A stretch of 64,000 nucleotides of DNA from Gemmiger sp. An120. GTDB lineage: Bacteria; Bacillota; Clostridia; Oscillospirales; Ruminococcaceae. The position numbers were made by a program, and so were the translations under genes. Positions 1-64,000 of the stretch are shown here, in pieces. The stretch's first letter is position 1; each line of letters opens with the position of its first letter. The stretch covers positions 1-64,000 of the forward strand of contig NZ_NFLN01000003.1 of assembly GCF_002160955.1 (NCBI RefSeq), written 5' to 3'. The notes beneath the pieces were generated by a model. That model saw only the letters and a list, made by a program, of their open reading frames with translations. It made no database searches and was not told the origin of the DNA.

Positions 1-634
1 GGGCTTCGGGGGCGGCGGGGGCGGCCATCTTGGAGAATTCCACGGTGTCCTCCGCAATGTAGGCGCACTCTTCAAAGCCCTTGTCCACGTCGCCCTTGAT
101 CAGGTGCCAGAACGGGCCGTCCTTCTGGAACGGCGGGTAGCCGGGGGTGACGATGTTGTTCTTGAACTGGCCGGGATACAGCTGGGGCACGCCGTCCTTG
201 GCGGCCTCCATGCCGTCCAGCACCGCGGGAAGCACCTCGTACTCCACCTCGATGAGCTCGGCGGCCGCGTCGGCGATCTCCCGGGTCTCGGCGGCGATCA
301 GGGCCACCGGGTCGCCCACATAGAGCAGGTCCTGCCCCAGGATGGGCTTCATGGGAGGCCAGCCCATCTTCCAGCTCTGGTCCACGTCCTTGTAGGTGAG
401 GACGGCCGCCACGCCCTCCAGCTTGCGGGCCTTTTCCACGTCGATATGTACGATCCGGGCGTGGGCGTGCGGGCTGCGCAGAGCGCGGCCGATCAGCATA
501 CGGGGCAGGGTGAAGTCATCCAGGAAGGTACATTTGACGGTGACGATCTCCTTGGCGTCCTTCCGGGGAACGTTTACCTTGCCAACATACCGGTAGTTTT
601 CCGGCTTGTAGTTTTCGTTGCCAAAGTGTTTCAT
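1..634 (-). CDS. Xanthine dehydrogenase / aldehyde oxidase-type molybdopterin-binding subunit (N-terminal part, runs off the window)
   Basis: Only the first 211 residues are present. They start MKHFGNENYKPENYRYVG and contain the first lobe typical of molybdenum hydroxylase large subunits (RSPHAHARI, then the VGDPVALIAAETREIADAAAELIEVEYE stretch). The family oxidises purines, aldehydes or N-heterocycles, passing electrons to the [2Fe-2S] subunit encoded just upstream. The start ATG overlaps the upstream TGA (ATGA at 631-634), and GGAGGGA lies 7 bases before it, so the two genes are translationally coupled. The substrate cannot be told from this part. The family call is firm; selenium dependence or purine specificity is unknown. 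Confidence 0.9.
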   Translation of the reverse strand, partial: MKHFGNENYKPENYRYVGKVNVPRKDAKEIVTVKCTFLDDFTLPRMLIGRALRSPHAHARIVHIDVEKARKLEGVAAVLTYKDVDQSWKMGWPPMKPILGQDLLYVGDPVALIAAETREIADAAAELIEVEYEVLPAVLDGMEAAKDGVPQLYPGQFKNNIVTPGYPPFQKDGPFWHLIKGDVDKGFEECAYIAEDTVEFSKMAAPAAPEA

Positions 635-1158
635 CGTCTGTCCCTCCACTTTTCGTCCAGATCCACGCCCCGGCCCGCCAGCGAGGCGATCGCCTCAAAG
701 ACGTGGTAATGGCTGATGCACCGGCAGTAGTTGCCGCTCAGCGCGTCCCGTACCTCCTCTTCGGTGGGGTGCGGGTTCTTGTTCAGCAGCGCCTGGGTGG
801 TCATGATGATACCCGGCGTGCAGAAGCCGCATTGGAACGCGTTGTAATCCAGGAACGCCTGCTGAACAGCGCTCAGCTCTCCTGTCTCCGGATCGGCCAG
901 CCCCTCCAGGGTGGTGATGTGCGCACCGTCGCAGTCAGCGGTGAGCAGCATGCAGGAGGGCACGGCCTCCCCATCCTTGATGACGGTGCAGCAGCCGCAG
1001 GCGCCCTCGTCGCAGGACTTCTTGGCCGCGGTCAGACCCAGCCGGTCCCGCAGGGTTTCCAGCAGCGTTTCGCTGCAGGGCACCTGGCCGAAATGGTTCC
1101 CCATGGAGAAGGTTCGTTCCATTCCGTTGATGAATAGTGTTGTGGTTTCTGCGCCCAT
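631..1158 (-). CDS. [2Fe-2S] small subunit of a molybdenum hydroxylase (XdhC/CoxS-type)
   Basis: The 175-residue product has the two iron-sulfur motifs of the family: a plant-ferredoxin type cluster motif (SCDEGACGCC, about residues 48-57) and the C-terminal CGFC...NYCRC motif (about 110-146). It would carry electrons from the molybdenum centre of the downstream subunit. No FAD subunit is visible in the window; it may lie beyond the left edge. RBS AAGGAGG precedes the ATG. The length is normal for the family. Confidence 0.93.
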   Translation of the reverse strand: MGAETTTLFINGMERTFSMGNHFGQVPCSETLLETLRDRLGLTAAKKSCDEGACGCCTVIKDGEAVPSCMLLTADCDGAHITTLEGLADPETGELSAVQQAFLDYNAFQCGFCTPGIIMTTQALLNKNPHPTEEEVRDALSGNYCRCISHYHVFEAIASLAGRGVDLDEKWRDRR

Positions 1159-1228
1159 ACAATAGCCTCCTTATCCCATCGTGCGCAAAGGTTTTTTGCG
1201 CAATCCGGCTTGCTCTTGTAAACGAGTA

Positions 1229-1279
1229 TAGAGGGATTGCCGGCGCTTCTCGACGCGTCCTGTAGCCCGCGCTACAGGA
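1229..1279 (-). promoter_or_regulatory. Promoter of the molybdenum hydroxylase operon with upstream inverted repeat
   Basis: On the minus strand a TATACT -10 box lies at 1229-1234 but no good -35 is present. Upstream is a 9-bp inverted repeat with a 4-base loop, TCCTGTAGC-CCGC-GCTACAGGA (1258-1279), centred about 45 bp before the expected start site. That is where a class II activator would sit. The TGTAGC/GCTACA half-sites loosely resemble Crp/Fnr-type sites; the regulator is not identified. The rest of the 1159-1530 gap holds only a weak plus-strand TATGAT (1473-1478). Confidence 0.45.
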
Positions 1280-1530
1280 AATTCGTGAAAAAAGAAACAG
1301 CTGATTTTTGGGCATTTTTCACAGATTATAGCGCAGCAGCGGACAGCGCTGCATGACCTGTTTCCAGCCCGGACTGGGATTTTTCTGCCGGGCGGACAGG
1401 CAGCTGATCCACAGCGTGCAAGCGGCATCCTTTTTCTGTTTACCAGGGCTGGCATTTTCGCAAAAAAATTTGTATGATAAAAGCAGGTAAAGCGGCTTGT
1501 ACAGCTGCTGTGTGAGAGGAGTTGTTTTGC

Positions 1531-2037
1531 ATGAAACCTGTCAACCGCAATCTGCTTTTGGTGGGGATTCCGGCGGCGCTGGTGCTGATTGCCGGGCTCT
1601 TTCTGTTTTCCATGGGAGAGGCTTTGCTGGACACGGCGGCCGGGCTTTTTCCGAACAGTTCCGGAGAGGTGGGCGATGTAGAGGGGTACGCCATTCTGCT
1701 GAACCTGCTGGGGTCCGGGTTCAGCGGTCTGGCCGGGCTGCTGGTACAGGCGCTTGCCGCAGCGGCCATCCTGTACGGTGGTATTCTGCTGGTACTGGGC
1801 GCTGTGGCCCGCCTTGTATACCGCGCTACGCCGGGGCGGATCCTGGCCTACCGGATCCTGACAGGGATCCAGCTGGTTGTTTTTGCGCTGCCTGCGCCGG
1901 CGTTTGCCCAGCTGTGGCGCAGTTCGGTGCAGAACGATGCGTTTTTGCCGCTCTGGCCGGTGTGTCTGCTTCTTCTGGTGGTACTGGCGGTGCTGACCGG
2001 GCGGAATACCTACACAGCCCGGATCTGGAACGGCTGA
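1531..2037 (+). CDS. Small multi-pass membrane protein of unknown function
   Basis: 168 residues with about four hydrophobic segments (near residues 7-25, 60-85, 105-125 and 135-155) and short polar loops. No family is recognised. The ATG at 1531 is chosen because GAGAGGA lies 10 bases before it; a TTG nine bases upstream would abut the RBS. It is transcribed towards the MarR-ABC operon but is separated from it by a promoter and a hairpin. Confidence 0.6.
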   Translation: MKPVNRNLLLVGIPAALVLIAGLFLFSMGEALLDTAAGLFPNSSGEVGDVEGYAILLNLLGSGFSGLAGLLVQALAAAAILYGGILLVLGAVARLVYRATPGRILAYRILTGIQLVVFALPAPAFAQLWRSSVQNDAFLPLWPVCLLLLVVLAVLTGRNTYTARIWNG

Positions 2038-2069
2038 TCCGGCAAAGGCGGTACGGATGCCGGCTGTGC

Positions 2070-2097
2070 TTGACAAATCCGGGGACGGTGTTAAAAC
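2070..2097 (+). promoter_or_regulatory. Promoter of the MarR-ABC exporter operon
   Basis: TTGACA (2070-2075) and TAAAAC (2092-2097) with a 16-bp spacer. The large dyad at 2098-2127 starts immediately after the -10, so it lies at or just past the start site, as expected for a repressor operator. Confidence 0.6.
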
Positions 2098-2137
2098 AAA
2101 TCGCAAGCGATGAATCGCTTGCGATTTATTTTTTTTG
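2098..2137 (+). promoter_or_regulatory. Perfect dyad: tandem operator candidate and/or intrinsic terminator
   Basis: 13-base arms AAATCGCAAGCGA and TCGCTTGCGATTT are separated by TGAA and followed by ATTTTTTTT. Each arm contains its own small dyad (TCGCAAGCGA and TCGCTTGCGA, pattern TCGCnnGCGA), so this could be two MarR sites 14 bp apart. The T-run makes it also look like an intrinsic terminator for the gene ending at 2037. Because it follows a good promoter it may act as operator, attenuator or both. Confidence 0.6.
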
Positions 2138-2155
2138 TAAGGAGGGATGGGGCGT

Positions 2156-2620
2156 ATGAATCCCCCTAAATACCGGACCGGACGGCTGCTGGTGCAGCTG
2201 GGCAACGGGGTATCCTGGTTCCGCAACCAGGCCATGCAGGGCATGGGGCTGACATCCAGCCAGTCGGAAGTAATCCGCTACATGCTGCGCCACCGGGAAG
2301 AACCGCTTACCGCCGGGGAACTGATGGGACAGCTGGGGCTGTCTCAGTCCACCATAGCGGTCATTTTAATGCGGCTGGAGAAAAAGGGTCTGCTGGCCAG
2401 GCAGGCAGACGACAAGGATGCGCGGCGCAGCCGGATCTATCTGACCGAGGCGGGGCTGGCCATGGATCAGGCTCTGATGCAGCTGGCCGCCCAGACCGAA
2501 GAGGTACTGCTGGCCGGGCTGGACGAAAACGAGCAAGCAGAACTGAACCGGCTGCTGCAGCGGGTTCTGGAAAACATGCAGGCCTGCCGCGATTCATCCC
2601 GCGGAGGTGAGGAAACATGA
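2156..2620 (+). CDS. MarR-family transcriptional repressor of the downstream ABC exporter
   Basis: 154 residues with the MarR winged helix: helices around residues 25-75, recognition helix near SQSTIAVILMRLEKKGLL, and the wing DDKDARRSRIYLTEAG. Members repress efflux genes until a ligand binds. The ATG at 2156 is chosen because the strong AAGGAGGG ends 9 bases before it; the ATG at 2147 touches the RBS. Its stop overlaps the next start (ATGA at 2617-2620), so it heads the exporter operon. The TCGCnnGCGA dyad at 2098 is the likely autoregulatory site. Confidence 0.88.
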   Translation: MNPPKYRTGRLLVQLGNGVSWFRNQAMQGMGLTSSQSEVIRYMLRHREEPLTAGELMGQLGLSQSTIAVILMRLEKKGLLARQADDKDARRSRIYLTEAGLAMDQALMQLAAQTEEVLLAGLDENEQAELNRLLQRVLENMQACRDSSRGGEET

Positions 2621-4354
2621 TCCGCACCCTGCTGAAAAGTGTGCGGGAGTACCGGACTCCTCCCTGCTCTGCCCGATCCTGATGGTATGGGAAGTCGCCA
2701 TGGACATCGTGATTCCCTTTCTTATGACCTTTGTGATCGGTGAGCTGGAACTGCCGGCCGGGGATCCCGCCTATACCGTAAACGGCGGGCGGCTGGCTAT
2801 CCTGATGGCTGCGCTGCTGGTGTGCGCCATGCTGGCGCTGGTGTTCGGCGTGGCGGGCGGCAAACTGGCCGCCAAGGCCAGCTGCGGGAGGACCTCTACA
2901 GCAAGATTCAGTCGTTTTCTTTTGCCAACATCGACCGGTTCTCCACCGCCAGCCTGATCACCCGCATCACCACCGATGTGACCAACGTGCAGAACGCCTA
3001 CCAGATGTGCCTGCGGATGATTGTGCGGGCCCCCATGCTGCTGGTTTCCATCCTGATGACCGCCTGGATCGACGGCAGCATCAGCCTGATCTTTGTGGGT
3101 GTGGCTGTGGTGCTGGGCATTGTTGTGGCCATTGCCATGGTCAAGGTGGCGGCGCCTTTCCGCACCATGTTCCGCAAATACGACGACCTGAACCTGGTGG
3201 TACAGGAAAATCTGACAGCGATCCGGGTTGTCAAATCCTTTGTGCGGGAGGCCCGGGAAATTGACAAGATGCACCAGGCCACGGGCGAGGTATACCGCTA
3301 TTCGGTCAAGGCGGAAAAAATCCTGACCTTTCTGACCCCCTGCGCCACCTTTGCCATGTTTGTAAGCAATATCCTGATTTTGCTGGTGGGTTCCAACATG
3401 GCGGTGGGCAATCTGCCCGGCAATGTTACCGCCGCCGATCTGCAGACCCTGGTGATCTACTCCATGCAGATCCTGACCGGGGTGTTGTCGGTTGCCATGT
3501 GCATCAACTTTATTTCCATGTCCAAGGGCAGCATGGAGCGGATCTGCGAAGTGCTGGCCGAACAGCCCACCATCACCGCGCCCGCCGATCCGGTAACCTG
3601 TGTGCGGGATGGCTCGGTGGATTTCTGCCATGTGAGTTTTGCGTACTCCGCCCGGTCATCTGAACCGGTGCTGCGGGATATTGACCTGCACATCGATTCC
3701 GGTGAAATGATCGGCATTATCGGCGCCACGGGATCCGGCAAGTCTTCCCTGGTGTCCCTGATTCCCCGGCTGTACGACGTTTCCGGCGGCAGCGTACGGG
3801 TAGGCGGGGTGAACGTTCAGGACTACGACCTGGATGTGCTGCGCGGCAGCGTGGCCATGGTGCTGCAGAAAAACGAGTTGTTTTCCGGTTCCATTGCGGA
3901 AAACCTGCGGTGGGGCAATGAGAACGCCACCATGGAACAGCTTCGGTTTGCGGCCCGGCAGGCCTGCGCGGAAGAATTCATCGATGGGCTGCCCGGCGGT
4001 TTTGACTACGATCTGGGGCAGGGCGGCGTGAATGTATCCGGCGGCCAGAAACAGCGGCTGTGCATTGCCCGGGCGCTGCTGCGGCAGCCCAAGGTGCTGA
4101 TTTTTGACGATTCCACCTTCGCGGTGGATACCCGCACCGACGCCCAGATCCGGCAGGCATTGCGGAAATATGCCCCGGACACCACCAAGATCATTATTGC
4201 CCAGCGGGTGGCCTCGGTGCAGGACGCCGACCGGATCATTCTGCTGGACAAAGGCCGGATCACCGATGTGGGCAGCCACGAGGAGCTGCTGCGCACCAGC
4301 GAGATCTACCGGAACCTGTATGAATCCCAGGTGAGCGGAAAGGAGGAAGGCTGA
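2617..4354 (+). pseudogene. ABC exporter subunit A (degenerate ATPase site), broken by two frameshifts
   Basis: Half-transporter of the heterodimeric multidrug type: N-terminal membrane domain, then an ATPase with Walker A GATGSGKSS, signature VSGGQKQR and Walker B LIFDDSTFAVD. Asp replaces the catalytic Glu, as is usual in one partner of such heterodimers. The frame starting MIRTLLKSVREYR is lost at about 2655, where one G of a G-run seems missing. It resumes with DSSLLCPILMVWEV, and breaks again at about 2881, where roughly 19 bases seem lost between GKLAAKAS and LREDLYSKIQ. It is intact from there to 4354. As written the product would stop after 21 codons. Confidence 0.85.
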
Positions 4355-6223
4355 ATGCAACGTCATAGCGGAAGACGGGCCAAGGATCCGGCACGCACCT
4401 TGCTGCGGCTGCTGGCCTACACCTTTTTCCGGTACCGGGCGGCGGCGGTGTTTGTGGGCCTGTTTGTGATTCTGGCCGCATCGGCCAATATCGTAAGCAC
4501 CTCCCGGCTGGCCCCCATTGCCTCGGAACTGATGCGAAACGGCGCCAACGCCGATATGGGCTTCATTTATCAAAACATCCTGTTCATGGGGGTGGTGTAC
4601 CTGGTTGGCGCCCTGGCCACCTTTGCCTACAACCGGATCATGATGTACATTGCCCAGGGACCCCTGCGCACCCTGCGGGATGAAATGTTTGAACGGATGC
4701 AGCGTCTGCCTCTGCGCTTTTTCGACGCCAACACCCACGGGGACCGGATGAGCCTGTACACCAACGATGTGGACACCATGCGGCAGCTGCTGTCCCAGAC
4801 CATTCCGCAGATTCTGTCCTCCTGCATTACCATGGTGATCGCAATCGCGTTCATGCTCTGATACAGCGCCTCCCTTTCTCTGGTGGTGTTTGCTGCGCTG
4901 GCGCTGATCCTGACCTTTGTGAAGCGCAACGGCGGGCGTTCCTCCCGCTATTTTCTGGAGCAGCAGACGGCCATCGGCCGGCTGAACGGTTTTGTGGAGG
5001 AGATGACCGAGGGCCAGAAGGTCATCAAAACTTTCTGCCACGAAAAAAAGGCCGAAGAGCAGTTCCGGGCGCTGAACGACGAACTGAACCGGGTGGGCCG
5101 GGCGACCAACTCCTATGCCTTTATCATGGGGCCGGTCAACGGCAATCTGAGCTATCTGCAATATATTGTGGTGGCGCTGGCTGGGGTGCTGCTGATCCTG
5201 TTCACCGGCGATGCCGGGCTGCTCTCCGCTTACTGTGCCGCCAGCGGCGGCGGCGTGGCGGCAGCGGCTGGCGTTCTGGTTTCTTTTCTGGCCTATTCCC
5301 GGCAGATCAACGGTCCGGTTCAGCAGGTGTCCCAGCAGTTCAACGCCATCGTGATGGCGCTGGCGGGCGCCGAGCGGATTTTTGAGCTGCTGGATGCCGC
5401 GCCGGAAGACCAAGGCGGTGATATCACGCTGGACCGGGACGAACAGGGCAAATGGGTCCGGAAAAAGCCGGACGGCAGCTGTGTACCGCTGCGGGGCGAT
5501 ATTCGCTTTGAGGATGTGGTATTCGGCTACACGCCCGAAAAGGTTATCCTGAACCATATCAGCCTGTACGCCAAACCCGGGCAGAAGATTACCTTTGTGG
5601 GCTCCACCGGCGCCGGCAAGACCACCATCACCAACCTGATCAACCGGTTTTATGACATCCAGGCCGGACGCATCACCTACGACGGACTGGATATCCGGGA
5701 AATTCGTAAGGACGATCTGCGCCGCAGCCTGGGGGTTGTGCTGCAAGACACCCATCTGTTTACCGGCACAGTGATGGAGAACATCCGGTACGGCCGGCCG
5801 GAGGCCACCAACGAGGAGTGCATCCGGGCCGCCCGGCTGGCCAACGCGGACTTTTTTATCGCTCATCTGCCCGAAGGGTACCAGACCATGCTGCACAGCG
5901 ACGGGGCCAACCTGTCACAGGGGCAGCGGCAGCTGCTGGCCATCGCCCGGGCCATGGTATCCGACTGCCCGGTGCTGATTCTGGACGAAGCCACCTCCTC
6001 CATCGACACCTATACCGAAAAATTGATTAAAAAAGGAATGGACATCCTGATGGAGGGCCGCACGGTTTTTGTGATTGCGCACCGGCTGTCCACCGTGCGC
6101 AACAGTCAGGCGATCCTGGTGCTGGAGCACGGCAAAATCATCGAGCGCGGCAATCACGAGCAGCTGCTGGCGCAGAAAGGCCGCTACTACCAGCTGTACA
6201 CCGGCGCTTTTGAGCTGGACTGA
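4355..6223 (+). pseudogene. ABC exporter subunit B (canonical ATPase site), interrupted by an in-frame TGA
   Basis: Partner of the preceding half-transporter; the ATG directly follows its stop. The reading frame is continuous from 4355 to 6223 except for TGA at 4859-4861, at a place where Trp (TGG) fits (IAIAFML-stop-YSASLSLVVF). The ATPase has Walker A GSTGAGKTT, signature LSQGQRQ and Walker B VLILDEATSSID, so this is the catalytically competent half. The 169-residue N-terminal piece lacks the nucleotide domain. A reinitiated C-terminal piece from about 4883 would lack the first membrane helices. Confidence 0.88.
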
Positions 6224-6231
6224 CCTGCCGC

Positions 6232-6275
6232 TTGACAAAAAATGGCGGCAAGGTATAACAAGTAATTGGTTACTT
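6232..6275 (+). promoter_or_regulatory. Promoter and MarR operator in front of the second marR gene
   Basis: TTGACA (6232-6237), 16-bp spacer, TATAAC (6254-6259), followed directly by the perfect dyad AAGTAA-TTGG-TTACTT (6260-6275) over the expected start site. The same dyad with one mismatch lies before the MATE gene at 6826, so both promoters probably answer to the MarR protein encoded here. Confidence 0.8.
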
Positions 6276-6302
6276 ATTATGCAGACAAGTGAGGAAAACA
6301 TA

Positions 6303-6743
6303 ATGCCGGGTACAATGCCGTTTGGGCTTAAAATTGCCATTCTGAACCGGGCCTTCCGCAAGCGGATGGACGAAAAGGCGGCCGATATGGGGCTGACCAG
6401 CGTGCAGCTGCGGGTGCTGGGTTCGGTGAGCCGCCTGGAAGCAGCCGGGGAGGAAGAGATTCACCAGAACGATCTGGAACGGATCGAGCATGTGACCCAT
6501 CCTGCCATGACCAAGCTGCTGCAGCGGCTGGAGAGCAAGGGGTTTGTGCGCTGCGTACCCAGCAGCCGGGACCGGCGGTATAAAGCCATCACCTGCACCG
6601 AAAAGTCCGCGGGCATCCATAAACTGATCCTGGCACAGGACGCAGAGGTGCTGGATGAGTTCTGTCGGAATCTTACGAACGCGGAGCAGCAGACCCTGCA
6701 GCAGCTGGTGGACCGACTGCTGCAGAACGCCGATCCGGAATAA
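6303..6743 (+). CDS. MarR-family regulator, likely repressor of itself and of the adjacent MATE exporter
   Basis: 146 residues with a winged-helix core: ERIEHVTHPAMTKLLQRLESKGFV gives the recognition helix and SSRDRRYKAITCTEKS the wing. The start at 6303 has GAGG 8 bases upstream; an upstream in-frame ATG at 6279 would sit within the operator region. It has its own promoter immediately after the ABC exporter genes and is followed by a terminator, so it is monocistronic. The ligand is unknown. Confidence 0.87.
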   Translation: MPGTMPFGLKIAILNRAFRKRMDEKAADMGLTSVQLRVLGSVSRLEAAGEEEIHQNDLERIEHVTHPAMTKLLQRLESKGFVRCVPSSRDRRYKAITCTEKSAGIHKLILAQDAEVLDEFCRNLTNAEQQTLQQLVDRLLQNADPE

Positions 6744-6770
6744 AGGCCCTTGCGGGAAGATGTGTTCCCC

Positions 6771-6817
6771 AGGCAGTGTACCGCGGCACAGCCGCGAACC
6801 CGCTGCCTGCTTTTTTT
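6771..6817 (+). terminator. Intrinsic terminator after the second marR
   Basis: Stem AGGCAG/CTGCCT with an inner CGCGGC/GCCGCG stem, followed by seven T (6811-6817). Confidence 0.8.
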
Positions 6818-6825
6818 GCCGTAAT

Positions 6826-6841
6826 AGGTAACTAGTTACTT
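6826..6841 (+). promoter_or_regulatory. MarR operator in front of the MATE gene
   Basis: AGGTAA-CTAG-TTACTT, matching the AAGTAA-N4-TTACTT dyad at 6260 with a single mismatch. It lies 27 bases before the MATE start codon. No convincing -35/-10 pair can be assigned around it. Confidence 0.7.
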
Positions 6842-6867
6842 AATCGAATGAGGAGAGAGTGAAGTAC

Positions 6868-8244
6868 ATGGAAGCAACCGCATCCCAAACCAAAAGTCCC
6901 TTTTCCACCGAGCTGGTGGGCCGGCTTATTGCCAAATTTGCCATTCCCTGCGTGATCTCGCTGCTGGTGAACTCGCTGTACAACATCGTGGACCAGATCT
7001 TCATCGGCTGGGGCGTGGGTTATCTGGGCAACGGGGCCACCAACGTGGTGTTCCCCATCACCATCGTAGCGCTGAGCCTGTCGCTGATGATCGGCGACGG
7101 CGGCGCCGCCTATCTGAGCCTGAAACTGGGCGAGGGCGATGTGGAGAGCGCCCGCAAGGGCGTGGGCAACGCCATCGCGCTGGTTACCATCGTGAGTATT
7201 CTGCTGACGGCCGTATTCCTGCTTTTTATTGATCCGATCCTGACCCTGTTCGGGGCCACCGATACCCTGCGCCCCTTTGCGCTGGAGTACGGTACTGTGA
7301 TCGGCATGGGGCTTCCCTTTATGATGATCCCGGCGGCGCTGAACTCCATCATCCGGGCGGACGGAGGCCCCAAATACGCCATGTTTTCCATGGTGCTGGG
7401 CGCCATCATCAACACGGTGTTTGACCCCATCTTTATCTTTGTTTTCCATATGGGCGTGCGGGGCGCGGCCATCGCCACGGTAATGGGCCAGGTGGCCTCC
7501 TTTGTGGTATCGGTGGTGTATATGCCCCGGTTCAAGACCCTGCGGCTGAACCTGTCCGCCTTCCGGCTGCGCCGCCGCACCTGCCTGAATGTGGCGGCCT
7601 TCGGCATCAGCAGCTTTATCACCCAGTTTGCCATCACCATCGTCATGGCCCTGACCAACAACCTGCTGGCGGTATACGGGGCGGCTTCGGTGTACGGGGC
7701 GGAAATCCCGCTGACCGCCACCGGCATTGTGATGAAGGTTAACCAGATCCTGATCTCCATTCTGGTAGGCATTGCGGTAGGCGCCCAGCCCATCATCGGC
7801 TACAACTACGGCGCCCGGGACTACAAGCGGGTGAAAATCGCGCTGGATATTGCGCTGCTGGCCTCCGAGATTGTGGCGATTGCAGCTTTCCTGATCTTCC
7901 AGTTTGCCCCCATGAGCGTTGTGTCGCTGTTTGGTTCCGAAGAAGGGCTGTACAATGAATTCGCGGTCAAGGCGTTCCGGATTTTTCTGCTGCTCTGCCC
8001 GTTGACCGGTTTCCAGACGGTGGTGGCCGTCTATCTGCAGGCAGTGGGCAAGCCGGTGAAGTCCGCCATTCTGTCCCTGGCCCGGCAGATTATCTTCTTT
8101 ATTCCCGCCGCCCTGATCCTGCCCATGTTCCTGGGTGTGGTGGGCGTGCTGTGAACCGGCCCCGTGGCGGATGGTCTGGCATTTCTGCTTTCGCTGGGGC
8201 TGCTGATCTACGAGAGAAAGCAGCTGAAACAGGTTTCTGAATAA
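6868..8244 (+). pseudogene. MATE-family efflux transporter, interrupted near its C-terminus by an in-frame TGA
   Basis: Twelve-helix cation-coupled exporter of drugs and toxic compounds. The frame is open from the ATG at 6868 (AGGAGAG 10 bases before it) to TGA at 8152-8154, then continues in frame for 29 codons to TAA at 8242. The stop falls in GVVGVL-stop-TGPVADGLAFLL, where family members have an aromatic residue before GP(V/I)AD, so TGG to TGA is likely. The truncated product (428 residues) would lack most of the last helix. Regulated by the upstream MarR through the operator at 6826. Confidence 0.85.
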
Positions 8245-8269
8245 TTCACACCGAAAGGAGCAGCTATCC

Positions 8270-8848
8270 ATGAAACAACGCATTATCACCATCAGCCGTG
8301 AATTCGGCAGCGGCGGACGCACGATCGGCAAAAAGCTGGCCGAAAAGCCGGGGATCCCCTGCTATGACAACGAGCTGATCCAGAAGATTGCCGCGGAAAG
8401 CGGCTTCAATCCCGAATACATCAAGGCTGCCGGCGAGGACGCGCCCGGCGGATTTCTGGCATCGGCCTTTGCCCACACGGCAGGCGCCCCCAGCAACGCG
8501 GATTATCTGTGGGAAATCCAGTTCAAGATCATCACCGATCTGGCGGAGAAAGGCCCCTGTGTGATCGCAGGCCGCTGCGCCGACTACATTCTGCGGGACA
8601 AGGCGGACTGTCTGCGGGTGTTCATCCACGCGGATCTGCCGTTCCGGGCCAAGCGGATCGTGCAGGAGTACGGCGAGCGGGCCGAATCGCCGGAGCAGCG
8701 GCTGCGGGATAAGGACAAACGCCGTGCCGCGTACCACCGGTTCTACACCGACATGAAGTGGGGCCATGCCCAGAACTACGACATCACCCTGAACAGCGGC
8801 AGCCTGGGTATCGACCGCTGCGTGGAGATCCTGGCCGGGCTGTACTGA
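8270..8848 (+). CDS. Cytidylate kinase-like family protein
   Basis: 192 residues. The N-terminus ITISREFGSGGRTIGKKLAE is the P-loop region of the cytidylate kinase-like family common in Firmicutes. GPCVIAGRCADYIL and RDKDKRRAAYHRFYTDMKW fit the core and LID/C-terminal parts. It is a predicted nucleotide (CMP-like) kinase, but members outside true Cmk have no settled substrate. It ends shortly before the radical SAM gene, with which it may be co-transcribed. Confidence 0.8.
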   Translation: MKQRIITISREFGSGGRTIGKKLAEKPGIPCYDNELIQKIAAESGFNPEYIKAAGEDAPGGFLASAFAHTAGAPSNADYLWEIQFKIITDLAEKGPCVIAGRCADYILRDKADCLRVFIHADLPFRAKRIVQEYGERAESPEQRLRDKDKRRAAYHRFYTDMKWGHAQNYDITLNSGSLGIDRCVEILAGLY

Positions 8849-8903
8849 GCCGGGATGGGAGGGATCTTTCCTTGCGGATCTGCACAGACAGGAGGGAACC
8901 CCA

Positions 8904-10253
8904 TTGGAAGACAAATCCATGATCGAATCCATTCAGACCTTTGCCGCCCGGCAGGCGCTGGCGTTTATCGAGCGCGATCCGGAAAAGAATTTTTCCAAGC
9001 TGCTGGACTGGGCGGACAAGTTTGACGCAGGCAACCTGTACCAGGCCCAGCGGAAAGCCTTCCGCCAGGTTCTGGAGCATCCGGAAAGCAACTGGTACCA
9101 GCTGCTTTTGCGGGTATTTCAGCTGGACAAAGGGGTACGGGAAACCTTTTTGGAAAACTTCATCATCAACGCTTCGCTGATCGGCGGCACCCGCCAGCAG
9201 GCGGTGCGCCATCAGGAGAACTGCAACGTACCCTGGGCCATTCTGCTGGATCCCACCTCCGCCTGCAACCTGCGCTGTACCGGCTGCTGGGCGGCAGAGT
9301 ACGGCCACAGCCTGAACCTGGAAACGGACACCATTGACCGCATCATTCAGCAAGGCAAGGCGCTGGGTGTATACATGTACATCTATACCGGCGGCGAGCC
9401 GCTGGCGCGCAAGGCGGATCTGATCCAGCTGTGTGAGACCCATGCCGACTGTGAGTTTCTGGCCTTTACCAACGGCACCCTGATCGACGAGGAATTCTGC
9501 CAGGAGATGCTGCGGGTGAAGAACTTTGTGCCGGCCATCAGCCTGGAGGGATTTGCCGCCGCCAACGACAGCCGCCGGGGCGCGGGAAGTTTTGACAAGG
9601 CACTGGCCGCCATGCGGCTGCTGCACGCGCACAAGCTGCCTTTCGGCGTTTCCACCTGCTATACCAGCGCCAACTGGCAGGATGTAACCAGCGAGAAATT
9701 CTTTGACATGCTGATTGAAACGGGTGCGCTGTTCGCCTGGTTTTTCCATTACATGCCGGTGGGCAGCGGGGCTGTGGCTGGACTGCTGTCTGCCCCGGAG
9801 CAGCGCCGGGCGGTGTACGAACGCATCCGCGGTTTCCGGCAGACCAAACCGCTTTTCACCATGGACTTTCAGAACGACGCCGAGTATGTGGGCGGCTGCA
9901 TCGCCGGCGGGCGCAGCTATCTGCACATCAACGCTGCTGGTGACGTGGAGCCCTGCGTGTTCATCCACTACTCCAACGTGAACATCCACAACTGCTCCCT
10001 GCTGGACGCGCTGAAGAGTCCGCTGTTCATGGCCTATCACGACGGCCAGCCTTTCAACGGCAACATGCTGCGGCCCTGCCCCATGCTGGAAAATCCGGAA
10101 AAATTGCAGGCGATGGTCAAGCGCACCGGCGCCCGTTCCACCGATCTGCAGTCTCCGGAATGTGTGGACAGTCTGTGCGGCCGCTGCCGCCCCTACGCCG
10201 AAGCCTGGGCCCCCGTTGCCGACAGGCTGTGGCGCGAGACACACCAGACCTGA
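8904..10253 (+). CDS. Radical SAM / SPASM-domain protein
   Basis: 449 residues. After a roughly 110-residue helical N-terminal region comes the radical SAM motif CNLRCTGC (about 126-133), then the glycine-rich YTGGEPL SAM-binding stretch and a Cys-rich C-terminal half (GGCIAGGRSYLHINAAGDVEPC, then CPMLENP and CVDSLCGRC). That tail is SPASM-like and should hold auxiliary Fe-S clusters. TTG at 8904 is taken as start because GGAGGG ends 7 bases before it; the first ATG (8919) is 22 bases from that site. The substrate is unknown and no precursor peptide gene is seen beside it. Confidence 0.85.
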   Translation: MEDKSMIESIQTFAARQALAFIERDPEKNFSKLLDWADKFDAGNLYQAQRKAFRQVLEHPESNWYQLLLRVFQLDKGVRETFLENFIINASLIGGTRQQAVRHQENCNVPWAILLDPTSACNLRCTGCWAAEYGHSLNLETDTIDRIIQQGKALGVYMYIYTGGEPLARKADLIQLCETHADCEFLAFTNGTLIDEEFCQEMLRVKNFVPAISLEGFAAANDSRRGAGSFDKALAAMRLLHAHKLPFGVSTCYTSANWQDVTSEKFFDMLIETGALFAWFFHYMPVGSGAVAGLLSAPEQRRAVYERIRGFRQTKPLFTMDFQNDAEYVGGCIAGGRSYLHINAAGDVEPCVFIHYSNVNIHNCSLLDALKSPLFMAYHDGQPFNGNMLRPCPMLENPEKLQAMVKRTGARSTDLQSPECVDSLCGRCRPYAEAWAPVADRLWRETHQT

Positions 10254-10288
10254 TTTTCAGCCATTTTCTGTCCCCTTATTGTATGCAC

Positions 10289-10323
10289 AAAGCTCCCGTC
10301 CGGGAAACCGGGCGGGAGCTTTG
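10289..10323. terminator. Hairpin between convergent genes
   Basis: AAAGCTCCCG and CGGGAGCTTT arms with inner CCGGG/CCGGG pairing, between the radical SAM gene and the RpiR gene. The T-run is short, so termination strength is uncertain. Confidence 0.5.
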
Positions 10324-10341
10324 TGCGTCTTGTACGCCAAT

Positions 10342-11208
10342 TTACGGGCGGCGTGCCTGGCGCATCAGATCGTTGATCTGGTGCAGCCGGTCGGGATACT
10401 CCGAGGGGGCCCGCAGCACCAGCGTGGTGTACAGGCTGTCCAGTACCGAGATGTGGGCGATCCGGGAGGTGATGGCCTCGTGAATGGCGCTGCTCTCCGC
10501 CGCCGAAGTAACCAGCTGCACCTGGGCCAGCCGTGTGATGGGAGAGTCCAGATAGCTGGTAATGCAGATCACCTGCGCCCCCTGCTGCCGGGCCTGTTCT
10601 GCTGCCCGCAGGGTCTCCCGGGACTGGCCGGTGTGGGAGATGGCCACCGCCACATCCCCCGGCCCCATCCGGGAGGCCAGCAGCACCATCATATAGGGAT
10701 CCACCGCGCAGTTTACCAGCATCGGCAGACGGCTGAACCGGTAGCAGGCGTCCTGGGCAATCGGGGCCGAGGTGCCAATGCCGAAAAAGGTCACCGAGGC
10801 GGCGTTCTGCAGCAGTTCCGCCGCCCGGGTAAACTGCTCCGGCGAAAGGATCAGCATGGTCTGCTCCAGGGCCTGGCGCGTCTGCTCAAATACCCGGGTC
10901 ATCACCCGGGCGGGGGTCATTTCCCCTTCGTCGATGGTCAGGTCATCCAGGGTATGATCCAGCCCTGCCGCTGAAAGGCTGGCCGCCAGCGCCAGCTTGA
11001 AAGCGGAATAGCCGGTAAATCCCAGCCGCTGGCACAGCCGGATCACGCTGCTTTCCGACACGCCCGCCTGTCTGGCCAGCCGGGCTACCGGCATCGCCAT
11101 CGCGTCGGCAGGATGCTCCAGAATATACGCAGCCGCCTTGCGCTCCACCCCTTGCAGGGAGGGCAGCAGGCTTTGCAGCTGCACGATACAGTTTGCCGGA
11201 AGGTCCAT
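10342..11208 (-). CDS. RpiR/MurR-family regulator of the divergent sugar ABC importer
   Basis: About 288 residues: N-terminal HTH_6 domain (ARQAGVSESSVIRLCQRLGFTGYSAFK) and a C-terminal SIS domain (FFGIGTSAPIAQDACYRFSRL ... VAISHTGQSRETLRAAEQARQQG) that binds phosphosugars. The start is placed at ATG 11208 (MDLPANC) from family length. A better RBS (AAGGAGAG) lies upstream, but the ATG it serves is out of frame, so the true N-terminus is uncertain; an upstream ATG at 11313 would add 35 residues. It is divergent from the ABC importer, the usual arrangement for its target. Confidence 0.87.
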   Translation of the reverse strand: MDLPANCIVQLQSLLPSLQGVERKAAAYILEHPADAMAMPVARLARQAGVSESSVIRLCQRLGFTGYSAFKLALAASLSAAGLDHTLDDLTIDEGEMTPARVMTRVFEQTRQALEQTMLILSPEQFTRAAELLQNAASVTFFGIGTSAPIAQDACYRFSRLPMLVNCAVDPYMMVLLASRMGPGDVAVAISHTGQSRETLRAAEQARQQGAQVICITSYLDSPITRLAQVQLVTSAAESSAIHEAITSRIAHISVLDSLYTTLVLRAPSEYPDRLHQINDLMRQARRP

Positions 11209-11329
11209 TTGTAAAGCGCCCCCAATTGCATTTCTCTCCTTATTGTAAAAGGCTGCAGGCCGGTTGTCCAGTAAAATTCCGGTGGAGAAAACGCATATGA
11301 AATTATCATTCATTTTACATTTGTTTGAT

Positions 11330-11357
11330 GGAGCATTGCTCCAAACGGCGGTATAAT
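11330..11357 (+). promoter_or_regulatory. Operator-like dyad and -10 box of the ABC importer operon
   Basis: Dyad GGAGCA-T-TGCTCC (11330-11342) lies 9 bp before a consensus TATAAT (11352-11357). No clear -35 is visible. A site in this position would block or assist RNA polymerase, and the divergent RpiR protein is the obvious candidate. Confidence 0.6.
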
Positions 11358-11398
11358 ACGGGCAGAATCACAAGGGAATGTTCAGGGAGGGACCGATC

Positions 11399-12442
11399 AT
11401 GGACAAGATCGTACTGGAACATATCACAAAAGCCTACGACAAGAACGCGCCGGTAATCGAGGATCTGAACCTGTCCATCCGGCAGGGCAGCTTCACGGTG
11501 CTGCTGGGGCCTTCCGGCTGCGGCAAATCCACCATTCTGCGGATGATCGCCGGGCTGGAAAAGGAGACCGCCGGTGAGATCCGGATCGACGGCGTTTCCA
11601 TGAAGGGTGTAGACCCGGGCGACCGGCAGATCGCCATGGTGTTCCAGAACTACGCCCTCTATCCCACCATGACGGTGCGGGGCAACATTGAATTCGGCCT
11701 GATCAATATGAAGATCGACAAGGCGGAACGGAACCGCCGGATTGAAGAGGCGGTGCAGATGGTGGGTCTGGAGGACTACCTGGACCGGATGCCGGCCAAG
11801 CTTTCGGGCGGGCAGCGGCAGCGGGTGGCATTGGCCCGGGCCATTGTGAAAAAGCCCTCGGTATTTCTGATGGACGAACCGCTGTCCAACCTGGATTCCA
11901 AGCTGCGGGCCCAGATCCGCACCGACCTGATCGAGCTGCACCGCAAGCTGGGCGCCACCTTTGTGTATGTGACCCACGACCAGGTGGAGGCCATGAGCAT
12001 GGGCACCGACATCGTACTGCTGGAAAACGGGCAGATCCGCCAGCACGACACCCCCGACGCGCTGTACCGGGAACCGGCCAACGTGTTCTCGGCCCGGTTC
12101 ATCGGCACCCCGCCCATGAACATTCTGCCGATCCGGGCCCTGCGTCAGGCCGGGATGAACACCCCGCTGATTGCCATGCACGCGGGGTTCCGCCCGGAGG
12201 CCTGCCGGGTGGAAAGCCGCCCCACCGCGGGCAGCGGGCTGCGGCTGGCCGGTCAGGTGGTGACCCGGGAAAACCTGGGTGACCAGATTCTGTACAAGGT
12301 GCAGACCGATTTCGGCATGGTGCAGGTCAAGGATTTCAGCGGCCGCCCGGAAGCGTACGGCCAGGTTACCCTCTGTGTGGATCCGGACCGGCTGCATTTC
12401 TTCGACGGCAACGAATGCCGCCTTACCGAAAAAGGAGCGTAA
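11399..12442 (+). CDS. ABC importer ATPase (UgpC/MsmK/MalK type)
   Basis: 347 residues: Walker A GPSGCGKST (about 37-45), signature LSGGQRQRVA, Walker B VFLMDEPLSNLD, H-loop YVTHDQ, then the C-terminal TOBE/regulatory region typical of carbohydrate importers. It energises the two permeases encoded next. ATG 11399 has GGGAGGG 7 bases upstream; an ATG at 11378 lies before that RBS. First gene of the operon. Confidence 0.92.
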   Translation: MDKIVLEHITKAYDKNAPVIEDLNLSIRQGSFTVLLGPSGCGKSTILRMIAGLEKETAGEIRIDGVSMKGVDPGDRQIAMVFQNYALYPTMTVRGNIEFGLINMKIDKAERNRRIEEAVQMVGLEDYLDRMPAKLSGGQRQRVALARAIVKKPSVFLMDEPLSNLDSKLRAQIRTDLIELHRKLGATFVYVTHDQVEAMSMGTDIVLLENGQIRQHDTPDALYREPANVFSARFIGTPPMNILPIRALRQAGMNTPLIAMHAGFRPEACRVESRPTAGSGLRLAGQVVTRENLGDQILYKVQTDFGMVQVKDFSGRPEAYGQVTLCVDPDRLHFFDGNECRLTEKGA

Positions 12443-12445
12443 TCC

Positions 12446-13396
12446 ATGGAACAGGTACTGAAACGCATCTTCTTCCCGGCAGCGTCCCGGGTGCAGGCCG
12501 TACTGCCCGCCCGCACTGCGGTACGCCGCCGGCGCGGCGCCGCCCTGCTGCCCTATCTGCTCATCGCCCCCGCGCTGGCGCTGCTGTTTGTCTTTGTGCT
12601 GTACCCCATCGGGTACATGGTCTATCTGAGCTTTTTTGACTGGAACATGATCAAGCCCAAGGAATTTGTGGGGCTGCAGAACTTTGTGACCATGTTCCAC
12701 GATCCGGAGTTTTTCCAGGTGCTGGGCAATACCTTCCAGTACACCGTATGGACGCTGGTATTCGGCATGGGACTAGCCCTGGCCGCCGCCTGTTTTCTGA
12801 AAAAAGACACCCGGATTAACCGGCTGCTGCAAAGCGCGATCTTTCTGCCCTACGTAATGCCGCTGGTTTCGGTGGCCTTTATCTGGGTCTGGCTGATGGA
12901 CGCGGACTACGGCCTGCTCAACTGGCTGCTGGGTCTGGTGGGGCTGCCCGGGATCCGCTGGCTGCAGGATTCGGCGGTGGCCATGTACTCGCTGATTCTG
13001 GTAAGCGTGTGGAAATGCGTGGGCTACAACACCCTGATTATCCTGTCGGCCATGCAGGGGGTGCCCGGCTATCTGTACGAGGCCGCCCGGCTGGACAAAG
13101 CCGGCCCCGCCAAGACCTTCTTCAAAATCACCCTGCCGATGATCTCGCCCTCGCTGTTCTTTCTGACCCTGATGAACCTGATCGCCTGTTTCAAGATGTT
13201 TGAAACGGTGAACATCATGACCGCCGGCGGCCCCGCCAACGCCACCTCCACCCTGGTATACAGCCTGTACCAGTACGGGTTCAAGTTCTACAAGCTGGGC
13301 TACGCCTCCGCCGAGGGGGTGGTGCTGATGGTGATCATCGGCGCCTGCACCCTGGTCTACTTCGGCGCGCTGGGCAAGCGGGTCCACTACCGGTGA
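12446..13396 (+). CDS. ABC importer permease (MalF/UgpA type)
   Basis: 316 residues, six predicted helices, with the EAA loop that docks the ATPase (YEAARLDKAGPAKTFFKIT). The family carries sugars or glycerol-3-phosphate. Its RBS AAAGGAG is embedded in the end of the ATPase gene, 3 bases separating stop and start. Confidence 0.9.
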   Translation: MEQVLKRIFFPAASRVQAVLPARTAVRRRRGAALLPYLLIAPALALLFVFVLYPIGYMVYLSFFDWNMIKPKEFVGLQNFVTMFHDPEFFQVLGNTFQYTVWTLVFGMGLALAAACFLKKDTRINRLLQSAIFLPYVMPLVSVAFIWVWLMDADYGLLNWLLGLVGLPGIRWLQDSAVAMYSLILVSVWKCVGYNTLIILSAMQGVPGYLYEAARLDKAGPAKTFFKITLPMISPSLFFLTLMNLIACFKMFETVNIMTAGGPANATSTLVYSLYQYGFKFYKLGYASAEGVVLMVIIGACTLVYFGALGKRVHYR

Positions 13397-13410
13397 GAGG
13401 AGGCATTGCC

Positions 13411-14172
13411 ATGAAACGTACCGTTTGCCGCACCGCCCGCAGCGCAGTGAGTATCCTGATGCTGCTGGTGTTCTTTGTGCCGGTGTACTGGATGCTGCTG
13501 ACCGCTGTAAAAACCATGGGGCAGTGCTACCAGACGCCCCCCGCCTTCTGGGTGTCCAACCCGGCCTGGGACAACTTTACCCGGGCATTTGAGGCCATTC
13601 CCTTCCGGAACATGCTCAAGAACAGCCTGATCGTCACGGCGGGCACCCTGCTGTGCCAGTGCGTGACCGTGATTCCCGCCGCCTACGCCTTTGCCCGGAT
13701 GCGGTTCCGGGGCGAGAAGCTGCTGTTCGGCGCGGTGCTGGCCACCATGATGATCCCGGCGCAGCTGATTTTCCTGCCGGTATTCCTGCTGTTCAGCCAG
13801 GCCGGCCTGATCAACAGCTACATCAGCCTGATCATCCCCCACGGCACCAGCGCCTTTGCCATCTTCATGCTGCGGCAGACCTTCCGCCAGGTGCCGGACG
13901 AACTGCTGGAGGCAGCCCGGCTGGACAAGGCCGGCCAGTGGAAGATCATCACCCGGATCATGCTGCCCCTGGCCCGCCCCACCCTGCTGACCCTGTGCCT
14001 GCTGACCCTGGTCACCACCTGGAGCGACTACTTCTGGCCTTTCGTCATGACCACCAACAACGACGTGCGCACCCTGTCGGTGGGAGTATCCATGCTGCGG
14101 ATCGTGGACGGCGGCGTGGACTATCCCCTGCCCTTTCTCTGGAACAGGTGGAGCGGCCGCTGTACCGGCTGA
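13411..14172 (+). pseudogene. ABC importer permease (MalG/UgpE type), C-terminus lost in a deletion
   Basis: Normal family sequence from MKRTVCRTARSAVSILMLL to SMLRIVDGGVDY (about residue 238), including the EAA loop LEAARLDKAGQWKIITRIM. The frame then runs into unrelated codons and stops at 14172. The last helix of the family (roughly 40 residues) is missing. The sequence after the junction is the tail of a HAD phosphatase, so DNA between the two genes, probably including the solute-binding protein gene this operon otherwise lacks, appears to be gone. Confidence 0.85.
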
Positions 14173-14519
14173 TCCTGATGGCCCCGCCGGAACAGACCGC
14201 CGCCATTGCCCGGCGTGTGGAAGCGCTGGCACTGCCCGGGATCCGCATCGAGCGCACCGCGCCGGATTTTGTGGAGCTGATGAACGCCAACGCCGGCAAA
14301 CGGGAGGCACTGGAACGGCTCTGCCGGGCAAACGGGATACCGCTGGACCGGGTGGCCTTTATCGGGGATTTTTACAACGATCTGGATCTGATGCGCTGCG
14401 CGGGCCTGTCGGCCTGCGTGTCCGAAGCGCCCCGGGAGGTGCGCAGTCAGTGCGCGCTGGTGCTGTCCGGCTGTATGGACGGCGCCGTGGCGGATTTTCT
14501 GGAAGCGCTGTCCGGCTGA
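14126..14519 (+). pseudogene. C-terminal fragment of a Cof-type HAD phosphatase
   Basis: The frame reads SLEQVERPLYRLILMAPPEQTAA..., then the class IIB end with the Lys motif (GKREALERLC) and metal-binding aspartates (VAFIGDFYNDLDLMRCAG). The N-terminal DxD nucleophile motif and most of the fold are absent. The open frame upstream of about 14126 belongs to the overlapping permease gene, so the fragment begins at the deletion junction. Confidence 0.8.
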
Positions 14520-14530
14520 ATCGCAAGGAA

Positions 14531-14568
14531 AAACGGGAGACACACCGCGGTGTGTCTCCCGTTTGTTG
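14531..14568 (+). terminator. Strong intrinsic terminator
   Basis: Perfect 16-bp stem AAACGGGAGACACACC/GGTGTGTCTCCCGTTT with a two-base loop as written, followed by GTTGTTT. Confidence 0.85.
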
Positions 14569-14588
14569 TTTCAAAAAGGCGGACAAAT

Positions 14589-15281
14589 TCATTTTCTTGT
14601 CAGACTTCCTGCCCATGTAACGTATTCTGTTTTGTTTGTCATGGTGCAATACACCTGATTTACCGCCTCGATATAGCAGATGAACGAAGGGTGATACAAA
14701 TCGTTTCGGCGCAAATACTGATTCTTCAAAGAAAGATATGCCTGACGGACTTCGCCCCATTTGCCGGATTGCCGAATCAGCTGCACCTTTTCCCGGAGCC
14801 CGTCTGAGTTACACGCCGTGTTCCAAATGTACCGGTCAAGCTGAACCGAACCGTTTTTTTGATGGATCAGCCGTGAGAGCGTGCCGTCCGGCTCTCGCCG
14901 GACAATGCAGACATCCATGGAAAACAGGGCAGGATTTCCGCGATAAAGGCTCATGGTGGCCGTGGTCAGTGCAGCGGTGGAATCCTGACAGTCCGGCAAT
15001 CCACGCCGCCGCAGCACCTTATTGAACGCGCAGCGAACCGCCTCTTTCACCTCCCGTTCGGACAGGGAGGGATCCAGCCGGACAAACTCCAGGTTGTAAT
15101 CCAGGTCAATGGGGCAATTTTCGTTTTGCAAAATCAGGTTGCGCGCGCCGCTGCCTACCAGAAAAAACACCGTTCCGATATTCCAGTCCCGTTTCAGGGT
15201 ATGGCAGAGTTCCTGCATGATGCTGCCACAGAATTGCCGCATTTTGCTTACGAAGCGTTTGTCTTCAACATACCGATACAT
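14589..15281 (-). CDS. Nucleotidyltransferase-fold protein of unknown function
   Basis: 230 residues. FFLVGSGARNLILQN followed by DLDYNLEF and later FSMDVCIVRR matches the hG(S)...D-x-D...D pattern of the Pol-beta nucleotidyltransferase superfamily (AbiEii/MNT-like proteins share it). No partner antitoxin is evident beside it. The start at 15281 is fixed by AAGGAGAGG; an ATG further upstream has no RBS. It is less GC-rich by eye than its neighbours, which may hint at separate ancestry. The fold is inferred from motifs only. Confidence 0.6.
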   Translation of the reverse strand: MYRYVEDKRFVSKMRQFCGSIMQELCHTLKRDWNIGTVFFLVGSGARNLILQNENCPIDLDYNLEFVRLDPSLSEREVKEAVRCAFNKVLRRRGLPDCQDSTAALTTATMSLYRGNPALFSMDVCIVRREPDGTLSRLIHQKNGSVQLDRYIWNTACNSDGLREKVQLIRQSGKWGEVRQAYLSLKNQYLRRNDLYHPSFICYIEAVNQVYCTMTNKTEYVTWAGSLTRK

Positions 15282-15380
15282 GGATAGACCTCTCCTTTCT
15301 GCCCCGGCCCGACCATCTGGCATTCGCTGCCAAATCGTATTATAATACCCGCCCAGGGCCAGTTTGTCAAGGATTTGCGG

Positions 15381-15410
15381 TTGACGGACGGTACAGCCGC
15401 GCGGTATACT
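15381..15410 (+). promoter_or_regulatory. Promoter of the PadR-flavoprotein operon
   Basis: TTGACG (15381-15386), 18-bp spacer, TATACT (15405-15410). The dyad GATATATC (15421-15428) sits just downstream, a plausible PadR half-site region and immediately before the RBS. Confidence 0.6.
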
Positions 15411-15439
15411 ATCTCTATTCGATATATCAGGAGGCCGAT

Positions 15440-15991
15440 ATGGAGTATCTTATTCTGGGGCTGCTGATGCTGGCGCCCATGACCGGGTACGAGCTGCAGC
15501 GGTTCATCCGGCAGAATCTGGCGCTGATCTGCTCCCACAGCGCGGGCAGCGTGCAGACGGCGCTGGCCAAGCTGGAACGGGAAGGCTTTGTGACCGCCGC
15601 GGAGACCCGGGAGGGCAAACGGCGGAAAAAGACCTTTTCCATTACGGAAGAGGGCCGGGCGGCGTTTTCCGGCTGGGTGGCACAGCCTATGCAGGCGGAT
15701 AAGGTCAAGAATATGGAACTGGCCCGGCTGTTTTTTCTGGGGCTGGCCGACCCCACCCAGCGCGCCGCCGCCATCCGGGATTACATCCGCCAGATGAAAG
15801 AGATGCAGGCGGTGCTGGAGACGATCCGGGAGCGGTTCCGGCAGATACAGGCGGGCGAACTGCCGCCCGGGCAGGACTGGCCGGCGGTTTTCCGGTTTCA
15901 GGGATACACCATCGAGTACGGCATTGCCGCTGCCCGGTTTGAACAGGAGTGGTACGGCAAGCTGCTGGCGGAACTGGAGGAGGAAGTATGA
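15440..15991 (+). CDS. PadR-family transcriptional regulator
   Basis: 183 residues: winged helix in the first 80 (MEYLILGLLMLAPMTGYELQ..., SAGSVQTALAKLEREGFV, wing EGKRRKKTFSITEEG) and a long C-terminal dimerisation helix region (RDYIRQMKEMQAVLETIRERF). AGGAGG lies 5 bases before the ATG. Its stop overlaps the next start (ATGA at 15988-15991), so it is the first gene of a redox flavoprotein operon it probably regulates. Confidence 0.88.
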   Translation: MEYLILGLLMLAPMTGYELQRFIRQNLALICSHSAGSVQTALAKLEREGFVTAAETREGKRRKKTFSITEEGRAAFSGWVAQPMQADKVKNMELARLFFLGLADPTQRAAAIRDYIRQMKEMQAVLETIRERFRQIQAGELPPGQDWPAVFRFQGYTIEYGIAAARFEQEWYGKLLAELEEEV

Positions 15992-17343
15992 AAATTCTGG
16001 TATTGAATGCAAGCCCCAAGGGCAAGAATTCTGCCACGGTACACACCGCGCTGTACCTGCAGGCGCTGCACCCGGAGCATCAGTTCATCGTGCTGCCGGT
16101 GGGGCAGCGTATCCGGGCCTATGAAAAGGATTTTGCCCCGGTACGCACGGAGCTGGAACAGGCGGAACTGATTCTGTTCTGCTATCCGGTGTACACTTTT
16201 ATCGCCCCGTACCAGATGCACCGGCTGATCGAACTGATCAAGGCGGACGGGGTGGACCTGCGCGGCAAGTTCGCCAGCCAGATCACCACCTCCAAACATT
16301 TTTACGACGTGACCGCCCATCGGTACATCGAGGAAAACTGCTGCGATCTGGGCATGAAGGTGATCCGCGGCCTGTCCGCCGATATGGAGGATCTGCTGTG
16401 CGAGAAAGGGCGGCAGGAAGCCAGAAACTTTTTTGACCAGCTGATCTTTTCCTGCCAGCATGGGCCCTTTGTGGTGCCGCCGGTACAGCCGCCGGTGGCG
16501 CAGCGGCCGGTCTACCGGCCCTGCCTGCCCGCTGAACCCAGGCGGCAGGGCAAGGATGTGGTCATTGTGACCAACTGTGCCCCGGACGATGAGGGGCTGG
16601 CCGGGATGATCGCGGATTTCCGGGCGGCGCTGCCCTACGAAAGCCGGGTGGTGAACCTGCGGGAATTCCCCTTTGACGGCGGATGTCTGGGCTGCTTTGG
16701 CTGCGCCGTTACCGGAAAATGCGTTTACAAAGACGGGTTTGATGAATTTCTGCGTACTCAAATCCAGACCGCCGACGGCTTTGTGTACGCCTTTGCGATT
16801 GCGGACCACTACACCCAGTCCAGCTTCAAATGCTTTGACGACCGGCAGTTCTGCAACGGGCACCGCACCGTGACCCACGGCACCCCCATCGCCTACCTGA
16901 TCCGGGGCGATTATCAGTTTGAGCCCAATTTGCGGATGATTGTAGAGGGCCGTGCCGAGGTGGGCGGCAACTATCTGGCGGGGGTGGCCACCGACGAGGG
17001 GGACACCACGGCGGAGATCCGCTCTCTGGCGCAGAATCTGGCCTTTGCCATGGAAAACCATCTGACCCGCCCGGCCAACTTTTACGGGGTGGGCGGCATG
17101 AAGATCTTCCGGGATCTGATCTACGTCATGCAGGGGCTGATGAAGGCCGACCACAAGTTCTACAAATCCCACGGCATCTACGACTTCCCCCAGAAGCAGA
17201 AAAAGCGCATCTGGCAGATGCGTCTGGTGGGGGCGCTGATGGCGGTGCCCTCCATCCAGAAGCAGGCCAAGGGCAAGATGACCGAAGCCATTGTGGGGCC
17301 CTACCAGAAGGTTGTGGAGCAGGCCCGCAGCGGAAAGGAGTAA
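15988..17343 (+). CDS. Tandem flavodoxin-like / NADPH-dependent FMN reductase protein
   Basis: 451 residues made of two flavodoxin-fold halves. The first starts MKILVLNASPKGKNSATVH (phosphate-binding loop) and runs to about 175. The second (about 190-340) has a GGCLGCFGCAVTGKC cysteine cluster like that of iron-sulfur flavoproteins and the YAFAIADHYTQSSFKCFDDR region. A basic C-terminal stretch follows. Probably an electron carrier or quinone/nitro reductase. It is translationally coupled to PadR and followed within 5 bases by the EFR1 gene. The duplication within one chain is the unusual feature. Confidence 0.8.
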   Translation: MKILVLNASPKGKNSATVHTALYLQALHPEHQFIVLPVGQRIRAYEKDFAPVRTELEQAELILFCYPVYTFIAPYQMHRLIELIKADGVDLRGKFASQITTSKHFYDVTAHRYIEENCCDLGMKVIRGLSADMEDLLCEKGRQEARNFFDQLIFSCQHGPFVVPPVQPPVAQRPVYRPCLPAEPRRQGKDVVIVTNCAPDDEGLAGMIADFRAALPYESRVVNLREFPFDGGCLGCFGCAVTGKCVYKDGFDEFLRTQIQTADGFVYAFAIADHYTQSSFKCFDDRQFCNGHRTVTHGTPIAYLIRGDYQFEPNLRMIVEGRAEVGGNYLAGVATDEGDTTAEIRSLAQNLAFAMENHLTRPANFYGVGGMKIFRDLIYVMQGLMKADHKFYKSHGIYDFPQKQKKRIWQMRLVGALMAVPSIQKQAKGKMTEAIVGPYQKVVEQARSGKE

Positions 17344-17347
17344 CGCT

Positions 17348-18079
17348 ATGATCTATTATTTTTCCGGCACCGGCAACTCCCGCTGGGCGGCCCGCAAACT
17401 GGCCGTCCTTACCGGCGACGAGGCCCGGGATATCATCGGGCTGGACGCAGTTCCCACCTGCCAGGGAGAAGCACGCATCGGGCTGGTGTTTCCCATCTAT
17501 GCCTGGGGTGCGCCGGAACCGGTACTGGACTTTGCCCGGCAGCTGGACAAGGCCGGGGCGTTTACCTTTGCGGTGGGCACCTGCGGTTCGGAGGCGGGCC
17601 ATGCCCTAAAAAAGCTGGCGGCGGTATTTCCGCTGGACAGCTGCTACAGCCTGGTGATGCCCAACAACTACGTGATCGGCTCGGAACTGGAAGACGAAGC
17701 CACCGTATGCGCCAAGCTGGACGCAGCGGAGACCGAACTGGCAGCCATTGCCGCGGAGCTGCGGGAAAACAAGCCGGCAAGCCGGGTACATGAGGGGGCC
17801 CTGGCGGGGCTGAAATCCGGTCTTGCCAACTTCGGCTTCAACCGGTTTGCCCGCAGCACCAAAAGTTTCTATGCCACCGATGCCTGCAACGGCTGCGGCC
17901 TGTGCGCTCAGAACTGCCCTGCCCATACCATCACCCTGACCAATGGGAAGCCGGTTTGGGCCGCACAGTGCTACCAGTGTCTGCGCTGCCTGAACGAGTG
18001 CCCGCAAACCGCCATTCAATACGGCAAGGCCACCGAGCCCCGGGGCCGCTACAGCCTGCGCCGCTACCGGGCAGACTGA
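17348..18079 (+). CDS. EFR1-family ferredoxin-flavodoxin
   Basis: 243 residues. The N-terminal flavodoxin domain has the FMN-phosphate loop FSGTGNS (residues 5-11). After about residue 175 come two [4Fe-4S] motifs, CNGCGLCAQNCP and CYQCLRCLNECP, so one chain holds FMN and two clusters. It likely passes low-potential electrons to the tandem flavoprotein encoded just before it. Length and order are typical of the family. Confidence 0.9.
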   Translation: MIYYFSGTGNSRWAARKLAVLTGDEARDIIGLDAVPTCQGEARIGLVFPIYAWGAPEPVLDFARQLDKAGAFTFAVGTCGSEAGHALKKLAAVFPLDSCYSLVMPNNYVIGSELEDEATVCAKLDAAETELAAIAAELRENKPASRVHEGALAGLKSGLANFGFNRFARSTKSFYATDACNGCGLCAQNCPAHTITLTNGKPVWAAQCYQCLRCLNECPQTAIQYGKATEPRGRYSLRRYRAD

Positions 18080-18088
18080 TTTTGCTGC

Positions 18089-18134
18089 AAAAGCCGCCCG
18101 GCTCTCCTGCACGGAGGGCCGGGCGGCTTTGTTT
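18089..18134. terminator. Bidirectional terminator between convergent genes
   Basis: Stem AAAGCCGCCCGGC / GCCGGGCGGCTTT with a loop of about 18 bases, flanked by A- and T-rich ends on each side. Confidence 0.75.
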
Positions 18135-18339
18135 ACTCGTCCAGGGCGCTCAGTTCCCGCTCAATCAGCGCATTGGCGATGGTAAAGGCTTCGATGCGCC
18201 GCTTTGCCAGGGTAATCTGGGAGCGGTAGCGGGCCGGGTTTTCCTTTTCTTCCAACGTTTTGATCACCTCCCGCAGCTTGTGCAGGGTCGACGCGATCTG
18301 GCGCCGGGCTTCGGTCAGCTCCTCCCGGGTATAGGGCAT
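18133..18339 (-). CDS. Small coiled-coil protein of unknown function
   Basis: 68 residues, almost entirely helical and charged (EARRQIASTLHKLREVIKTLEEKE, AKRRIEAFTIANALIERELSALDE), with heptad-like leucines. AAAGGAGA lies 8 bases before the ATG. Probably co-transcribed with the membrane protein gene upstream (gap of 24 bases). No family recognised. Confidence 0.65.
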   Translation of the reverse strand: MPYTREELTEARRQIASTLHKLREVIKTLEEKENPARYRSQITLAKRRIEAFTIANALIERELSALDE

Positions 18340-18363
18340 GGGTCATTCTCCTTTGTTCTTGCG

Positions 18364-19143
18364 TTACTCTCCCCTTTGCTGCCGTACCAAAAACCAGGTC
18401 AGGCAGCAGAACGCGGCAAAGGCGGCCCCCAGGCCGGGAAAATACAGGGTTGCCGCCAACAGGCCAACCGACGGATGGCTCAGCACACACAAAGCGACGC
18501 AGCATACCAGTGCCGCCGTGCTGATGCCGATACCCAGTGGATTCCGGCTGCGGGCAGGTTCCAGAGAACGGGCCCCGCTCAGGCGCCGTTCCAGCTGCCG
18601 CAGCAGCAGCTCCTGATCCGGGATGCCTTTCACCAGCAGCCAGGTTTTGTCCGCCGTGGCCCCGTTCGGGCAGCGCACCCGGCACCGGATGGCGTAGTGC
18701 CCGGCATTTTCTTTCAGGTTGTCCACCGCCAGGATCTCGTCCGCGCCGGCGGGCAATACCGGCCGGCAGGCGTTCTCATTCAGGAACTGTTCGGTTTTTA
18801 TTGCGCCCTCCGCCATGCCCAGCACGCCGCCGGTATGGCGGTACTGGCTGGCCGCATCCAGCACAAACAGCCGGTCATCCTCCGTCAGGTAGAAGATGGT
18901 TCTGTCCCGCTGAACGCTCCGGCGCAGACGGAACGCCGCCACTACGATCAGGGCCGTAACAGCCAGGCAGAGCACCAATGTAACCCATTCATTCATCAGC
19001 CCCAGCCGGTACAGCAGCGTTGTGCAGCCGGCCACCAGCGCCGCCGCCAGCACCGCCAGCCCCAGCGATCCCCCCAGTACCTTCGCCGCATAATGCGAGC
19101 CGATTTCGGTATTGCCCGAGGTCCAGATTTGTTTCAGTTCCAT
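18364..19143 (-). CDS. Membrane protein of unknown function
   Basis: 259 residues from MELKQIW. Two hydrophobic hairpins near residues 25-70 and two near 205-250 enclose a soluble middle domain (YLTEDDRLFVLD ... KTWLLVKGIPDQELLLRQLERR). The start is chosen at 19143. There is no strong RBS, and an in-frame ATG eight codons upstream is possible. No family is recognised. It shares an operon with the small coiled-coil gene. Confidence 0.6.
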   Translation of the reverse strand: MELKQIWTSGNTEIGSHYAAKVLGGSLGLAVLAAALVAGCTTLLYRLGLMNEWVTLVLCLAVTALIVVAAFRLRRSVQRDRTIFYLTEDDRLFVLDAASQYRHTGGVLGMAEGAIKTEQFLNENACRPVLPAGADEILAVDNLKENAGHYAIRCRVRCPNGATADKTWLLVKGIPDQELLLRQLERRLSGARSLEPARSRNPLGIGISTAALVCCVALCVLSHPSVGLLAATLYFPGLGAAFAAFCCLTWFLVRQQRGE

Positions 19144-19243
19144 AAGGTTCCCCGCTTTCCGCATGACCGGCACCGGGGCGATGCGCCCGGCGCTTTTTCT
19201 TATTGTACCAGCTGCCGCGTCAAAAGTCCAATTTCCTGTACGC

Positions 19244-19280
19244 AAAAGCCCCTTTTCCGCTGCCAGAAAAGGGGCTTTTC
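19244..19280. terminator. Terminator after the flavin reductase gene
   Basis: AAAAGCCCCTTTTC and GAAAAGGGGCTTTT arms around an 8-base loop. A/T tails on both sides allow function in either direction. Confidence 0.75.
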
Positions 19281-19841
19281 TTATTTCAGCTTTGCCCCGT
19301 CACGGAAGGCATTGCCTGCCACCGCACCCAGCCGGCGGTAGGTATTGTGCACCGGATCAAAGATGATGGGCTGCAGCTTGTCCGGGTCGATCTTGCCGTC
19401 CTCACCCAGCACCGATTCGTCCGCGCTCACGTTGACGATCAGCCCCACCAGGCGGCAGCTTTCCGGATCGTAGCTGACCAGACGGCACTCCACCGCCATG
19501 GGCAGTTCGTCAATCAGGGGCGCGTCCACAAACTCCGAGCGGGTGGTGTGCCAGCCTGCTTTGGCCAGCTTGTCCGCCACGGTGTTGCCGGACACAATGC
19601 CCACATAATCGCAGGGAACCAGCTGATCCGCCGTGGCCATGCTGACGGTAAACGCCCCACGCGCCAGGATATTGGCGGTGGTCTTGTGCCCCGCGCTGAT
19701 GCACAGGGACAGCTGCTCATCGTCGCTGATGCCGCCCCAGGCCGCGTTCATCGCGTCGGGGGTGCCGTCCTCGCCATAGCTGGCCAGAATGAACACCGGC
19801 TGCGGATAGGTCCAGGGCTTTGCGCCGAAATTCTTACGCAT
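19281..19841 (-). CDS. Flavin reductase-like (FMN-binding split barrel) protein
   Basis: 186 residues. MNAAWGGISDDEQLSLCISAGHKTTANI and GAFTVSMAT match the split-barrel FMN-binding core. The C-terminal VGLIVNVSADESVLGEDGKIDPDKLQPIIFDP is characteristic of small clostridial members. Likely a cytosolic NAD(P)H:flavin reductase or flavin-bound redox protein. It lies 19 bases after the aldo/keto reductase gene, on the same transcript. Confidence 0.88.
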   Translation of the reverse strand: MRKNFGAKPWTYPQPVFILASYGEDGTPDAMNAAWGGISDDEQLSLCISAGHKTTANILARGAFTVSMATADQLVPCDYVGIVSGNTVADKLAKAGWHTTRSEFVDAPLIDELPMAVECRLVSYDPESCRLVGLIVNVSADESVLGEDGKIDPDKLQPIIFDPVHNTYRRLGAVAGNAFRDGAKLK

Positions 19842-19860
19842 ACAATCTACCTCCTGTCTG

Positions 19861-20739
19861 TCAGGTCTCGGTGCCGGTACCCCGGCGGGTGCTGCGCGCC
19901 TCCACCATCTTTACAAACCATTCTACCATATTTGGGTCCTGATGGGAGAAAAACGCGCTCTGTTTTTTATCCAGTGCCCCGATCGCTGCCAGCTCCTCCC
20001 CGGTCAGGGAAAAGTCAAACACGTTCAGGTTTTCCTGCATCCGCTCGATATGGGTGGACTTGGGGATCACCACCACCCCGCGCTGCAGATGCCACCGAAG
20101 CATGACCTGAGCTGCCGATTTGCCGTACCGCTTACCGATGCCGGTCAGTACCGGGTCGGTGAACAGCCCGCCGCGCCCCTCGCCAAAGGGGGCCCAGGCT
20201 TCCGGCTGCACCCCGTATTTCTTCATCCAGCCCAGCGCTTCGGTCTGCTGATGGTAAGGGTGGATCTCCACCTGGTTCACCATCGGACGGATACGGGCAA
20301 AAGAGGCCAGGTCCACCAGACGGTCGGGGTAAAAGTTGGACACGCCGATTGCCCGCAGCTTGCCCTCCTGATACAGGTCCTCCAAGGCCCGCCAGGCACC
20401 GTAATAATCGGAAAACGGCTGATGCAGCAGCACCAGATCCAGATAATCGGTACGCAGACGGCGCATCGATTCCAGCACCGAGGCCCGGGCCGCCTCATAG
20501 CCGTAATGCTCCACCCATACCTTGGTGGTAAGGAAGATCTCCTGCCGGGGGACGCCGGAATTCGCCATGGCGGCGCCCACCTGCTCTTCATTGAAATAGC
20601 TTTGCGCAGTATCCAGGGACCGGTAGCCCGCCGTCAGCGCGTCCCGCACACAGCGCTCACACTCCGCCGGGCTCACCTGGTACACGCCATATCCCAGCAC
20701 CGGCATCTTCACACCATTGGAAAGGGCTGTATATTCCAT
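19861..20739 (-). CDS. Aldo/keto reductase (2,5-diketogluconate reductase-like)
   Basis: 292 residues, (beta/alpha)8 fold. The catalytic tetrad is visible: Asp and Tyr in SLDTAQSYFNEE, Lys in LTTKVW and His in LLHQPF. The NADPH-binding IPKSTHIERMQENLNVFDF is near the C-terminus. Reduces small aldehydes or ketones. The promoter at 20802-20832 has MerR-type geometry, so the divergent MerR protein probably switches it on. Confidence 0.92.
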   Translation of the reverse strand: MEYTALSNGVKMPVLGYGVYQVSPAECERCVRDALTAGYRSLDTAQSYFNEEQVGAAMANSGVPRQEIFLTTKVWVEHYGYEAARASVLESMRRLRTDYLDLVLLHQPFSDYYGAWRALEDLYQEGKLRAIGVSNFYPDRLVDLASFARIRPMVNQVEIHPYHQQTEALGWMKKYGVQPEAWAPFGEGRGGLFTDPVLTGIGKRYGKSAAQVMLRWHLQRGVVVIPKSTHIERMQENLNVFDFSLTGEELAAIGALDKKQSAFFSHQDPNMVEWFVKMVEARSTRRGTGTET

Positions 20740-20801
20740 CGTATTCTCCTCCGTTTCACCTTGCCCGCCCCTTGCAGGATCGGGGCGGCTGTGGTATCCT
20801 C

Positions 20802-20832
20802 AGTGTAGCATCCGGTTGTTACTACCGGTCAA
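20802..20832 (-). promoter_or_regulatory. MerR-type promoter (19-bp spacer) of the aldo/keto reductase-flavin reductase operon
   Basis: On the minus strand TTGACC (20827-20832) and TACACT (20802-20807) are separated by exactly 19 bp, the stretched spacing MerR proteins remodel. Within it lies the inverted repeat CCGGT-N7-ACCGG (20812-20828). The MerR gene starts 34 bp away on the other strand. Confidence 0.75.
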
Positions 20833-20866
20833 GCGGTATTTTGTGAAAATTCAAGGAGATCGCACG

Positions 20867-21265
20867 ATGCTGTATTCCATGAAAGATGTCTGTGAACAGA
20901 CCGGAATGACCTATGAAGCCCTCAAATTTTACTGCAACCAGGGGCTTGTGCCCCATGTGAAACGGGACGCGGGCAACCGCCGCGTTTTTGACGAGCGGGA
21001 TCTTGCCTGGATCCAGGGGCTCGGCTGTCTGAAACGGTGCGGGCTGAGCATCCGGGAGATGCGCCATTATGTGCAGCTGTGCCTGGCGGGCGCAGCGTCC
21101 ATCCCGGAGCGGAAGGAAATGCTGGCCCGGCGCCGAAAGGCCCTGCTGGAAGAAATCGAGTTGCTCAACGGCGCGGTGGATTACATCGACCGCAAGCAGC
21201 AGTTTTATGACGATGTGCAGGCCGGCCGCACCCCCTATGTAAGCAATCTGCTGACAGAGGAATAA
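20867..21265 (+). CDS. MerR-family regulator
   Basis: 132 residues: HTH (MKDVCEQTGMTYEALKFYCNQGLV), wing (NRRVFDERDLAWIQGLGCLKRCGLSI) and a dimerisation helix (RKEMLARRRKALLEEIELLNGAVDYIDRK). The short effector region lacks an evident metal-binding cysteine cluster, suggesting an organic ligand or redox signal. AAGGAGA precedes ATG 20867. Divergent from the aldo/keto reductase and 36 bases ahead of the MMPL transporter, it probably regulates both sides. Confidence 0.9.
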   Translation: MLYSMKDVCEQTGMTYEALKFYCNQGLVPHVKRDAGNRRVFDERDLAWIQGLGCLKRCGLSIREMRHYVQLCLAGAASIPERKEMLARRRKALLEEIELLNGAVDYIDRKQQFYDDVQAGRTPYVSNLLTEE

Positions 21266-21301
21266 GGCGGCCGGAGTATTGATTTTTTGCAAGGAGCAGC
21301 C

Positions 21302-23280
21302 ATGAACGAGAAAAAGGAAAAAGGCAATGGAATGCGTGCTGTAGCCACCTTTGTGGTGGACAAGCGCTATCTGTTTTTTCTGCTGTATGTGTTTGCGCTG
21401 ATCTTCTGCCTGTTTTCCCGCAACTGGGTACAGGTAGAAAACGACGTGACCGCCTATCTGCCTGCGGACACCGAGACCCGGCAGGGCCTTACGGCCATGA
21501 ACGAGAACTTTCTCACCCCGGGCAGCGCCCGGGTAATGGTGTCCAACGTTACCTATGAAACAGCGCAGGCTCTCTACGAGGAGATCGCCGCGGTGCCGGG
21601 GGTGGCATCGGTCACCTTTGACGGCACCGAGGAACACTACCGGGATGCGGCCGCCCTCTACGACGTGACCTTCAGCGAAGCGGCCGACGACGAGGCAAGC
21701 CTGGCGGCAGTGGAACAGCTGAAAGAGCTATTGGCCGGGTATGACCTGTCGCTGGACACGATGGTGGGTTTCGACGCAACCGCCATGCTGCGCCGGGAGA
21801 TGGGCATTATCCTGCTGGTGGCCGCGGTGATCATTGTGATCGTGCTGAGCCTGACCTCCCGCGCCTGGGCGGAGGTGCCGATGCTGCTGCTGACCTTTGC
21901 GGCGGCGGCCCTGCTGAACATGGGCACCAACTTTTTCTACGGTAAAATCAGCTTTGTGTCCGACGCCGTCGCCACCGTGCTGCAGCTGGCGCTGGCCATC
22001 GACTATGCCATCATCCTGTGCCACCGTTTTTCGGACGAGCATGAGTACAAACCCACCCGGGACGCCTGCATCGACGCGCTGTCCAAAGCAATTCCGGAGA
22101 TCAGCGCCTCTTCCCTGACCACCAGGCGATGGACGGCTACACCCTGGCGGACTCGCTGACGCCCCGGGCATTCAGCGAGATGGCGGGGCTGGATTACGAG
22201 GTAGCCAAGGCGCTGTATGGGGCCTATGCCCTGGAGCAGGACCAGTACGGCCAGCTGCTGAGCGGGCTGGACGAGTATGCGGTGCCGCTGTTTGATCTGC
22301 TGGTGTTTCTGAAAGACAGCGCGGAGGACTACCACCTGACCCTGACGCTGGAGGACGCGGGTGTTTCGGACACGGAAGACCTGTTTGATCAGATCGAGAG
22401 CGCCCAGCAGCAGCTGAAAAACGACCGGCACAGCCGGATGGTGCTGTATCTGAATCTGCCGGTGGAGAGCGACGAGACCTTTGCTTTTCTGGACACCATC
22501 CGGGAGGTGGCGGGCCAGTATTATGAGGGCGACTACTATGTGGTAGGCGATTCCACCAGCGCCCGGGATCTGGCCGAATCCTTTGTGACCGACAACCTGC
22601 TGATCGGCATTCTGTCGGCGTTGTTTGTGATTGCGGTGCTGCTGTTCACCTTCCGGTCGGCGGCGCTGCCGGTACTGCTGATCGTGGTGATCCAGGGCAG
22701 TATCTGGATCAACTTCTCCATCCCCACCCTGACCGGCCAGCCGCTGTATTTCCTGGGGTATCTGATCGTGAACGCCATCCAGATGGGCGCCAACATCGAC
22801 TACGCCATCGTGATCTCCAGCCATTATCAGGAACAGCGGGCTTTGCTGGAACCCCGGCAGGCCATTCTGAAAGCGGTGAATGCGGCGTTTCCCACGGTGT
22901 TTACCTCCGGCGGCATCATGGCGGCGGCCGGGCTGCTGATCGGCAACCTGTCCACCCAGCCGGTGATTGCCATTATGGGCAACTGCCTGGGCCGGGGCAC
23001 CATCATCAGTATCGTGCTGGTGCTGGGGGTACTGCCCTCTATCCTGGTACTGGGTGACCGGATCATCGAGCGAACCAGCTTCCAGTTCAAAGGGGTGGAC
23101 TGGAACCTGCGCAGCGTCAAGGGCACTGTGCGGGTACGGGGCCATGTGCGCGGCTACGTGTCCGGCTTTGTGGACGGAAATCTGGACGGCATCCTGCACG
23201 GACAGCTGAACGCCACCCTTTCCACCGATGGCCAGATCTCCCCCGCGGACGAGGAAGGAGGCGACGGAAACCATGCGTAA
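21302..23280 (+). pseudogene. MMPL/RND-type membrane transporter with an internal deletion and frameshift
   Basis: The first piece (to about 22120) holds TM1, the first extracellular porter domain and TM2-4, ending in the conserved KAIPEISASSLTT. The normal continuation through TM5-6 is absent. The frame changes and the second piece (from about 22129, DGYTLADSLTPRAF...) supplies the second porter domain, TM7-12 and a C-terminal tail, ending at 23280. As written the first frame stops at 22159. Intact members export lipids or drugs. RBS AAGGAG precedes the start, and the gene follows MerR in an operon. Confidence 0.85.
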
Positions 23281-24834
23281 ACGGATCACAGCCTGCATCG
23301 GCCTGCTGCTGGTGCTTTGTCTGGCGCTGACGCCGGTGTATGCCGGGGAGGAAGAGACCGCGGCGCTGGTCATCACCACCGCCGACCAGCTGCTGGCCTT
23401 TGCGGAAAACTGCCGTCTGGACAGCTACAGCCAGGGGCTTTCGGTGCGGCTGGATACCGACCTGACCTGACCGGCGTGGACTGGGAAGGCATCCCGGTAT
23501 TCTGTGGCGATTTTGACGGCGGCGGACATACCATTACCGGCCTGTAGGTGACCGGGGACGGTTCGCAGAAGGGGCTGTTCCGCACCCTGACCGAGACGGC
23601 TCGGGTACACGATCTGAACCTGCAGGGCACGGTAGCGCCCCTGGGCAGCCGTTTCCAGGTGGGTGCCATTGCCGGGGTCAGCGCCGGGCAGATCACCGAC
23701 TGCGCCTTTGAGGGCACCGTAAGCGGCGTAGACGCGGTGGGCGGCATTGTGGGCTGCAGCCAGGTGACCGGTCTTGTGGAGAACTGCCGGGTGTCCGGCA
23801 GCGTGAGCGGCAGCCATTTTGTGGGCGGCGTGGCTGGTGAAAATGCCGGCGTGGTGCGCAGCTGCACCAATGAGGCCGCGGTGAATACCACCGAACAGCA
23901 GAACCAGGTGGCGCTCTCGGATGTGACGCTGGAGACTTTGACCGGTGCGGAGTCACTGAACAATGCAACCGACGTGGGCGGCGTGACCGGTGTGAACACC
24001 GGCGTGGTGCGCAGCTGCGAAAACCGGGGCGATGTGGGATACCGGCAGATGGGCTACAACGTGGGCGGCATCGTAGGGCAGCTGGAACCAGTGACCCGGG
24101 TGGACTACAGCGAAGACGCCTTGCAGATGCTGCAGGATCAGCTGAACGCGCTGAACCAGACCGCCGGGCAGGTATCCGGCCATCTGCAGAGCGGCGTGAC
24201 CGGGGTCAGCGACGGGCTGGACTCGCTGAAAAGCCAGGCGCAGAACGCCCGGGACGCGGCCGCGGCGCTGGTGCCCAAGCCCGGCGAACTGCCCGATCTG
24301 CCCGACCGGGACAGCATCCAGGCGGCAAAAAACGATCTGACCAGCCGCATCCAGAACCTGAATCAGACGGTTTCCGGGATGTCGGCCTCGGTAGAGGGTT
24401 CGGTGGATGCGCTGACCGGCGACCTGCAGGCCATTACCGACCAGATGAACGCCATCAACCAGACGGTAAACCAGGCCGGCGACTATCTGGGCTGGGAGTT
24501 CACCGATGTTTCCGACGAGGACACCGCGGACGACCAGGCCGCCAAGGTGGAAGGCTGTGTCAACGAGGGCGAGGTCTGCGCCGACTGGAACGCCGGTGGA
24601 ATTGCCGGGGCCATGGCACCGGAAAACGACCTGGACACCCTTACCAGCGTGGAGTTCTACGGTGAGAAATCCCTGCATCTGTACGGGCAGATGCGGGCTG
24701 TGCTGCTGAACTGCACCAACAGCGCCCCGGTGTATGCGGGCAAGCAGAACGCAGGCGGCGCGGGGATTCTGGTGCTGGCCGCCGGTGCCGGGATTCTGCT
24801 TGCGCGGCGCAGAAAGCGCAAGACCACGGTGTAA
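23273..24834 (+). pseudogene. GLUG-type exported surface protein, broken by a 5-bp duplication and a TAG stop
   Basis: A signal peptide (MRKRITACIGLLLVLCLALTPVYAG) is followed by repeated GGIVG/GGVAG segments of the GLUG type, a coiled middle region and a C-terminal membrane anchor with basic tail (LVLAAGAGILLARRRKRK). CTGAC is present twice in tandem at about 23462-23471, shifting the frame. After that, TAG at 23545-23547 interrupts ITGL-stop-VTGDGSQKG. The abrupt join NAGG-AGILVLAAG near the end may be a further in-frame deletion. The start overlaps the MMPL stop by 8 bases, so both belong to one operon. Confidence 0.8.
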
Positions 24835-24852
24835 TCCCCTTTCAGCGAGAAA

Positions 24853-24900
24853 AAGCCGGACGCCCGGCAGCAAGTGTTTGCTGCCGGGCGTCCGGTTTTT
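24853..24900 (+). terminator. Strong intrinsic terminator
   Basis: Stem of about 19 bp (AAGCCGGACGCCCGGCAGC and its complement) with a small loop, ending in TTTTT. It closes the MerR-MMPL-GLUG operon. The following 100 bases to 25005 show nothing else. Confidence 0.85.
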
Positions 24901-25005
24901 ATTGCCGTGTCACCAAATGGCCGGGACGCTGTTGCAGGGTGCGCCCCGCCGCTGGTTCGGGCGGATGGGAAGGAGGAACCTCCCCGGAAAGAGCCAGAGA
25001 AATGG

Positions 25006-27966
25006 TCAGCTGCGCCAGCGGGTCTTGCGGCAGATGACCACCGCGCCGGCCAGACAGAGCAGGCCCAGAATCACATCCAGCGCGATGAGCCAGGTCTGCC
25101 AGGGGGCCAGCACCCGCACCACCTGAGCGCTGGCGGAAATGCCGTTCATGGCAAAACTCTGGGATACCGCATAGAGGATATGGCGGGACGCCTGCCGCAG
25201 CTGGTTCATCACGGTAGCGTTGGTCTGGTAGCCGTCAATCTGCCAGTTGTCCGCGCCGCTGTTCAGCCACATATCGGTACCGCCCTCCAGGCCGCCGCGG
25301 ATCGCCAGCGCCGGGAAGGACTGCGGATAGGAGGCCTGGTCGGTGATCATGATGCCTTCAAAGCCCCATTCACCGCGCACCACGTTGGTGCTCATGCCCA
25401 CATGGTTGCCGGACCACTTCAGGCCGATGCGGTTCATGCTGAGCATAACGCCCAGCGTGCCGCTCTCGCTGTCGGCAATGCTGGATTCAAAGGCTTTCAG
25501 GTAGATTTCCCGGATGGACTGCTCGTTGGCAAAGGTGCTCATGCCGGAACGGTTGGTCTCCTGATCGTTCAGGGCGAAGTGCTTGACAAAGGTGATCACG
25601 CCCTTTTCCCGGGCACCGGCCACGGTGGCTGCGCCAAACCGGCCGGAGAGGAATCCATCCTCCGAGTAATACTCAAAGTTGCGGCCGGAGAAAGCGGTGC
25701 GATGAATGTTCATGGCGGGCGCGTACCAACCCGCAAAGTTCAGTTCGCCCTGGGCCAGGCAGTCTTCGCCGATCAGGTTGCCCATGTTGTAGGCAATCTC
25801 CTCATTCCAGGTGGAGGAAATGACCACCTCCGAACACCAGGCATAGGTATCCTCCGGGCGGGTTACGCCGGTGGTGCCCGCGTTGCCCACATAGGCGGGA
25901 CCGTCCACACAGACAGTGGCCGGGGCGCTGACCGAGTTCACAGCCTGGGTCTGGTAGCCGCCCACCCGCACCAGGTTGTACATCTCCTGGGCGGTAAGCT
26001 GGTCCAGCAGGTCGTCCCAGCTGGGATCGTCGGCAGACAAATCCCGCATCATAGCCAGGGACAGGCCGTTGTCCGCGCCGGTGGTGGGCATCTCCGCGTC
26101 GGGATCGTCGGTGCCGGTGGGGATGGCCAGGGCCTGCACCATCTCTTCGGTAGCGGTGAGTTCATAGGTGCTGGGCCAGGTGCCCGCCCAGTCGCTGCGG
26201 GTCAGATAGGTGAAGTCCGGATCGTAGGTGCGGATATCCGCATCGGTAAACTGGTTGGTGATCGCCGCGCCGGTATAGCTGGAAACGGCGTATTTGTCGG
26301 TGCTCTCCAGAGTAAAGACGGCGGTGTTCGCGGCGTTGGCCTCCCCGTCCAGACCCTCGGCCCCTTTGGCGGCCAAGATGTTGTTCACCGCGTTATGGGC
26401 ATCGGTGGCGGCGGTGAAATAATAGTCGCCGCTCTCCAGAATATAGCTGCCTTCGCCGTTGTTGGCGGTGGCATCGTAGGCTTTCAGTTCCTCTTCGGCC
26501 ACGGTGATGGTCAGTGTTTCGCTTTCACCGGGCTGCAGGGTGGAGGTTTTGGCAAAGCCCGCCAGCTGTACGGACGCCTTTTCCACGCCGTTTGCCTTGT
26601 CGTAATCGGTATAGGGGCTCTGCAGGTAGAGCTGCACCACCTGCTTGCCCTCCCGGTCGCCGGTGTTGGTTACCTGGACGGTAAAGACAAAATCATCGCC
26701 GTCCCGGGATGCATCCACCAGTTCCTGGGTGAAGGTGGTGTAGCTCAGGCCGTAGCCGAAGGGGAACTGCACCTCGTCGGCATAGACCCAGCTGCCCGCC
26801 CCTTCGGCAGTGACGCCCACCGCCGCGTCGGCACCACCCTGGCCCAGCACGGTGTCTTCATAGCGGGTCTCGTAGTATTTGTAGCCTACGTAGATGCCCT
26901 CCTGGTACACCACATAGGCGGTATTCACGGCCTCCTCGGCACCGGCCATCTGGTGATTGCCGAAGTTCTGCACCGCGGGCGCCCCCAGCGGATTGTAGGC
27001 GTAGGTGTCCACCGTCTTGCCGGAGGGCGAGGTAGTGCCATTGAGCAGGTCACCCACCGCGTACAGGCCGTCCTGGCCCGGATTGCCGATCCACAGGCAG
27101 GCGTCCACGCCGTACTCTTCCTGATCCAGGAAGGACAGCTCCATGGCGTTGCCGGAGTTGATCAGCACGATCACCTTGTCAAACCGCTCGCTCACATAGC
27201 GCAGCAGTTCTTCTTCGTTGGCGGTCAGTTCCAGGTAGTGCCGGCCGATGTCCTCAGGGGAATCCACCGGATCGGAATGGAATGCCCCCAGGAAGCCCTC
27301 CACATCCATGGGCTCGGCGTAGCTTTCGTCATAGACGGTGGGGATGTCGGCACTCTCGCTGCCGGAACGGGCAAAGGTCACAATGGCCGCGTCACCGTAT
27401 TCGGCAAAGCTGCTCTCCTCTGCGCTGCCAAACAGTGCGGGGGCCGCTTCATGAATCACATAGCGGCCGGTACCGGCCATATCGGCCACGTCCATGCGGA
27501 TGTCTGTCGCCGCGCCGGTGGTGTAAAAGTCCCACATGGTGGGGTTGACCGAGAAGCCGGCGCTTTCCAGCGCGGTTTTCAGGGTGGGGGCAGTGGAGGT
27601 GTCCACCGCGCCGGACCCGCCGCCGCCATACAAAATGGAGGCGGAGCTGACGCCGAACAGGGTCACATTGCCGCCGTTCTCCATGGGCAGGGCCTGGTTG
27701 TCATTCTTGAGCAGCACAAAGCCCTCCGAGGCGGTTACCCGGGCGGCCGCCGCATCCGCCAGCAGACGCTCTTCCTCGCTGGAAAAATCGCTTTTATAAT
27801 ATTCGGTATCCTCTTCGCTGTCTCCGCTGCGCACCTCATAGCTCTTTTGGCCCAGATAGGTGGTGATGATGGGCGCGTACTTGAACGCAAAGAAGTTGCC
27901 CACCGACAGCGCAACCACCAGAACGGCGATCAGCGCCAGCAATGGGATGGATCGTTTTTTCTGCAT
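25006..27966 (-). CDS. Membrane-anchored, domain-permuted GH3 beta-glucosidase
   Basis: 986 residues. A TM segment (about 8-29) anchors the N-terminus. Next come the GH3 C-terminal (acid/base) domain (ASEGFVLLKNDNQALPM ... VTLFGVSSAS), an Fn3-like domain (about 400-520), then the GH3 TIM barrel with KHFALNDQE and the likely nucleophile Asp in GIMITDQAS (about residue 870). A second TM segment (about 957-980) ends the protein. This reversed order is known in some gut-bacterial GH3 enzymes. Anchors at both ends would hold it on the outer face. LytTR-type repeats precede it. Confidence 0.9.
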   Translation of the reverse strand: MQKKRSIPLLALIAVLVVALSVGNFFAFKYAPIITTYLGQKSYEVRSGDSEEDTEYYKSDFSSEEERLLADAAAARVTASEGFVLLKNDNQALPMENGGNVTLFGVSSASILYGGGGSGAVDTSTAPTLKTALESAGFSVNPTMWDFYTTGAATDIRMDVADMAGTGRYVIHEAAPALFGSAEESSFAEYGDAAIVTFARSGSESADIPTVYDESYAEPMDVEGFLGAFHSDPVDSPEDIGRHYLELTANEEELLRYVSERFDKVIVLINSGNAMELSFLDQEEYGVDACLWIGNPGQDGLYAVGDLLNGTTSPSGKTVDTYAYNPLGAPAVQNFGNHQMAGAEEAVNTAYVVYQEGIYVGYKYYETRYEDTVLGQGGADAAVGVTAEGAGSWVYADEVQFPFGYGLSYTTFTQELVDASRDGDDFVFTVQVTNTGDREGKQVVQLYLQSPYTDYDKANGVEKASVQLAGFAKTSTLQPGESETLTITVAEEELKAYDATANNGEGSYILESGDYYFTAATDAHNAVNNILAAKGAEGLDGEANAANTAVFTLESTDKYAVSSYTGAAITNQFTDADIRTYDPDFTYLTRSDWAGTWPSTYELTATEEMVQALAIPTGTDDPDAEMPTTGADNGLSLAMMRDLSADDPSWDDLLDQLTAQEMYNLVRVGGYQTQAVNSVSAPATVCVDGPAYVGNAGTTGVTRPEDTYAWCSEVVISSTWNEEIAYNMGNLIGEDCLAQGELNFAGWYAPAMNIHRTAFSGRNFEYYSEDGFLSGRFGAATVAGAREKGVITFVKHFALNDQETNRSGMSTFANEQSIREIYLKAFESSIADSESGTLGVMLSMNRIGLKWSGNHVGMSTNVVRGEWGFEGIMITDQASYPQSFPALAIRGGLEGGTDMWLNSGADNWQIDGYQTNATVMNQLRQASRHILYAVSQSFAMNGISASAQVVRVLAPWQTWLIALDVILGLLCLAGAVVICRKTRWRS

Positions 27967-28036
27967 GCTGGTTCCTCCTTGTCCGCAAAAGGTCTCACGA
28001 TGGCGGGATGGCCGTGGCCCCGCCGGTCTGTGAAGG

Positions 28037-28107
28037 TATATACCACAGGCCCGGCGGGCGGAACAAGGGGGGTGGCAGAACTTGCAGTTTGCTGGCAGAA
28101 GTTGCAG
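28037..28107 (-). promoter_or_regulatory. GH3 promoter with upstream LytTR-like direct repeats
   Basis: Minus-strand -35 TTGTTC (28061-28066), 18-bp spacer, -10 TATATA (28037-28042). Just upstream of the -35 are two 15-bp direct repeats, TGGCAGAAcTTGCAG (28073-28087) and TGGCAGAAgTTGCAG (28093-28107), 20 bp apart and so on the same DNA face. LytTR regulators bind paired direct repeats at about -40 to -80, and the LytTR gene is the next operon. Confidence 0.7.
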
Positions 28108-28114
28108 CCGGGCA

Positions 28115-28146
28115 CAAAAAAATGCCCCGCCAAGCAGGGCATTTTG
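28115..28146 (-). terminator. Terminator of the two-component system operon
   Basis: On the minus strand AAATGCCC...GGGCATTTTTTT with a short loop, 9 bases after the kinase stop codon. Confidence 0.8.
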
Positions 28147-28154
28147 CCGAAGGA

Positions 28155-29489
28155 TTAAGACTGAACCGGCAGCATGATCTGAAGAACGAAAACGCCGTCC
28201 CGGGCGCTCACGCTCATGGAGCCGCCGTATTTGCGGGCCAGGTAGCGGATACTTTTAAGGCCGTAGCCGTGACCGGCCGGATCCCGCTTGGTGGTGCGGG
28301 GCAGGCCGTTTTCCAGCGTCAGTTCGCCTGCATAATAGTTGTTGGTCTGGATGCTGACAAAGCCGCCGCTGGTCTGGATACTCAGCTGCACCACCCGCTT
28401 TTCCGGGTCGGGCAGGTTGCGCACGCCTTCCACCGCGTTGTCGATGGCATTGCCCAGCAGGGTATACAGATCCGGTAAGGAGAGGAAGTCCAGTTCCAGG
28501 TGTCCCAGCGAACAGGCCAGGCGGATGCCCTCCTTTTCGCAGGACAGGGTCTTTTCCACCAGGATGGTGTTCACCGCCTCGTTGTCCGCATGGACCAGCC
28601 GGCGGTACATGGCCACGTTCTGCTCCAGCTCGGATACAAAGGCCAGACGCTCCCCTTCATCCATGGTGTGCAGGGCCTGGCAGGTGTGTTTCAGGTCGTG
28701 CACGCTGCGGTTGACCATCTCGATCAGTTCTTTTGAATGGGTATAGTGGCGTTCGCCGTCCCGCAGCATCTGATGGATCACGGCCTGTTCCCGCTGGGCC
28801 AGGATGTTGCGGCAGGACAGATACTGAATGCCCAGAATCATGGCGCAGATCAGAAAGCCCAGCTGGGCACTGAGGATCCGGATGGCCGGATCAAAATGGA
28901 ACAGATGCTGGCAGGACAGGGTGCAGAAGATCAGCACCGCCAGCAGCAGGACATAGTGCAGGATATGGGCCGTGGTATCCTGGTTCAGCTCTCCGCCGCA
29001 CAGGCTTAGCGGACGGGCCATCACCCGGTAGAGCAGGCCGTACAGCAGCCCGCAGGCCGCCAGGCTGACCAGCGCATAAAGCGGCAGGCAGGCGGTCAGC
29101 TGCGGATACCAGTCCAGGGCAAGCCGTTCATGTACCGTTACATATACCAGATGCTGAGCCGCATAGCCGGAGATACCGATATACAGTGCATCGCAGACGG
29201 TGATCTGAAAGCAGACCCGGCTGTACAGCATAGTGGCTAACGCCAGCGGTACATACCACAAGCCGGTAAACAGGTCAGCCATCGGCAGAGGCAGAACACC
29301 CTGGCAGAATCCCTGCCAGGGGAAATAAAACTGGGACAGCACCGAAAACAGCACAACACCTGCCAGCGTACGCCGCAGCCACCGGGGCTTGCGGCGGGCA
29401 AAGGGCAGCAGGAAAAGATATTCCGCCGCCATCAGTTCCCATACAAAGCGCAGTTCTTCAAAAATGGCTACAGGGGTGGGCACGGTCAT
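28155..29489 (-). CDS. AgrC/GHKL-type sensor histidine kinase
   Basis: 444 residues: about six N-terminal membrane helices (to about 230), then a dimerisation helix with the His motif VHDLKHTCQAL and a GHKL ATPase domain (N-box LLGNAIDNAVEG, G-box HGYGLKSIRYLARKYGG). Such kinases sense peptides or cell-surface cues. No agrD-like peptide gene is visible nearby. Its ATG overlaps the stop of the response regulator gene (ATGA), so the two are co-translated. Confidence 0.9.
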   Translation of the reverse strand: MTVPTPVAIFEELRFVWELMAAEYLFLLPFARRKPRWLRRTLAGVVLFSVLSQFYFPWQGFCQGVLPLPMADLFTGLWYVPLALATMLYSRVCFQITVCDALYIGISGYAAQHLVYVTVHERLALDWYPQLTACLPLYALVSLAACGLLYGLLYRVMARPLSLCGGELNQDTTAHILHYVLLLAVLIFCTLSCQHLFHFDPAIRILSAQLGFLICAMILGIQYLSCRNILAQREQAVIHQMLRDGERHYTHSKELIEMVNRSVHDLKHTCQALHTMDEGERLAFVSELEQNVAMYRRLVHADNEAVNTILVEKTLSCEKEGIRLACSLGHLELDFLSLPDLYTLLGNAIDNAVEGVRNLPDPEKRVVQLSIQTSGGFVSIQTNNYYAGELTLENGLPRTTKRDPAGHGYGLKSIRYLARKYGGSMSVSARDGVFVLQIMLPVQS

Positions 29490-30193
29490 GGTTCCATCCC
29501 TCCCAGAAAGCGGGTGAACCGTTCCAAGAACTCTTCCCGGCGGCTTCGGGTCATCTTCAGGCGCACCGTTTCCACCACTACGTCCTCCCCCTCAATGGCC
29601 CGCACATGGCGCAGGTTGACCAGATAGCTGCGGGAACAGCGGGCAAAAGAGTAGCCCTGCAGGGTACGCTCCGCCTCCGCCATCGCCCCCCGTACCCGAT
29701 ACTCACCCGACCAGGTATGGTAGGTCAGGTAATGGAGGGTGGATTCCACGTACAAAATTTCCCGGGGTTCCAGCCGGACCATTCCGCCTGTGGTATGGAG
29801 AGTGATCCACTCGGTGCGGTCCCGGCGCAGATACCGCAGCGTTTTCTGCAGTTTGAGGGTGAAGTCCCCATAGGCTACCGGCTTGATCAGATAGTCCAGC
29901 GCATCCACCGCGTAGCCCGCCAGGGCATACTGGGGCATATTGGTCACAAACATCAGCAGCACATCCGGGTCCCGCTGGCGCAGCAGACGGGCTGTCTCGA
30001 TACCGTTGATGCCGGGCATATCCACGTCCATGACAATCAGGTCAAACTGGCAGGTATCCCCGTTCAGAAAAGCCTGTCCATCCGAATAATAGGCGTAGGA
30101 CCACTCCAGCCCTACCTCCCGGGAAAACCAGTCCAGATATCCCTGCAGTACCTGTGCATCCTGCGGGTTGTCATCCACCAGAGCAATTCGCAA
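29486..30193 (-). CDS. LytTR-family response regulator
   Basis: 235 residues: receiver domain (MRIALVDDNPQDAQVLQGYL, phospho-acceptor Asp in DLIVMDVDMPG, Lys in YLIKPV) and a C-terminal LytTR DNA-binding domain (ILYVESTLHYLTYHT ... FARCSRSYLVNLRHVRAIEGED). TTG at 30193 is chosen as start because AAAGGAGG ends 8 bases before it and the receiver begins at once; upstream ATGs lie before this RBS. Likely targets are the repeats upstream of the GH3 gene. Confidence 0.9.
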   Translation of the reverse strand: MRIALVDDNPQDAQVLQGYLDWFSREVGLEWSYAYYSDGQAFLNGDTCQFDLIVMDVDMPGINGIETARLLRQRDPDVLLMFVTNMPQYALAGYAVDALDYLIKPVAYGDFTLKLQKTLRYLRRDRTEWITLHTTGGMVRLEPREILYVESTLHYLTYHTWSGEYRVRGAMAEAERTLQGYSFARCSRSYLVNLRHVRAIEGEDVVVETVRLKMTRSRREEFLERFTRFLGGMEP

Positions 30194-30226
30194 ACCGGTC
30201 GCCTCCTTTTCCGATGGATTGCTTTC

Positions 30227-30255
30227 AGTATACCATGTACGCCGCAGAGGGACAA
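30227..30255 (-). promoter_or_regulatory. Promoter of the LytTR-kinase operon
   Basis: TTGTCC (30250-30255), 17-bp spacer, TATACT (30227-30232) on the minus strand, 34 bases before the TTG start. Confidence 0.65.
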
Positions 30256-30363
30256 GCAGGTGCCGCTTTGTTCCGTCGCAGCGCGTTTTGCACAAAACCG
30301 GGACGGGCACTCCCCCGCCCGCAGGAGAACAGTGCCGAATTTTTACAAGACTCAGAAATTGCA

Positions 30364-30413
30364 TTGACTTTTGCCGCGGCGGCTGTATGATAGAGTGCAG
30401 TCTCTCTCGAGAG
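30364..30413 (+). promoter_or_regulatory. Promoter and possible operator of the MATE gene at 30502
   Basis: TTGACT (30364-30369), 16-bp spacer, TATGAT (30386-30391), with the perfect dyad CTCTCGAGAG (30404-30413) just past the start site. The leader to the ATG is about 100 bases. No regulator can be assigned. The rest of the 30194-30501 gap, about 90 bases on each side, shows nothing further. Confidence 0.55.
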
Positions 30414-30501
30414 CGCGCGGCCCGGCGGCCGCGTACTGTGTATCCGAACACGCACCGGCGGGCTTGCGCCTGCCCTTTTCTGCACTGCGAGGTATGCGAC
30501 G

Positions 30502-31872
30502 ATGGTACGTTCCATGACATCCGGCTCTCCTGCCCGGCTGATTCTTCTGTTTGCTTTTCCGCTGTTTATCGGCAACCTGTTCCAGCAGGTATACAACATG
30601 GCCGACGCCTTTATCGTGGGGCGCATGCTGGGTGTGAATGCGCTGGCCGCGGTGGGCTGCACCGGCAGTTTGATGTTCTTTATTATCGGCTTTGCCCAGG
30701 GGCTCTCGGCCGGGTTTTCAATGCTGACCGCCCGGCGGTTCGGCGCCGGGGATGAGGAGGGCGTGCGCCGCAGCTATGCCGCCAGCCTGCTGCTGGGCGG
30801 CGGGATCGGTCTGGTGCTGACCGTGGCCAGCGTACTGGGCACCCGCCAGCTGCTGATCCTGCTGCAGACCCCGCCCGAAATTCTGGACGATGCGGTGGGA
30901 TATCTGGCGGTGGTGTTCGGGGGAATCCTGGCCACCATGCTGTTTAACGTGACCTCCAACGTGCTGCGGGCGCTGGGCGACAGCAAAACGCCGCTGTACT
31001 TTCTGGTGGGCGGCTGCCTGATCAACATTGTACTGGATATTCTGCTGATCCTGTACACCCCGATGGGGGTGATGGGCGCGGGCGTGGCCACGGTGGCCGC
31101 CCAGATCCTGGCGAGTCTGGCCTGTGTATGGTACATCGGGCTGCGGTTCCCCATCCTGCGGCTGGATCGCTCCAGCTGGCGGCTGACCCGGGAGGATGTG
31201 GTGGAGCATCTGCATATGGGACTGCCGATGGGCTTTCAGAGCAGCATCATTGCCATCGGTTCGCTGATGCTGCAGTACGCGCTGAACGGCCTGGGCAGCA
31301 CGGCGGTGGCCGCGTTCACCGCTGCCAACAAGCTGGAATCTCTGGGCACGCTGCCGCTGATGAGCTTTGGCCTGGCGGTGGGCACCTACGCGGCCCAGAA
31401 CTACGGCGCGGGCAAGATCCAGCGCATCCGGCAGGGCGTGCTGCAGTGCAGCGCCATGGCGCTGGGCTGGTCGGCCTTTATGGGCGGGGCGTTTGTCCTG
31501 TTCGGGCGGCCGCTGGCCTCCCTGTTTGTGGGGCACGACCCGCAGGTGCTGGACCTGGCCCGCATCTACCTGTTTATTGTGGGTGTTTCGCTCTGGCTTC
31601 TGGCCCTGCTGTTTGTGTTCCGCTACACCCTGCAGGGGCTGGGGCAGAGTTTTGTGCCCACCTTTGCCGGGATCATGGAACTGGTAATGCGGGGTGTATG
31701 CGCCGTGTGGCTGGTAAGCCCGCTGGGCTACACCGGCGCCTGCCTGGCCAACCCCATGGCCTGGGCGGGCAGCGCTGTGCCGCTGATCATCGCCTTTTTC
31801 GTGACCATGCGCCGTCTGCCGCTGCGCACAACCGAGCACTGGGAAGCGGAACCGGCGGAGCCAACCGCCTGA
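30502..31872 (+). CDS. MATE-family efflux transporter
   Basis: 456 residues, about twelve helices. The family start MTSGSPARLILLFAFPLFIGNLFQQVYNMADAFIVGR and the repeat in the second half (GLPMGFQSSIIAIGSLMLQ) are clear. An intact member, unlike the one at 6868. Exports cationic or toxic compounds using Na+ or H+. GAGG sits about 10 bases before the ATG. Confidence 0.92.
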   Translation: MVRSMTSGSPARLILLFAFPLFIGNLFQQVYNMADAFIVGRMLGVNALAAVGCTGSLMFFIIGFAQGLSAGFSMLTARRFGAGDEEGVRRSYAASLLLGGGIGLVLTVASVLGTRQLLILLQTPPEILDDAVGYLAVVFGGILATMLFNVTSNVLRALGDSKTPLYFLVGGCLINIVLDILLILYTPMGVMGAGVATVAAQILASLACVWYIGLRFPILRLDRSSWRLTREDVVEHLHMGLPMGFQSSIIAIGSLMLQYALNGLGSTAVAAFTAANKLESLGTLPLMSFGLAVGTYAAQNYGAGKIQRIRQGVLQCSAMALGWSAFMGGAFVLFGRPLASLFVGHDPQVLDLARIYLFIVGVSLWLLALLFVFRYTLQGLGQSFVPTFAGIMELVMRGVCAVWLVSPLGYTGACLANPMAWAGSAVPLIIAFFVTMRRLPLRTTEHWEAEPAEPTA

Positions 31873-31880
31873 ACCATGAG

Positions 31881-31917
31881 AAAAACAGCCGCCCGACGGG
31901 CGGCTGTTTTCTTTTGC
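31881..31917. terminator. Terminator between convergent MATE and MarR genes
   Basis: Perfect stem AAAACAGCCGCCCG/CGGGCGGCTGTTTT (overlapping at the loop) followed by CTTTT; usable in both directions. Confidence 0.8.
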
Positions 31918-31918
31918 C

Positions 31919-32383
31919 TTATTCCTCTTCGCTGCACAGCAGGCGGCTCAGTTCCCGTTCCATCTCAATGAACAGATCCAGCTGTTCCGGTGTGTACCGG
32001 GCCAAGCTCCGGGCAATCACCTGATACTGGGCGCGGTCATATACCTCATGGGCTTCATAGAGCGCCCGACCCTTTTCAGTCAGGCGCACAATATTTTTTC
32101 GCTTGTCCTCCGCGCAGGTGACCCGCTCCACATAGCCTTTTTTCTCCATACGCTGGGCCAGCTGGCTGACCGCGCCGGGCGTGATCTCCAGCTGGTGGGC
32201 CAGCTCCGACATGGTCACTTCGCCGCTGTGGCCCACCGCAATGGCAAAATGAGCCTCCCGCATATACAGCTTTTCCCCGTCCAGATAGTCCCGCGCCCGG
32301 GACAGATATTTTTCATGCGCATCGGTGACGCTGCGCACCGCAGCCATCAGTTCCCGGATGCGATCGGTCTCTTGCCGTTCCAT
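31919..32383 (-). CDS. MarR-family transcriptional regulator
   Basis: 154 residues: winged helix with recognition helix TPGAVSQLAQRMEKKGYVERV and wing CAEDKRKNIVRLTEKG. The ATG at 32383 has GGGGGAGAG just upstream and its own promoter, so it is not translated together with the upstream carrier remnant even though that frame runs into it. The target is not evident. The convergent MATE gene and the upstream amino-acid operon are candidates. Confidence 0.87.
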   Translation of the reverse strand: MERQETDRIRELMAAVRSVTDAHEKYLSRARDYLDGEKLYMREAHFAIAVGHSGEVTMSELAHQLEITPGAVSQLAQRMEKKGYVERVTCAEDKRKNIVRLTEKGRALYEAHEVYDRAQYQVIARSLARYTPEQLDLFIEMERELSRLLCSEEE

Positions 32384-32408
32384 GCTCTCTCCCCCTGTCA
32401 ATGACTGT

Positions 32409-32437
32409 ATCATAACACAATCAGCGCCGTCTGACAA
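32409..32437 (-). promoter_or_regulatory. Promoter of the MarR gene
   Basis: TTGTCA (32432-32437), 17-bp spacer, TATGAT (32409-32414) on the minus strand. Confidence 0.65.
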
Positions 32438-32451
32438 ATCCCCGGAACAGA

Positions 32452-32492
32452 AAACCTCCCACCGCGCAGGGAGACACGGCGGTAGGTTTCCG
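32452..32492 (-). terminator. Terminator-like hairpin after the carrier remnant
   Basis: On the minus strand AAACCT-A-CCGC and GCGG-TG-GGAGGTTT arms around a 13-base loop, followed by TCTG. Imperfect stem and a weak T-run. Confidence 0.5.
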
Positions 32493-32514
32493 GACAAAAG
32501 GGAGGTTGGGCTGA

Positions 32515-32944
32515 TTACAGGAACTTGACGACCACGCCGGCCACAATTGCCGACACCACCGAGACCGCCGCCGGTCAGGGGAGGGATGGCCACAAGGGCA
32601 GTTTCCCGCCCGAAGATCAGGCTGCCTGCCACACCCACAATTACCAGGATGCCGGCTACCACCGCCAGGGTGGTGACCACAACGCGCCAGTCCTTTTTGA
32701 CCAGTTGCAGGTTGAACCGGGCGCCTACCTGCAGCAGAATGTACAGCATGGTGATTTCACGCAAAGAGTTCATCATGGAGGTGTCCAGGATGTCCTTGGG
32801 GAACACCGTCCAGAAACCGATCATGAAGCAGAGTGCAATAACAATCAGGGACGAGACCTTGCTGCTGGTTTTGCGGGAGACCAAGTCGCCCAGAAACATA
32901 ATCACGCATACGACTACCAGGGATGCCGCCAGACTCCAACTCAT
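32515..32944 (-). pseudogene. Membrane carrier (possibly Na+/glutamate-type), reduced to its two ends by an internal deletion
   Basis: The first about 123 residues (MSWSLAASLVVVCVIMFLGDLVSRKTSS ... ALVAIPPLTGGG) are membrane helices of a carrier resembling glutamate:Na+ symporters. The frame then jumps. In another frame the last 19 codons (PAAVSVVSAIVAGVVVKFL, stop at 32515-32517) look like the natural C-terminus. About two thirds of such a protein is missing. The join lies in GGCGGCGGT (about 32564-32572), which fits deletion between short repeats. RBS AAGGAGG, 3 bases after the amidohydrolase gene; third gene of its operon. The family call is tentative. Confidence 0.7.
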
Positions 32945-32947
32945 CGT

Positions 32948-34135
32948 TTATTCCTCCTTCAAATACTGCCAGGCGTAGCCCACCGTGGACACCACGCCCA
33001 GGCTGAACGCTGCGTCGTCCACGTCGAACCGGGTGGTATGGTGGCCGGCGCCGGTGCCGGCCTCGGGATTGCGGATGCCCAGGAAAGCCAGCACACCGGG
33101 GTACCGTTCCAGATACGCCGCCATGCTCTCGGTGGCAGACCAGGGTTCGCAGGGGGACACATGCCCGCTGCCGGCCCATTCTTCCACCGCATGGGCCGCG
33201 GCCGCCGCACAGGCCGGATCGTTCTGCACCACAAAGGGCGCCACCAGTTCCCGGGGATATTCCGCTGTACAGCCGTACATCTGCGCGGTAGTATCCACAA
33301 TCCGCTTGAACTCGCTGTAGGCACGCAGCCCCTCCTGCTTGTCAAAGAAGCGCAGCGAGCCCGCAAACTCAGCGGTATCGGGGATTACATTGCCCTTTTC
33401 CCCCGCATGGAAGGTGCCTACCCCCAGCGTTACCGTCTTGGCAGGATCAATGCCGGTGGCCCAGAGCATGCTCAGATTAGACAGGATCTGGGCGCCGCAC
33501 ATAATCGGGTTATGGCAGAGGTCGGGCCGGGAGATATGCCCGCCTTTGCCGTTCAGGCGCACGGTGTAGGCGGCCAGGCCGGCCATCCGGGCGCCGGGAT
33601 CCACGCTGATCTTGCCGGAATCCAGCCCCGCGTACACATGGATGGCCCAGGCGGTGTCCACCTGATACCGGGCCAGCGCGTCCAGCATGGGCTGCACGCC
33701 TTTGCCGGTTTCCTCCGCCTGTTCAAAGCAGAACAGCACCGTTCCGTGCAGACGGCTGCGGGCAGCGCTCAGCACCTTCATGGCGGACAGCAGCATTGCC
33801 ACATGGGCGTCGTGCCCGCAGGCGTGGGATATCCCGGGCGTGCCGGAAACTGCCGCCTTGGGACGGCACAGGTTTTCCGGCGACTCCTCCACCGGCAGCG
33901 CATCCATATCCGCCCGCAGCAGCACGGTTTTGCCCGGGCCGCATTCCAGCCGACCGATCAGGCCGTATTCCCCCACACGTTCCCAGGGAATGCCCAGCTC
34001 ATCCATCCGGCGGCAGATAAACGCGCTGGTTTCTTTTTCCGCCAGGCTCAGTTCCGGGTGCTCGTGCAGCCAGTGACGGTTCCGGATCGTTTCAGAGGCA
34101 ACCTCGTCCAGAAGCGCCCGCAGTTCAGCTTCCAT
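32948..34135 (-). CDS. M20-family amidohydrolase/peptidase
   Basis: 395 residues. Metal-binding motifs of M20D hydrolases are seen: DMDALPVEE, SHACGHDAHVAMLL, FCFEQAEETGKG and the C-terminal GAGHHTTRFDVDDAAF. It removes an acyl or amide group from amino-acid conjugates in the cytosol. It overlaps the aminotransferase gene by 11 bases and precedes the carrier remnant, suggesting uptake of an N-acyl amino acid or peptide, hydrolysis, then C-S lyase action. Confidence 0.93.
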   Translation of the reverse strand: MEAELRALLDEVASETIRNRHWLHEHPELSLAEKETSAFICRRMDELGIPWERVGEYGLIGRLECGPGKTVLLRADMDALPVEESPENLCRPKAAVSGTPGISHACGHDAHVAMLLSAMKVLSAARSRLHGTVLFCFEQAEETGKGVQPMLDALARYQVDTAWAIHVYAGLDSGKISVDPGARMAGLAAYTVRLNGKGGHISRPDLCHNPIMCGAQILSNLSMLWATGIDPAKTVTLGVGTFHAGEKGNVIPDTAEFAGSLRFFDKQEGLRAYSEFKRIVDTTAQMYGCTAEYPRELVAPFVVQNDPACAAAAAHAVEEWAGSGHVSPCEPWSATESMAAYLERYPGVLAFLGIRNPEAGTGAGHHTTRFDVDDAAFSLGVVSTVGYAWQYLKEE

Positions 34136-35333
34136 TTGCTTCCCCTTTCTTCAGCACGGCGGCCAGACGTTCCAGCGCCGTTTTCAAATTCGCCCGGGTG
34201 CAGCCGATGTTGAGCCGCAGATAGCCCTCGCCGCCGGGGCCGAACCAGGGGCCCGGCACGCAGATGACCCGCGCCTCCATCACCACCCGATGCAGCAGCT
34301 CTTCGTCGCTCAGGCCCAGCGGGCGGCAATCCAGCCAGCACAGGAAGGTGCCTTCCGGCCGGATAAACCGCACCTGGGGCAGCTCCCTGGCCAGGAACTC
34401 CTCCACCAGATCCCCGTTGCCCCGCAGATAGTCCAGCTCCTGCGCCAGCCATTCCTCCCCCTCGGGGGTGTAGCTGGCCGTCAGCCCGACAAGGCCGAAG
34501 GTGTTGCGGACATCCAGCGACATGGCCAGCTGCATCTGGTCGAACTTCTCTTTTACTTCCCGGTTGGGAATGATGGCCACCGCCGTTTTCAGCCCAGGAA
34601 TATTGAAGGTTTTGCTGGGGGCGGTCAGGCAGACGAACCGGTCCGCATACCGCGCATCCAGCGAGAGCAGCGGAGTATGGGGTTTGTCCGCCAGCAGGAT
34701 GTCCGAATGGATTTCGTCCGAGATGATGGCCACATTGTTTGCCAGGCAGATCTCCGCCAGGCGGCGCAGTTCTTCCGCTTCCCATACCCGGCCCACCGGG
34801 TTGTGGGGCGAACAGAGGATCAGCGCCTTGGTGGACGGGTCGGCAGCCAGCTGTTCCAGCTGTTCGTAGTCCATCACGAAACGGCCGTTTTCCTGCCGAA
34901 GCGGATTGTTGATCACCCGGCGGCCGGTCCGCCGCACGATGGTGGAGAAGGGATCATAGACCGGCGTCTGTACCAGGACGCCGTCCCCCTCTTCGGTAAA
35001 TACATGCAGGGCGATGTTGATGCCCGCCACCACGCTGGGCAGCGCGGTGATCCAGGCGGGGTCCACCTGCCAGCCATGCCGCTCTTTCTGCCACCAGCAA
35101 ACCGCATCATAGAACGGTTTCTGCGGCGCGCAGTAGCCCAGTACTTCCTTTTCCAGGCGCTCCCGCAGGGCCTGCAGCACATGGGGCGGGCAGGCAAAGT
35201 CCGAATCCGCCACCCACATGGGGATAAAGTCCTCCGGCACCTGGGTATTCAGATAATCCGCCACCATGGAACCGTTCCATTTCAGATCCCAGGTGGATTT
35301 TCTGTCGATCTCCCTGTCAAAATCAATCTTCAC
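34125..35333 (-). CDS. PatB/MalY-type PLP aminotransferase (likely cystathionine beta-lyase)
   Basis: 402 residues, fold-type I PLP enzyme. PLP Lys lies in TAPSKTFNIPGLK, the Asp pairing with the pyridine in IISDEIHSDIL, and the substrate Arg near the C-terminus (YLRLNIGCTR). This subfamily usually cleaves C-S bonds of cystathionine or cysteine conjugates rather than transaminating. GTG at 35333 is chosen because AAAGGAGG lies 9 bases upstream; an ATG at 35357 lies before that RBS. First gene of the operon. Confidence 0.9.
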   Translation of the reverse strand: MKIDFDREIDRKSTWDLKWNGSMVADYLNTQVPEDFIPMWVADSDFACPPHVLQALRERLEKEVLGYCAPQKPFYDAVCWWQKERHGWQVDPAWITALPSVVAGINIALHVFTEEGDGVLVQTPVYDPFSTIVRRTGRRVINNPLRQENGRFVMDYEQLEQLAADPSTKALILCSPHNPVGRVWEAEELRRLAEICLANNVAIISDEIHSDILLADKPHTPLLSLDARYADRFVCLTAPSKTFNIPGLKTAVAIIPNREVKEKFDQMQLAMSLDVRNTFGLVGLTASYTPEGEEWLAQELDYLRGNGDLVEEFLARELPQVRFIRPEGTFLCWLDCRPLGLSDEELLHRVVMEARVICVPGPWFGPGGEGYLRLNIGCTRANLKTALERLAAVLKKGEANGS

Positions 35334-35371
35334 GGGAGAGCGCCTCCTTTCTTGCACAACTGCCTTGGAAT

Positions 35372-35434
35372 TTATTTTAGTATCTATATTTTAGATACTA
35401 AAATAATAATGCCGAACTCGCCGCTGCTTGTCAA
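35372..35434 (-). promoter_or_regulatory. Promoter and long operator of the PatB-M20-carrier operon
   Basis: TTGACA (35429-35434) and TTATTA (35404-35409) at 19-bp spacing, or ATTATT at 18, on the minus strand. From the -10 through the start region runs a perfect inverted repeat: arms TTATTTTAGTATCT (35372-35385) and AGATACTAAAATAA (35393-35406) around ATATTTT. The core AGTATC...GATACT should bind a dimeric repressor. The regulator is not identified in the window. Confidence 0.75.
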
Positions 35435-35522
35435 GGGTGTCGGATTGTTTTCCCTGTTTTGAATAAATTTTTGTACTTTGTACCGTCATTGTTACCAAAC
35501 GCTTTATTAATTCAAAAAAACA

Positions 35523-35551
35523 TTGACAAACCCATAATCACCTGCTATAAT
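35523..35551 (+). promoter_or_regulatory. Promoter of tRNA-Ala
   Basis: TTGACA (35523-35528), 17-bp spacer, TATAAT (35546-35551): a full consensus promoter 42 bases before the tRNA. Confidence 0.85.
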
Positions 35552-35592
35552 AATCAAGCAGTCGACAAACGGCTGCTGACAGGTGAACATGT

Positions 35593-35668
<76 letters not shown>

Positions 35669-35729
35669 GATGAATCCGGACTTTGCACCGATGGGTGAGG
35701 GTTCGGATTTATTTTTGTCCACACAGATG

Positions 35730-35765
35730 AAAAAGGCGTTTCCGGCAGGAGACGCCTCTTTCTTG
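35730..35765 (+). terminator. Terminator downstream of tRNA-Ala
   Basis: AGGCGTTTCC-GGCA-GGAGACGCCT (one mismatch) followed by CTTTCTT. A weaker hairpin (AATCCG...CGGATT, 35672-35711) ending in TTTATTTTT lies nearer the tRNA. Confidence 0.7.
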
Positions 35766-35787
35766 TGCAGCTGGGTTGCAGACAACA

Positions 35788-35840
35788 AAAAGCCGATATT
35801 CCATTGCCTCTGCTTGGGCATTGGAATATCGGTTTTGTAT
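35788..35840. terminator. Terminator shared by the tRNA and the convergent surface protein operon
   Basis: 16-bp stem CCGATATTCCATTGCC / GGCATTGGAATATCGG (one mismatch), 8-base loop, flanked by AAAAAG and GGTTTTG, so usable from both sides. It lies 35 bases after the stop of the surface protein gene. Confidence 0.8.
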
Positions 35841-35872
35841 TTTCGGGATTGGCTGTCCGCCTAGTTACTTTC

Positions 35873-38800
35873 TTAGCGGCGGCGGAACCAAAGGATGGCT
35901 GCCAAAACTGCTGCCAGAAGTACGCCCCCGCCGGCAACCGGAATAACCGGGAAACCGGATGCGGGTTCGTCTGCCGCTTCTTCCGGGGCAGGGGTGCTGG
36001 TATCCGGCGCCGGTGTGGGGCTGGCGGACAGTTCCGCCGGCTCTTCCGCCACAAGGAAGTAGAGGGAGCAATGTTCCAGCGGCAGAGAAACGCGGCCGTC
36101 CTCCCCTACCGTTACCGTGGCGATCCGTTCTGCGTCTCCGGTCTCGGGCAGCCAGTACAGCCCGCACTGCATGCCGGTAAATGCCGAAGTGTTTACCACC
36201 AGTTCCAGCTGCGCAGGGCCGGGCAGCTGGCCGGAATACTCGGTTTCAAACCCGTACCAGGGTGCGCCTGCCGCGATTTTGGCAATGCGGTCGGCCGTTT
36301 CGTTGTCCACGCCCAGGGTCACACCGGCGGCAAAGACCCCGCCGGGCAGTTCGGTGGAGACAAGCTCGCTGCCGCGGAACACCCAGGCAAAGCCTTCGCC
36401 CTCCAGCCGCAGTTCGGCGTCCGGCCGGTTGGCCAGCAGTTCAAAGGCTTTCTGGCTGACCTTGTCCTGGACCGTTACATCCAGGCGCACGCTGTCGGGC
36501 TGGGCCTTGAACGCATCGATCACCTGCTGCGCGCTGAACAGTTCGCTTTGGGTGGGCCGGGACGAGGCTTCCGGCCGGTTTTCCGCACTGGCATGCGGCG
36601 TGGGAGAGGGCATGGCTGTTGGGGTTGCCGTGGGCGCGGTGCCAGACCCACCGTCACCAGAGCCGGGAGTGGGCTCGGGTGTAGCGGATCCGCCGCCCCC
36701 CGTGGTTTCCAGCTTGCCGCTGGTGATCACATACTCGGAACAATGGTCAATGGTGATCACATAGCACCGGGTGGCCGCGTCATAGGTCACGTCGATCACT
36801 TCGGCGGGCACAATGGAGCCGTCCGCCTTGACCCAGTACAGATACAGCTGCTCCACGCCGCCGGAAGGAAGCTGGCTGGCTTTGATGGACAGGGTGGCCC
36901 GGCCCGGCAGCTGGCCGTTGTGGCTCAGGTTGACCTCCTGCAGGATCTTGTTCTGCTCGCTCTGCGGCAGCTTGTCCACTGCGGCCTGGGCCTGGTCGGA
37001 GAGTTCGTCCTCCACATTCAGCTCGGTGTCGATCGTGGTGTTTTGGATCTTTTCAAAACTCCAGCGGGCCATCTCCCGGGATTCGGTATCCAGGATGGGG
37101 AACTGCGCGGGCATATCCGCCTCCTGGATGGCGGCGAACGCCTCGGCGGACATCTTCATGCCGCCCTCGCCGGTCTCGCTTTTCTCCACCGGCAGCAACA
37201 GGGTTCCATCCTCTACCTGGGTGGTGGAAACATCCACGTTCAGGGTGGTGAGCGCCGCATCCGCGTAATAGGGAGAGGCGTACAGATGCACCGTTTTGCC
37301 TTCCAGTTCGGTATCCGGGTCATCCAGTTTCAGCACTTTCAGGATGGGCGCAGGGTTTCCGTTCCAGTAGTTCTGAGGCAGGTTCACGGTGTAGGCGGCA
37401 TCCCCCATCACCGTGGTCAGGATGGCCACGTCGGTGGTGTTGCCGGTAAACCGGCTCCACCGGGCGGTAAAGTCCTGGGTAATATTCACCTGATACTGCT
37501 GGGCCAGCGCGATGCCGTTGTTCTGCAGGGTGCAGTAGTACAGCTGGGCACCGTCCACGCCGGTGGCGCAATTGTCCACCAGCGTATTTTCCAGCCGCAG
37601 ACCGCCCATGAGCATGCCCGAAACGCCGGTGGTGCAGTTTTGGATCTGGCAGCGGCGGATCGTAAAGGGAATCCTAATTCCCTGCATGCTGTCTCCCAGC
37701 TGCTGGACGCCGCCCCGTTTGCCGCCGCCGTCCACCACCAGGTCTTCCAGCGCGAAGCTGGCCGAGGGGGCGTTTACCTGGATGATAAATCCGCCCTCCG
37801 CGTCCGGGTCCCCGGTAAAGCGGGCGGGATTCTCCGGGTCAGCACTGCGCAGGATCAGGTTTTTGCCGCTGAGATTCAGGTCCATGGGATACTCCCCGCC
37901 TTCCAGCAGCACCAGCACCGGGGTACTGGTCATGGTGATGCTCTCCAGCACCGACGGCAGGGTATCCGGGTTTGCGGTATAGGTTTCGGTTTCTTCCCTG
38001 GACTGCACCGTAAAGGTGTGGCCAATGGTCACCGTCTCCGGGGTTTTGCTTGTGTCGCAGCCAAAGGGATCGTTGTCGCTGGGGCGCTTGAGCTGAATCA
38101 CCGCGTACACATCGCAGCTGCCGCTCTTGCCGCCAGGGGTCAGGGTCACGCCAAAGCAGTTGCCCTCCGGGTTGGCGTAGCCGTTGCCCGGGAAAGCCCC
38201 GTCAGTTTCATCGGAATGGGTGATCTGCTTTTCGATCCGCAGCACCTCCGGGTCGGAGGTATAGAACTGGATGTTCTCCACCAGTTCGGCGGCAAAGCTG
38301 TAGTAACGGTCCATTTGGGTGGGATCGGCATACTGTTCCTGGGCTATGTACTGCATGGAATAGAGATAGACATCAAAGCTGCCATCCTCGGTGAAACGGG
38401 CGGTTTGCACCGGCTGGGGATTGCGGCCGCTGACCCCGGCCAGATCGCCGGTAAACTGCAGCGTTTCGTTGTAGTTGCGGCGGCTGCCGTCCAGGCCCTT
38501 GGAGTAGTAGGTAGCCGATGCCGGATACCGGATAAAGGTGTAGACGATCCGGCGCACCGTATCCCCCACCCGGATCTCCACGGTGGCCTCACCGGGTACC
38601 TGCTCCGCGTTCAGGTCCACCCGCACGCCGGACAGGCCCTCTTTCCAGACCACCGTCAGGTTCTGGGCCGCCGTACCGGTAACCACCGGTGCCGCGGTAA
38701 GGGGAAGCGCCTGGCCGTTATTGTCCTTTACGGCGTAGATGGTGCCGGGCTGCGCCTGACCGTTCAGTTCAAGGGTTTTCAGCGCGTCGCTCTGCAGAGG

Positions 38801-40396
38801 GGTCGTTCTGTTGCCGTTGTTGTTCATGCCGTCCAGGGTATAGGCCACCGTCCCCACAGACTCGCCATTTCGGGAAACGGTCAGGGTGCGGGATTCACTG
38901 ACAGCGTTTTCCGCCAGGGCTGCCAGGCACAGCCCCCACACCTGGCTGGTTTTGCCACTGCTGTCGGTGAAGTTCAGCAGCCGGGGCGTGGCCTGGATAA
39001 GGTACGGGTCGGCGCTGTCGGCCACCGTAATGCCGCTCTGTTCCAGTTCTTCCCGGGTGGCGGCGGGGCGGCCGTCAATCAGCGGGATCAGGGCATAGCC
39101 CTCGTACAGGGTAGCTATATTAAGGCTTGTCATGCTGGTATACTGGTATGAATAGGGCGGCAGCGAAGGGTTCATGCTGAAGCTGGCCAGCCAGTAGGCA
39201 GGGGCGGCCTTTACCTGCAGATTTACCACGGCCGGGCTGGCCATTCCCGGCAGGTTTGCCGTCAGGGTCCAGGAAGTATCCGCCGGGTTCACATCGGCGC
39301 TGGTCAGCGCGTAGTCCACCCGCAGGGTAACGCCATCTTCCTGCAGGGTGGCGGTAATGCCCGCCGGCAGGTTCTTTTGCAGATACTGCTCATCCAGCCG
39401 GATGGGCTGGGCACCGCTGGACGGGTTTGTGTTCTGAGGATACAGACGCAGCAGGAAGCTGCCGGACTGGCCCGCCTCCAGCTGCACCCCGGTATCCGGC
39501 ATCCAGTACTCGCTTCCTGTGCCGCTCCAGCTGTACCAGCTGCCCCACCAGCCAGCGTTGATATAGGATATCTCCAGGCTGTGCGGCTAGCTGTCCAGCT
39601 TGCCGGTCCAGGTAAGCTGGCCGCTTACCGGCTGATGCGCGGCCAGCTCCGCCAGCTTTTCAGTTGGGGTGAACACCAGGCCGTACCCCTCGCTTGTCCG
39701 GGGATCGGTAAAATACTCCGCAATGCTCCCGGTCAGCTGCATGTCCGCGGCGATCCAGTCCATGTTGGGCTGGATATACCGCAAGGCATCGCTGGTTACA
39801 TTCAGGTACACACTTGCCGCATACAGATCCGGGCCGGCAGCCTGGATGGTCAGCGGCACGTTTGTCGGCCCTTCTACCGTTACCCCCGCGTTGGGGATTG
39901 TGATGGACAGGCTCTCCTCCCCCGCGGTCAGCTTCAATGTCATCCCGAAATCCGGGCTGGCCTGGGCCAGCAGCTGGGTCAGCACCACGCTGGTATTGAC
40001 CTGCACGCCGTACTGGGCATACGTATCGTGCAGCGGGACAAACTTCACGGCGTCTTCCGGCACAAGGGTGTCGCCCAGATACAGCTGGACGGTGGTCTCG
40101 CTTTGGGTCAGCGGGTGGTCCGCATCGCCCCGGCACAGGGTGATCTCCCCGAAAGACAGCTTCAGGACCGGGATCGTACTCCCATCCCGCAGGGTATCGG
40201 TCACATAGGGCATGTCATTCTGCCCGGTTTCGTGCTTATGCAGCAGAATCAGCTCCTGCCCGGCATCGTTTACCGCCTGCGGCGCGGGGGCATCCTCCGC
40301 CCGTACCGGGGTTGCCGGCAGCAGCACACCCCACAGCAGCGCCGCACTCAGCGCCGCCGCAGCGGTCCGCCGCATGCGCTCAAACAATCTCTTCAT
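35873..40396 (-). pseudogene. Giant beta-helix surface protein, interrupted by an in-frame TAG
   Basis: One continuous frame of 1508 codons from ATG 40396 (AGGAGG upstream), broken only by TAG at 39587-39589 (codon 270; KLDS-stop-PHSLEIS). A signal peptide (about 1-35) leads into all-beta modules and a right-handed beta-helix stretch with repeated N/C-T-G turns (IQNCTTGVSG, VDNCATGVDGAQLYYC). A Pro/Thr/Ser linker (PEPTPGSGDGG ... MPSPTPHAS), a further beta domain and a C-terminal membrane anchor (VAGGGVLLAAVLAAILWFRRR) follow. No LPXTG motif. Probably an adhesin or glycan-binding protein. Third gene of the BlaI-M56 operon, 25 bases after M56. Confidence 0.82.
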
Positions 40397-40421
40397 TTTC
40401 CGTTTCCTCCTGTCGGCGGGT

Positions 40422-42173
40422 TCAGCCCGCCTTGCGCATCTCACATTCCAACCGGCTCAGCGGGTACAGGCACAGCGGATCCTCATAGCTTTCCACCGTC
40501 ACCCGCACCCCGCCTTCGCTGGTATTCTCCCACCCGGTCACACACATACGGGGTGTGGAGGTTGTTTCATAGTAATAGGTTCCTGCCGCGGCATCGAACA
40601 CAGCGGGGTCACGGCAGGAAAAATCCTCCAGGTCAAAATATTCCCGGGCCAGCTGTTCCATCCGGGCGGGAGAAAAGGGGGACGTCTCTCCTTTGTCCTG
40701 GATTGCACTGGCCATGCACACCCGGGCTACCGTTACGGGGGAAAGGCTCTGCGCCTCAAAATCCCCGGGCTCCAGCTCGGCGCACAGCCGTACCGCCAGC
40801 CGGGCGGCCTCACTGCCGGTATCCGCCCGGCGCATGCTCTCGTACTTGGCCTGGGGCATCAGACAGTCCACAAAAGGCTCCGGACGGTAGCCGGTGCGCA
40901 CCATATGAGCCACCAGTACGCCTTCACCGGAAGCATATACCCCCGCGCCGTCCTGCACGGTCACCTGGATGTAGAGCTCCGCCGCATCGGCACTGTTGCA
41001 GTACAGCCGCATCCCGTCGATCTCCAGACGCATGCCGGCCAGTTCCTCATACAATGGTGCAAAATAGGCCGCATCCATGCTGGCCTGCCCGGCCAGCGCC
41101 AGGGGATCGGCATTTTCCAGCCCTTCCGCCAGCCGCCAGGCTGCCGCGCGGAACAGATCCCGGTCGGCTTCGCTTACAAAGGGCGAGGATACCGGCAGGT
41201 AGGTATCCGCCCGAACCAGCGGATTGGTGGCGGTACACAGGAAACAGGCCACCATCGCAGCCCCCAGCAGCAGTTCGGCCCAGCGGGGCAGCCGTTTCCA
41301 GGCCAGCACGCCCCGCACACGCTGGCTCACATCCCGGTCACCAAACGCCGCATAGCCGTTCCAGCCGGAGCGGCGGCCGGCCCAATCCACCAATGCCTGG
41401 GCATAGGCCAGCTGCTGCTGCCGTTCCAGCCCGCGCAGCACCCGGGCGTCGCAGGCGCGCTCGATGTCCTGCGCCATCCGGCGGCGGGCCAGCCACACCA
41501 GCGGGTTGAACCAGTGCAGCGCCAGCGCCAGATTGGCCGCCATAAGCACCACATGGTCGCCCCAGCGAATATGGGTAAACTCATGCAGCAGGATGTACTC
41601 CCTCCCGTGTGGCTGTTCCCACAAGGAAAGCGGCAGCAGCACCCGGGGATGCACCAGCCCAAACACCAGCGGGCCCCGCACCGCACCGGTACACAGCACC
41701 GGAGAGGGCTTGCGCTGCCCCGCACGGGCCGCATAGGAGGCGGTTTCGTTTTCCGGCAGGCGATAGGCGGTGGTCAGGGAGATCCGCTGCCACAGGTACT
41801 GCGCTGCCATATACAGCAGCATGGCAGCGGCCCCTGCCGCCCAGATCCCGCAGGCCAGGCCCAGCAGCTGCTTGTACGCCAGATTCTGCCCGGCCGCCAG
41901 CGATTGTTCGCCCAGGGCGGCTGTGTCCAGATAGGCTATGCTCAGCAGCGCGCCGCCGGGTTTTTCCAGCCGTCCCGGAATCAGGTTGTACACACTGAAC
42001 CCGCTGGGAAAGGAATACGGAACCAGCAGCCGGAACAAAAAGGGCAGCCACACCAGGCAGCGGAACCCGGCGGCTCCGTACTGGCGCAGGGCCCAGCGCC
42101 ATACCAGCACCATCGCCAACAGGATGGTTGAGGCGATGCTCATATTGAGCACCGACAGAAATGCTTGCATCAT
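40422..42173 (-). CDS. M56-family (BlaR1-like) membrane metalloprotease sensor
   Basis: 583 residues. Four membrane helices (near 10-28, 35-55, 105-128 and 300-320) enclose the zinc-protease loop with HEFTH (about residue 199) and downstream ERACDARVL. The roughly 260-residue C-terminal part after the last helix would be outside and is the presumed sensor. It has no penicillin-binding SxxK or KTG motif that I can find, so beta-lactams are an unlikely signal. Such proteins cleave or inactivate a cognate BlaI repressor, encoded 30 bases upstream. Start fixed by GGAGG 7 bases before the first of two ATGs. Confidence 0.9.
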   Translation of the reverse strand: MMQAFLSVLNMSIASTILLAMVLVWRWALRQYGAAGFRCLVWLPFLFRLLVPYSFPSGFSVYNLIPGRLEKPGGALLSIAYLDTAALGEQSLAAGQNLAYKQLLGLACGIWAAGAAAMLLYMAAQYLWQRISLTTAYRLPENETASYAARAGQRKPSPVLCTGAVRGPLVFGLVHPRVLLPLSLWEQPHGREYILLHEFTHIRWGDHVVLMAANLALALHWFNPLVWLARRRMAQDIERACDARVLRGLERQQQLAYAQALVDWAGRRSGWNGYAAFGDRDVSQRVRGVLAWKRLPRWAELLLGAAMVACFLCTATNPLVRADTYLPVSSPFVSEADRDLFRAAAWRLAEGLENADPLALAGQASMDAAYFAPLYEELAGMRLEIDGMRLYCNSADAAELYIQVTVQDGAGVYASGEGVLVAHMVRTGYRPEPFVDCLMPQAKYESMRRADTGSEAARLAVRLCAELEPGDFEAQSLSPVTVARVCMASAIQDKGETSPFSPARMEQLAREYFDLEDFSCRDPAVFDAAAGTYYYETTSTPRMCVTGWENTSEGGVRVTVESYEDPLCLYPLSRLECEMRKAG

Positions 42174-42203
42174 CCGGATGCCTCCATTTTATCCTGTACC
42201 CAC

Positions 42204-42575
42204 CTATTGTTCTTTCTTTTTCTCGTCAAGCAGGGCCTGCAGTTCTTCCAGCGTGCCGGCTGACACCTGCTCGGAGGACAGGAAATTGGCAAACAGGCTG
42301 GTAAAGCTGCCGCCAAACATCTTATCCAGCAGGCTGCTGGTCTCGGAATGCTGTACCTGGCTGCGGCTTACCAGCGGCTCCACCCAATATTTGGGGTTCT
42401 GGCGGCGGATCGCGCCCTTGCCTTCCAGCCGCTTGAGCACAATATAGGTGGTACTCTTTTTCCAGCCATACTGCGCCATAAGATCCTCGGCTATCCGGGT
42501 TGCCATCACACGGCCATTCTCCCACAGATACTGCATAACCGTCAGCTCCGCATCGAATAGTTTGATGGGCTCCAT
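42204..42575 (-). CDS. BlaI/MecI-family repressor
   Basis: 123 residues: winged helix (LFDAELTVMQYLWENGRVMATRIAEDL, recognition helix WKKSTTYIVLKRLEGKGAIRR) and a C-terminal dimerisation tail. It ends in TAG, showing that TAG is a stop codon in this genome. GAAAGGAGG precedes the ATG at 42575. Three copies of one operator flank its own and the divergent promoter. The M56 protease gene follows directly, as in bla/mec-type systems. Confidence 0.92.
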   Translation of the reverse strand: MEPIKLFDAELTVMQYLWENGRVMATRIAEDLMAQYGWKKSTTYIVLKRLEGKGAIRRQNPKYWVEPLVSRSQVQHSETSSLLDKMFGGSFTSLFANFLSSEQVSAGTLEELQALLDEKKKEQ

Positions 42576-42606
42576 GGCAGCCTCCTTTCTTTCCACGCAC
42601 GAATTA

Positions 42607-42665
42607 TTTTATCGCAACAAAATTCTTCGTTTTTCAGGATACGCGTCTCCGGCCCGCCTTGTCAA
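42607..42665 (-). promoter_or_regulatory. blaI-operon promoter with operator 1
   Basis: Minus-strand TTGACA (42660-42665), 18-bp spacer, TATCCT (42636-42641). Operator TTTTATCGCAACAAAATT lies at 42607-42624, within the first bases of the transcript, giving autorepression. Confidence 0.8.
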
Positions 42666-42681
42666 GGCTTTTTCGGAAAAT

Positions 42682-42757
42682 TTTTATCGTAATAAAATTT
42701 TTGTTGACTTTTTCCTTAACCGGTGGTATGCTCTGGTTGTTTTATCGAAGTAAAATT
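42682..42757 (+). promoter_or_regulatory. Lipoprotein promoter flanked by operators 2 and 3
   Basis: TTGACT (42704-42709), 17-bp spacer, TATGCT (42727-42732). Operator 2, TTTTATCGTAATAAAATT (42682-42699), ends 4 bp before the -35. Operator 3, TTTTATCGAAGTAAAATT (42740-42757), covers the start site. With operator 1 they share TTTTATCG-N-A-(A/G)-N-AAAATT. Binding on both sides would hold the promoter off tightly. Confidence 0.82.
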
Positions 42758-42807
42758 CTTCATGGCACGACATATTCTCATTCTGAGCCTACAAAGGAGT
42801 GTCTTTT

Positions 42808-44145
42808 ATGAAGACTGATCGTATTCTGCGGCTGGTAAGCGCTGCGGTACTTTGCACCATGCTGGCAGCCTGCGGCGGTGAAGCCCTGGCGCCTTCCTCT
42901 TCTTCTGCCCCTGCTGCGTCGTATTCCGAGCCTGCTGCCACGCCGGAGCCTGCGGCACCGGTAAGCAAGCAGCTTACTGCCAACCTGCCGGTGGAGGGGG
43001 CGCTGACCCTGACCGCCAGCAATGTGTTCGACGGATACCAGCATGTGAGCCCCTTCTTTAACGGCTGGGCCTTTGTGTACAAGGACGGCCAGGCCGGCTA
43101 TATCAGCGAGGAGGGGGAATACAAACCCCTGTACACGGTACCGGCGGAGGAACTGTACCGGATCGATTTTTACGGGCTGCCCAGCACCTACGATCCCAAC
43201 GATCCTTACTCCTCCCCCCGCCGGGAAGAGTTGTACTGGATGGGCAACAATTTCCGCTGCAGCGAATCCGGCATCGTGCCCTATTACCGGGACGGCAAAT
43301 GGGGTTACAGTGACCTGGACGGCAACATTGTAGTGGAGCCGATATACGACCAGGTCACCTGGGTGGGCCAGGTAGCCTACGGCCTGTGCTACGAGTATGC
43401 CTCTTCGGGCGGTACCGGCGGGATCAGCCGGAAATATTACGACATCTACAACAGCCGCTGCGAACTGATTGCCGGTGAAGTTTACGCCGCCTGGGCCGAC
43501 CCGGCATACGGCTATTACTTTATGGACGATGACCAGGACGGCGCCGGTGAACTGTACAATGCAGACGGTTCGCTGGTGATGGCGGACATGCCCTACGGAT
43601 ACGGCAACTGCCTTTCCACCGGGGCCGAATACTACCCTGGCGGCATTGTGTACAATGGGGTGGCCTATGACCGCACCGGGGCCGAACTGCCGGTGGATGC
43701 GGATACCATCGACCGGTTTTATCCCAATTGGCTGGCCGTATGGGACGAGGCAGCGGACGACGACATCGGTGTGGATCTGAATGGTCAGCCTCTGCTGGAT
43801 GCCGGTTTATGGATGGCGGGCGATCCGGACGAAACCGGGGCCCAGTATCTGGGCGTACAGGGCAGCCAGGCGATTCGCCGGTACGATGCCCAGTTCAACG
43901 AGCTGGCCACTCCGCCGCTGCTGCGCGCCGCCAAAGGTACCAGCTATACCAATGAGGCAGGCAAGGAAGTAACCCCCATATCCATTCTGGATCAGGATGG
44001 CCAGGAGGTCATGACGCTGGAAGCTGTGGAACCCCCGGTGCACCCGGTTTATTATCCCGCTGAACCTCTTGTGGAGGGTGACTGGCTTTACTGGTGCCCC
44101 GACCGGGATACTGTCATCCCGTACCGGGTGACGGCGGTGCAGTAA
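42808..44145 (+). CDS. WG-repeat-type lipoprotein, predicted BlaI target
   Basis: 445 residues. A lipobox signal (VLCTMLAACGG, lipidated Cys near residue 21) is followed by a Ser/Ala/Pro-rich spacer and then repeats of the WG type: FFNGWAFVYKDGQAGYISEEGEYK and YYRDGKWGYSDLDGNIVVEPIYD. It should be anchored outside the membrane. AAAGGAG precedes the ATG. It is divergent from the BlaI-M56-surface protein operon and shares its operator motif, so it likely belongs to the same response. Confidence 0.8.
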   Translation: MKTDRILRLVSAAVLCTMLAACGGEALAPSSSSAPAASYSEPAATPEPAAPVSKQLTANLPVEGALTLTASNVFDGYQHVSPFFNGWAFVYKDGQAGYISEEGEYKPLYTVPAEELYRIDFYGLPSTYDPNDPYSSPRREELYWMGNNFRCSESGIVPYYRDGKWGYSDLDGNIVVEPIYDQVTWVGQVAYGLCYEYASSGGTGGISRKYYDIYNSRCELIAGEVYAAWADPAYGYYFMDDDQDGAGELYNADGSLVMADMPYGYGNCLSTGAEYYPGGIVYNGVAYDRTGAELPVDADTIDRFYPNWLAVWDEAADDDIGVDLNGQPLLDAGLWMAGDPDETGAQYLGVQGSQAIRRYDAQFNELATPPLLRAAKGTSYTNEAGKEVTPISILDQDGQEVMTLEAVEPPVHPVYYPAEPLVEGDWLYWCPDRDTVIPYRVTAVQ

Positions 44146-44286
44146 GCAGGCGGCGGCTCTTGAAATAGTTTCCGAAGCAGGTATTCATTTTCTCACTCAT
44201 AATGCGCAAATCATTCCTGACAGGCATTTTTCTCTTGTGCGGGCCCTCCCGGTGTGCTAGGATGAAAGCAGAAGGAGGGCGATCCC

Positions 44287-45174
44287 ATGGAACTGCGGGT
44301 TTTGAAATATTTTCTGGCGGTGGCACGGGAAGAAAACATCACCCGGGCCGCGGCGCTGCTGCATCTGACCCAGCCCACCCTGTCCCGGCAGCTGATGCAG
44401 CTGGAGGAGGAACTGGGAGTGCAGCTGTTTTACCGCAGCCGGTACCGCATTGTGCTGACCGACGACGGAATGCTTCTGCGGCGGCGCGCCCAGGAACTGG
44501 TGGATCTGGCGGAAAAGACCGAACAGGAATTCCGCCGGGATCCGGAGCTGCACGGCGAAATCGCCATCGGCAGCGGTGAGCTGGAGGGAATGCATCTGCT
44601 GGCGGAATGGCTTGCTTCCTTTCATCAGCTGCACCCCCGGGTGACCTACCGGCTTTCCAGCGGCAACGCCGACCACACCAAAGAACGGCTGGAGAACGGC
44701 ACACTGGATCTGGGCCTTTTACTGGAACCGGTGGATATCAGCCGGTATGATATTCTGCGTATGCCGGTCAAGGAGCACTGGGGCGTACATCTGCCGGAAA
44801 ATTCGCCTTTGGCGCAAAAAGAATCCGTAACTGCCCAGGATCTGGCGCAGATTCCGCTGATTCTGACCGAGCGGGGCCTGGTGCAGAAAGAACTGGAACG
44901 CTGGTTCGGCCCGTATGCGGCGAATATCCAGGCTGTGGCCACCGGAAACCTGCCCTACAACATGGCGACCCTGGCCCGGGCCGGCATGGGCGCTTTTATC
45001 ACCGTGCAGCTGCGCTGCCAGTATGAGGGGCTGCGGTTTGTGCCGCTCTCCTCTGCTCTTGAATCGGACACGGTGCTGGCCTGGAAGAAAACCGAGTCCT
45101 TTCCGCCGGCCTTTGCGGCGCTGCTGGATCACATCCGGCAATGCCTGGCAGCTATTTCTGACGATTCAAAGTAA
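44287..45174 (+). CDS. LysR-family transcriptional regulator
   Basis: 295 residues: N-terminal HTH (MELRVLKYFLAVAREENITRAAALLHLTQPTLSRQLMQLEEELG) and a two-lobed effector domain starting near residue 90 (ELHGEIAIGSGELEG). A possible promoter TTGTGC-17-TAGGAT lies about 30-60 bases before it. The next operon (MerR-flavodoxin-cupin-AKR) on the same strand is a likely target. Confidence 0.92.
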   Translation: MELRVLKYFLAVAREENITRAAALLHLTQPTLSRQLMQLEEELGVQLFYRSRYRIVLTDDGMLLRRRAQELVDLAEKTEQEFRRDPELHGEIAIGSGELEGMHLLAEWLASFHQLHPRVTYRLSSGNADHTKERLENGTLDLGLLLEPVDISRYDILRMPVKEHWGVHLPENSPLAQKESVTAQDLAQIPLILTERGLVQKELERWFGPYAANIQAVATGNLPYNMATLARAGMGAFITVQLRCQYEGLRFVPLSSALESDTVLAWKKTESFPPAFAALLDHIRQCLAAISDDSK

Positions 45175-45256
45175 GTATTCGACATGGCCGGTCTGCCGGT
45201 TTACAATGAAGGTGTCCCGAACAGGACCCCTTCATTTTTTTATCAGGAGGTGCGTC

Positions 45257-45628
45257 ATGACCATTCAGGAGGCAAGCGAACGCTACCGGATCCCCATGGA
45301 GATTCTGCGGGAATACGAAAGCTGGGAGCTGTGCGGCGCGGTAAAAAAGGTGATGGGCGCCTGGCAGTATGACGACACCGATCTGGAACGGCTGAGTCTG
45401 ATCATGACCCTGCACGATGTGGGATTTGCCAGCGACGAGGTGGAGACCTATCTGCGCCTGCTGCTGGACGGGCCGGGCTCGGACGCCCGCCGGCTGGCTA
45501 TGCTGGAAGAAAAGCGCCGTACCGCTCTGGACGAGATTCATTTTCGGGAACATCAGCTGCAGCGCCTGGACGACCTGCGCCATGCGATCCGAAAGGCAAA
45601 AACCAAATCAGGAGGCGGAAAACGATGA
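45257..45628 (+). CDS. MerR-like regulator
   Basis: 123 residues: MTIQEASERYRIPMEILREYESWELCGAV and YDDTDLERLSLIMTLHDVGFASDEVETYL form the MerR HTH and wing, followed by a coiled helix (EEKRRTALDEIHFREHQLQRLDDLRHAIRK). CAGGAGG lies 6 bases before the ATG. A candidate -10 TACAAT (45205-45210) precedes it. Its stop overlaps the flavodoxin start (ATGA at 45625-45628). Confidence 0.85.
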   Translation: MTIQEASERYRIPMEILREYESWELCGAVKKVMGAWQYDDTDLERLSLIMTLHDVGFASDEVETYLRLLLDGPGSDARRLAMLEEKRRTALDEIHFREHQLQRLDDLRHAIRKAKTKSGGGKR

Positions 45629-46290
45629 AACGATTTTTCTCACTGCTGACCTCTCTGCTGCTGGCCGGAACCCTGGCCGCCTGCGCGGAAACCGGCGGGC
45701 AGAGCGGCGCATCCGATCCGGCCAGCCCAGCCAGCGAGCCGCAGACCTTTTCTTCCCCGGAGATTTCGTCCGAATCCCAGGCAGAGCCCGCTTCCGAGGA
45801 AGAGACGCGGGTGCTGGTGGCATATTTTTCGGCCACCGGCAACACCGGGCGGATCGCCGGTATTCTGCAAAGCGCGCTGGATGCCGATCTGTTTGCGATT
45901 CAGCCGCAGGAGCCCTACACCGAGGATGATCTGAACTACAGCAACGACGATTGCCGGGCCAATCAGGAACAGAGCGACCCGGACGCCCGGCCCGCCATCA
46001 CCGGCACGCCGGACGACCCGGACAGCTATGACCTGGTGTTTTTGGGGTATCCCATCTGGTGGGGCGGCGCCCCCAAGGTGGTATATACCTTCCTGGAAAG
46101 CTGCGATTTTGGGGATGCGGTCATCGTGCCGTTCTGCACCTCCGGTTCCAGCGGGATCGGCTCCAGTGCGGAGGATCTGCACGCCCTTGCCGGCGAGGCA
46201 CAGTGGCAGGAGGGGCGCCGGTTTGCCGGCAGTGCCTCCGAGGATGAGGTTCTGAACTGGCTGGAAACGCTGGAACTTCCAGCAGAATAA
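45625..46290 (+). CDS. Flavodoxin-domain lipoprotein
   Basis: 221 residues. A lipobox (LAGTLAACAE, Cys about 20) and a Ser/Pro/Glu-rich spacer precede a flavodoxin domain with phosphate loop FSATGNTGR, YPIWWGGAPKVVYTFLE and PFCTSGSSGIGSS. This is a membrane-tethered extracytoplasmic flavodoxin, a layout common in gut clostridia where it may serve extracellular reduction. Translationally coupled to the MerR-like gene and followed by cupin and aldo/keto reductase genes. Confidence 0.9.
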   Translation: MKRFFSLLTSLLLAGTLAACAETGGQSGASDPASPASEPQTFSSPEISSESQAEPASEEETRVLVAYFSATGNTGRIAGILQSALDADLFAIQPQEPYTEDDLNYSNDDCRANQEQSDPDARPAITGTPDDPDSYDLVFLGYPIWWGGAPKVVYTFLESCDFGDAVIVPFCTSGSSGIGSSAEDLHALAGEAQWQEGRRFAGSASEDEVLNWLETLELPAE

Positions 46291-46323
46291 AGATTTGGGC
46301 TGACAGAAAGTGAGGATATTGCT

Positions 46324-46761
46324 ATGAAGATCATAGATAAACAGGAATTTGACCGGCAGAACGTATTTGGTCTGGGCGCAGAAAACAGCGCTTACGCCCG
46401 GTATTTTATCGGGAACTCCTATCTGAATCCGCTGACCGAGGCTGGCAAATGCGCCGTGTTCCTGGCTAACGTTACCTTTGAGCCGGGATGCCGGAACAAC
46501 TGGCACATCCATCATGCCAAAAGCGGCGGCGGCCAGCTGCTGATCTGCACCGCCGGAGAGGGCTGGTACCAGGAAGAGGGCAAACCTGCGGTGAGCCTGA
46601 CCCCCGGCACCGTGATCACCATTCCGGCCAACGTGAAGCACTGGCACGGGGCCAAGAAGGACAGCTGGTTCTCGCACATCGCGGTGGAGGTACCCGGTGA
46701 GGAAACCGCCAACGAATGGCTGGAGCCGGTAAGCGCCGACCAATACGACGGGCTGGAATAA
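46324..46761 (+). CDS. Small cupin-domain protein
   Basis: 145 residues with the cupin metal motifs NNWHIHHAKSGGGQLLICTAGEGWYQEEG and PGTVITIPANVKHWHGA. The family is often annotated as carboxymuconolactone-associated cupin; no catalytic role is proven. It lies 33 bases after the flavodoxin and 12 before the aldo/keto reductase, in one operon. Confidence 0.88.
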   Translation: MKIIDKQEFDRQNVFGLGAENSAYARYFIGNSYLNPLTEAGKCAVFLANVTFEPGCRNNWHIHHAKSGGGQLLICTAGEGWYQEEGKPAVSLTPGTVITIPANVKHWHGAKKDSWFSHIAVEVPGEETANEWLEPVSADQYDGLE

Positions 46762-46773
46762 GGGGGCGGTGTT

Positions 46774-47820
46774 GTGCAGTACACCAAACTCGGCAATTCG
46801 GATCTGACCGTTTCCCGTATCTGCCTGGGGTGTATGGGGTTCGGTGACGCCCGCAATGGCCAGCACAGCTGGACGCTGGACGAGGAAGCGTCCCGGGCCG
46901 TGATCCGGCACGGTCTGGAACAGGGCATCAATTTCTTTGACACCGCCATCGCCTACCAGAGCGGTACCAGCGAGCAGTATCTGGGGCGGGCATTGCGGGA
47001 TTTTGCGCGGCGTGACGAGGTTGTGGTGGCCACCAAATTTCTGCCCCGCACCCCGCAGGAGATTCAGGACGGCGTATCGGGCCAGCGCCATGTGGAACGG
47101 ATGCTGGACACCAGTCTGCGGAATCTGGGCTTGGACTATGTGGATCTGTATATCTGCCATATGTGGGATTACGCCACCCCGATGGAGGATCTGCTGGCGG
47201 GACTGGACCGGGCTGTACGGGCGGGAAAGGTGCGGTATATCGGCATCTCCAACTGCTTTGCCTATCAGCTGGCCAAGGCAAACGCCCTGGCCCGGCAGGC
47301 GGGTTTTCCGCAGTTTGTTTCGGTGCAGGGACATTACAATCTGATCTTCCGGGAAGAGGAGCGGGAAATGGCCCGGCTTTGCGCTGAAGACAACATCGCC
47401 ATGACTCCTTACAGCCCGCTGGCCGGCGGGCGGCTGGCCCGGCACCCGGGTGAAAGCTCCCGCCGGCTGCGGGAGGACAGCTACGCCAAGGGCAAATACG
47501 ACGCCACCGCCCGGCAGGACAGCGTCATCCTTGACCGGGTGGCGGAGCTGGCTGCGCGCCGGGGCGTTTCCATGGCCGAAATCTCGCTGGCCTGGCTGCT
47601 GCAAAAGGTGACCGCGCCGGTGGTAGGCGCCACGAAACCGTCCCATCTGGAAAGCGCCGTCCGGGCGGTGGATCTGGTTTTGAGCCGGGAGGAGACCGCC
47701 TACCTGGAGCAGGCCTATCTGCCCCATAAGCTGGTGGGTGTTATGGCCGACAATACCCCGGAGAATTCGCAAAGCTCTCATGTCTGGTCCACGGGGAATC
47801 AGGCCATTGCGGAAGAGTGA
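46774..47820 (+). CDS. Aldo/keto reductase
   Basis: 348 residues. Tetrad regions NFFDTAIAYQSGTSEQYLG (Asp, Tyr), VVVATKF (Lys) and YICHMWD (His), with C-terminal VVGATKPSHLESAVRAV for NADPH. A soluble reductase of the AKR family, larger than the one at 19861. The GTG start has AGGGGGCGG close upstream. Last gene of the MerR-flavodoxin-cupin operon. Confidence 0.9.
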   Translation: MQYTKLGNSDLTVSRICLGCMGFGDARNGQHSWTLDEEASRAVIRHGLEQGINFFDTAIAYQSGTSEQYLGRALRDFARRDEVVVATKFLPRTPQEIQDGVSGQRHVERMLDTSLRNLGLDYVDLYICHMWDYATPMEDLLAGLDRAVRAGKVRYIGISNCFAYQLAKANALARQAGFPQFVSVQGHYNLIFREEEREMARLCAEDNIAMTPYSPLAGGRLARHPGESSRRLREDSYAKGKYDATARQDSVILDRVAELAARRGVSMAEISLAWLLQKVTAPVVGATKPSHLESAVRAVDLVLSREETAYLEQAYLPHKLVGVMADNTPENSQSSHVWSTGNQAIAEE

Positions 47821-47825
47821 ACAAC

Positions 47826-47870
47826 TATAAAACAATGCTCTCTGACAAAGTCAGAGAGCATTGTTTTATA
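47826..47870. terminator. Bidirectional terminator with 21-bp perfect stem
   Basis: Arms of 21 bases (47826-47846 and 47850-47870) around AAA, A/T-rich at both outer ends. The minus-strand GH43 stop codon (47866-47868) lies inside the stem, so one element serves both convergent operons. Confidence 0.9.
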
Positions 47871-49323
47871 TAGTGCGATGCTGTCTCAGTGTAAAGGCCC
47901 GGAAATCCAGGCGGCCTTTGCCTTTGTAGCGGAAGTACAGGGCCCTGTCCCCATCCGGTAGCGGACAGGGGGCGCGGAGGGTGGTCCATTGCCGGGTGTG
48001 AAGCCGCACCGGGATCGCGGCTGCCGGTGCGCCGTCCGGCGTATCCGCCACCAGCAGTTCCCCATCGGCCCGGCCCCGCAGTTCCACTTCCACCGTCTGC
48101 AGGCCCGCCAGCCGGAAATACTTGAAACCAGCCACCGCCCCGTTTCGCAGGTTGGCGATGTACTGGGTATCGGTCTGTTCCCCGTCCGGGGTCTCCTGGG
48201 TGAAGTAGGGGTGACCCGCCAGCCGCAGCCGGGGGAACCGGATATCGTACCGGGCTGAGCCTTGGCCGCTGTACAGCTGGCAGGCGATCCGGGCCGGATA
48301 GCGGCCAAGGCCCTCCAGCGGGCCGCCGTTCAGGCCGCAGGAAGTGACCTCCGCCTGCCGGAATCCGCCCTCCGGGGTGCGGGTGAGCCGTTCGGCGCAG
48401 CCCTGCCGGGAATAGGAATGGCGGTTGGTCTGCCGGTGGTAGAATACGTACCAGTCCTCCCCGATCTTCTCGATGCCGCCGTGGGTGTTGCCCAAGTAGT
48501 TGACCGCCTTCCGCTCGTCGGTATTGCCGTTCAGGAACAGATCCCCCATATCCACCAGGGTACCGCCAAAGGTGAACGGCCCGGCGGGGCTGTCGGCCAT
48601 GGCCCAGCAGAGTTCGTGGTTATGCTGGGAGGAATAGACAAAGCAATACCGGCCGTCCACCTTGCGGATGGAGCTGGCCTCAAAAAAGGCGTGATCCGGA
48701 AAATGGCCGGGCTGCTTTTTTGTGGGGAACAGCAGGGTGGGCCCGGAACGGATGGTGAGCATATCCGGCTCCAGTTCCAGCACCACGCCGCCCTCGTTGG
48801 TCAGGCGGCGAAATCCCGAGGCGATGGCCGGTACCCGGGTGGCAAAGCCGGAATAGAGCCAGACCCGGCCGTCCTCATCGGTGAGGACACCGGGGTCAAA
48901 GGGAAAGGGCTCCCCCGACCGGGTGCCCCACACATGCCCGTCCGCAAACCGGACATGGCCGTGAAACTGGTATTCCCCGGCCGGGGTATCGCAGGCCGCC
49001 ACCCCCATGACGCCCCGGAAATCAAAGGCGTAGTACAGGTAATACCGGCCGTCCGGGCCGCGGGTCACATCCGGGGCGTACAGGCAGCGGCGGCCGGAGG
49101 GATTCATCGGATCCTGGTTTTTGCGGTAGATAACCCCCTCATACCGCCAGGCGCTCAGATCCTCCACCGGGGCGGACCAGCACACATAGTCATTCATACA
49201 GAACAGCGGCCCGCCGAACCGGTCGTGGGAACCGTACACATACACACGGCCCTCAAAGACATAGGGTTCGCCGTCCGGGATATACTCCCAGCCCGGGAGA
49301 TAGGGGTTCATGGCTTGGTTCAT
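47866..49323 (-). CDS. GH43-family glycosidase, cytosolic
   Basis: 485 residues, no signal peptide. Five-bladed propeller motifs of GH43 are seen: MNPYLPGWEYIPDGEPYVF near the start with the base Asp, RRCLYAPDVTRGPDGRYYLYY with the pKa-modulating Asp, and HAFFEASSIRK with the acid Glu. The last about 150 residues form a beta-rich accessory domain. Likely removes arabinose or xylose from imported oligosaccharides. GAGGAG precedes the ATG. It follows an EamA gene on the same transcript. Confidence 0.9.
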   Translation of the reverse strand: MNQAMNPYLPGWEYIPDGEPYVFEGRVYVYGSHDRFGGPLFCMNDYVCWSAPVEDLSAWRYEGVIYRKNQDPMNPSGRRCLYAPDVTRGPDGRYYLYYAFDFRGVMGVAACDTPAGEYQFHGHVRFADGHVWGTRSGEPFPFDPGVLTDEDGRVWLYSGFATRVPAIASGFRRLTNEGGVVLELEPDMLTIRSGPTLLFPTKKQPGHFPDHAFFEASSIRKVDGRYCFVYSSQHNHELCWAMADSPAGPFTFGGTLVDMGDLFLNGNTDERKAVNYLGNTHGGIEKIGEDWYVFYHRQTNRHSYSRQGCAERLTRTPEGGFRQAEVTSCGLNGGPLEGLGRYPARIACQLYSGQGSARYDIRFPRLRLAGHPYFTQETPDGEQTDTQYIANLRNGAVAGFKYFRLAGLQTVEVELRGRADGELLVADTPDGAPAAAIPVRLHTRQWTTLRAPCPLPDGDRALYFRYKGKGRLDFRAFTLRQHRTI

Positions 49324-49337
49324 TCTGTTTTTTCTCC

Positions 49338-50213
49338 TCAGCTTTTTGCCCGGACAGGCGGGCTGATCTCATTCCACAGGGTAAAGCCCAGGATCAGCGC
49401 GCCGCCCACCGCCTGCCACAGGCTGATGCTCTCCCGCAATACCAGCACCGAGACCAGCACCGCCGTGAGCGGATCGATATAGCTCAAAATAGCGGCTTTC
49501 TGGCCCGGCAGTTCTTTGAGGGCGGAGAAGTACAGGCAGTAGGTCACGCCGGTGTGTACCAGCCCCACGATCAACAGGCAGACCCAGCCCGGGCCGTCCA
49601 GCCCGCCCAGGGTAACCCCGCCGGTCAGCGCCACATAGGGGATCAGGGTGAGGATGGCGGCCAGGAACTGCACAAAGGTGCGGTGGATGCCCTCCACCCC
49701 GCGGATAAACTTGTTCAGCAGGATCACCGAGGCATAGAACACCGCCGCGCCCAGTCCAAACAGAATGCCCAGGTGATCGGTGCCGCTCTCCCCCATACCG
49801 GAAGCGCCGGTGATCAGCACCAGGCCCAGGGTGGACATGACAAAACAGACCCCCTGTTTCAGGGTGAGCCGTTCGCGGAACAGGAACGGGCAGGCTGCCG
49901 TGACCAGCACCGGTGCGAAGTAATAGCTTAAGGTGGCCACCGAAACGGTGGTGTAGCGGTAGGCTTCAAAGAGCAGAATCCAGTTGATGCCCATGGCCAC
50001 ACCGGAGGCCAGCAGCAGCGGAAGCTGGCGGCGGATGGCCCCAAAAGGCACCATTTGCCGGATGAGCAGCAGCCAGGCCCCGATCAGTACGGCCGCCAAC
50101 ACCGCCCGGTACAAAGCCAGCTCCCCCGACGACACTGAAATGCACCGTACAAAGGGCGCCAGTGTGCCGAAAATGGCCATGGACAGAATCATTTGATTGC
50201 GTGCGCGTTTCAT
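49338..50213 (-). CDS. EamA/DMT-family transporter
   Basis: 291 residues, ten predicted helices in two EamA repeats (LAPFVRCISVSSGELALYRAVLAAVLIGAWLL and LGAAVFYASVILLNKFIRGV). Such proteins export metabolites such as amino acids or sugars. It precedes the GH43 gene by 14 bases and shares its promoter, so it may export a by-product of sugar use. Confidence 0.9.
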   Translation of the reverse strand: MKRARNQMILSMAIFGTLAPFVRCISVSSGELALYRAVLAAVLIGAWLLLIRQMVPFGAIRRQLPLLLASGVAMGINWILLFEAYRYTTVSVATLSYYFAPVLVTAACPFLFRERLTLKQGVCFVMSTLGLVLITGASGMGESGTDHLGILFGLGAAVFYASVILLNKFIRGVEGIHRTFVQFLAAILTLIPYVALTGGVTLGGLDGPGWVCLLIVGLVHTGVTYCLYFSALKELPGQKAAILSYIDPLTAVLVSVLVLRESISLWQAVGGALILGFTLWNEISPPVRAKS

Positions 50214-50250
50214 CGATTTTCCCGTTCCCCCTCACAGGTTTGCTTTCTAT

Positions 50251-50279
50251 ATTTTAGCAAAGTAAAGCAGCGTGGTCAA
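50251..50279 (-). promoter_or_regulatory. Promoter of the EamA-GH43 operon
   Basis: TTGACC (50274-50279), 17-bp spacer, TAAAAT (50251-50256) on the minus strand. Confidence 0.65.
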
Positions 50280-50295
50280 TCCGCCCGGCATGTTA

Positions 50296-50324
50296 TTGAC
50301 ATATGCCATAAACCAGCGTATACT
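50296..50324 (+). promoter_or_regulatory. Promoter of the DUF134-NifX gene
   Basis: TTGACA (50296-50301), 17-bp spacer, TATACT (50319-50324), about 30 bases before the start codon. Confidence 0.75.
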
Positions 50325-50353
50325 GAAAACCAGAACGCACAAAGGAGATGCCC

Positions 50354-51142
50354 ATGCCAAGACCGACCAAATGCCGGCGGGTCTGCCACTATCCGCGGAC
50401 GGTGGCGTTTTGCCCGGCCGATGCTTCGGAAAACCAGTCCCCCATCCTGCTGACCATCGACGAATACGAGACTATCCGGCTGATCGACGGGGAGGGGCTG
50501 TCCCAGGAACAGTGCAGCGCCTCGATGCAGATTGCCCGCACCACCGTGCAGAAGATCTACGAAAGCGCCCGCCGCAAGCTGGCGGATATGCTGGTGAACG
50601 GGCGGCCGCTGCACATTGAGGGCGGCGAGTTCCGGCTATGCGACGGGCAGGGGGCCGGGTGCGGGTTCTCCGCGTGCTTCAAGCAGAGTTATCACCAGCA
50701 ATACCGGAAACCGGAGGGAGATTCTATCATGAGAATTGCAGTTACCTATGAAAACGGCCAGATTTTCCAGCATTTTGGCCATACCGCCCAGTTTAAGATC
50801 TATGACGTGGAGGACGGCAAGATCGTTTCCTCCCGGGTGGTGGATACCCAGGGCAGCGGCCACGGCGCGCTGGCCGGGGTTCTGACCGCGCTGAACGTGG
50901 ACGCGCTGATCTGCGGCGGCATCGGCGGGGGCGCCCAGATGGCGCTGGCCGCGGCTAACATCAAGCTGTACGGCGGTGTGAGCGGCAGCGCCGACGCGGC
51001 TGCCGAAGCGCTGGCCGCCGGCAACCTGACCTTTGACCCCAACGCCCATTGCGACCATCACGGCCATCATCACGAAGAGGGCCACGCCTGCGGCGATCAC
51101 GGCTGCGGCAGCCATTGCGGCGGCCACTGCGGCGAGCACTAA
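50354..51142 (+). CDS. DUF134 DNA-binding domain fused to a NifX-type metallocluster-binding domain
   Basis: 262 residues. Residues 1-100 are DUF134 (MPRPTKCRRVCHYP, then the HTH-like LSQEQCSASMQIARTTVQKIYESARRKLADML). From about 126 (MRIAVTYENGQIFQHFGHTAQFKIYDVEDGK) comes the dinitrogenase FeMo-cofactor-binding fold, and the last about 30 residues are a His/Cys/Gly metal-binding tail. ATG 50354 is 6 bases after AAAGGAG. An internal ATG at 50730 with GGAGGGA upstream could also yield the second domain alone. No nitrogenase genes are present; the role is probably Fe-S or metal sensing. Confidence 0.85.
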   Translation: MPRPTKCRRVCHYPRTVAFCPADASENQSPILLTIDEYETIRLIDGEGLSQEQCSASMQIARTTVQKIYESARRKLADMLVNGRPLHIEGGEFRLCDGQGAGCGFSACFKQSYHQQYRKPEGDSIMRIAVTYENGQIFQHFGHTAQFKIYDVEDGKIVSSRVVDTQGSGHGALAGVLTALNVDALICGGIGGGAQMALAAANIKLYGGVSGSADAAAEALAAGNLTFDPNAHCDHHGHHHEEGHACGDHGCGSHCGGHCGEH

Positions 51143-51155
51143 ACGGCATTACAAC

Positions 51156-51200
51156 AAAAAAGGAACGGCTTTTCCGGACGGAAAAGCCGTTCCTTTTTTG
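51156..51200. terminator. Bidirectional terminator
   Basis: Perfect 20-bp stem (AAAAAAGGAACGGCTTTTCC and complement) with GGAC loop and T-runs on either strand, between the convergent DUF134-NifX and GH31 genes. Confidence 0.9.
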
Positions 51201-51204
51201 TGTT

Positions 51205-53589
51205 TTACAGCGCGGTGAGCAGTTCGGCCAGCGCGCCCGTCAGCTGGGGAGGCAGAGCCAGGGTAAGCAGCTGGCTGAGCACCACCCCGCCGCCCTGGCT
51301 GCCCAGGCGGCGCACCGTATCCATCACGGCGGACTTTTCGTCAAAGGAAATCTGGGCGTTGTGCAGCAACCGGAACGCTCGGTCTTCCACCTGGTTGTCC
51401 CCGGCTGTGCAGCCGGTCAGCCGCAGAGTAAGCGAAGCATCCGGCGCGGCGGCGGGCAGCTGCCAGACCCAGCTGCCGGTTTCGGGCCGGTATTCCCCGG
51501 CAAGCGGCAGGGTCTGTCCGTTCTGCTCGCAGAGGGTGGCCGGAGCATTGGCGGAAAGGCCGAACACCTCCACCCGCCAGCTGCGCGCCGCCGGCAGGCA
51601 AGCCCGGTTGCCCTTGGCGGGATGGATGGTCAGGCAGACGTCCTCGCCCCAGGCAAAGGTGATGGGGGTCTCGGCCCAGTGTTCGGGCTGGAAGCGGTCG
51701 TCCTCGCCGTCGTCCTCCCAGAGGGAGAACGCGCCGTCCGCCCCGGCAAATACCCGCAGTTCCATGGTGTCCGGGTTGTCGCACCGGTTGCCCTCGGTGC
51801 GGCCGTCCAGCGGCAGAAGTGCGCCCGCTTTGGCCAGCACCGGGATGGAATCCAGCGGGCGGTACAAATCCAGTTTGCGGCCGCCGTGATACCGCAGACC
51901 GGTAAACAGGTCGGTCCACTCCCCTTCCGGCAGCCAGGCGCTGAACCGGGCCAGGCGGGTATGGCGGTCCACCGGCTCGGTGATGGGGCAGGCCACCAGC
52001 TCGGTACCGAACCAATATTCGTTGGGCACGGCGTAGGCTTCGCGTGCGTAGGGGGCTTTGTAGTACATGGGCTGGCAGAGGGGCTCGCCCTCCTCGCTGG
52101 CCCGGCGGTTCATGGTGTGCAGATAAGGAATCAGCCGATGGCGCAGCCGCAGGAACTGCTTCATGCGGCGGGCGATGGATTCCTCATACTGCCAGGGTTC
52201 CTTGGAATTGAACTCGTTGTTGGTGCTGTGCAGCCGCAGGATCGGCGAGAACACACCGAACTGCAGCCAGCGCAGGGCCATCTCGTCGTCCTTGACGCCC
52301 CGCATATGGCCGCCAATGTCGTGGCTCCACCAGCCGTAGCCGATGTTGGAGGCGTTGGCGGTGAAATAGGGCTGGAACGCCAGCGAATCCCAGGTGGCGA
52401 TGGTATCGCCGGAAAAGCCGATGGGGTACCGGTGACTGCCCGGCCCGGCATAGCGGGAGAAGATCAGCCCCCGGGCATGGCGGCGGGCGCTGTCCTGGTA
52501 CTGGTAATGGTTGAGCAGCCAGAGCGGGTCCAACCCGGCCACGCCGGAGTTGGTGCCCTGCTGCCAGTCGATCCACCAGAAATCCACCCCCTGCTCTTCC
52601 AGCGGGTGCAGGGCAAACCGGAAGTAGCCTCCCATGAATTTGGGATCGGCGGGGAGGAACGGGATCGGGTCCTCATGGGCGGTATCGGTGCCCATAAAGG
52701 CGGCAAAGGGCGCATAGCAGTCCTCACAGGCCCGCACGCCCTCGGCGGGGTGCAGGTTCAGAGTGGTACGCAGCCCCTGCTGGTGCAGCGTCTGCAAAAA
52801 TGCCTCCGGGTCGGGGAACAGCTCCCGGTTCCAGGTAAAGCCGGTCCAACCGGTGCCGTACCGGGGATCGATCTCGGTGACGTGCCAGTCCATATCGATC
52901 ACCGCCACCGTAAAGGGGATCTGCTCCTGCCGGAACCGATCCATCAGGGCCAGGTAACCGCTCTGGGTATAGCGGTAATAGCGGCTCCACCAGTTGCCCA
53001 AGGCATACCGGGGCAGCAGCGGCACCGGGCCGGTAAGCCGGTAAAAGTCCCGCAGGCAGGCCAGATAATCCCGCCCGTAGCCGAAAAAGTACAGGTCCTC
53101 CGCCGTGGGGTCGGGCCGGGGCGAGATGGTGCCTTCCTCATTGACCAGGCCGCTGCCGGTATCCCGCAGCACCGACCAGCCGTCCGCCGAGAGCACGCCG
53201 TGTTCCAGCGGGATGGCGCCGTCTGCCTCGTCCAGGGTGCGGGCGGTGCCGCCCAGGTCATGGGGTTCGTCCCCATAGTGCCACACCGAGGCATACAGGC
53301 TGTCCTTGCCGGTGATCTGGATGGTCAGGCCGGTGGACGAAAAGGGGCCTTTGTCATAGGTCAGGCGCAGAAACTCGGTGGTCAGCTGCAGGCTGCCGCC
53401 GCACTCCGATACCCGGAACGGGGCGGGCGGAAAATGCCGGTCGGCCGCCAGCTGGGTGGCACTGTCGGTAAACTGGCCGGTCTGGCTGTATTCCAGCCGG
53501 ACAAGCCGGGGGGTAAGAACGGTGATCCGCCAGGTATCCCCCTGCAGAACGGCCCGGGGATCGGGGCGGATAGCGTCTGTGCTGTACAT
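51205..53589 (-). CDS. GH31-family glycosidase (alpha-glucosidase/xylosidase type), cytosolic
   Basis: 794 residues, no signal peptide: N-terminal beta domain, TIM barrel with the nucleophile Asp in DFWWIDWQQG (about residue 341) and the acid/base Asp in FSGDTIATWDS (about 394), then C-terminal beta domains. Likely cleaves alpha-linked glucose or xylose from imported oligosaccharides; specificity cannot be read from motifs alone. AAGGAGG lies before ATG 53589. Monocistronic with its own promoter. Confidence 0.92.
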   Translation of the reverse strand: MYSTDAIRPDPRAVLQGDTWRITVLTPRLVRLEYSQTGQFTDSATQLAADRHFPPAPFRVSECGGSLQLTTEFLRLTYDKGPFSSTGLTIQITGKDSLYASVWHYGDEPHDLGGTARTLDEADGAIPLEHGVLSADGWSVLRDTGSGLVNEEGTISPRPDPTAEDLYFFGYGRDYLACLRDFYRLTGPVPLLPRYALGNWWSRYYRYTQSGYLALMDRFRQEQIPFTVAVIDMDWHVTEIDPRYGTGWTGFTWNRELFPDPEAFLQTLHQQGLRTTLNLHPAEGVRACEDCYAPFAAFMGTDTAHEDPIPFLPADPKFMGGYFRFALHPLEEQGVDFWWIDWQQGTNSGVAGLDPLWLLNHYQYQDSARRHARGLIFSRYAGPGSHRYPIGFSGDTIATWDSLAFQPYFTANASNIGYGWWSHDIGGHMRGVKDDEMALRWLQFGVFSPILRLHSTNNEFNSKEPWQYEESIARRMKQFLRLRHRLIPYLHTMNRRASEEGEPLCQPMYYKAPYAREAYAVPNEYWFGTELVACPITEPVDRHTRLARFSAWLPEGEWTDLFTGLRYHGGRKLDLYRPLDSIPVLAKAGALLPLDGRTEGNRCDNPDTMELRVFAGADGAFSLWEDDGEDDRFQPEHWAETPITFAWGEDVCLTIHPAKGNRACLPAARSWRVEVFGLSANAPATLCEQNGQTLPLAGEYRPETGSWVWQLPAAAPDASLTLRLTGCTAGDNQVEDRAFRLLHNAQISFDEKSAVMDTVRRLGSQGGGVVLSQLLTLALPPQLTGALAELLTAL

Positions 53590-53640
53590 ACCAATTCCTC
53601 CTTCGAAAAGGGCGGCGGGATTTCCCCGCCCGCTGCCCCC

Positions 53641-53669
53641 ATCATAGCAAATCCAGACCGGCTGCACAA
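53641..53669 (-). promoter_or_regulatory. Promoter of the GH31 gene
   Basis: TTGTGC (53664-53669), 17-bp spacer, TATGAT (53641-53646) on the minus strand. Confidence 0.6.
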
Positions 53670-53694
53670 GCGATTTTTGCGGCCTTTTTCCCAA

Positions 53695-53733
53695 CAAAAA
53701 AACGCGGCGTTCCCAAAGCGGAAACGCCGCGGC
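53695..53733 (-). terminator. Terminator of nrdJ
   Basis: Minus-strand GCGGCGTTTCC and GGGAACGCCGC arms (one mismatch) around a short loop, followed by a run of T. Confidence 0.8.
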
Positions 53734-53749
53734 AAGCGGACAGATAAAC

Positions 53750-56095
53750 TTATCGGATGGGGCAGACGCCGTTTACGCAATCGGAGGCGCCGATGTCCAG
53801 TTCGGTCTCCTCGTGCTCATAGCGGCAGAGCAGCGAGGGATTAAAGGGACGCATGGCGGCGCGGCGGCGCTCGTACTCTTCCTTGGTGATCTCCTCATAG
53901 GGCAGCAGATCATAGAAGCTGTCGTCGTAGCTCAGGAAGGAGAGGGCGACCACGTCGTCCCAGTGATCCCAGACCCACTGTTCCACATCGTCCCACTCGT
54001 TATCCCGCACATGGACGGTAATGGAGCAGTTGTGGTCCACATAGTGCTCCATGAACAGCTTGTAGTTTTCCAGCTGCTCAATGGCGGACACATCCCCCTT
54101 GACCCGGCCGGCAGGCGCCTTGACCGGGAACTCCAGCACCTTGGTGGTGGGGTCTTCCGGGTCCTGGCCCACCTCGGGCAGGACGGGGTAGCCCAGATCC
54201 TCGCAGACGCGGCAGAGCGGGTCGGTGGCGGTGATCCGGACGCGGCGGATGTAGTAGGGAGAATGGGAGTAATGCACGCCGCTGGACACAGTGGGCAGCA
54301 GCGACAGGGTACCCTCCGGCTTGAGGGTGGTTACCAGCAGAGGATGGTTGCCGCCCAGACGGTCGGCCAGCTCGTCGGCGGCCTTGTGGGCCTCGGCGCG
54401 CATCTCATCCAGCAGAGCAGCCTGTTCCTCCCGGCTCATGCCGGTGGCATTGACCATATCCTGCCAGCCGGTAAGGGAGCAGCCCAGCAGGCGGTCCCGC
54501 TTCTGCACCCGGTCCCACCGGTACATTTCCAGTTCCCGGCAGGTCATGCGGTAGCCCGCCCGGGCGGACAGGCGCTGAGCCTCCAGCAGGCCCTCTTTAT
54601 CCAGGGTGCCGTACTCGTCCACAAAGGCCATCACGTTGACGGTGGTCAGGTTGCACAGGCCGTTGGAGTCCAGCAGGATCTCGCCGCAGGGGTTGCAGCC
54701 GCAGAAGTTGGGGCGGCGCTTCAGGCCCGCCTCCTCGTTGATCCAGCCCGGTTCGCCGGAGTAGCGCATCTGCTGCAGGTGCCAGTGCAGCTTTTCCCGG
54801 GTGGGCTTTTCCCGGTAGAAGATGGAGTTGTTGCTCATCTGCCGGTGGGCGATGCTCTTGTCAATCTCCCAGTGGCCGTTGACCTGGCGGTACAGGTTGC
54901 TCTTGGCCTGGATGCAGGTCTCGTCGTCCGCGTCCACCAGGCCGATCTCGGAAGTGCGGCGCACGCCGCCGGACACCACGTTCTCGCCGATGATGTTGGC
55001 GATGTCCAGCAGGTCGATGGGACGCAGGCGGGTGCGGACCGCGGAATCCCGGGCGCCCGCGCCGGTGACCACCTTGTGGATCTTGTCCAGCATGGCCATC
55101 ATGGAGCCGGAACCGCTGGCGGTGCCGCCGAAGGTCTTGAGGCGCTCGCCCTTCGGACGGATGGAGTCGTAGACCACCACCAGGGTGGTGATGCCCTCGT
55201 ACTCCCGGTTGGTGAGCAGTTCAAAGTAGCGGGTCAGCGCCTGGGCCCAGCCCTCCTTGGAGTCGCCGATGGCCAGGGTGGCGGTGTCCCGGGTGAAGGT
55301 CAGGTTGGTGTACTCCAGACGCTCGCTGGCCGGGACGGGGTCGTAGGACTTGTGCAGGATCTGCAGGTCGGTGCGAACCGCGGGCAGCTTTTCCGCATCG
55401 GACTTGAGCACCCGGACGCCCACGCCGCTGCCCACCATCAGAAGGTAAAACAGGTCATGGTAGGCGGTGAAGTCGTCGATTACGGTAAAGGCGCAGTTGT
55501 AGTTGGCCATGGGGTACTTTTCGGCCACCGGGGTGCCGCCCACCCACAGGGTACGGCCGGACAAAAACTGACGCAAATGGTAGATATTATCGTAGAGCTT
55601 TTCTGCTTCTTCCCGGGAAGTGGGGGCCAGCGAAGCGTTGTACTCCACCGCGCGGCGCACGGTTTCCCACCAGAATTCCCGGCGGCCCTGATGGGGCAGG
55701 TAACGGGAATAGGTACGGGTGTACACAAACGCGCCCAGCTGCTCCATCGGGTTGGGGGCATGCTTGTAGGGGCTGAGGAACTCCCGGCTCAGGATGCCCT
55801 CTTTCCAGTCAGCGCTGGTGCGCTCTTTCTCTTTCTGCATCCGGTACAGGATGTAGGCCTTGGCGGTGCGGTAGTATTTCTGTTCAAACAGGGTCTCTTC
55901 CACAGCGTCCTGGATGTTCTCGATGTCCAGAATCTCCTGGCCGGTGAGTTTGAGCCGCTCGGTGACGGAATCGGTGATATGGTCCACCGCCTGGGGGTCA
56001 TGCTCCCCGGCGGCAGCTGCCGCCAGAGTGACGGCCCGGCGGATAAATTCGGCGTCGAAAGGCACGACCTTGCCGCTGCGCTTGCGTACGTTCAT
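53750..56095 (-). CDS. nrdJ: Adenosylcobalamin-dependent (class II) ribonucleoside-triphosphate reductase
   Basis: 781 residues. An N-terminal ATP-cone (MNVRKRSGKVVPFDAEFIRRAV) provides allosteric control. The active site has the conserved FCGCNPCGEILL (radical Cys and Glu), and the C-terminal CVNGVC pair re-reduces it. The enzyme makes dNTPs from NTPs using vitamin B12, independent of oxygen. Start at 56095 with AAGGAG upstream. Two NrdR boxes over the promoter indicate repression by NrdR, whose gene is not in this window. Confidence 0.95.
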   Translation of the reverse strand: MNVRKRSGKVVPFDAEFIRRAVTLAAAAAGEHDPQAVDHITDSVTERLKLTGQEILDIENIQDAVEETLFEQKYYRTAKAYILYRMQKEKERTSADWKEGILSREFLSPYKHAPNPMEQLGAFVYTRTYSRYLPHQGRREFWWETVRRAVEYNASLAPTSREEAEKLYDNIYHLRQFLSGRTLWVGGTPVAEKYPMANYNCAFTVIDDFTAYHDLFYLLMVGSGVGVRVLKSDAEKLPAVRTDLQILHKSYDPVPASERLEYTNLTFTRDTATLAIGDSKEGWAQALTRYFELLTNREYEGITTLVVVYDSIRPKGERLKTFGGTASGSGSMMAMLDKIHKVVTGAGARDSAVRTRLRPIDLLDIANIIGENVVSGGVRRTSEIGLVDADDETCIQAKSNLYRQVNGHWEIDKSIAHRQMSNNSIFYREKPTREKLHWHLQQMRYSGEPGWINEEAGLKRRPNFCGCNPCGEILLDSNGLCNLTTVNVMAFVDEYGTLDKEGLLEAQRLSARAGYRMTCRELEMYRWDRVQKRDRLLGCSLTGWQDMVNATGMSREEQAALLDEMRAEAHKAADELADRLGGNHPLLVTTLKPEGTLSLLPTVSSGVHYSHSPYYIRRVRITATDPLCRVCEDLGYPVLPEVGQDPEDPTTKVLEFPVKAPAGRVKGDVSAIEQLENYKLFMEHYVDHNCSITVHVRDNEWDDVEQWVWDHWDDVVALSFLSYDDSFYDLLPYEEITKEEYERRRAAMRPFNPSLLCRYEHEETELDIGASDCVNGVCPIR

Positions 56096-56127
56096 AGCGT
56101 TACTCCTTCTAAAGATGTCGGGCGAAT

Positions 56128-56176
56128 GCACTATATATAGTATATCCGCCGCATTCAAAAGTCAATATATTGTTTC
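56128..56176 (-). promoter_or_regulatory. nrdJ promoter with two NrdR boxes
   Basis: Minus-strand TTGACT (56160-56165), 17-bp spacer, TACTAT (56137-56142). Two 16-bp AT dyads cover them: 56128-56143 (core ACTATATATAGT) over the -10 and 56161-56176 (core CAATATATTG) over the -35. Their starts are 33 bp apart, three helical turns, as known for NrdR box pairs. Confidence 0.85.
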
Positions 56177-56243
56177 TATTTTATCACAGCCAAATTTCAG
56201 GCACTGGGGCGTTTGCAAGCGGGAACACAACGCCCCCGGACGC

Positions 56244-56294
56244 AAAAAAGAGCCATCCCCGGCCCGGCAGTCGCTTCGGGGATGGCTGTTTTGC
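56244..56294 (-). terminator. Terminator of the diguanylate cyclase gene
   Basis: Stem AGCCATCCCCG/CGGGGATGGCT with T-run on the minus strand, just after the stop codon. Confidence 0.8.
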
Positions 56295-56297
56295 CGG

Positions 56298-57656
56298 TCA
56301 GATCTCGAGGATTTTGGCCCGGCCTTTTTCTTCGTTTTTCACCTCATACAGCACATCATCCGCCAGCTTGTACAACTCGGCAAAGCTGCGGGGTGTCTGG
56401 CTGTAAATTCCACCGGCGGACAGCGCCGCGCGGGCACTGGGCCAATCGGTTTCCATCATCTGCTGGTAGGCGCTGATCAGCGATTCGATCTTGTTTTTTA
56501 CTGCCTGCACGTCGTACAGATCAGGGATAAAGACCGCAAACTCGTCCCCGCCCAGGCGGCAGACAATGTCGGTGCGCCGGAAGGTATGCAGCATCTGCCG
56601 CACAAAGGCATTGAGCACAACGTCCCCCTGCTGGTGGCCATAGGTATCGTTTACCTTTTTGAAGTTGTCCAGATCGAACATGACAAACAAATAGCTGGTG
56701 CAGGCCTGCATGGCGTGGCGGATCTGCTCCTCCGCGGCCTTGCGGTTGTAGATGCCGGTGAGAGGGTCGCTGGAAGCCTCCCATTTCAGATGGGCGGTGC
56801 GGTGCACCTGCTCGGAAATATCGGTCAGCACGCTGATGATGGCCTGACGCCCGTCCAACGCAACGGTGCGCCGGCCGATGTCATGCACCCAGATGCTGCT
56901 TTTGTCCCGGCAGAGCATCCGGTACTCAATCTCATACTGGTCCCCGTTTGCCAGCGCTTTTTCCACTTCCCGGTTTACCAGATCCCGGTCATCCGGATGG
57001 ATACTGTTGATCACCAGCCCCCCGATGTCCTCTTCAAATTCCGGGTAGCTTCCATAGCCGGCCATCTGCAGCAGACTGTTGTTGGCCACATACAAGGGGA
57101 ACCCCGGTTCCAGATAGCCGCCGATGATACCGCCCGGCATGATCTGCTCGATGATTTCCAGCAGCTCCCGCTGGGTTTTGCGGTTCACCTGGCCGCTGCC
57201 CTCCGAAATAAACTTGATGGGGAAGAACTCCCCTTCTTCCTGGCTGTGGCTGGGTTCCGAGGCATGCAGGGTATCCAGCAAAATCCGGCCGTCCTGCTCA
57301 CGCATGCCCAGGGTCAGGCGGATGCTGTATTCCGCCTGCGTACCCTCCTCTGCCTCCAGGTGCAGCCGCAGCGCGCAAAAGCAATCCCATACACCCGGCG
57401 CGCGCTGCCGCTGGGAATATGCCGTTATTTCATAGGCAATCGGATCGGACATAAGGGCGGTTTCCTGTTCCAGAAGGCGGCGCATGGCCTGCTTGTCCAG
57501 CGCCACCTCGCCCTCGCCGGTACCGATACTGTATACGTTATCCGGAACAAGGGCCAGGGTTCCCTCCACGTCCCGCAGCCAGAAGTACCGGTGCAGAAAC
57601 GTTTCCACAGCGGTGCGCACCGATTTATCGTTTTCTTCGCAGCGATATTCCAACAC
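56298..57656 (-). CDS. Diguanylate cyclase with NTF2-like and PAS sensor domains
   Basis: About 452 residues, no membrane helices. An N-terminal NTF2/SnoaL-like region (about 1-140) is followed by a PAS domain (about 190-300, YVANNSLLQMAGYGSYPEFEE ... VHDIGRRTV) and a GGDEF domain with intact RLGGDEFAVF. It makes cyclic di-GMP in response to a cytosolic signal. The start is GTG at 57656 or TTG at 57653; both follow GGGGAGG, at 4 and 7 bases, so the exact codon is open. Own promoter; single gene. Confidence 0.9.
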   Translation of the reverse strand: MLEYRCEENDKSVRTAVETFLHRYFWLRDVEGTLALVPDNVYSIGTGEGEVALDKQAMRRLLEQETALMSDPIAYEITAYSQRQRAPGVWDCFCALRLHLEAEEGTQAEYSIRLTLGMREQDGRILLDTLHASEPSHSQEEGEFFPIKFISEGSGQVNRKTQRELLEIIEQIMPGGIIGGYLEPGFPLYVANNSLLQMAGYGSYPEFEEDIGGLVINSIHPDDRDLVNREVEKALANGDQYEIEYRMLCRDKSSIWVHDIGRRTVALDGRQAIISVLTDISEQVHRTAHLKWEASSDPLTGIYNRKAAEEQIRHAMQACTSYLFVMFDLDNFKKVNDTYGHQQGDVVLNAFVRQMLHTFRRTDIVCRLGGDEFAVFIPDLYDVQAVKNKIESLISAYQQMMETDWPSARAALSAGGIYSQTPRSFAELYKLADDVLYEVKNEEKGRAKILEI

Positions 57657-57745
57657 GATACCTCCCCTTTGCGGCCGGGCCCCGCTTACCGCGCCGGTTT
57701 GGAACGCAGAACAACCACCGCCGAACAATACACTCACACTTTTGT

Positions 57746-57774
57746 ATGATAGCACAGTATAAAAGGGGATTCAA
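57746..57774 (-). promoter_or_regulatory. Promoter of the diguanylate cyclase gene
   Basis: TTGAAT (57769-57774), 17-bp spacer, TATCAT (57746-57751) on the minus strand. Confidence 0.6.
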
Positions 57775-57812
57775 CGGATTTATGCCACTTTTCACAGCAG
57801 AAATTTTCGACA

Positions 57813-57850
57813 AAAAACCGCCTGTTCCCCTACAGGAACAGGCGGTTTTG
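57813..57850 (-). terminator. Terminator of the ECF transporter operon
   Basis: Stem AAAACCGCCTGTTCC and its complement around a short loop, with TTTTTT on the minus strand, directly after the ecfT stop codon. Confidence 0.85.
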
Positions 57851-57854
57851 CAGC

Positions 57855-58688
57855 TTATACAAAGGGATTGTAGAACCGGTTGCCATCCCAGAAGGTGATG
57901 ACCAGGCTTAAAATCAGAAGCAGGACACCGAAGCCCAGCACAAGATAGTCATTGCGGGCGAAGGGCCGGGCCACATACCAGGTGCGCTTTTTCTTTTTGC
58001 CGAAGCCGCGCAGCTCCATGGCGTTGCTGATGGTGTCGATCCGGGCCAGGCTGGACAGGATCAGCGGCAGCAGGATGTTCACCGAGTTTTTCATCCGGGC
58101 CAGCAGCTTTTCCTTTTTGCCCAGCTCGATGCCGCGGGCCTGCTGGGCCTGGCTGATGCTGTGGTAGTCCCGCTGGATATCCGGGATATACCGCAGGGCG
58201 ATGGCCACCGAATAGCCCACCCGGTAGGACACGCCGATCCGGTTCAGGCTGGCGGCAAACTCGCTGGGGTTGGTGGCAGAGATGAACAGAATCGCCACCG
58301 GCAGCGCCACAAAGTATTTCAGCGAGATGTTCAGGGTGTAGAACAGCTGTTCCCAGGTGATGGTGTACCGCCAGAACAGGTGCACGATCACATGGCGGGT
58401 GCCGTAGATCTGCACCCCCTGCTCCGGACTGAACAGGTAGATGAATACGTTGTTCAGAATCAGGAAGATCAGCATGAACACCAGCATGAACCGCACTTCC
58501 CGCAGCTTGATATGGCTGACCCGGAAGGCGGCAAAGCTGATGAGCATCAGCCCGATCAGCACCCGGGTATCGTAGGTGATCATGCTGGCAAAGGTGAACA
58601 GCAGGAAAAAGGCAAGTTTGGTGGTGCCGGTAAGCTGGTGCACAAAACTCTTGCGCGGCAGATAATTCAGAACGGTATTAGCAGCCAT
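57855..58688 (-). CDS. ecfT: ECF transporter transmembrane component (EcfT/CbiQ)
   Basis: 277 residues with six or so helices and the coupling-helix signatures QQARGIELGK and ISNAMELRGFG (Ala-Arg-Gly type motifs) that join the ATPases to the S component. The ATG overlaps the end of the ATPase gene by 11 bases. It belongs to the SAM hydrolase-S-A-T cluster. Confidence 0.9.
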   Translation of the reverse strand: MAANTVLNYLPRKSFVHQLTGTTKLAFFLLFTFASMITYDTRVLIGLMLISFAAFRVSHIKLREVRFMLVFMLIFLILNNVFIYLFSPEQGVQIYGTRHVIVHLFWRYTITWEQLFYTLNISLKYFVALPVAILFISATNPSEFAASLNRIGVSYRVGYSVAIALRYIPDIQRDYHSISQAQQARGIELGKKEKLLARMKNSVNILLPLILSSLARIDTISNAMELRGFGKKKKRTWYVARPFARNDYLVLGFGVLLLILSLVITFWDGNRFYNPFV

Positions 58689-60393
58689 GGGCGCGCACCT
58701 CCCGGTCGTAGTCAATGAACCGCTGGACAAACTGTTCCGGCGGGGCGATGCCGCAGCGGCCCGCCAGGGTGAACAGGCTGGTTTCTTTCAAGGCCGCCTG
58801 CTCCACCAGCGCCGGATCGCAGAGCACCTCGGCGGCGCTCTTGTCGGCGATCAGGTGCCCGTCGCTGAATACCAGCGCCCGGGGGGTATATTCCAGCATC
58901 AGGTGCATGTCGTGGGTGATCATCAGCACCGTGACCCCCTGCTCGTTCAGGCCCCGCAAAAACTCCATGATCTCGGTGTAGTGGTGGAAGTCCTGGCCGG
59001 CGGTGGGCTCGTCCAGAATGATGACCTCCGGGCCCAGGGCCAGCACGCTGGCGATGGTCACCCGCTTTTTCTGGCCGAAGCTCAGCGCCGAGATGGGCCA
59101 GTTGCGGAACGGATACAGCCCGCATATCTTGAGGGTGTCCTCCACCCGGGCACGGACCTGATCGGCGGGCATGCCGCTGTGCACAAGGCCCAGGGCCACC
59201 TCGTCAAAGATCATGGTTTTGGAGATCATCTGGTTGGGGTTCTGCATCACATAACCGATGCGGCGGGCACGGGTACGGATGTTGTCATCCGAAATATCCC
59301 GCCCGTCCAGGAAGATCTGGCCGGAATCCGGGGTTTCAAAGCCGCACACCAGCTTGGACAGGGTGGATTTGCCCGCGCCGTTGCGGCCCACAATGCTGAC
59401 CATCTCCCCTTTCCGGATGGTAAAGGAGATATCCCGCAGGGTGGGCCGGTCCTTGGTGTAGCCGAAGTTCAGCCCCCGCACCTCCAGCAATACCGGCTGC
59501 TCTTCCGGGGCAGGCGCGGGCTGCACCGCCTGGAACCAGCGGCGCACCTGTTCCTTGTCGGCCTCATCCAGCACCAGAGTATCCGGGTGGGCGGGCTTTT
59601 TCTCCGGGGTAATGGATACCCCGGCATATTTCAGCGCGGTCAGATAGAGGGGTTCCCGGATGCCGGTTTCGGTGAGCAGGCTGCCCGCCAGCAGCTCGTC
59701 CGGCCGCAGATCGGCGGCCACACGGCCCTCGTCCATCAGGATGATCCGGTCCACGCTGCGCCAGAGCACATCTTCCAGACGGTGCTCGATAATCAGCACT
59801 GTGGTGCCGGTTTCTTTCTGGATGCGGTCGATCAGTTCAATCGTCTGCTTGCCGGCGGCCGGGTCCAGGTTGGCCAGCGGCTCGTCAAACAGCAGGATCT
59901 TGACCGCGTCCACCATGACGCCCGCCAGGCTGACCCGCTGTTTCTGCCCGCCGGACAGTTCGTGGGGCGCGTAGTCCAGGTGATGGGCCACGTCCACCAG
60001 CCCCGCCACCCGCTTGGTGGTGGCGTGCATCTCCGCCTGGGGCACACAGTCGTTTTCCAGGGCAAAGGCAATGTCCTCCGCCACGGTCAGGCCGATAAAC
60101 TGGCCGTCCGGGTCCTGCAGAACGGTGCCCACCGATTTGGACAGCTGGAAAATGCTCTGCTTTTTGGCCTCCATACCGTCCACGATCAGCTCGCCGGTGG
60201 ATTCGCCGGGATAGCTGAACGGGATCAGGCCGTTGATGCAGCTGGCCAGGGTGGACTTGCCGCTGCCGGACGGCCCGGCGATCAGGATTTTTTCGCCGGG
60301 ATAGATGTCCAGATTGATGTTGTACAGGGTGGGACGCGCCTGCGCGCGGTACTGGAAGGTATAATCCCGAAAGGAAATAATGGGCGTGTTCAT
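58678..60393 (-). CDS. ECF transporter fused double ATPase (EcfA-EcfA', YkoD-like)
   Basis: 571 residues with two complete ABC domains. The first has Walker A GPSGSGKST, signature LSGGQKQRVS and Walker B ILLFDEPLANLD. The second (from about 290) has GRNGAGKST, signature-like LSFGQKKRVT and VIILDEPTAGQD. One chain therefore supplies both motor subunits. GGAGGAG lies 7 bases before the ATG at 60393. It is separated from the S-component gene by 165 bases containing a hairpin. Confidence 0.92.
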   Translation of the reverse strand: MNTPIISFRDYTFQYRAQARPTLYNINLDIYPGEKILIAGPSGSGKSTLASCINGLIPFSYPGESTGELIVDGMEAKKQSIFQLSKSVGTVLQDPDGQFIGLTVAEDIAFALENDCVPQAEMHATTKRVAGLVDVAHHLDYAPHELSGGQKQRVSLAGVMVDAVKILLFDEPLANLDPAAGKQTIELIDRIQKETGTTVLIIEHRLEDVLWRSVDRIILMDEGRVAADLRPDELLAGSLLTETGIREPLYLTALKYAGVSITPEKKPAHPDTLVLDEADKEQVRRWFQAVQPAPAPEEQPVLLEVRGLNFGYTKDRPTLRDISFTIRKGEMVSIVGRNGAGKSTLSKLVCGFETPDSGQIFLDGRDISDDNIRTRARRIGYVMQNPNQMISKTMIFDEVALGLVHSGMPADQVRARVEDTLKICGLYPFRNWPISALSFGQKKRVTIASVLALGPEVIILDEPTAGQDFHHYTEIMEFLRGLNEQGVTVLMITHDMHLMLEYTPRALVFSDGHLIADKSAAEVLCDPALVEQAALKETSLFTLAGRCGIAPPEQFVQRFIDYDREVRAHGC

Positions 60394-60478
60394 GGCACGG
60401 GCTCCTCCATGTATAGAATCAGAGAGGGAAACGGCACGGCCGCGCGCCGCAAACGGCAGCCGGGCATAAACCGCAAAT

Positions 60479-60505
60479 GGGAGAGGGCCCGCAAGGTCCT
60501 CTCCC
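60479..60505 (-). other. Hairpin between the ECF S and A genes
   Basis: GGGAGAGG and CCTCTCCC arms with inner pairing and a small loop, without a T-run. It may set the S:A expression ratio by RNA processing or partial termination. The rest of 60394-60558 shows nothing clear. Confidence 0.4.
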
Positions 60506-60558
60506 ACAGCTTTTCCCTTTTGGCAAACACGGCAGGCCGCGCTTGCCGGGGGACCGGA

Positions 60559-61107
60559 TTACTCCTTGTCCAGAGAACCCTTCTTGGCGATGGTCTTGCA
60601 GTAGGCAGCCACCAGCAGGGCGCCCACGATCACAGCGGTCAGGCTGTTGGCAATGGCAGCAAACACGCCCTGAGAATAGACCTTCTCAATGGGCTCGGCA
60701 TAGATCAGCACGTCCAGGCTGGGGGCAACCACGATCCAGGCGATCACGTTGGCCAGCACGTTGAAGCCGGCGAACAGGGCCACCTTCTTCTTGCCGAAGT
60801 CGCCCTCGTTCAGGGCCAGCTTCTTGGCGGTCAGGCCCACGATCACGCCCACCAGAGCGGAGGCGATGACCCAGCTCCACCAGGGGCTGCCGCCCCAGGA
60901 CAGGTCGATCAGGGTGTGGCCGATCAGGCCGATCAGACCGCCGGCAACCGGGCCGTACATGGCGGCCAGCATGCCCAGGATGGCGTACTGCAGGCTGATG
61001 TTGGTGTTGGGGATACCGCTGGGGATGGCCACGAAACGGCCCAGAACGAAGAACAGGGCTGCGCCGATGCCGACCGCCACAACGGTCTTGATGGAAAAAT
61101 TCTTCAT
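60559..61107 (-). CDS. ECF transporter substrate-binding S component (UPF0397 type)
   Basis: 182 residues, about five to six helices. MKNFSIKTVVAVGIGAALFFVLGRF and NTNISLQYAILGMLAAMYGPVAGGLIGLIGHTLIDL are diagnostic of UPF0397. The substrate of this family is not firmly known; databases often guess riboflavin. The SAM hydrolase encoded next door offers a competing hint towards adenosine- or methionine-related compounds (inference only). GAGGAG precedes ATG 61107. Confidence 0.88.
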   Translation of the reverse strand: MKNFSIKTVVAVGIGAALFFVLGRFVAIPSGIPNTNISLQYAILGMLAAMYGPVAGGLIGLIGHTLIDLSWGGSPWWSWVIASALVGVIVGLTAKKLALNEGDFGKKKVALFAGFNVLANVIAWIVVAPSLDVLIYAEPIEKVYSQGVFAAIANSLTAVIVGALLVAAYCKTIAKKGSLDKE

Positions 61108-61174
61108 AGCGTACAACTCCTCACACAATGAAAGATGTATATTGCCACAGAGCCAGGGCTCTGCCGGGCCGGGG

Positions 61175-62029
61175 TTATTCGTAGACGATGCGGGGCGCCT
61201 TGCGCAGGGTGATGCGCCAGGTGATGCCGGTGCCGATGTTGTAGGCCTTGGAGAAGCTGCCCTGGTTGATGGCCACGGCCACGCAGTCCAGGCTGTTGAT
61301 GTACAGCAGCGGTTCGCCCACGTTCACATCCGCAAAGCTCTTGGCGTAGACCATGATGTTCTTGTACAGGGTGCGGGTGTCGTTGGTGATGGTCACCTCT
61401 ACCCGGCCGCCGTGCTGGATGCCCAGCTGGGCGAACAGTTCCCGGGAGATGTTGGTCCACAGAGAGCCGAACCGCACGTCCAGCACGTCGATGGTGCCGG
61501 TGACGGTTTCCTCTTCCCTGCGTGCCTCGATGACCGGCAGCTCGATGACGCTGTCCACCGGCACGGCGGGGCCCACCTGCTCAAAGGTGATGATACCGGA
61601 GGCAAGGCGCGCACCGGTATAGGCGTAGATGTCCCGCCCGTGGAAGGTGTAGCTCTCGCCGGAGTTGGGCAGCCGGTTGATGCTCTCATCGATTACCCGG
61701 GCTTCCACGATGCCGCACATTCGCTTGATGTGGGTCAGGGTGCCGTTGTCCGGGGTGATGATGTACTGCCCCTCGGCGGTCTTGACGCCGATGCTGCGCC
61801 GGGTGGAACCCACGCCGGGGTCCACCACGCTGACAAAGACGCTGCCCTTGGGCCAGTAGCTTACGGTCTGGATCAGCCGGTAGCTGGCTTCCCAGATGTC
61901 ATATTGCGGAATGTCGTGGGTCAGATCAAAGACGCGCAGCTCCGGGCAGACACCCTGGGCCACACCGTACATGGCGCTGACCGCGCCGTCCGCATAGCCG
62001 AAATCGGACTGAAGAATCAGGGGATTCAT
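61175..62029 (-). CDS. S-adenosylmethionine hydrolase (adenosine-forming), DUF62 family
   Basis: 284 residues. The N-terminal half (ILQSDFGYADGAVSAMYGVAQGVCPELRVFDLTHDIPQYDIWEASYRL, VVDPGVGSTRR, TPDNGTL) is the SAM-hydroxide adenosyltransferase core, with Asp and His of the water-activating triad visible. The C-terminal beta-barrel is complete (YINSLDCVAVAINQGSFSKAYNIG). Converts SAM and water to adenosine and methionine. First gene of the ECF cluster; GGGAGG precedes the ATG. Confidence 0.92.
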   Translation of the reverse strand: MNPLILQSDFGYADGAVSAMYGVAQGVCPELRVFDLTHDIPQYDIWEASYRLIQTVSYWPKGSVFVSVVDPGVGSTRRSIGVKTAEGQYIITPDNGTLTHIKRMCGIVEARVIDESINRLPNSGESYTFHGRDIYAYTGARLASGIITFEQVGPAVPVDSVIELPVIEARREEETVTGTIDVLDVRFGSLWTNISRELFAQLGIQHGGRVEVTITNDTRTLYKNIMVYAKSFADVNVGEPLLYINSLDCVAVAINQGSFSKAYNIGTGITWRITLRKAPRIVYE

Positions 62030-62096
62030 GATTTGCCTCCCAGTTACGGCGGGCAGCGGAAACCATCCGCCGCGTTTCGCCGCAAAATTACACTTT

Positions 62097-62149
62097 AGTA
62101 TACGCTTTTACCGAATGGATTGTCAAGACGCCGCGGCGGGCGTCTTGAC
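62097..62149 (-). promoter_or_regulatory. SAM hydrolase-ECF promoter overlapped by an inverted repeat
   Basis: Minus-strand TTGACA (62121-62126), 18-bp spacer, TATACT (62097-62102). An 11-bp inverted repeat GTCAAGACGCC/GGCGTCTTGAC with loop GCGGCG (62122-62149) covers the -35 and the bases upstream. No T-run, so an operator is more likely than a terminator. The leader of about 60 bases is too short for a known SAM riboswitch. Confidence 0.6.
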
Positions 62150-62167
62150 CGGATTTTCCGCTATGCC

Positions 62168-62196
62168 TTGCATGACGGGGCGCAAACACGTATAAT
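62168..62196 (+). promoter_or_regulatory. Promoter of the third MATE gene
   Basis: TTGCAT (62168-62173), 17-bp spacer, TATAAT (62191-62196), divergent from the SAM hydrolase promoter and about 20 bp from the inverted repeat. Confidence 0.75.
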
Positions 62197-62241
62197 AGGT
62201 AAAGTTGTCTTATTTTGCGGTGTTAGGGGGAGGTTTCTGCA

Positions 62242-63621
62242 ATGGCAAGAACCGTGGAGCCCATGACCAGCGGTACCATCTGGAAACGGATGGTCTTTTT
62301 TGCGTTTCCGCTGTTTCTGGGCAATCTTTTTCAGCAGCTGTACAATACGGTGGACTCGCTGATCGTGGGCAATTTTCTGGGCAGCAGCGCCCTGGCCGCG
62401 GTAAGTTCCTCCGGCAGCCTGATCTTTATGCTGATCGGCTTTCTGAGCGGCATCGCCGGCGGCGCGGGCGTGGTGATTGCCCGGCTGTACGGCGCCGGGG
62501 ACTCCGCCGCTGTGCAGCGTGCCGTGCACACCACCACAGCGTTCGGCCTGGTGGCCGGTGTGATCATGACGATACTTGGCGTGACCTTCTCGCCCCAGAT
62601 CCTGATCTGGATGGGCACACCGGAAAGCGTGCTGCCCCAGTCGGTCAGCTACCTGAGCATCTATTTTTCCGGCTCGCTGTTTTTTGTGATGTACAACATT
62701 CTGGTGGGCATCCTGCAAGCGGTGGGCGACAGCCGCCATCCTTTGTACTACCTGATTGTTTCCTCGGTGGTCAATCTGGTGCTGGACGTGGTGTTCGTCG
62801 AATTCGTACACACCAACGTGGGCGGCGCGGCGCTGGCCACCGTGATCTCCCAGGCGATCAGCGCGCTGCTGTGCCTGTGGCACCTGATGCGCAGCCGGGA
62901 GGCCTACCGGCTGGATCTGCGCAAGCTCTGCTTTGACCGCTACTATTTAAAAGAGATCATCCGGATCGGCCTGCCCTCCGGTGTGCAGAACTCCATCATT
63001 GCCTTTGCCAACGTACTGGTGCAGTCCAACGTGAACTCGTTCGGTGAGATGGCGATGGCCGGTTACGGCGCCTACGCCAAGGTAGAGGGCTTCGGCTTCT
63101 TGCCCATCAACAGCTTTACCATGGCGCTGACCACCTTTGTGGGCCAGAACCTGGGCGGCAAGGAATACGAACGCACCCGCAAGGGGGTACGCTTCGGGGT
63201 ATTGGCGGCGGTGTCGCTGGCCGAGGTGATCGGCGTTCTGATCTTTATCTTTGCCCCGCAGCTGATCGCCGCCTTTGACTCCACGCCGGAGGTGGTGCGC
63301 TTTGGCACCGACAAGGCCCGCACCTCGGCGCTGTTCTACTGTCTGCTGTCGTATTCCCATTCCATCGCGGCGGTGCTGCGCGGCGCGGGCAAATCCATGA
63401 TTCCCATGCTGGTGATGATGGTGTGCTGGTGCCTGATCCGGGTGACCTTCCTGATGATCACTGTGCCGCTGACCCACAGCATCCAGATGGTGTACTGGGT
63501 CTATCCCCTCACCTGGGGGCTGAGTTCGCTGGCGTTCTACTGGTACTACACCCACGGCAACTGGCTGGACTTCCAGATAGCCCAGCAGCGCTATCCTATG
63601 CGCGACGGAGAAAACGAGTAA
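62242..63621 (+). CDS. MATE-family efflux transporter
   Basis: 459 residues, about twelve helices, starting MARTVEPMTSGTIWKRMVFFAFPLFLGNLFQQLYNTVDSLIVG and with the second-half repeat IRIGLPSGVQNSIIAFANVLVQ. Intact throughout. It is closer in sequence to the member at 30502 than to the one at 6868. Its promoter faces the ECF operon. Confidence 0.92.
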   Translation: MARTVEPMTSGTIWKRMVFFAFPLFLGNLFQQLYNTVDSLIVGNFLGSSALAAVSSSGSLIFMLIGFLSGIAGGAGVVIARLYGAGDSAAVQRAVHTTTAFGLVAGVIMTILGVTFSPQILIWMGTPESVLPQSVSYLSIYFSGSLFFVMYNILVGILQAVGDSRHPLYYLIVSSVVNLVLDVVFVEFVHTNVGGAALATVISQAISALLCLWHLMRSREAYRLDLRKLCFDRYYLKEIIRIGLPSGVQNSIIAFANVLVQSNVNSFGEMAMAGYGAYAKVEGFGFLPINSFTMALTTFVGQNLGGKEYERTRKGVRFGVLAAVSLAEVIGVLIFIFAPQLIAAFDSTPEVVRFGTDKARTSALFYCLLSYSHSIAAVLRGAGKSMIPMLVMMVCWCLIRVTFLMITVPLTHSIQMVYWVYPLTWGLSSLAFYWYYTHGNWLDFQIAQQRYPMRDGENE

Positions 63622-63638
63622 TATTTTTCCAAGAATTT

Positions 63639-63685
63639 GTGACCGCTCTGCAGTTTTGTGACTGCCGGGCGGTCACATTTTTTGT
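63639..63685 (+). terminator. Terminator after the MATE gene
   Basis: GTGACCGC and GCGGTCAC arms enclosing 22 bases, followed by ATTTTTTG and more T. Confidence 0.75.
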
Positions 63686-63713
63686 TTTATCCGACATTTT
63701 TAGTACATACCTC

Positions 63714-63760
63714 TTGACTTTGCACAAAAACAAGCTATACTATCATTAGAATCATTCTAA
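63714..63760 (+). promoter_or_regulatory. Promoter of the Fur/PerR gene with a Per/Fur-type box
   Basis: TTGACT (63714-63719), 16-bp spacer, TATACT (63736-63741), followed at the start site by a perfect 7-1-7 dyad TTAGAAT-C-ATTCTAA (63746-63760). This resembles the PerR box (TTATAAT-N-ATTATAA) and indicates autoregulation. Confidence 0.8.
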
Positions 63761-63770
63761 ATTGGTGTTG

Positions 63771-64000
63771 ATGTTTGTGACTGAATACGGAAAGAAAATT
63801 CTGGAGATTGTGGAGAATTCCCGCAGCCACATGACCGCCGAGCAGATTTTTGAACAGCTGCGGCAAAGCTGCCCCCAGGTGGTGCTGGCCACGGTGTACA
63901 ACAACCTGAACCGCCTGTGGAAAGAGGGCCGTATCCGCAAGGTATCGGTGGAGGGCTCCCCCGACCGGTACGACCGGATTTTGCGCCACGACCACCTGGT
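63771..64000 (+). CDS. Fur-family regulator, probably PerR (N-terminal part, runs off the window)
   Basis: 76 residues visible: the winged helix (MTAEQIFEQLRQSCPQVVLATVYNNLNRLWKEGRI) and the start of the metal-binding region (RYDRILRHDHLV, with the His-x-His that ligates the regulatory metal). The family senses iron, zinc or peroxide. The box at 63746 favours PerR. The RBS is weak, so GTG at 63777 is an alternative start. Confidence 0.88.
   Translation, partial: MFVTEYGKKILEIVENSRSHMTAEQIFEQLRQSCPQVVLATVYNNLNRLWKEGRIRKVSVEGSPDRYDRILRHDHL

Follow-up and report, generated by a model that had tools for sequence, protein, structure and literature searches.

Gene organization of the locus

The locus considered here encodes a BlaI-type repressor and a BlaR1-like membrane protein, divergently to a lipoprotein gene, and raises the question of what this regulatory pair controls, through which DNA sites, and whether beta-lactams have any part in it. 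The window, as the term is used below, is the whole analyzed stretch of 64,000 nucleotides. Its relevant features are the following:

35873–40444, minus strand: gene of a giant exported protein, third in the operon, with an in-frame TAG, a weak beta-helix match and a C-terminal hydrophobic segment
40422–42173, minus strand: M56 membrane metalloprotease, BlaR1-like, 583 aa, with HExxH at residue 197 and a distinct C-terminal extracytoplasmic domain
42204–42575, minus strand: BlaI/MecI-family repressor, 123 aa (PF03965; alignment with MecI/BlaI structures)
42607–42622: putative operator O1, dyad TTTTAT-CGCA-ACAAAA, within the early transcribed region downstream of the blaI promoter
42636–42665, minus strand: predicted promoter of the blaI operon (TTGACA at 42665–42660, 18 nt, TATCCT at 42641–42636), its position conserved in relatives
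42682–42697: putative operator O2, dyad TTTTAT-CGTA-ATAAAA, the shared central site adjoining the plus-strand -35
42704–42732, plus strand: predicted promoter of the lipoprotein gene (TTGACT at 42704–42709, 17 nt, TATGCT at 42727–42732), its position conserved in relatives
42740–42755: putative operator O3, dyad TTTTAT-CGAA-GTAAAA, on the transcription start predicted for the lipoprotein gene
42808–44145, plus strand: WG-repeat lipoprotein, 445 aa, lipobox LAAC, the proposed divergent target

The repressor belongs to the Penicillinase_R family (PF03965) with E=4.5e-25 and 88.7 bits against a curated cut-off of 22.6. Its recognition helix, WKKSTTYIVLKRLE, is invariant in 12 members of its clade (clade BlaI below) except for one Q, and the N-F cleavage bond is kept, as the ANF of the protein aligns with the LNF of the MecI/BlaI structures; the clade BlaI of G002 has S-F, not N-F, at this position. 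The giant exported protein, overlooked as the third operon gene in an earlier note on this DNA, is encoded with an in-frame TAG (39587–39589, minus strand) in the window copy and uninterrupted, in one reading frame, in the relatives (L064, L065, L066 and L071). In the window copy the WG repeat of the lipoprotein narrowly misses its Pfam cut-off, which several orthologs exceed.

Putative operators around the divergent promoters

The earlier note had described an 18-bp motif in three copies, and exact matches are indeed found at 42607 (TTTTATCGCAACAAAATT), 42682 (TTTTATCGTAATAAAATT) and 42740 (TTTTATCGAAGTAAAATT). With up to three mismatches allowed the motif gives 7 matches in the 64-kb window versus 0.24 expected, and a pattern search of the 3.39-Mb genome returned three exact copies, all of them at O1–O3 and none scattered over non-promoter sites, together with one further match with one mismatch elsewhere. 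What the note had overlooked is the two-fold symmetry of the sites: the core is a 16-bp imperfect dyad with the consensus TTTTAY-N4-RTAAAA, and the CG included in the original motif TTTTATCG does not belong to the conserved sequence, not being kept in relatives. The positions given in the note for the sites, two on the start sites of opposite promoters and one against a -35, agree with our analysis, as do the promoter calls. Both predicted promoters are sigma-70-like, divergent and sandwiched by the three sites, O1 starting some 5 nt past the predicted minus-strand transcription start, O2 ending 4 bp before the plus-strand -35 and O3 covering the predicted plus-strand start.

A weight matrix built from the sites of other species only placed O1–O3 at ranks 1–3 in the window (32.1, 28.4 and 28.2 bits), the next best score elsewhere in the window being 16.3 bits, 12 bits below the lowest of the three, and the top score in 100 random windows being 19.3 bits. 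The training sites of this matrix were chosen with the half-site of the window as a guide; free of that weakness is the dyad search without a seed, which recovered TTTTA-N6-TAAAA in all seven lipoprotein promoter regions (16 occurrences), whereas across 300 shuffled sets no dyad was present in more than 3 regions. Genome-wide scoring was done by pattern searches. In these the loose 12-base dyad occurs at about background frequency, so that a single site alone does not predict regulation, and clustering at promoters does. The loose pattern WTTTAYNNNNRTAAAW was dropped as a regulon predictor, its totals being close to those of the reversed-pattern control; the additional single WTTTAYNNNNRTAAAW matches inspected in this genome (C12, C16) lie inside coding sequence.

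In the five-species alignment of the divergent regions, identity amounts to 92% in the half-sites, 89% in the promoter hexamers and 44% in the remainder, and the distance between operators is kept at 73–77 bp across the blaI promoter and 53–59 bp across the lipoprotein promoter. These data bear on the explanation that the sites are merely AT-rich promoter elements (UP elements or spacers) serving no dedicated regulator, to which their A+T-rich composition and their position next to promoters in a window of 61% G+C lend some appeal. Such elements, however, would not be expected to combine two-fold symmetry, a fixed 4-bp center, matrix information (28.5 bits) concentrated in the half-sites, copies downstream of start sites and a conservation standing so far above that of the surrounding sequence, and we regard this explanation as very unlikely.

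Conservation of the sites and their link to the BlaI clade

Among named genomes, the closest are those of uncultured Gemmiger, Ruthenibacterium, Anaerofilum and Candidatus Fournierella. Within the Ruminococcaceae, the clade blaI genes of relatives are preceded by the same kind of dyad at similar spacing, and operators are present at 7/7 orthologs of the WG-repeat lipoprotein gene; upstream of L063, which encodes a clade BlaI, there is no clear dyad. Clade BlaI and clade M56 proteins co-occur in the same 9 of 248 genomes of the family, and the lipoprotein is found in 7 of the 248, all within these nine, which are related and do not therefore represent nine independent events. All three proteins are absent from G001, a genome of the same genus.

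Several genomes have the parts of the locus separated. The lipoprotein and blaI genes lie on different contigs in G154, where the lipoprotein gene keeps two operators (L108), and in G131, whose lipoprotein gene has paired operators and, next to it, a remnant of blaI of 32 aa (L109). G222 has three operators with its M56, giant and lipoprotein genes but no blaI at that place (L107, C75); its clade blaI is found as an orphan on a different contig, with a dyad of its own (L118, C25). The neighbors of this orphan are genes resembling a two-component system. In paralogous operons the giant gene likewise carries dyads of its own (L112, L071, L072, L074). One of these, a second blaI-M56-giant operon, belongs to the genome studied here (L112, G000:C7:30000-46000, 4522–11022); as its dyads are similar and its BlaI has an identical recognition helix, cross-regulation between the two operons is possible.

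The pairing of BlaI with the dyads rests on comparison, and a LysR-type regulator is encoded downstream of the lipoprotein (44287–45174), so the same genes might in principle be controlled by a different regulator acting on the dyads, with BlaI binding elsewhere or nowhere. Against this, the dyads precede clade blaI genes even where no lipoprotein gene is adjacent (L064, L067, L074, L112 and L118), in the same clade-bearing genomes, and the window offers BlaI no site of the classical type, KACANNTGTM being absent from it versus 1.4 matches expected. We consider a different regulator improbable; O1–O3 are very probably operators of the adjacent BlaI.

The M56 partner and the proposed target genes

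The membrane partner carries an M56 domain at 149.8 bits against a cut-off of 31, and HExxH is present in 10/10 of the M56 homologs compared. What the earlier note missed is the absence of a recognizable beta-lactam sensor in this BlaR1-like protein: SxxK occurs in 0/10 ectodomains of the homologs, the M56 domain is the only Pfam domain above cut-offs in all ten, and a transpeptidase match is lacking in them up to E=1. The profile match to the solved BlaR1 structure (PDB) is limited to residues 8–312, and NCBIfam blaR1_generic gives 80.7 bits, below its cut-off of 400. The structural model of the protein is of moderate confidence (mean pLDDT 64); in it the outer domain is predicted to begin with three helices and then four long strands, after which comes another helical part that includes three strands, an arrangement suggestive of a known small fold, which we leave unnamed. 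In G002, the M56 gene (L070, 5201–6949; C17) contains one in-frame TGA, for which a mutation or an assembly error is possible.

The conserved neighbors include neither a beta-lactamase nor a PBP gene, the giant exported protein and the WG-repeat lipoprotein being found instead; the check for resistance genes among the targets was made on these conserved neighbors, the rest of the genome being covered non-exhaustively. In the literature we found nothing relevant on M56 systems controlling WG-repeat lipoproteins. The BlaI and M56 BlaR1 families and the divergent layout, as in bla/mec, would also suit a classical beta-lactam-responsive system with a drifted operator. The truncated structural match, the missing penicillin-binding domain and SxxK motif in ten homologs and the conserved targets of another kind speak against it, and we give this explanation very little weight. 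The locus is probably a non-penicillinase regulator, judging from these comparisons; a bla regulator pair probably wired to envelope proteins means that its automatic annotation as penicillinase regulation misleads.

Other BlaI paralogs

Nine BlaI paralogs are encoded in the genome. At six other loci (five in this genome and one orthologous in G001; among L139–L145) an M56 protein of varying length is encoded next to blaI, and at a seventh (L142) there is no adjacent M56 gene. The outer parts of these six M56 proteins differ, with no penicillin-binding match in any of them and an M23 peptidase domain in one. In alignments comprising two to four orthologs, other BlaI clades appear to have upstream dyads of their own: CTCTAA-N4-TTAGAG (L017/L011/L012/L013), GTTTAC-N4-GTAAAC (L021/L026), CCACA-N2-TGTGG (L004/L008/L010/L022) and TCTACA-N3-TGTAGA (L024/L020/L028/L015). 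The last of these led us to drop a simple rule relating recognition-helix residues to operator letters, since the helix of the L024 clade, KKSTTYTVLKRL, is nearly the same as that of the repressor studied here, yet the sites are so different.

The BlaI-M56 pairs of gut Ruminococcaceae may serve generally as insulated membrane signaling systems, an expanded family comparable to two-component systems, each clade having its own operator code and the present locus being one channel for surface proteins; we see about equal grounds for accepting and for doubting this generalization.

Proposed regulation

Taken together, the data make it highly likely that the adjacent BlaI, acting on O1–O3, represses both divergent units and that this repression is relieved via proteolysis by the M56 protein. 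Sequence comparison supplies the evidence for the operators and how well they are conserved, for their association with the BlaI clade and its targets and for the lack of a recognizable beta-lactam sensor; that BlaI binds, represses and is cleaved, and that a signal exists, is what we infer. BlaI dimers would occupy the TTTTAY-N4-RTAAAA dyads beside or on the starts of both promoters, jointly repressing the blaI-M56-giant exported protein operon and the lipoprotein gene. The M56 protein would sense an envelope or extracellular signal through its C-terminal, non-penicillin-binding domain, and its cytoplasm-facing protease would then cut BlaI at the conserved N-F bond, so that the repressor leaves the DNA. 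Considering that both the N-F bond and HExxH are conserved, derepression by proteolysis is likely. The surface proteins would be made until the autoregulated blaI gene replenishes the repressor.

Comparison with known systems

The classical half-site of Bacillus licheniformis and Staphylococcus aureus reads T-T-A-C-A-T towards the dyad center. The half-site found here reads TT followed by T-T-A-Y-N-N in the same direction. As compared with this operator and with the consensus given in PMC7253601, the TA(C/T)-N4-(A/G)TA core is thus retained, equally far from the dyad center, whereas the inner CA/TG is lost and the inner A is not required, so that the code appears shifted rather than unrelated. 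The distinct BlaI specificity proposed in the earlier note is correct inasmuch as the sites differ from KACANNTGTM, an operator that membership of the BlaI/MecI/CopY family does not presuppose, as other members deviate from it too (PMC8457756); the shared core and the existence of non-classical precedents suggest a less isolated case.

The BlaI/BlaR1 and MecI/MecR1 systems of S. aureus and B. licheniformis share with the present locus the BlaI fold family, the M56 partner with HExxH, the N-F bond of the repressor and paired operators around an autoregulated divergent promoter, and the proteolytic switch is known for S. aureus BlaR1 (PMC9834060). They differ in the half-site (TACA/TTACA versus TTTTAY), in possessing a class D-like penicillin sensor, for which no counterpart was recognized here, and in their targets, blaZ and mecA in place of the putative ones encoding the WG-repeat lipoprotein and the giant exported protein. 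For CopY/CopR, a related repressor family, it has been proposed that two operators obstruct the -35 and the polymerase, but the operator is RNYKACANNTGTMRNY and the response is to copper, without an M56 protease (PMC7253601).

A further comparison is offered by BlaI_0696 and BlaI_1845 of Clostridium thermocellum, likewise clostridial BlaI proteins with non-classical half-sites, paired dyads and a very small autoregulatory regulon (PMC8457756). Their half-sites are GTCTAT and GACTAT with a spacing of 5 nt, versus 4 here, and their specificity was demonstrated experimentally, by DAP-seq and gel shift (PMC8457756), whereas ours is derived by comparing sequences. Variation of BlaI operators is therefore already known in kind; the operator code described here is specific and testable, and the paralogs of the same genome offer a natural series for studying how BlaI proteins choose their DNA.
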